Assembly: GCA_015039465.1 (NCBI GenBank)
Contig: MU130302.1
Coordinates: 258,573-287,954 of the forward strand
DNA from: Phlegmacium glaucopus
Lineage: Eukaryota; Basidiomycota; Agaricomycetes; Agaricales; Cortinariaceae
Direction of reading: 5' to 3'
DNA: 29,382 nt
Part shown: piece by piece, positions 1 to 29,382 of the stretch
How positions within the stretch are numbered: position 1 is the first letter of the stretch
How the letters are laid out: each line of letters opens with the position of its first letter
Notes under the pieces: generated by a model
Databases searched by the model: none
Told to the model about the DNA's origin: nothing
What the model saw: only the letters and a program-made list of their open reading frames with translations
Translations under genes and position numbers: made by a program

Positions 1-263
1 ATAATTATCACTAAGTCAGGCCATGAACAGACCACGAACAGACGGCCTGAACATCCGATAAAGGCGACCGACAGGCAACCTGAAAAGGTAACCTGTACAG
101 GCGGCCTTAATAACAGGCCGGCCTGTTGATGGCCTTAATCGTTGCCTTTCACTGACCTGTTAAAGGGAATAAATATGGTACTTTTCAATTTAATTTAATT
201 TTTTCACAGGTCTTCATCAGGCCGCCTTCAGGCCGGCCTGTTACACCCCCTCACATTTCTGGA
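1..263. mobile_element. Far end of the DNA transposon inserted in the integrase (reversed block)
   Basis: In base-complement this stretch is rich in CCGGAC-type motifs and ends in a terminus reading GTCCGGCCGGACAATGTGGG, then GGAGTGTAAAG. It mirrors the normal-orientation terminus at about 2,960-3,014, so the two form a terminal inverted repeat of about 40 bp. The next bases in base-complement, CAGACCTTG at 264-272, repeat the 9 bp found on the other side of the insertion at 3,015-3,023. A perfect 16-bp palindrome, AACAGGCCGGCCTGTT, lies at 112-127, and a 12-bp version at 229-240; both are subterminal copies of the same motif. No transposase is visible between the ends, so the element may be non-autonomous. 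A Mutator-like assignment from the 9-bp duplication is inference. Confidence 0.65.
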
Positions 264-653
264 GTCTGGAACCTAGTTATGTAGGCGTAGATGACGTTAA
301 TAGTCGTTCTGTTGACCTCAAGTGAAGAGGGTAATCGCCTTAAGAGGATGTTGTTATGAGGCTCACGGTGATGGCCACATAGAGGTAAGAAACGGTTGTT
401 TCCGATGCTAGGCCGATAGTGATAGGTAGGCCTCATGCTGGAACAGAGGAGGGTACGAGTGTTCATGCAATGCCTGGAATTGCTTGAGGTGTTTCTTGAG
501 GTTTTTCGATAGGAGTGAAGGGTCCTTGTTATGGTTACAAGACGCCTATTCGCAGCCTAAGGAGGAGGTCTGAAGTTCCAACCTCTAGCTCGGAAACAGT
601 CTCGTGTTAAGAAGGCATGCTGGTCTGGAAGTTTCTTTGAGAGGCTCTTCATC
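264..653. pseudogene. Ty3/gypsy integrase C-terminal part, readable only in base-complement
   Basis: Reading the complement left to right gives an uninterrupted frame from 264 to a TAG at 651-653 (about 129 codons). It contains classic chromoviral integrase landmarks: QTLDQYIRIYCNYQQDNW, the PLAEF.YNN segment, ATTGVSPFFANKGY, and the post-core DFKVGDR and FFRTTRPSKKLSEK segments. This is the piece missing from the integrase at 3,015-3,771, which breaks off at the same QTL codons. The frame then stops abruptly after the LSEK motif, where a repeated GTATTC-type stretch (about 665-705) suggests a second insertion or deletion. The family identity is from recognised motifs. The reversed state is seen directly. 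No coding capacity exists here in either normal strand. Confidence 0.88.
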
Positions 654-854
654 CCTGGCAGTTTCAACTGGCATAAGCATAAGCATAAGCATAAACTGGC
701 GTAATATATTACATTTTAAGTTTCAGTTGACACTGGTAAAACACTGGACGTATTAGACGTCGTAACGACAGCTTGAGTTATGGCGAGCTGCGCTGTGGAT
801 GCCGCTTTGGGAAGGAGATTAAGTGTGAGCAAAAGTATGATGTGAATAAAGTTA

Positions 855-1483
855 TACCGGTTTCGTTAGTTCCGATGCTTTAGCTTTGAGGGTCTGTAAG
901 GAACCCGTCTTCTACTAATATTTGAGCAAAGTCGTAAAGATTGCCTCAACCTCTTTTGTCTTTTAATGTTCCAAGATAAACCTTTTTTCCTGAGAAGCCT
1001 CCACTCATCGTCGTAAAAATTTTACTAAGCACCGATTTTTGGAAGATCTTGTGTTCACCTCTCAGGGCTCAACGACAAAAATTCGCTTAACCCAGATAGT
1101 AACACGGCCCTGACAAGGTTGAGTTAGGACCACGCTAATCACTCGCCGAATTTCCGGTTAATCTGTCCATTCACGATTTATTGTATAATAAGGTAACGAT
1201 TAAGTGATAATCCGAATGCTTCTGCATAGCGTTCGTGCGTCGAGCTGAAGCAGTTTGACCACTGCCGCAACTACCGCCTTTACACCTCGTAAAACTAATA
1301 ATATAAGGCCGACTCCCTGGGTTGCTTCCTTGTGGAAACCAACGCCAATTATAGACCGCATGACAAAAACAATGTATAACTAATTAAACTCAAGATTAGT
1401 AAAAAAAATAAATCTCCTGTAACTCTTTCTAAAATTTAAGAAAGGAGCAGAAGTGTTCTATAAAAGTCGAGCAGGATTACAGC
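855..1483. CDS. Transposon-type SANT/trihelix-like gene, partial, readable only in base-complement
   Basis: In base-complement an ATG at 855 opens a gene with exons at about 855-1001, 1049-1167, 1213-1358 and 1415 to at least 1483. The introns are GTGAGT...TAG, GTAAGT...TAG and GTACTG...TAG, 45-56 nt long, and phases match across all three. The product (MAKAIKATKSKLPDIPWAED at the start, FGKKDSSENTSGES and RKHAARLRQTGDGVDG inside, FKFFPRLHKIFSARPNVV near the end) resembles a repetitive basidiomycete protein carried by DNA transposons. That family has a Myb/SANT-like DNA-binding look, but this is recalled from family knowledge and not proven. The C-terminus is not resolved. Upstream sequence is AT-rich and promoter-like only in the decoded polarity. 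Confidence 0.7.
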
Positions 1484-1849
1484 AAGCTTAAAAATATACC
1501 AATAGCAATACAGTTAACATTATTCATTAATAGGTAGTGGCAATACCGTGTTGCCACCACAATCTTGCTTTTTGTTCAGCTCGCGAGTTGGTCACGTGAC
1601 CACCTGTGACCCACAACAACAAGCGTCCATCACTGTCACCACTGTTACACAACCACAACAAACAACCCGTAACGACGACGACTACCACCAGGACAAAGCC
1701 AGACGACGGACAACAGCGACAACAACGATAATGAACGACAACAACGATGGATGACGACGACGGGTGACGACGACATGACGACGAAGAGAGCAACAAGCAA
1801 CAAGCAATGAACACCAGCAGCAACAACAACAACAACAACAACAATGATG
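1484..1849. repeat. CAA/GAC trinucleotide-rich low-complexity stretch
   Basis: Irregular CAA, GAC and ACC triplets dominate, ending in a pure (CAA)n tract near 1,821-1,843. Open frames exist on both strands only because the triplet composition avoids stops; their translations are runs of N, T, L or V, so I do not call a gene. CpG is far commoner than GpC here, which is odd for repeat DNA and fits the stretch still lying inside the reversed block. Confidence 0.7.
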
Positions 1850-2180
1850 CCCCCTCCTACTGGGGGGGTATTTGGTTTGTTTTTTTTATTATAACTTCAA
1901 CTCTACTAATTACTACCACCAGGTCACCCCCTACCTCGACACACCGGTCTCACCACCCCCCCCTTTCACCAGGGGGGGTTTTTTTTAACGGTTTTTTATT
2001 AGATTTTGAACCACGAGGAGAAACAACATACGACGAACAACCGACCAAACAAACAAATGACAACAACAACAAATGAGAAACGACCGAACGAATGACGACG
2101 ATGACACCCCCCCTCACTGGGGGGGTATTTTTGTTTTATTTCTAGGCTACACAAACGGCGAACCCCCCTCACCGGGGGGT
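1850..2180. repeat. Series of four C-run/G-run hairpins, each beside a T-run
   Basis: Four short inverted repeats occur in 330 bp: C5/G7 at 1850-1868, C8/G7 at 1956-1978, a perfect 7-bp stem with loop TCACT at 2107-2125, and a 6-bp C/G stem with loop TCACC at 2163-2179. Each is followed by a T-rich tail. A fifth hairpin (2648-2668) has the same loop polarity. They look like bacterial intrinsic terminators, but this is eukaryotic DNA and the stretch is probably written reversed, which would put the T-run before the stem. More likely they are a repeated structural motif of an inverted-repeat transposon or satellite. Confidence 0.6.
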
Positions 2181-2221
2181 TTTTTCCTTTTGTTCTTACT
2201 GACTACAACTGCGGTGATCCC

Positions 2222-2598
2222 GCCGTCACACGTTTCGACACCAACCCACCCTTCTCGACACCCACCCACTCGTTTCGACCACCACCCACCCTTATCAACC
2301 ACCACCCGGCCTTATCGACCCACCCATTCCAGCCACCACCCACCCTTTTCGACACCCACGCACCCGTTTTGACAACCACGCACCCGTTTTGACAACCATG
2401 CACCCGTTTTGACAACCACGCACCTGTTTTGACAACCACGCACCTGTTTTGACAACCACGCACCTGTTTTGACAACCACCCATCCTTTTCGACCCGCACC
2501 CACCCTTTTCGACCACCACGCACCCTTTTCGACCACCACGACGCACCCTTTTCGGCCACCAGCCACCCATCTCGGCCACCACACACCCTTTTCGATGA
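2222..2598. repeat. 20-bp minisatellite, about 18 degenerate units
   Basis: Units of the type ACGCACCYGTTTTGACAACC repeat head to tail, cleanest between about 2,355 and 2,480 and degenerate on both sides (TTTTCGACCACC variants). Because 3 x 20 = 60, the minus strand is open in three frames with a 20-residue period (KTGAWLSK...). These frames reflect the repeat, not selection for protein. Orientation is uncertain because the stretch probably lies in the reversed block. Confidence 0.85.
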
Positions 2599-2647
2599 CT
2601 CTCACCCCTTATATATATACGTATTATTGTAATTATTAGTTACTACA

Positions 2648-2668
2648 ACCCTCCTTCACAAGGAGGGT
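2648..2668. repeat. Perfect 9-bp hairpin ACCCTCCTT / AAGGAGGGT
   Basis: Arms at 2648-2656 and 2660-2668 are perfectly complementary with a CAC loop. The loop sequence TCAC/CAC and its polarity match the hairpins at 1,956-2,179, suggesting the whole set belongs to one repeat and one polarity block. AT-rich DNA without genes follows to about 2,835. Confidence 0.6.
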
Positions 2669-2835
2669 AATAAATTAATTTTAATCTTAATTAATATGTT
2701 ACAAAAGTTACAAAAAATCTAAGTTAGTAAGGAATTGACTGAAGTCAATAAAAATCAATAAATTGAATATAGATGTACATGTAACATCAGACAAAATAAC
2801 AATATAACTTGTTTAAAATTTACGTTAAGTCTTGT

Positions 2836-3014
2836 CAAATTCCGATAAAATTCTGCTGGAGTCCGGCAGACTCTGACCGGACATACAGTCTGGTCATTTT
2901 TCTACTTCAAAATTACTTGACCGGACTATGACCGGACTATGACCGGAATTTTACCGGAGTCCAGTCAAGTCTGGCGGAGTCCGGCCGGACAATGTGGGGG
3001 ACTGTAAAATACAC
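2836..3014. mobile_element. Near terminus of the DNA transposon that splits the integrase
   Basis: Normal-polarity sequence packed with CCGGAC/GTCCGG motifs (for example two tandem GACCGGACTAT units at about 2,920-2,940). It ends in GGACAATGTGGGGGACTGTA then AAATACAC next to integrase sequence. The element interrupts the integrase directly after QTL codons; CAAGGTCTG at 3,015-3,023 (CAGACCTTG on the coding strand) is one copy of the 9-bp duplication. The partner end is in the reversed block at 1-263. Dense subterminal repeats and long inverted ends are typical of non-autonomous DNA transposons. Superfamily is not proven. Confidence 0.7.
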
Positions 3015-3771
3015 CAAGGTCTGGTCGACGTGTTCCGTTTGTCCGTCACCTTCCAGGTGGTATCCGGAGGTGAAGTGCAGCTTCATGTCGAGGGCTTTTC
3101 CAAGGGATCTGAAGAAGTGAGATACAAACTCGGAACTGCAATCGGAAGTTACATGGGACGGAACACCGTGCTTGGAAAACACGTGGATGACAAATAGTTC
3201 AGCAAGTTGAGCGGAAGTGATGGTGTTGTATGTGGGGATAAATATGGATTGTTTCGTGAACCGATCTACTACGACTAAGACCGCAGTGAAACCTTCGGAG
3301 TCCGGAAGGTGTTCAATGAAATCCATGGAGATGGAGTCCCAGGGACGGGACGGAACAGGGAGTTGTCAGAGTAAACCATATGGTTTATGACATTTGGCTT
3401 TGGACCGAGAACAGGTTGTGCAAGTCCTACAATAATCAGTGACAAAAACACGGATACTGGGCCAAGTGTACTCCCGACGGATAACCGCAAGAGTCCTATT
3501 GACACCGAAATGTCTGGAGACAGGATGGTCATGATAATAACGGAAGGACACGGAGACGAAGATCGCCAGAATCTGGAACATAGATCTGTTGATCAATCCG
3601 GACGAATCCGGAAGAGTCCTTAGACCATCTAGCATACTTCGGATTGTCTAGATCCGATAAGTAGGACTGTGCAAGGGGGTCCGTAGAAAGAGCGGAAAGG
3701 ATCCCCTTGTTGAGCTCTTCGACATCCATGGTAAAGATACCACGGAGTACGGTAGGAAGTAATGAAGTAGC
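3015..3771 (-). pseudogene. pol: integrase N-terminal and core part, frameshifted and truncated
   Basis: The pol frame continues after the 3772 TGA as MDVEELNKGILSALSTDPL (from 3729), then shifts frame at about 3,560-3,580 into RYYHDHPVSRHFGVNRT, the zinc-binding His-His region, with YCRTCTTCSRSK supplying the cysteines. An in-frame TGA at 3363-3365 separates GLL from QLPVPSRPWDSISMDFIE. The catalytic core follows: LVVVDRFTKQSIFIP and FSKHGVPSHVTSDCSSEFVS (first and second acidic positions), then GDGQTEHVDQTL, where the glutamate region ends and the DNA transposon begins. The C-terminal part of this integrase is recovered only at 264-653 in the reversed block. Confidence 0.88.
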
Positions 3772-5916
3772 TCAGAGTGAAGCGGAAAGTTGTTTGGAAG
3801 AAAAGATAGGTTTAAAATTGTGTGGATTGACTTCACCGTAATCTTTCCCTCCCTCCTTGAGATAGAGGTCAGGACGACGAGTCAGCATGTCCGGCTTTGT
3901 TCCGAGACGGCCTGGGCGAAATCTGATAACCATGTTGAATGCGGAAAGGTACTCGGACCACCAGGCTTGATGGCGGGGTAAGATTTTGGTGGTTGCAAAG
4001 TACTCTAGATTTTTATGGTCAGTAACCACATCAATTGGGAAACTAGCACCTTCAAGGTAGTGCTGCCAAGCTTTGAAAGCTTCGAAAATGGCAAGGAGTT
4101 CCTTATTGTGAACGTCGTAATTCAATTCTGCACTGGAAAAGGTATGAGAACGATACGCGATGGGATGGACTTCTCCATCGGAATCACGGATGGAAAGGAT
4201 AGCTGCTAAAGCGTAGTCGGATGCGTCAGTTTCCACAATGATAGGACAGTTAGACTTCCAGTGTGTTAACACCGGAGCAGAAATAAAAGCCTCCTTGAGA
4301 GTCTTAAAAGCAAGGCGACAACTGTCATCAAAAACCCACGGAATATTTTTCCAGGTAAGACAAGTCAACGGAACCACAATATCAGAGTAGTTGTGGATGA
4401 AACGCCTGTGAAAATTAGCAAAACCGAGGAAGGATTGGACATCTTTGACTTTCCGAGGTTCTGGCCAGTCTTGAATGACTTGGACTTTCACCGGATCCAT
4501 AGAAAGGCCATCAGGACTGATCATGTGACCCAGGTACTCGACGCAATCGGAGTGGAAAACACATATCTTACCATTGGCGAAGAGATTATTATCTCGGAGC
4601 CGTTGGAGGACTTCGGAGACATGTTTGATGTGATCTTTTTTGTTGATGGAGAAAATGAGGATGTCGTCCAGATAGATGATTACGAACACATCTAAAAGGT
4701 CAGCAAAAATGGTGTTAAGGAAGCGTTGAAAACCGCCAGGGGCATTGGTAAGTCCAAACGGCATGACAAGCCATTCAAAGGAGCCATAGCGGGTATGAAA
4801 AGCAGTCTTCCATTCATCTCCGGCAGCAATCCGGACAAGATGGTAGGCATGCTTTAAATTGATTTTAGTGAATATTCGGGATTTGCGTGGAGCATCAAGT
4901 AAGTCGGAAACAAGGGGTAAGGGATACTTGTCTTTCCAAGTGATGGCATTGAGTTTTCGGAAGTCGACGCAAAGCCGGAGTGACCCGTCCTTCTTCTTGA
5001 TAAACAGGACAGGTGCTCCGAAAGGAGACTTAGAGGGGCGGATGAAACCCATGTTTAGGTGCTCGTCGATGAATTCTTGGAGTGTTCCTAACTCGGATTC
5101 GGAAAGGGGATAAATCAGACCCAAAGGGGGCTTAGCGGACTCATCGATTTCGATTTTTAGGTCATACTCTCGATGGTCCGCTAGAGTGTTAGCCTTGCCT
5201 TTGGAAAAGACGTCCGAAAATTCGTGATATATTTCCGGAACACCGTCCAGGTCGGAATCGGAAGGTGTAGCGGAGGCTGAGGCGGAACAGCCAGCAGCCT
5301 CAACTGGATCGTGAACGGAAATGGAATAGCATTGGGCTCCTTCAGAACGGATGGACCTCATGAAAGCTGCAGCAGACACTAAGGAAATTTTAGGAGCGGT
5401 CAATGGTTTGGGAACAAAAGGGATATCAGGAGGTGGTTCCAGAATAGTCTCGCAAGGTTTTTCAACCTTTGAACTCGCAGAAACCGTATCGGACATTGTA
5501 ATGTCAGATACCGGAATGGGTGCCTTGGCGGAAACGGAAGCGGGAACTGGAAGGATAACTATACGGTCTCGGAAAGTTACACTGCTATCGACCCAGTCAA
5601 TCAATGGATTATGTTGGGTGAGCCAGTCAAGCCCGAGTACAGCAGGAAAATCGGAATCCAGTTTGGTTAGTAAGAATTGGATTTTGTGGACGGTACCACA
5701 TGAGAACTGAACAGAAACAATGGTAGCATGGGTGATCATGCCCGGAGAAGAACCATCAATGAGACGGAGAATCATAGGAGTAATAGGAAAAATAGGAAAA
5801 TCATTGGACTTCGCGTAATGCTCATCCATGAAACAGTGAGTGGAACCACTGTCAATGAAAGCAGAAAAATCAACATTCAGAAATTGAACGCAAAGAAGAG
5901 AAACAAAGACTGCTCA
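3772..5916 (-). pseudogene. pol: pol: aspartic protease, reverse transcriptase, RNase H
   Basis: After the TGA at 5914-5916 the frame is open to a TGA at 3772-3774. The protease active site is IDSGSTHCF (Asp codon 5851-5853), which precedes the first in-frame ATG at 5829. Next come a long linker, the RT entry motif LGLIYPLSESEL, the fingers segment VLFIKKKDGSLRLCVDFRKL, the catalytic IIYLDDILIFS motif, and the RNase H segment VETDASDYALAAIL with LLAIFEAFKAWQHYLEGA. The region ends in the linker before integrase. The order and motifs are those of Ty3/gypsy pol. The terminal TGA lies within the polyprotein: the same frame continues as ATSLLPTVLRGIFTMDVEEL into integrase. Confidence 0.92.
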
Positions 5917-6008
5917 GGTTTTTGGAGATATTATTGCATTTAGAACTGCAAGAAGCTCAGCACAGGGCTTCTCGCAATTCACCATCTGTGCTGAGTCCAG
6001 TGGATTGC

Positions 6009-7211
6009 TTAGTCTTTTTTTTTTTCTGAACCGGAGTCCTTTGGCTTAGCTGGAGTGGACTTGGAAACGGAATCAGAAACGGTAGAGGCTCGGCCTTTAG
6101 CGGAGCTTGCCTTGGCAAGGTTACAGTCAGGAACGCGATGTCCCGGCTTGCCACAGAAAAGACAAAGTTTATTATCCATCCGGCGTTGCCTTTCTTGCTG
6201 GGTAAGTCTACCCTGCAAGTCCAGCTTGCCTTCTAGATTAGGTTTAGGAGGAGTGGAAGATGAAACCTTACCGGAGTCTACAGGCTTAGCGGATTTTTGA
6301 TCCGAAGGCCGAGACTGTTTACCGGAACTGGAAGAAGGGTTGGAAGAAGAGGGTACAGAGGAGGATGAAGAAGGGGTAGGACCCTTCAGAGGGTTTTGGC
6401 GTTGCTGCGGAGCGGGTTCCCGAGAACATTCTTGCATACGTTCCCAGTAGCAAGCATCGGCATTTTGAGCTTTTTGACGCATCGCAGTTAAAGACCGGGG
6501 CTTGCCATCACCTTTGCTGATTGCATCCTTGATTCGGGAAGGTAAACCTTCGTAAAACCTATACCTCAGAGCAGGCTCGCCCCAAGTACAGTGGACTACC
6601 AAGGAGTTAAACCGGACTAAGTAATCGGAGATACATTGGCCGTCCTTCATTCGGAGATTGGTGAGTTCGTGTTCTATGTCGGCAGACTCATTGTAAGGAC
6701 CAAAATTGGACTGAAGTTCGCTGACGAAGAGGTCCCAATCTTCAAGCCAAGACGGAGGCTCGTCGGTGAGACTGGAAATTCCAGGTTCAAACCATTCCTG
6801 AGCAACATCCCGGAGATAGGACAAAGCAAATGTCACTCACTTGGAGTCATCTCGGAATGTGTCGGAAGAGCTCCGGAAATAGAGCTTGCACTGGAAAAGA
6901 AAAGCTTTCAGTTTCTTAGGATCCTTACCCGTGAAGGGTTTGGGCTCTCTAAGTCTGCCAGCCGAATCGGACTTGGCTGATGATTTCCCAAGGGAATTTA
7001 AAGTGGAAACAAGTTCATTGATATGAATAGATGGAGACTCAACTTCATCTGTAGCCATCCGAGGTTCGTTGATAAGACTAGCCTCTTCGACTACATCTGG
7101 AATGGGAGTCTGCCTGGTAGGAGTATTTTCGTGGGACATGTTTTGTTGTATCGGTAATTGAGTTTTGGAAGTTTTGGAACGAGTTAGCATAGGAGTGGGT
7201 GAGCAGTTCAA
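6009..7211 (-). pseudogene. gag: gag (capsid/nucleocapsid) with an internal TGA
   Basis: The frame starts with ATG at 7211 and runs to TAA at 6009, interrupted once by an in-frame TGA at 6837-6839. The first part carries the REPKPFTGKDPKKLKAFLFQ motif of gypsy gag (the retrotransposon_gag N-terminal region). After the TGA the frame goes on as VTFALSYLRDVAQEWFEP, then a Ser/Pro-rich linker and a CCHC zinc knuckle CLFCGKPGHRVPDC near the C-terminus. Gag would assemble particles and bind element RNA. The product would be about 400 residues if the stop were read through. The stop sits at a conserved junction and is most simply a point mutation. The end lies in an A-run discussed separately. Confidence 0.88.
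6015..6025 (-). other. A11 run at the gag-pol junction, possible -1 frameshift site
   Basis: On the minus strand eleven A residues precede the last two gag codons (GAC TAA). Slipping back one base here enters the frame that leads through DSAQMVNCEK and on to the protease, so the run is placed where a programmed -1 frameshift would join gag to pol. A later in-frame TGA at 5914-5916 blocks this in the present copy. No downstream pseudoknot was examined. A simple length polymorphism of the A-run could also explain the frame change. Confidence 0.45.
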
Positions 7212-7238
7212 ATATACTGTTAAGTTTAAAACAAGGAA

Positions 7239-7793
7239 GTCACGTCGGAGTTACTCCGGAACGGACGGAACGGAACCGGAACAGTAAGCGGAAAGGACGT
7301 TGGCCTCAGCGTGTGTGCTGTGCCGCCCAGCTCCTAAGGTGTCCTGATTTCGGAACGGAAGAAGTAATAAGACGGAAGACCTCAGTGACTTAGAGGACGA
7401 ACAAGAGGAGGAAACAAAGTTGATATTCAAACTGAGGGAAAACATACAAGTTTCGAGTACTTAAATAAATAAAGGAATAGCAACCAAAATATAAAAGATA
7501 AATATAAGTGCTGTGTTCTGCTCCCGGGAAGGTCCTGCATTCTTGGGTGAATAATCCATGGCAGGTATGCTGACTGATGGTGGGAAGGATGATGACAAAG
7601 AATAGTGGTAGTGGCAAAGAAGTGGTAACGGGTTTGGAGTATAGACGGAGGAACCGGAATGACATGGAAAAGTCTCAGAGTTGAACATAGGAAGAGTAGT
7701 TCAGGATATAAGGGAAGGCACTGTACGGAGTACAGACTACCGGAAACAGCTCCGACGGAGCCGGACCGGAGTAACATATAACGGAATGTAACA
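7239..7793 (-). repeat. 5' LTR of the gypsy element
   Basis: On the minus strand it starts TGTTACATTCC (7793) and ends near CTCCGACGTGAC (7239), about 555 bp. The limits come from comparison with the related LTR copies at 9,569 (same TGTTACATTCC start) and at about 13,020 (ends ACTCCGACGTTACA). A CAAGAATGCAGGACCTTC-type core and a conserved GGGCGGCACAGCACA segment occur in all copies. The exact 3' end is uncertain by a few bases. The primer-binding site was not identified. Confidence 0.75.
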
Positions 7794-7910
7794 CACGAGC
7801 ACAGCAACCATCGACTTCTCACAGGGTACTACTGACTCATCTCTACATGGGACAAACTTCGCTTGACTCACTGCCATCTGAGCATGCTCACTCCTGTGGT
7901 GCAACTTGGG

Positions 7911-8100
7911 AGGTCTTTACAGTCCCCCACCCTTTCCAATTGGAAGAATTTAGTACTGTGTCTCACTGTAAAGTCATGTATTCTCAGAATTTCTTTCCAA
8001 TCCCATTCCAATCTCATTCCAACAAATTCCAAGCTTTCCAGTAGAAATCCAGTTTCCAAGAATTCCAATTGCCAACTTCCAAATCAAGTAATTAATCACC
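7911..8100. mobile_element. End of a second DNA transposon with ATTCCAA subterminal repeats
   Basis: AGGTCTTTACAGTCCCCCAC at 7911-7930 closely matches the terminus of the transposon that splits the integrase (AGGTCTTTACACTCCCCCAC when decoded and oriented). Downstream, instead of CCGGAC motifs, the subterminal region is packed with TTCCAAT/ATTCCAA motifs (at least eight between 7,935 and 8,085). The two elements therefore seem to share terminus type and design while using different subterminal motifs. The other end is not recognised; it may be lost or beyond the tRNA-like segment. No coding sequence is seen. Confidence 0.5.
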
Positions 8101-8129
8101 TGACTTGTAGCATATGACAAATAAAAGAA

Positions 8130-8225
8130 TACCAGTAAGGAGGATTGAACCAAAGACCTTGAGAAAGGTCATGTGACATAATTCCCACACTGCATCAGTG
8201 ATCTACCAACTGCACCATCATTGCT
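8130..8225 (-). repeat. tRNA-like segment (SINE head or tRNA pseudogene)
   Basis: On the minus strand an A-box-like TGGTGCAGTTGG (8217-8206) and a B-box-like GGTTCAATCC (8151-8142) lie about 55 bp apart, as in tRNA genes. Between them a perfect 6-bp hairpin, GACCTT/AAGGTC with a 4-nt loop (8155-8170), resembles a long variable arm. I could not build a 7-bp acceptor stem or a clean anticodon arm, so a functional tRNA is unlikely. A tRNA-derived SINE head or a degenerate tRNA is the best reading; chance resemblance cannot be excluded. Confidence 0.4.
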
Positions 8226-8307
8226 TGTATATATACAAAAACTAATGGTTATATATACCCCTCCCACCTGACTAAATAATATATTCTGGCACTTGCTGAA
8301 GGGCTAC

Positions 8308-9340
8308 TCACTCCTGGAAGCCACCAATTCTGCAGGATGCAGAATTGATGCAAAATGTAATGCAGGATCATAAAAATCTGCATTTAGCAGAATAATTAAT
8401 TCTCAAATAATTCTGCCAAGATGCAAAAAAACAATTAAAATCCAGCCAGAATTAGAAATTCTGCCTCAATTCTACTTTTGGTAAAATTTTTACTTTTGCA
8501 TGAATTCTGCAACAATTAGAATCCAATTAGAATGTAAGATTCTACCTTAATTTCACAAGATGCAGAATTTATCAAGAATGATAAATTCTCAATGGATTTA
8601 ACAAACTGCAAAATGTTGTCAGAATTCATTATTCTGCATTTTGCAGAATCAATTATGTAGTGGGGGGCAAAATGCAGAATGATGAATTCTGCAAGAATGA
8701 TGAATTCTGCAAGAATGATGAATTCTGCAAGAATGATGAATTCTGCAAGAATGATGAATTCTGCAAGAATGATGAATTCTGCAAGAATGATGAATTCTGC
8801 AAGAATGATGAATTCTGCAAGAATGATGAATTCTGCAAGAATGATGAATTCTGCAAGAATGATGAATTCTGCAAGAATGATGAATTCTGCAAGAATGATG
8901 AATTCTGCAAGAATGATGAATTCTGCAAGAATGATGAATTCTGCAAGAATGATGAATTCTGCAAGAATGATGAATTCTGCAAGAATGATGAATTCTGCAA
9001 GAATGATGAATTCTGCAAGAATTCTGCAACAATCATTTTTCAGTTTGCAAAATCCAGTGAGAATTTATCATTCTTGATAAATTCTGCATCTTGTGAAATT
9101 AAGGTAGAATCTTACATTCTAATTGGATTCTAATTGTTGCAGAATTCATGCAAAAGTAAAAATTTTACCAAAAGTAGAATTGAGGCAGAATTCCTAATTC
9201 TGGCTGGATTTTAATTGTTTTTTGCATCTCGGCAGAATTATTTGAGAATTAATTATTCTGCTAAATGCAGATTTTTATGATCCTGCATGACATTTTGCAT
9301 CAATTCTGCATCCTGCAGAATTGGTGGCTTCCAGGAGTGA
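8308..9340. mobile_element. Foldback / non-autonomous DNA transposon with about 320-bp inverted arms
   Basis: The left arm (8308 to about 8626) and right arm (about 9023-9340) are inverted copies with few mismatches, starting TCACTCCTGGAAGCCACC at both ends. CTAC flanks both sides (8304-8307 and 9341-9344), a possible 4-bp target duplication; a TA duplication (8305-8306, 9342-9343) is equally possible. The arms are saturated with TTCTGCA/TGCAGAA motifs, probably subterminal protein-binding repeats. The centre is an 18-bp minisatellite made of the same motif. There is no transposase, so it would need one in trans. Confidence 0.88.
8678..9019. repeat. 18-bp minisatellite, 19 near-identical units
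   Basis: The unit AATGATGAATTCTGCAAG is repeated 19 times without visible divergence (342 bp). It lies in the centre of the foldback element and contains its arm motif AATTCTGCA. Because 18 is divisible by 3 and the unit lacks stops in four frames, long ORFs appear on both strands (NDEFCK, MNSAR, CRIHHS and FLQNSS repeats). Coincident openness in several frames and both strands argues against a protein. Uniformity implies recent expansion or gene conversion. Confidence 0.97.
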
Positions 9341-9434
9341 CTACCATGTATTATATACCAAAATGTTCAGAGAAATGAGGGGAATCCATTGGTAATAGAA
9401 TCACAATCTTGTTCATTCTCTAAGTCCCTGCAAC

Positions 9435-9691
9435 TTCCGGTTCCACTCTGTTCTGTTCCTACTCCAAAATTAGGACATGAAGGTTTAGGGTAGCACAGCA
9501 TATATTGCTGAGGCTGAAGTCCTTATCTGTTCCGTGGTTCCTTCCATCATTACTCAACGTTATCTGTTTGTTACATTCCATTATATGTTACTCTGGTCCA
9601 GCTCCGTTGGAGTTGTCTCTGGTAGTCCATACTCCATTCCAGTACTTTCCCTTGTTTCCGGATCTACTCCTCCTACGTCCAACTCCGAGAC
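9435..9691 (+). repeat. Two gypsy LTR fragments joined tail to head
   Basis: About 9,435-9,563 matches the 3' end of the LTR (TAGCACAGCATAT...GAGGCTGAAGTCC up to CTCAACGTTATCTG). It is followed after a few bases by a clear LTR start, TGTTACATTCCATTATATG, at 9,569, which matches the 7793-end of the gypsy LTR through GAGACT at about 9,691. An LTR end joined directly to an LTR start resembles a two-LTR circle junction, or nested insertion followed by deletion. Confidence 0.65.
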
Positions 9692-10089
9692 TGTTAGGGG
9701 ATAACCCTGAGGTATATACCATCTTCACTGTTGATATTTTATCCTTATTTTGACTTGATTACATACTTATTTGCCACTGTTTGGCTACCACCCTATTTCG
9801 AGTAGTAGTCACATCAGTAGTTCCAGGTTTTGGTATGTACCAGTACATACCGGTACATACTGCTGTACTGCTGTAGCATGGGTCCCTCAGTTTATAACAG
9901 ACACTGTTAATTATATACTGGTATATATCTTCAGTAGGGCAGTACAGAACACTATAGACCTACAGTGAGACAGTACAGAATGGTATAGATGGGTGTAAAT
10001 TTCTCTCAATAGCTGCACAGATGTTCTACCTTTCATCCAAACCAGTAATAAGTGAAAATCATGTATTACATATATTATGTACACAAATA
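9692..10089. other. Intergenic repeat debris, no gene seen
   Basis: AT-rich sequence with many GTAC palindromes and CAGTAC/AGTATA-like short motifs (for example GGTATGTACCAGTACATACC near 9,831). Related short CAGTA motifs recur at about 12,290-12,390. No protein or RNA gene recognised. Confidence 0.5.
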
Positions 10090-10440
10090 TATCACAATCT
10101 ACATCAAAAACAAGGGGATGGGGGGTGAAATTGGGGTTGGAGAGGTTGCTGTTATCAAAAACGAAGGGTGAGGGGTCACTGTTTCAAAAACGAGAGCCTG
10201 GGATTGAACAAGAGGGGTAATGATAGCAGATACAAAGGATTAGGTACCAAAATTGATAGCTGAGTGTTGTTATTCACAAATATGACGCCTCTGTCAAAAT
10301 TGAGGGGTCAGAGGTGTCATTCACAAAAACGGGGGGCTGGGGGTTGATATTGAGAGATCAGGAGTTGTGGTATGTGAGAATGAGGGGCTAGGGGTTGTCA
10401 TTTGTGCAAAGAGCATCCCAGCTCAAAAGTTTGGGCATAG
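10090..10440. repeat. Degenerate G-rich tandem repeat, about 35-45 bp period
   Basis: Segments of the form CAAAAACGAGGGGC followed by TGGGGGTTGTCATT recur about eight times with strong divergence. No open frame. This is an old minisatellite in the repeat-rich region. Confidence 0.55.
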
Positions 10441-10539
10441 GGGTGACATGGCAGTGAGAACAGGCATATAACAACATGATGTGGCTGGTGGACACTCATC
10501 AGCAAGCATTAAATATAATTCTTTTAAATAAAAACTTAC

Positions 10540-11439
10540 CTTAATGCCCGTTGATGAGCATGCTGGTTCCCTGCCTTCGTTTTTCGCATTTTTGGCAGCG
10601 ACGTCGCTCTACGTCGCCTCTTACACCGACTATTTGCTGTTTTATTGCATAGATAAGTCTCTGGCTATTCGGTCGTCGCCTCTACTGTCCCAGAAGCTTC
10701 CTAAATGCCTTGGCTATATTTCGCTCGTACGATCGCCCCCTTTTCCAGCAGTACCCGGACGACATTAGGTGTTCTGCCTCCCTTTCGCTCCCTTTCACCA
10801 GCGGTCACGTGTATAGTCATGCTTTTTCCATATTTGGTAATGCTCACTCGTCTAAGAGTCGTAGGCATGTCCACTGCCCAGACCGACGTCCCCTTACGCT
10901 ACACCGAATCGTTTGGTGTCAAATCGTCGTAGCTACCCTACCAGTCGCTCCTATCCAGCGACAATCACCAGATCGAGAAGTTCCTTAACACCATTGGGCA
11001 TTTTGGGTCGCTGATCATTTATATTCTTTTATCTCTCTTCGGTTACCTCAAACGCGTTGTTTTCTTTATTTTTGATACGTTTGCCATCGCTCCTTGATCG
11101 CCTCCCTATACCACATGTCTCCTGCCGGTCCTCGGAGCGACGACCGGTCCTCTTTCATTTATCGCCCACTATCCCTGATGTTTTGTCTCCCCATTTTGCC
11201 TAGTCCCTCTTGGACTCCTGTTTCATCGTTTTGATTTGTTTTATAGATACACATGTGCAACTTAGCCATGTGATCTCCTCTACCTACTATAAAAACCTCC
11301 TGTAATTTAGTTACAAAGGACAATAAGAAAGTATTCGCCTCTCTCCCCAGAGTATAGAATTAAGTCTTGTCATCGTCTCTCTCGTCGTTCGCCTTCGTTT
11401 CATTGCGTTTTACTGCGAGTCGCCCATACAGCGACTATA
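10540..11439 (+). repeat. CT-rich, CG-containing stretch resembling old LTR-element DNA
   Basis: No recognisable protein. A TATA-like CTATAAAAACC at about 11,288 followed by short-leader-like sequence, and the pyrimidine-rich composition, suggest an LTR promoter of another retroelement, but no matching second copy or TG...CA limits were found. Short open frames here are poor in conserved motifs. Confidence 0.3.
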
Positions 11440-11620
11440 CTTCGTCACTGCGTCGCCCCTTCGTCACTGCGTCGCCCCTTCGTCACTGCGTCGCCCTTCG
11501 TCCTGCCCCCCTTCGTCACTGCGTCGCCCCTTCGTCACTGCATCTCCCCTTCGTCACTGCATCTCCCCTTCATCACTGCGTCGCCACTTCGTTCCTTCGT
11601 CGCCCTTTCGTCATTACATT
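11440..11620. repeat. 20-bp minisatellite CTTCGTCACTGCGTCGCCCC
   Basis: About eight to nine units, the first ones exact and later ones degenerate (GCATCTCCCC and similar). The frame of about 98 codons on the plus strand is a by-product of the repeat and of low stop density. The stretch from 11,640 to 12,587 is gene-free mixed sequence. Confidence 0.85.
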
Positions 11621-12587
11621 GCTCCTCGTTTCGCTCGTCTCATATCTCGTCGCCCTACCTTAGTTGGAACCTTTCTGCATATACTTGACTCAGTGTTTAG
11701 GCCACCGAAGCCCCGAGCCGCATCACACCTCAGTTAGTACAGCACCTAGCGTACTGACAGTGTATCACCGTCATTGTTGTTGTTGATGATGACAATGATG
11801 GGCACTATTGGCTGATTTGGCTCACAATCCGAGCATAGGATAGGCCTAGCAGATAAGATTTCAGGTGAGCAGGGTACTTGTGAGCAGAGAGTTACTCACC
11901 TTAGCGGTAGCTAGAGCAGTGCATCAAGGATTGGGGGAGAACTGGTTGTGAGTGGAGCAAAAAAAAACTTAATGTTGACAAAAGTTCAACCAACATGTGA
12001 CCTACTCACATGCTCTGATTAGTAATAACAACATTCTTCACTGTTCGTCTCCGTGGCATGCAGATTTTCATGAAGACATTACAAGAATAGATAATTGTTT
12101 TACTTACTCTTGCATATTTTGTATCTGTTAGTTTACATAATAAATCTTATTCAAATTTCAGAAAATCATGAATTTCACTTATTAATAATATTATTATATG
12201 ATTTCGGCTAGTATGTAGTAATAGTAATACTAGTAGTAATACAAATGCAAGCTGAACTAATATGTGATATGAATGACAGGCCTTAAGATACTGAACAGTA
12301 TGAACAATTAACCTTGAGGTACTGAGCAGTATAAACAATCAGCCTTAAGGTACACAACAGTGTGGAACAGTACAGAAGTATGCTACATTATGTTTCTCAG
12401 TGAATGGTATATTTTTAGAGACCGTTGCTATGGCGGAGTATACGGCCCGAACCTGGAACCACTGATGCAGTAATTACTGACCTTATCTCATTATTAACTG
12501 GAATTCCCTACTTTGCTAGCTTGCTGCTGCTATTATCTAGTCTTTATAGACTGTTTACTCTCTTTAGAGTCCCCTTCTCCTCTTATA

Positions 12588-13025
12588 TGTAGGTTGCCCT
12601 AACAGAGACTTCTCTGTATCATTCCAGCTCTTCCAACTATACTCCAAACCCAATACCACATCCTCACCACAACCACTATTTATTTGTCATCACTTTCCCA
12701 CTATCAGTCAGCACACCCACTATGGATGATTCACCCAAGAATGCAGGACCTTCTGGGAGCAGAACGCAACACTTTATATTTATCCTTTATATTTCGGTTG
12801 CTATTCCTTTTATTATTTAAGTACTCAAAACTTGTATGTTTTCCTCAGTTCAAATATCAACTTAGTCTCCTCCTCTTGTTCGTCCTCTAAGTCACTGAGG
12901 TCTTCTGTCTTTCCATTCTCTTCCAGTTCTGAAATCAGAACATTATAGGAGCTGGGCGGCACAGCACATATGCTGAGGCCAAAGTCTTTTCCATTACTTG
13001 TTCCAGAGCTACTCCGACGTTACAT
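12588..13025 (+). repeat. Solo gypsy LTR (5' part diverged)
   Basis: Homologous over its length to the LTR at 7239-7793 but on the opposite strand: CTATACTCCAAACCCAAT, ATTCACCCAAGAATGCAGGA, TTAAGTACTCAAAACTTGT, TAAGTCACTGAGGTCTTCTG and GGAGCTGGGCGGCACAGCAC, ending CTCCGACGTTACA. No gag or pol flanks it, so it is a solo LTR or truncated copy. The first 100 bp or so of the LTR could not be aligned with confidence. Confidence 0.85.
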
Positions 13026-13105
13026 CAGCAAACTCCAATTTTTTGTCATAGTGAGTTATAGAAAAATATAGTAAAGTATAGCAAAAATTGGAGTTTGCTG
13101 ATGTA
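13021..13105. mobile_element. MITE-like 85-bp perfect inverted repeat
   Basis: Arms 13021-13043 and 13083-13105 are perfect 23-bp inverted copies beginning TACATCAGCAAACTCC, separated by 39 bp of AT-rich spacer. TA at both ends fits a TA-duplicating (Tc1/mariner-type) MITE. It lies exactly at the 3' end of the solo LTR, overlapping its final bases, so it may have inserted at the LTR edge. A hairpin of other origin is possible. Confidence 0.6.
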
Positions 13106-13639
13106 CCCCTTTGTCTAAACTTAACACTGTTAAGGCAACTATAAGCTTGCACTTGTGTTTGATGCTGAGCCGATAGACCAGATAACTAGGGACTGTTGTG
13201 CAGTTGCAATTGTATTCCCACAGGTAGGACTGAGGACAGCAGATTCTGAGCAAGTGAATATAGATTAAGACCATATGAGTACTAAGGTCTAAACTAGAGA
13301 TTGTAGCTATTGGGAAGGATCTTATATACTAGAGATATGAGTCAGAGATAGGGGCAGTGCCCATGGTCTGTGCTGGGTTATGAGTTGATATGAGTCAGAG
13401 ATAAAGGAGGCGGGAGCGGTAACTATATATAGTACAGGGTTCAGGGCAAAGGGTAGGTTGGGGAATGATGGTGTAAAGAGGGAACAATAGGGAAAGAGAG
13501 AAGTATAGTACAAAGGGAGGGAAGGGGAGAAAAGGAGTAAGGGGGCTGTTGAGCATACCAGATGTTCACAACATTATCCATTCTGTGGTTCCATTCCGAT
13601 AAAACTCTGTCTGATACTCCGGAATAGAGTCCTTGAATG

Positions 13640-13750
13640 TAACAGAATTGCTCAGAATCTGCTCAGAATCTGCTCAGACTCTGCTTGGACTCTGCTTGGA
13701 CTCTGCTTGGACCTGCTTGGAATCTGCTCAGATCTGCTCAGATCTGAGCG
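13640..13750. repeat. 11-bp tandem repeat TCTGCTCAGAA / CTCTGCTTGGA
   Basis: About ten units of 10-12 bp in two alternating variants. The minus-strand frame over it (RSEQIPSRSKQSPSR) is repeat-derived. The surrounding 13,106-14,393 holds no gene that I recognise. Confidence 0.75.
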
Positions 13751-14393
13751 GAATGTGTGGGAGAGGGTAGAGTACTGCTGAAGAGGGCGAATGAAGCGGG
13801 GATCATCTGGAACCTCTGTCACATGCTCTCTAGAGTCATATGGAGAAGAATATTTCACTCTGACACGGCTCCCAGTCAACTATGGATGGAATCAAAATAA
13901 GCAACAAATGCAGAAAAAAAGGTTATACAGACACTCCTGATGGCAGTCATGATGGCAACCACAGTCCCCAAAAGCCACCCACTGCCTTCAATATTAACAT
14001 TTACAGACTGATTCTAGACAAGAACATTATGGTGGGCAGGAAGAAGTGGTAAGGTTGGCTTACAAGTAAAAATTTCTTGCCCTAATGAATCATAATGCTT
14101 AGCTATAGGTAGAGTACAGAAAAAATAGGGAATGCCTCACATGAGAAAAGTTTATCCTATTGTGGGAGCTGACTGCTTGACCTGAACCCTCTATTGTTTT
14201 AAACACTGAGGGAACTGAGGGAAAGAAGAGAGTAAAGGAGAATTAGACAGCTTTGGATGGAAATATATGAGAAAGAGTGCTATTACCTTGATGATTTATA
14301 TTATAGTCATTTTGTATTCCTTTTGGTTGCAAGAAAATGACACCTTTGGATGATGATAAGAGTTAGCATCCTCTATAGACTACAAATGTGACA

Positions 14394-15873
14394 TTATACA
14401 ATCTGACCATTTGCTTCACAAATGTAATTGGAGGTCAAAATATTTGCAATGACTTCATGCAGATCTGGCAAAGTATCATACTACAAAGCAGAACATTGAG
14501 AAAGATAAAAAAAAGGGTTGTTCTACTTGCCTGGGTAATAACAGATGACCAATGATCATCATGAGTGATCACCATTGCTGCATGAGGAACCTAAAGCAGT
14601 TGGCACCATCTCAGCAATTAAGACTAAATAAGAGGTAACTACTTACTTTTGCCAACAGTATATCATTGAGAACTTTGGATGGATGGACTGTCTATTCAAG
14701 AAGAGAGTTAGAATAATATACTGATATCTCTGAGAGACCACACCAACAACACTTTCAAGAGGGCCAGAAATGAGCATTGCTGGATTATTGTTCATGACAT
14801 CAACATCCTGTAACCCATAAAGAGAACCTGCAGTTCTCTGAATTCCAGATTGCACCCCTTGAGAGGGTAAAGAGCTGGAACCACTACTAGTACCAGGATT
14901 GTTTGAATGAGGATTATTGACATGGGGATACTGGCTGTGTCGGGGGTCAACATGAACAGAGCCCAATCTGGAGTGTATGTCTACCCAGACATCATCCGCA
15001 AGAATTATGTTCAAAGTGCGCACAAAAAGGCATTGATTTTCGAATTGGATATCTGGAGGATCACTGTCCCTTCTCAACTCATCATTCTCGTTTGAGTCAG
15101 GTCCCGCTCTGACCTCGGCAGCGGCACCAGAGTATTCCCATGCATAAGTGCTAGCAGAGGTCATCAAACCCGTTCCCTCCGAGGGACCGAATCGGAGACG
15201 AAAGTCATGTTGTCTTGTTTGATTGGAAAACGTTGCGATACCCCAGGACGTAGTCTTATCACAACCAGTAACAAGGCGCACGTCGCCATTTTTAGCTTCG
15301 CGCCCGCGAGGACCATTGACAAATTTATACCAGTCATCGACGTTAGCAGCTGCGTAATCCCTGAACCTCGCATAATTTCCTAGATTTTCGGCCTTTGCTC
15401 CTCGTGGCATAGTCAAGATAGCACCTTCAGAAGCAGATGATTCGAAAACAATACCACTGAGTGCAATACTCTCAGTTCACAAAGATGAGGATGAGTATTG
15501 GAACGCACGAAGTATCAACGCTGGTTCGTGATTTTTCTATTGAAGCACTGGTGAGATGACTACCTTTTTTGAACACTACAAACTCTTCAATGTCCATGGG
15601 CGAAATTGGGGGCGAAATTGGAGCAAATCTTTCCGGCAACATCTGTGGGTTCACTGGATCGTTGTGAGGAAGGCATATATTGAAGAGAAAGGAAAATGCC
15701 CCAGAATGAGTGATAATCCCAACATCGCCAATACGAATGCCTGTCCTTCTGTAATCTAGGTTAAGACGGCGGTTTGGCTCCGGAATCCATAAAGGAAACC
15801 CATGTCCTTTCGGTGTGAGGTGTCGTTCGTAGATGTCGTTACTTTTCTGAAGTGGAATTTCCTGACTATGCAA
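14394..15873 (-). CDS. Agaricomycete multigene-family protein, function unknown
   Basis: Five exons: 15509-15873, 14744-15456, 14647-14687, 14531-14590 and 14394-14480, coding 421 residues plus TAA at 14394-14396. Introns are 50-56 nt; the fourth (14481-14530) uses a GC donor (CAG|GCAAGT), a legitimate minor class. The N-terminal IYERHLTPKGHGFPLWIPEP with RIGDVGIITHSGAFSFLFNI, and the second-exon YAAANVDDWYKFVNGPRGRE and LRLVTGCDKTTSWGIATF-type segment, are typical of a large, uncharacterised family in mushroom genomes. The C-terminus ends HPSKVLNDILLAKVPHAAMV...THDDHW. No signal peptide, membrane segment or catalytic motif is recognised. The ATG at 15873 fits the family start. It lies tail to tail with repeat DNA on its left. 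Confidence 0.85.
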
Positions 15874-16963
15874 AGAAACTTGAGGCTGATTCTGATTACA
15901 TATGGTGTAAATAATTTGTTTGGATTTACTTCTGGTCGTCGACTTACCCTCTCGTGCTTGAATTCTATTCGGGGTTGATTTCCGGAATTTCAGACCAGGC
16001 TGTTGGAATAAGGTAGATATAACATACGAGTACTTTGGCCAGAAGATGGGGCAGGATTGATATGGTCGGTTTCGTTCGAAGGCGTAGAGCTGGATGGAGA
16101 GTCCTAAGGAGAAGATTAAGTCGGTGAGAAAATCAGTGGGTTCGTAAATGCAATTGTTAAAAAAAGACTGACTGGTGGGCTTCCTGACGTAGTTTCTGAG
16201 TCTTTACTAGGATCACCGATATGGGAAAGACAAATCAATATTTCAATGCTCACGGTTCAAATTTATGACAAGGTTAGTGTGGTGGCCACGAATTTGATTG
16301 AACTGCCCATCATGGATGACCACATTGCGAGATTCAAGAAGGGAACTTAGAGATAAGATGAGCCCAAATTAGCAAGAGGTAATGGTAAAAAAAACACACT
16401 AGGACTGTGATGAACCAACCCTTTCATTCAAGTTTGCATTAGCAAAAGGAGGTGAGGGTGGTTGTATCGAAAGAGATTGCGATGCCGCCTGGCTTGCGAT
16501 AGTGGTTGATTCCTGCCCTCTCCTTCGTAGGCGACTGCTCATTCATAATCAAAGGTAAATCGTCTCCGCAATAAGAACTCAAGTACTCACTTTTTAGAGG
16601 GCATCAAGGCTGCGGGAATGCGAGGACACTATGACCACTATGACAATAAACGCACGAATGAACCAACGTTTCAATTTCAACCCGGGTCCTGCACTGCCAA
16701 GAACCTTCGACATCCCACGTATGGCTTCGTCTCAGTAAGTCAAACAACCATGACTGCTCCCGGTCGCTGATGTAATACTAATAGACAAGGCGGTGTAACA
16801 TCAATTACGTCATGAATATCGCCGATCATTTGGTGGTGCGTATGAAAAATTTAGTCGTGGTCGTTTCATGTCGTTTCATAGTTACTAAGTAGCCACTGAC
16901 TAGTTGACATTCAACCAACCTTGTACATACACTGGCAGTTGCATAAAACACAATTGCGACGGT
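15874..16963. other. Intergenic region between two minus-strand genes
   Basis: About 1.1 kb without a convincing gene. It must hold the promoter of the unknown-family gene (immediately right of 15873) and the 3' end of the RAI1/DXO-like gene (left of 16964). No TATA box or known operator stood out. Confidence 0.5.
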
Positions 16964-18140
16964 TCAAATAGAACCTCCCAACTGACCTTCCTCCTCTTCA
17001 CTTCGCCATTTCTTGCGCAAATCTTGCGGGAGCCTGAATGGATAAGTTTCTTCCAATCTGTATACCTTCAAGCAATCGCTTCCGTTCTCACAGACAAGGG
17101 CAAATCTGTTCAAGTTTCCTGCCACTTCTTTCATAACCCCCTTAAGACATCTCAATACCTGCACCAATCCTCCTATTCGTTCCTGGCTCCGCTTTTCCCA
17201 GTCTCCTAGTTTTTGCTCATAGTCGGTGACTTCAATGCGTTCAAAGACACCATTTTTGTGAAAACCTTGACACAGGATTGGTGTCATTGAGAGCCACATC
17301 TGGGACATATCTTTTTCAGTGATCCCACAATTCACCGCACCCCTTGCTGCCCTTGTCTTGATTTCAACAACCTCTTCAGCCTTCGATAAAGCACCTTTCA
17401 ATATCAGCTTATGTCCGTTGAGGGTCATCACGACTTCACCCTTTCCAGAGTCTTCCGCTGGGGCTTCAAGACATGCATCCACCTCAAATCTCACCATCAA
17501 CCGAAGGCCCCCAAGTGTATAGCCGACTGCTCGTTTGTGCACCAAGCTCCCTCTCGAGCATTCCGGGATCTTGGTGAACTTTCTCTCGAATTCCTTTCCA
17601 TAACCCGCATTGAACCGCCGCGACTCCCAGTCTATCCATCGTGAAAATATAACACTGTTTCCCACTATCTCTACATCAAACCGAAATTCTTCTTGCTCCT
17701 GGTGACTGGCAAAGTTCATGAGCAGTCGCAAGTTCCGCCTGTCTGTGATGATGTCAAAGGAGTTGAAGTCCGTTTCAGGGGCGGTAATAGAGATGGCACG
17801 GAACAGAGGTTCCATGGGACATGAAGGGAAGGCTTCGCAGATAGCGGGCTGCAAAGCATCACGCTTCAGGCGAACAGGCAGTGATTGGGGTGACCAGACG
17901 GCAGGAGAGCCTACGAGGATGTTTAGCTGGACATACATGCTTGTGAGTCGCTGAATACCCACCGGGTACAACGATGGTTTCTCTTTGGCCCTCGGTTGGA
18001 AGTAGATCGTAGGAAGTTAGAGCAATGGGATCCAACTGCGATAAGGAGGATTGAATTGCGGTTTGGATTGAGTGGCGCTCTAGGAAAGCGACGGGTTGCG
18101 ATGGTGAGAAGCAGCCTTCATACAGGTTTCGCCATGCCAT
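16964..18140 (-). CDS. RAI1/DXO-like decapping-nuclease family protein
   Basis: Two exons, 17963-18140 and 16964-17910, with a 52-nt intron (GTGGGT...GTAG), give 374 residues. The family is common in Agaricomycetes and often automatically named geranylgeranyl pyrophosphate synthetase, but no DDxxD prenyltransferase motif is present. Instead I see RAI1/DXO features: GYGKEFERKF, then GGLRLMVRFEVDA with E-x-D at residues 202-204, VVEIKTRA with E-x-K at 242-244 (about 40 apart, as in RAI1), and MWLSMTPILCQGFHKNG. RAI1/DXO enzymes remove or hydrolyse abnormal RNA 5' caps with acidic, metal-binding residues; this function is inferred. Start ATG at 18140 gives the family-type N-terminus with SYDLLPTEG before the intron. 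Confidence 0.8.
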
Positions 18141-18820
18141 TATGTTGGCGGGGGAGCAGGAGGCAGGAGCAACCCTTTTACGAGTCCTCTGTAAGAGGAA
18201 TCATCCTCATGTTGGACTTCAACGTGTGAAAATGTAACGATAAACTCGCCGGAGGCAATGAAACTTAGTATAAATACCATCGTTACTTTGTGCGAGGTCA
18301 CCATATCAATTATTACAATGTGAAAACGATCGTTGTCGCTGCAGACAGTTGAGCCACTGACGCTCTTGACCGTATTGTCGTTCAACGGGACCTTGATCAA
18401 ACACAAGACCTAAGCTCATCTCTTACCCACACTAGCTTCCGACTTGAAGCCTGAAGGGTGATGCCAAAGCCAGCAGCCCCAGATTACCGGCTATACTTAG
18501 CAACCCCAGAAGTCCGGCGCCGCGACCAGAGAAGTGGCGACTGATAACATAGGTTCCATACCACTGGCAGATGCACCATGGACACCGATCGGGCACTCTC
18601 CCCCTAATATAAGGTACAGACATGACTAGCATCATGGGAAGAGGGAAAAGACTACAAATTAGGACATCGGGGAACTATCCAGAGGCCCCGTCTTGTAATC
18701 AAGAATATAGTTGCAAAAACAACTTCAACACACACAGCTAAACTACAAGCTATCTCTGGAACGGAGAAAGATGGAAGATTAATGTTATATGGACCACGAG
18801 AATCAGTCCCACACATAGAC

Positions 18821-18948
18821 CACGATACGGCTCGAGTTAATAAAAGTGATGCCAGCCTTTTACTATTTGGAGAAATGTGGATGCCGTCCAGTCAACATGG
18901 AGAGTTTTTTTTTTGAAACATCTTGAATGACGATAGTTCCTGCATCGT
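18821..18948 (-). pseudogene. Diverged duplicate of the neighbouring gene's 3' end
   Basis: CACGATACGGCTCGAGTTA followed by AAAAGTGATG...CTTTT.CTATTTGG, GGATGCCGTC and CATCTTGAATGACGA repeat, in the same order, the last coding part of the kinase-WD40 gene (about 18,968-19,130), with substitutions and a T9 run. It lies just downstream of that gene's stop, so it is a tandem partial duplication that has decayed. It contributes no open frame. The remaining stretch 18,141-18,820 is gene-free. Confidence 0.75.
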
Positions 18949-18953
18949 AAGAA

Positions 18954-21900
18954 TTAACTCCACAAGCAGACTATGATACGGCTCGAGTTATGAAAAGTGA
19001 CGATCAGTCTTTTGTTGTTTGGCGCAATGTCGAGAGATTGGATGCCGTCTGCAGGAGATCCCTCAAGATCAATATGCGACAACACTTTATTGGAAACAAC
19101 ATCTTGAATGACGACCGTTCCTGGATTAGTCGCAGAGGCGTAAGCCACAAAAGAACTATCGGGCGAGAAAGTGACTGGCAACGAGGAATATGCTGAGGAA
19201 GTGAAGTCAGAGTGCCCGCTGGCACCAGCGTCTCTCAAGACAGAATAGCTTCTGGCTTTGATGTCCCATAAACGAATTTCCCCTGAACTATAGGACACCA
19301 TGACTCTTTTGCCGTCAGGAGACGCGGCAAGCGACCTGCACTCTGCCACTGCGGAATTTCTATCCGGCGACATTGCCCTTCTGCGATTGAGCGTATCACC
19401 TGCGGAAAGAAGGGACAGATGGAATGGTCGGTGCAAGAATTGCCCATTGCTAGTGGAATATATGAAGAGACTACCGCTTGAGGTCCCTATATATATTTCC
19501 TTTCCATCAGGAGAAAATGCTGCACACAGACACGAAGAAGTGGCGGGCATTCCGTGGAGAGGTAATCTGTCCACGATGTCGCTGGTACTTCCACGTAAAG
19601 ACAGGCACCATTTAATGATGGCCAAGTCCTGGTTTTGAGGACCTGCAGACAGTGCCATCACCACTATGTTGAGCACGTGTAGACAGAGAATTGGCTCATC
19701 ATTGCCTGTCAACGTTAAGGTGGAAGGGAAATCGGAAAGCGACTTGTGATGATAGAGGACATCGCCCGAATTAAAGCCAGCGACATAGGTCGAAGTTGAT
19801 CGTTCGAATGCAAGCGCAGTGACAGGATCGGAGGATCGTTCGATATCTGGTGGAATTCTGCTCGCCACATTTGGATTCCACATGATGCAAGAACCATCCG
19901 AGAGCCCTGCAAGGAGAACTCTACCATCGGGGGATTGGACGATAGAACTGACACTTCCTGGATTCTCCAGAGTAAATGAAGTGCGATACTGCTCTACCAT
20001 CGGTAGGGGTTTCAACCGGAAGCGAGGAAAGACTTTTCCGGCCATTCGACGTGGAGGAGGCTTTGGAGGTGCAGGTGAAGCCGGAGGCGATATCGGCTCA
20101 ATATCCACTGGAGGGAGGGACATCCTCCGAATCGGCGGCGATCTTTCTAGAAGAGGGTATATGTTGTTGAGCTTGTTACAAACATTGTCAGCGGTAGGTC
20201 GACTCGTAGGTTCAGCCTCCCAACAAAGTTGTATAAGCATCCAAGCCTCGTCTGATAGCTGTGGCGCTTCGATCATAGTAGGTCTTCCTGGGCGCATGTT
20301 CCGATCCACTACAAGTTCGCGCAACATGTTTGGTGCAAGGTGACCAAGAGGAATTTCACTAGTAAAGAGCTAAGAAGGTCGTCAATCATATGTAAAATTT
20401 CCACAGTTCAACCATAGTACCTCGTACATCGTCATTGCAAAGGAGTACAAGTCGCAAGGAAATCGTAACTTTTCTCCTTTAAAAAGTTCGGGCGCCATCC
20501 AGTTTGGGCTACCGACGAAAGTACATGAGCTGCTGATGGAACGACTGTTGACATCAGCCTTGATTCGAGATAAGCCGAAGTCACAAAGAAGCGCTTTCTC
20601 GCCATCATCAACAAGGATGTTAACACCTTTCAAGTCACCATGAATGATATTTTGCGAATGCAGATAGACCAGCCCTAAGGAAATATGTTTGATCTATTGC
20701 GACAGAGTGAATTGTTAATATTGAGGTGCTTAATAATAATAAAAAGGACTTACAAGTCTTAGGCGGTCACAGTTAGGATTATTGTTAATATAGTCATGGA
20801 CGTTACCATTCGCAATCAAAGGCATGACTATGAATGGTTCGTCATCCAAGATGTTGGCGCCGAGGAACTCTGAAGTCATATGAGTATCCTTTCAATCAAA
20901 GAGCGGTAAACCTCATACGCAAAATATGGGGATGTCGAAGCTTTGACCAAGTCTGGATAAGAAAAGACCAAAGTCATCAGGGAAAGCCATGTCAGCTATG
21001 ACATTTCATACCTCCACTTCTCGCAAAACAGCCTGTCCAAAAGCAGTGTTTCAGTATAGGCTCAAAGGATATTCAAGAAATTGGCACAAACGGGAGGACG
21101 TGGTACGATGTTGACACTATTCTTCATCACCTTACAGGCGACTTCTGTCTGGTTCCAAGTTGCACGATATACTACTCCACTTGAAGAGGATTTTCATTTT
21201 CAAAACTGGTACACAATCGAATGAGAGAAAATGGAGCTCACAATCCACCCACTCCAATGACCTCTCCAAATTCAACATCGAACGGGCTTATAGTCCATGG
21301 TTTGATATCGACTTGTCGACCACTAGCAGTCGAAAGGTATCGAAAGCTCTGCGAGAAGAAATTCAACTCTTCCTCTTCTCCTTTCTTCTCGTCGATACGC
21401 CTCCTGAAAGTGGCCATCATTGCCATTGGGTTGTTTTTCTCTAAATCTGTTCGTGATATTTTTGAATTCAGTGGGATGTATGTTTGTGATCACGAGGAAG
21501 GTAACCAACTGAGGGCCTCTCTCAGAAGTAACTGATTTTCTGCAAGTTGCTTTAGGTGTAAGCGAAGGGATCGTTGATCTGCTTTGCGAGCAAGTTCGTT
21601 CTCGTCCTGCCAATGACGAATACCGACAAGAGCAGATATCTGGCCAACAATCAAGAAAAGACGAAGGATGGAGGGAGGGAGAGGAGTATACCTCAAATGC
21701 CTTGATCATTGTCGCAATTCGTGATTGATAGGAATCGATCATCACGAGGGATTGATCTTTCGCGAAAAGGAGTCTGATAAAGCTGAAAGAACTTCGCTGT
21801 TGGACAAAGCTTTCGAGTTCTTCAAGAAGCCTAAAACCCGTAAATTGTTGATGACGGTTTCATAGCAAGAGCATAGCAACAAACCTGTAGAGATCCTGAA

Positions 21901-22114
21901 GGTGATTAGATGTGGGTCCTTCAGTGAGCTTTCCAGTGCGATATTGCCTGTCCAGGGTCTCTAAAAGAGTCGCAGTACAGGTAGCAAGAACTCGAAGCTG
22001 TTCCTGACAAGCTCGCACTTGTTCGATCGATGCCCATATGGATTTGAAAATCGCGAAGGCACCCCTGAGGCCGGGGACTGGTATAATATGCAAGACTTCT
22101 TCTATGATATCCAT
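18954..22114 (-). CDS. Helical N-terminal domain, TKL-like protein kinase and WD40 repeats
   Basis: Ten exons: 21885-22114, 21692-21830, 21510-21639, 21242-21446, 21092-21179, 21012-21032, 20919-20952, 20754-20869, 20421-20693 and 18954-20369. Together they code 883 residues, with phases matching at every junction; exon 6 is only 21 nt. Residues 1-165 form an alpha-helical domain (IIPVPGLRGAFAIFKSIWAS...) seen in Agaricomycete kinases and NLR-like proteins. The kinase has the Gly loop GVGGFGVVYRATW (231-243), VACK Lys251, HGDLKGVN (339-346, Asp341; the HRD Arg is Gly), DFG at 359-361 and WMAPE at 386-390. After a Pro-rich linker come WD40-type units (SSIVQSPDGRVLLAGLSDGS, LAASPDGKRVMVSYSSGEIR). 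Probably a cytosolic signalling kinase; substrate unknown. Confidence 0.9.
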
Positions 22115-23424
22115 GGTAAATACGCTTCAGACAATGCGAGGGAAGTCGATCCTCCTTCACGTTAGGGGGATAGGAGATTGGTGCTAGTCAGACTTTGAGT
22201 ATGGGGTCCGGGGTTGTCGATATAAAGAACTGTGGGTTAAATAAGAGGGAAAGGTAGCGATCGTTTGGTCCAAAAAATGCGTATCAGTGATGCTAAAAGT
22301 TAATAATGTGACGAACGGTTAGAGATCCGCTCTAGATCGTTACAGACTCACGCAGACCATGAGGTATCATATGCTGCAGCTTCCTGGTCGATCAATATGT
22401 TCACTTTTCTGTGTTGTTCCAAGAACTAGATGACTTGCAGTCACAGAATGCAATTACGACAAATGGAGCCCGAAGATAGTTGGGTTGTTTCCTTTGAGGC
22501 TCAAAAGGAGACGCTGCTGCATGGCAAGGGTAACCTGAAGAATAGGTATTTTCACATATATTGTCTGTCAGACTTGCATTAAACACGAACTGGCCGGAAA
22601 TGATGTGGATGAAAAACAATAGAGTACGCACCCCTTGAAACATCAGGTACTTTAATTGACCGTTTGGGAGTTGTCTATAGCCATTTGGAGTTGTTCCAGT
22701 TCGTAGATTCCAGCTCGTGGGGGAAACGAGACACAAGAAATATGGTCCAAAAAAGGTTTGTGGCGTTTGTGGTACATATTGGTAAGTACACTCTAAGTCC
22801 CAACGTGAGTATCGGAAGATAGGGAGGACGGACCGGGAATGAATTAGGACATATATGACCAAAGAAGGTGCATGTTGGGCGCTTCGCCCATGATTTTGGC
22901 GCTTCGATGGGAGAATCCGTGGGCCTCAGTGCGTGTCGTTTCGTCATCACATTCACTGATGACTCACTTTTGGCATCTATTATAGACTAACTTTGTCTGT
23001 TATCCCTGTTCTATATGAATTGGACTTGAGGCAGCCTCGTGTTTATTGTTCGACGTGTCTGCAGTGGCGTCTGAAACTCACCAATACCTATTGGTTCCTT
23101 TATCTTGGGCATCTCTGGTCAAAGAGAGATGGCAGGATCCTCAGAGCCAAACGGAGGGGTGAATTACCGACTTCAACAATATAGTAACTCCTTGTTGAGG
23201 CTTCCGCCGAGCAGAATCTCAATCAATCTCAGGCTATATTAAGTACCGTTCGAAAATAAATCGGCATTAAGTGAGACGATATGTATCATGTGACGAGTTC
23301 ACGCACCCGTGACCAGTCGCGTTCTTGTGAGATCAAATTTACCACGGTTCAAGGTCAAGGCTCAGCGCACAGCGCCCAACACCGACGACGACAACGAAGA
23401 CCAGTTTATCAACTATTCACTACT
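22115..23424. promoter_or_regulatory. Divergent intergenic region between kinase and kinesin genes
   Basis: The kinase gene (start 22114, minus) and the kinesin gene (start 23425, plus) diverge from this 1.3-kb region, which must hold both promoters. A minus-strand open frame at 22401-22862 (153 codons) has no motif that I recognise and an odd composition; I do not call it. In-frame sequence upstream of the kinesin ATG (from 23281) is Arg/Gln-rich and looks like leader sequence. No TATA box was assigned. Confidence 0.55.
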
Positions 23425-26400
23425 ATGAACCGCAATAGCACCGTACCAAGTACCCCAAGGGTTCCTCGTCCACCGCCATTTACCCCAAAGCGTCCCTTGT
23501 CAATCCAATCAACATCATCATCAACCAACGATCTCACCTTTGCTGCACGTCTTTCTCGTACTAACAGCAACAGTAGTACCAGTAGCAGCCTTAGCACGCC
23601 TCAAACTCTGCTCTCAACAACACACAAGAAATATAAAGCACCACTTTCAGTTGAATCTCGTTCAAAAACTACCTATGGCAAGATCATTAAACCTGTGTTA
23701 CCCGCTGTTCCTGGTACTCCAACGAAGAAAGATGGGACACAAAGTCGTCCGAGAACACCTAATACACCACGGAAGGGAGCGGAAAGCCCATCGTTGATGC
23801 CTGCTGCGGGTGAGATGGACGTGAGCAACGTTGATCCCGAACAGGTTTTGGTGGATTATCAAACCGTTGAACCTGGAGACGTCTCTGGCGAAATAGACGA
23901 AGCATGGCTAAGAGCTGCCGAGCTCGATCATGGCAAACAAGATAAAGTCATGGTGTCCATTCGGTCAGCCCTCCCATCTCGTTTCATTTCACCACGCACT
24001 TCAACTAACTTCTATTAATGTAGAGTCCGGCCGACAGATACAACTTCGGCGTGGATCCCCTCTCCATCCGACAAATCTCTGAAATTGGACCCCACATACG
24101 CCAAAAACACCTCAACTCCTTCATCCAGTACATCGTTCAATTTCGATGCTGTCCTCACAGGAACGCCTAACAAACCCATATACACCACTGTCGCCCGTTC
24201 TCATGTACATGCCGCCATGGAAGGCTATAACGCCGTCATTTTTGCATACGGTCAAACGGCCTCTGGAAAAACATATACTCTCAGCGGTGACTCCGCAGGC
24301 GAAGAACCCGGTATCATTCCTCGAGCGATGAGGGACGTCTTTGCCTTTATTCGCAAGACAGAAGAGAGAGAATATCTTTTACGGTGTTCCTATCTGGAAA
24401 TTTATAACGAGAGCATTATTGATCTTTTGGCTCCTCCCGGGTTGGCTGCCGCCAACCCTGTACAAATCCAAGGTGGAGGTGGAGGCGACGTCATTTTGAC
24501 ACCGTTGAGGGAGGAAGTTGTTACCAGCCTTAAAGGAGTGAAAGAAGTCTTGAAGAGAGGTGAAGGGAATAGAAGGACAGCATGCACGGATTGGAACGAT
24601 CGGAGTAGTCGAAGTCACAGTGTTTTTAGGCTGGTGGTTGAAAGTCGGGAGAGAGGAAGTGCGACAATACGGGATGAGGATGAGAATGTGCCAAGTCCCA
24701 GTCCGCCAACGATGAATGGGAGGCAAACACCCGGCCTAAATGGGAGACAAACTCCAGGATTAAATGGCAGGCAAACGCCTGGACTTGGCGGACCAAGATT
24801 GCAGGCAAGAGGAGGCAGAAGTGTGCAGACTTCCGTATTGGTATATACTTATATTCGCGCTTGAGCATTCAAGGATATTTTCTCAGCTTTCGTTTTTAGA
24901 GTCTCATTGATCTAGCTGGTTCTGAAAAGGCTACTTCTGACAAGGAAAGAACAAGGGAAGGAAAGTACATTAACACCAGGTTCGTCTTCCCATCTACGTC
25001 TGCGCTCCCTTCTCGATTATTAATTGGATTTATAGTCTACTCACATTGGGTACCGTCATCGGTACTCTAGCCGACAATGCATCCAAACATAAAAGGTTCA
25101 TCCATTTTAAAATGCTTTTACTTTATAATTTATAATGTTGGCACAGTGACCACGTTCCATACCGAAACTCCAAGCTAACCCGGATGTTACAACCTTCTCT
25201 CTCCGGTAACGCACGTATAAGCGTTATATGCACTATCAACCCTGATGTTAGCGCTATTGGTGAAAGTACGAGTACCTTGTTATTTGCCAAGAGGATTAAG
25301 AACGTTCAGGTAGGTCCTGTTGATGTTTGGTGGACCCTCTGCTCATTTGAATTTTTATTTTAGTTACATGCCCAAAAGAAAGAAATTGTCGATACAGATG
25401 CTTTAATCGAGAGATATAGAAAAGAAATTGAAGATTTGAAAGCTAGATTAGCAGAGCGCGGGGCGGACGCGCCTGTACGGAATAGAAGACTTTCTGCTCG
25501 CGAGGTACCAGCTCTCTTAATTCTCAACGGGAACAGATTTTTGTTTATATCTTTTATTTCCGTTAGCAAATCGACGAATCTAAAGCAATGCGAGACTTGA
25601 ATAATAGGATCCAACAGTTGACCAAACTCATTCTGACCAGCGCGACTGTGGATGAGGGTAAAGGCGATGAATCACGTCCTAGTAGTCCTGTCAAGATCGA
25701 TTTCGACATGTCACCTTATCAAGTAAGTCTCTTCCATTTTTTCCCTCTGCCAGAATCACTAACATACCCCTTTCCTAGCTCCAACAAGAACTCCTCGCAG
25801 CACGTCTCCAACTTGAATCTCAGGCAACTCAAATCCTCTCTCTCGAAGCAGCTCTCGTCGCTCGTCCTCCCTTACCTGCCAGTGCTTCAGATAACGAGAA
25901 AGATAAATTCATCTCAGAACAAGCTAAAACGATCAGAGAGTTGGAAATCGTCATTGGAGGTTATGAAGATAATTTGGGTGAACCGTTGAGAGCTGTGAGA
26001 GAGGATGTGGAGAAGGAATGGATTGGGAAGGTCGAAGAAGAAATCAAGAAGAGGAAGGAGAGTGAACAATTCGCTGCGGAGGTTGTTAAACAGTTGGAGA
26101 AGGAGAAACAGGTAAGAGCGGCCTTTTTTTTTCTGGTTTGGTTCAACTGCTGATGATGTGGCTGGTTGTGTAGGCAAGACTGAAATTGGAAGAAGAAAGA
26201 CGAGCTTTAGCTGCTTTTGTCACTAAATTTGATTCTTTAGGACTAGGGTTAACATTACCTTCTTCCAAACTCCAACCACCGAAACCTACACCAGGCGGAG
26301 CGTTGACAGCGTACGCGGAACGAAGACAGTCAAGATCGTTCTCGTCTACGTTCTCGGGTGGTCTTCTGAAGAGTGCCACCATCTCGCAAGACACGTCACC

Positions 26401-26632
26401 AATTCGTCCTACTCAATACAAATCTCAACCTCAGTTACTTGACCAGGTCATGCCTGAAGAAAATGACATTAGCTTCGATGAATTTGAAGTTGAACAGTTG
26501 TTGAACACTTCTGTTTGGGCACCTTCCGTTGGGAATGGTGGAAAGATGGTGGGTGGAGGGAAGATGATGGCGAATACGAATGCGAGAGAGGTGTTTGGTG
26601 ATAAAGAAAATATTCTACCTGTGCAGGCTTGA
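23425..26632 (+). CDS. Kinesin-7-like motor protein (Kip2/Tea2/CENP-E type)
   Basis: Nine exons: 23425-23963, 24024-24840, 24900-24979, 25036-25095, 25147-25309, 25364-25504, 25567-25722, 25779-26111 and 26174-26632, giving 915 residues with consistent phases. A Ser/Thr/Pro-rich extension of about 170 residues precedes the motor, as in Kip2/Tea2. Motor landmarks are VSIRVRP, P-loop GQTASGKT (256-263), switch I NDRSSRSH (371-378), switch II DLAGSE (456-461) and the YRNSKLTRMLQPSLSGNA segment. Coiled-coil segments follow (residues about 555-710). A KEN box (GDKENIL, residues 907-909) lies near the C-terminus. The motor would move along microtubules by ATP hydrolysis. An earlier ATG at 23281 is in frame, but 23425 gives the better start. 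Subfamily is inferred. Confidence 0.9.
24715..24786 (+). repeat. In-frame 24-bp triplication inside the kinesin motor domain
   Basis: Three 24-nt units encode NGRQTPGL three times (residues 411-434), between switch I and switch II. Units differ at synonymous or near-synonymous sites, so the protein repeat is better conserved than the DNA. Each has a Thr-Pro, a possible proline-directed kinase site (inference). Confidence 0.9.
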
Positions 26633-27112
26633 TAGCCCCTGTGGTCTGGTTCGTAGGCAAGGTGATACAAGGTTCGAGTCACTGGTTGCGCTCTCTACCT
26701 TTGAAATCACGTTTCTCTTTTTCATGTTGTAAGTATGTACTATCATCATCGTTGTTATAGCGGCGTCGTTCCCGGGCGTCCATTTAGCTCTCAGCCTATA
26801 CATATATATCCAACTATCGCATTCAATCTTTTTTTTGTTGTTACTTTCCCACTACAATTTGATGCTACGACTCAAGGTACAACCGCTGAGATGATGATCC
26901 TTATTTATTTATTCCCATATCATCTTTAGTAAACGTTTCAGATGGAAGAGTGATGAATATGAATGGCAAAGATGTACAGTAACTTGATTCTGAGCATTGA
27001 CGCCCCTTTCTTCTGGAACCTCATCGTTATGCAAAGGGATCAGCAGCCCTTGATGGTACAACAATTATTCAGGTACAATCTGCCATCCGAAATTCCCTTC
27101 TTGTCCGAAATG
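26633..27112. other. Convergent intergenic region of kinesin and GFA-like genes
   Basis: The kinesin stop (26632) and the GFA-like stop (27113-27115, minus) face each other across 480 bp, which must contain both 3' ends. No further gene recognised; a T-rich stretch near 26,828 is unremarkable. Confidence 0.6.
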
Positions 27113-27859
27113 TTACTTCTTGTAAAGACGATGTTTCTTATGCCAGTCCTCCAATGAATCAGGACCATAGTCTTTGTAAACTTTCTTTTCTCCTTCAGGG
27201 AGACGCACATAAGAGGGTCTCGAGTCTGTTTTAACGCAAACCTGCGCCAAGAACCAGATTTATTCATGAATCATGAACCGAAAGAAATGACGTACTATAG
27301 TCTTGGGAGATTCCAACGCTGGAGAATCGATAGCGGAGGCGAAGGGATGAATCAGCTCGGGCCTACGAAGGTAACAAGTTGAAAGGTAACCATGTTGTAT
27401 CATTATTATGAGACATACCAAGTTTCATCGTAAAGCCAAAGCATGGACGAGCATTTAGAACAAAAATTCCTTTCAGAAGAGGCAATCCGTTCCTCAGGAG
27501 TGTCGCGATCAAGAACAGCCTTGTAAATGCTAGTCAAAACCAACAATATATCAATGGCAAAAAAAAATGTGATTAGTATGTTAATAAGTTTCACAGTGGT
27601 CAGCTAACTTGGAAATTCTTACCTTATATTTTCTTTCCCCTCGACTTTCAATGTATTACTATGACCACCGAGGTTAATAGATCCCCCTACCCCGCCAACT
27701 TTACGACAGATAGAACATAGGCAAAGCTGATTATGTGGATTGGTATCGTATTGTTCAATGGAGTTGCCAAGAACAAACCTGGTATGGCACGGGTGTGCTT
27801 GAGTTGACCGTAAACTTGACAGCGCCGCAGTGGCAACTTCCTTTGACTTCAATTCCCAT
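27113..27859 (-). CDS. GFA-domain (CENP-V/GFA) zinc protein
   Basis: Five exons: 27779-27859, 27623-27726, 27419-27529, 27296-27362 and 27113-27241, coding 163 residues. The ATG at 27859 is chosen because it gives the family start KGSCHCGAVKFTV; the longer apparent frame from 27852 skips the first intron (27727-27778). Zinc-binding cysteines are C9 and C11 (SCHC), C29, C31 and C34 (LCLCSIC), and C85 and C88 (FCSKC). LWLYDETWPELIHPFASAID and the C-terminal PDSLEDWHKKHRLY are typical of fungal GFA proteins. The family is named after a glutathione-dependent formaldehyde-activating enzyme, but most members have unknown substrates. Introns are 52-93 nt. It converges on the kinesin gene. Confidence 0.9.
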
Positions 27860-28468
27860 AGTAACCTAGAGTAAGTCGATAGCTTGAACGGCCGCGTCTC
27901 GGCATCGGTAAGTTGTCTTTTTTGGGGGTTTTTTTTTGACCCGGAAAGCCCGAAGCTTGGTCCGATTTTTACCTGACCCCCTCAAATAAAGCCTAAATTG
28001 GTAATTCTCTGTGATAGTTGCATACAATACTTCGTTGCAGGCTCTCAAGTCAGGTAGGATAATGTCTGCAATACGAAAACAAGGACTCTTGGATCAGCAC
28101 GGTTACCGTTGAGCAGCTCTTCAAATCTCGTGAAGGACATCTCCCACAGCTTTACCTTCTCATTCAAAACTTGTTCTTCCAGAAAAGAATTGTCCGAGTC
28201 AATGCAAAGTCAATATTCAATGTTGATGAAGCCCCGAGTCATAGTATCTATAGAGCTGGAATGGCCCTTTATGGATGTGACACGTTGGCTATTGTGAGAC
28301 ACTAGAAGCAGTGTCGAGCGCGTAGACATGATTAGCATAGTCGTGATATTGCATGTATTGTAGCCGAACAGAAAGTGAAATCGTTGAGGACAGATGAACT
28401 TTGCTTGCATCGTTCCGTGTTTGGAATTACCTCAAAAGGCAACCGCCCAAAATCGAAGGATTCCTGAC
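27860..28468. other. Intergenic region upstream of the GFA-like gene
   Basis: About 600 bp without a recognised gene. It should include the GFA-like promoter right of 27859. A T8 run near 27,930 and short frames on both strands carry no motif. Confidence 0.5.
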
Positions 28469-28745
28469 ACTGGTGGGGATGAACAATCCTCAGTGACGTC
28501 ACGGACGCGTGACATAGCGTGACACGGCCATTTGCGTCACAAACATTGAGACAACACAACTGCTCAAGCTCTTGATCATTTCCCTTGGTTTTTTTTGTAT
28601 AATAGTCTTCCTTTAGCCTTGATACATCATATTACTGTTGTACTTAGTATATAAACTCAGAAATAACTGCTAAAAATGAACCAGAATGATGCAAGTTCAA
28701 TATAATATACATGCTCTCAAATATAAGTGATAAATGCAATGTCTC
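28469..28745 (-). mobile_element. Probable 3' end of a DNA transposon
   Basis: Between the stop of the transposon-type gene (28746-28748) and 28,469 the sequence is non-coding. It carries a cluster of GTGAC/GTCAC motifs at 28,492-28,542, including the perfect palindrome GTGACGTCAC at 28,493-28,502, as expected for subterminal repeats. CACTGGTGGGGATGAAC at 28,469 is a candidate terminal repeat. The partner terminus is outside the window, so the limit is inferred. Confidence 0.4.
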
Positions 28746-28794
28746 TCAGTTGTCATCTTCCCAACCACTCTCATCCTCCTCCTCTGAATCATCA
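28746..28794 (-). CDS. C-terminal tail of a transposon-type protein (normal polarity)
   Basis: On the minus strand the last codons read SEEEDESGWEDDN and end in TGA at 28746-28748. Upstream (rightward) the frame fails in normal polarity because the reversed block begins. If that block is turned back, the frame ending KWLLESDKEE joins this tail in phase, giving a continuous acidic C-terminus. The junction may be after 28788, 28791, 28794 or 28797, all of which keep frame. Confidence 0.75.
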
Positions 28795-29382
28795 CTACAA
28801 ACGGGGACCACCAGAATAACTACTCCGATGTTGACTCCTCTTTCTCGAACGTACCTACGGACGGTGGTTACTACACTTACTTCCACGAGAACCTAGTAAA
28901 TCCGTAGAATACGCCATGGTTGGAGTCGAGTGTAACGAGTTAGTGTTACGTAATCGTTACAAAAAGGCGTTGTTGTGAGTTCGTAAATACCGACGTTTTA
29001 AGTGACTCCGTCACCTGATGGTTGTAGACGTGTTTGAACCTTCCCTCTTTCCTCTACTCTTTGTTTCTGCTTTCCTTTAACAACTTGTGGCACTATCCGC
29101 AGTCCGTCTCTTCTGTCGTGCTTTCCTCTTCGCACTTGTTTTCCGTTTCCTCTGTCGTCTAGCCTAACGTCGTTGTCCGTAGTAAGATCTGTTTCACTTC
29201 CGAAATCGTGAGTTCCCATGTGAAGATTTCCTAGTCAACTTTCATAAGTTCTTACGACCTCGAGGTTTAAACTACTGACGGTTCGACGGTTGGTTCCAAC
29301 GACTGTAGACCTTCCGTAATAGACTACGTTAACTAAACATACTTCTACCATTTACCGATGAACTTAGTCTATTTCTCCTTCT
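28795..29382. other. Right block written reversed without complement; carries a long coding frame
   Basis: Neither normal strand has a credible frame. The base-complement, read left to right, is open from the block start to the window end (about 195 codons). It encodes FAPGGLIDEATTEEKELAWM, then PATNDVNEGALGSFR, ALAMFFRNNTQAFMAAKF, a Lys/Arg/Glu-rich helical stretch, and KVADIWKALSDAIDLYEDGK. The PATND.NEGALG..R signature belongs to a repetitive basidiomycete protein carried by DNA transposons. Its enzymatic role is unknown to me. The last codons join in phase to the normal tail at 28746-28794, which implies that the block was reversed in place and ends at, or within a codon or so of, the window edge. 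The start may lie 3-6 bases to the left. Confidence 0.93.

Follow-up and report, generated by a model that had tools for sequence, protein, structure and literature searches.

The window analysed here, a stretch of 29,382 nucleotides from Phlegmacium glaucopus, corresponds to positions 258573-287954 of C106, one of the 259 contigs of a 60.5-Mb genome (window positions are marked W below). The window is bounded exactly on both sides by runs of N (C106:249582-258572, 8,991 bases, and C106:287955-290201, 2,247 bases), which we presume to be scaffold gaps. Its left part contains a gypsy gag-pol region with minus-strand open frames at 2937-3365, 3772-5913, 6009-6836, and 6837-7250, into whose integrase an element of approximately 1.79 kb with terminal inverted repeats (TIRs) of approximately 40 bases is inserted, together with the C-terminal half of a gypsy integrase and a four-exon gene. 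Coordinates of these features, together with those of the reversed blocks described below, are compiled in Table 1. Elsewhere in the window, an 18-base tandem repeat AGAATGATGAATTCTGCA occurs at 8676-9022 in 19.3 copies with 100% matches, and both strands are open there for approximately 180 codons. The gene at 16967-18140 is 99% identical to a P. glaucopus protein over the last 318 residues, and elsewhere in the genome its sole match has 30% identity. Long plus-strand frames at 23275-24864 resemble a kinesin motor by eye.

Table 1. Coordinates of the features of the window and of reversed blocks in the genome
Feature	Coordinates	Strand	Remarks
Left block	window 1-1486 = C106:258573-260058	.	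reversed in place, uncomplemented; directly right of the 8,991-base N run
Ty3-type gypsy integrase, C-terminal half	window 258-653	.	readable on the base-complement in the given order only
Start of four-exon gene	window 855-1486	.	base-complement only; ATG at 855
Remainder of TIR element	window 1487-3013	+	normal order; the other ~263 bases are reversed W 1-263
Gypsy gag-pol	window 3014-7250	-	normal order; identified by eye: gag, RT region, and integrase N-terminal half
Right block	window 28798-29382 = C106:287370-287954	.	reversed in place, uncomplemented; directly left of the 2,247-base N run
C106 block	C106:215088-215496		reversed; start presumed; 215174-215496 matched C212
C106 block	C106:231368-232826		reversed relative to window 7586-6123; normal order from 232828 relative to window 7588
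C106 block	C106:about 248321-249581		reversed, as judged from matches of the complement at 27 places
Blocks touching N elsewhere	C226 (within 2 bases), C127, C189, C45, C164		reversed
Blocks without N in the fetched stretch	C62, C144, C237, C82, C212		reversed; C144 and C237 extend past the fetched stretch and may reach N farther out

For the left end, each base was complemented with the given order retained, and the resulting string was compared with the genome from which the window was taken. On this complement, a frame of 131 codons is open from base 258 without any reversal and gives a phmmer match to 7q5b_A, a solved chain of Ty3 Gag-Pol (E=2.4e-8), and the complement of 264-652 has genomic copies at 93-96% identity. 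The preliminary description, made from the letters alone, had named a gypsy integrase on the complement, and this assignment holds. In a Pfam search, the C-terminal piece (complement of W 258-653) gave no match and no rve core domain. The piece corresponds to the C-terminal half of the integrase of Ty3/gypsy LTR retrotransposons, from which it differs in being legible on the complement only, due to the reversed order of its letters. The upstream half of the integrase is found in normal order at W 2937-3365 (named by eye), with a homologue within the reversed stretch C212:2599-4511.

In case of the four-exon gene, GT-AG introns placed by hand on the complement at 1002-1048, 1168-1212, and 1346-1414 (a single splice choice) yield an open frame of 157 codons, as expected from the three-intron gene proposed earlier. 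Copies of this gene occur in normal order on C212 (two copies), C15, C220, and C245 at 93-99% identity, and the 157-codon spliced peptide had no match in Pfam. The two gene segments on C212 are located at 1017-1852 and 5077-5918.

The TIR element is likewise divided between the two letter orders. Its terminal repeats lie at W 2968-3008 and, on the complement, at W 217-258, and share 93% identity. When the block is read reversed, a 10-base direct repeat CCAAGGTCTG is situated on both sides of the element within the gypsy integrase. This repeat is likely the 10-base target duplication of the approximately 1.79-kb element. The interior of the element contains hairpins of G/C runs and a 20-base tandem array.

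The left block, whose complement thus carries the C-terminal integrase half, one end of the TIR element, and the four-exon gene, can be aligned base by base with a normal copy. String-reversed C212:1017-2502 is 99.2% identical to window 1-1486, with 12 substitutions, all of them transitions, and without indels, and C212:2503-2598 read forwards equals window 1487-1582 in 96 of 96 bases. In three normal copies (C191, C224, and C212), window base 1 is joined directly to base 1487, with agreement over 30 bases on either side of the junction except for one mismatch in C212. Therefore, the left block is reversed where it stands. A reversal without complement had been claimed for this end of the window, and it is borne out by normal copies that match only after complementing in the given order.

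The search of the genome gave the same picture. With the complement of 1-1483, 40 scored matches out of 271 candidates were obtained, the best at 99% across all 1483 bases on C212, which is far beyond chance; chance had been excluded in the preliminary description as well. With 1-1483 as written, 17 matches including the sequence itself were found; seven of the 16 non-self matches were examined (C62, C144, C164, C226, C237, C82, and C127), and all seven are reversed pieces themselves. As to its extent, the block had been suggested to reach 2,670-2,830. This proved to be wrong: as written, 1487-2900 finds normal copies (74 matches with itself counted, one of 100% over 1,221 bases), and the three copies mentioned above join base 1 to base 1487. 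The stretch from 1487 to approximately 2,830 has the normal letter order and contains many tandem repeats, which probably account for the CpG signal at approximately 1,540-2,300 on which the longer extent was partly based.

C212 shows the opposite arrangement, with bases 2599-4511 reversed relative to window 1582 to 3473, and the complement of this stretch carries the integrase core domain rve (Pfam, E=2.6e-12). C212:1-13041 is a 13-kb contig without N, and 2599-4511 is its own reversed block. An additional internal reversed block of the window at 7216-7833, hinted at by composition, was unsupported: the adjacent gag frame is normal, and C106:232828-233033 matches window 7588-7793 in the given order.

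The preliminary description assumed a single block, which is incorrect, as a second one occupies the right end of the window. There, the final 588 bases have negative values of a strand-symmetric 5-mer polarity score. The complement of the right block, a repeated gene, has 194 open codons compared to 78 as written and matches a Phlegmacium glaucopus protein at 99%. It also matches six genomic copies at 98-99% over full or near-full length. The best copy, C62:328669-329253, is 99.5% identical to the complement and meets the flank in normal order at the identical base (junction W28797/W29382). With the right block as written, the search lists further given-order matches on C203, C224, C8, C219, C10, C191, C200, C107, C105, and C198. 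Six copies are listed with normal order in both flanks; in these, the interval past the 585 bases, computed by hand from the match positions, comprises 2138, 2213, 2272, 2274, 2309, and 2701 bases. The N run of 2,247 bases which remains to the right of the window is near these lengths, and thus the patch seems to have replaced gap sequence.

In total, 15 reversed blocks on 11 contigs were found, of which 10 extend to an N run and 5 are without N in the fetched stretch. Blocks outside C106 were located via reversed matches and therefore form a biased sample. The stretch C106:210001-390000 (180 kb) was scanned for the ends of N runs; it contains three N runs, and five of their six ends are reversed. 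The remaining end at 290202 is normal. A complement search had hinted at this end as the sixth reversed one, which was rejected, as ten copies match it in the given order at 96-99%. The complement of C106:290202-290600, a stretch in normal order, has matches of 99% at C62:325921-326319, C44:134319-134717, and C219:18192-18590; judged by these alignments, the three places are probably additional reversed blocks. For the block ending at 215496, a 69% match to C106:340223-340474 suggests that C106, and not C212, would be the reversed partner.

The composition of the N-run ends was evaluated with the 5-mer score, whose model was trained on inner sequence, which favours contrast. For the six C106 ends (500 bases each) the mean score is -5.5 compared to +14.2 for 263 inner windows, the individual values being -2.8, 5.6, -17.4, -2.2, -22.9, and 6.7. 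None of 100,000 randomly drawn sets of six was as low as the mean of the ends, a set which includes the left end noticed first and is scored with a model trained on inner sequence. Only 6 of the 10 reversed ends are clear by composition, with scores lower than those of all 400 control points. Ends 215496, C127:268588, C226, and C164 are called reversed based on homology, their composition being unclear, and the ends C127:267466 and C189:246287 on the far sides of gaps are normal-looking by composition alone.

Inner boundaries of the blocks mostly differ from copy to copy. The C45 block starts 105 bases deeper than that of the window, the C203 reversed match spans 336 bases and the C189 block 764, and the boundaries of C127, C226, C164, and C106:232826 differ as well. 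An exception is given by one boundary common to the window, C189, and C203. In-place junctions were demonstrated for a subset of the blocks, namely both ends of the window and C106:232826/232828. The block of C62 comprises 3,274 bases and that of C144 at least about 3,045, both in gypsy repeats. For 12 of the 15 blocks the open frames were examined, the C144 stretch including approximately 340 normal bases, and the longest frame is located on the complement in all of them except for the low-complexity block of C212 (185 compared to 178). In Pfam, two of four complement frames gave a domain (Retrotrans_gag, E=1e-13, and the rve domain of C212 mentioned above) and none of four as-written frames did so.

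The string reversal in the window is real. The reversed blocks most likely represent an error in the assembly data and not biology. With a probability of roughly 93%, the ends of the window are patches that an automatic gap-filling step spliced backwards and uncomplemented into scaffold gaps. In-place geometry, the link to N runs, and boundaries private to single copies are all properties of an assembly file. Patches would have been made gap by gap from reads entering on one side or on both. Where bridging was possible, the gap would have been closed, giving a block without N; elsewhere it would only have been shortened, giving a block beside N. A strand-handling step would have reversed the string and omitted the complement. 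Reversed, uncomplemented deposition is a known kind of database error. Such public records contain the same type of string error as the blocks of the window, but there whole short records are affected, whereas here many internal stretches tied to N runs are concerned.

Other origins of the reversal appear far less probable. An ordinary inversion, or an old inversion of a transposon which merely looks odd, has practically no probability left: inversions are common in repeats, but they predict matches on the opposite strand, whereas the blocks match only after complementing in the given order, and this reading is thereby refuted. Intact coding sequence inside the reversed blocks and the presence of similar blocks in several copies of one transposon would be in agreement with a real biological process that copies or joins DNA in reversed polarity without complementing it. 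The N-run link, boundaries particular to single copies, and the geometry of reversal in place speak against such a process, to our knowledge no polymerase or ligase mechanism for it exists, and we consider it exceedingly improbable. The preliminary description had offered a data-handling artefact or a planted alteration as the cause. The former is supported. The latter, which may be extended to an alteration made while the window or the genome copy was prepared and absent from the public record, agrees with the outcome of a public protein search, in which the one as-written frame used (197 aa, C144 locus) found no match. Since 15 blocks are spread over 11 contigs, most have boundaries of their own, and 10 extend to an N run, this cause is very unlikely, and the ten contigs listed with further given-order matches to the right block as written argue against it as well.

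As to the step at fault, PBJelly is the lead suspect, unproven. The assembly passages of PMC7550596 describe ALLPATHS-LG assembly and, for hybrids, PBJelly patching based on PacBio reads; the species named there include Cortinarius glaucopus, which may or may not be one of the hybrids. For the genomes of PMC8480192, which also used Cortinarius glaucopus, the corresponding passages name Velvet, AllPathsLG, Falcon, and finisherSC. According to the parts of English et al. (2012; PMC3504050) that deal with gap treatment, PBJelly closes gaps or extends flanks so that residual N stays. This resembles the anatomy of the blocks, in which one or both flanks would have been extended into a gap and N remains. 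Reversed patches are not mentioned in these parts, and the 94% stated for patch accuracy is below that of the left block; thus, corrected reads or another filler are possible. A literature search for a description of such a patch-reversal fault yielded none that we recognised among the papers listed, and passages of PMC6191289 were not relevant.

The fault could also lie in the primary assembler or scaffolder, e.g., in the patching of ALLPATHS-LG itself, and not in later long-read patching. Absence of indels in the 1,486 bases of the left block fits short-read data, and some boundaries coincide in near-identical copies (the window, C189, and C203). Blocks as long as those of C62 and C144 in gypsy repeats would, however, be hard to obtain from short reads, and flank extension with residual N is the behaviour reported for PBJelly in the gap-treatment parts of PMC3504050, so that we regard an assembler fault as unlikely, yet worth keeping in mind beside the preferred reading of reversed gap fills.

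Reversed patches would evade BLAST, gene finders, and repeat maskers. They would also introduce false breaks, conceal young copies of transposons, and yield spurious "unique" sequence. Judging from the species named in PMC7550596, this genome is probably among those in the published comparison of transposon content, and the observed blocks are largely repeats. A polarity scan, i.e., a strand-symmetric k-mer score combined with complement BLAST beside gaps, detects many blocks and is applicable to patched assemblies. It is tempting to speculate, though on balance doubtful, that a single error of strand handling in some widely used long-read patching step has led to thousands of reversed, uncomplemented patches across a whole series of public hybrid fungal assemblies, in which the youngest transposons would systematically be concealed or truncated where gaps used to be. 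The reversed blocks are of no interest as biology; their value is that of a warning on a public genome and possibly on a pipeline.
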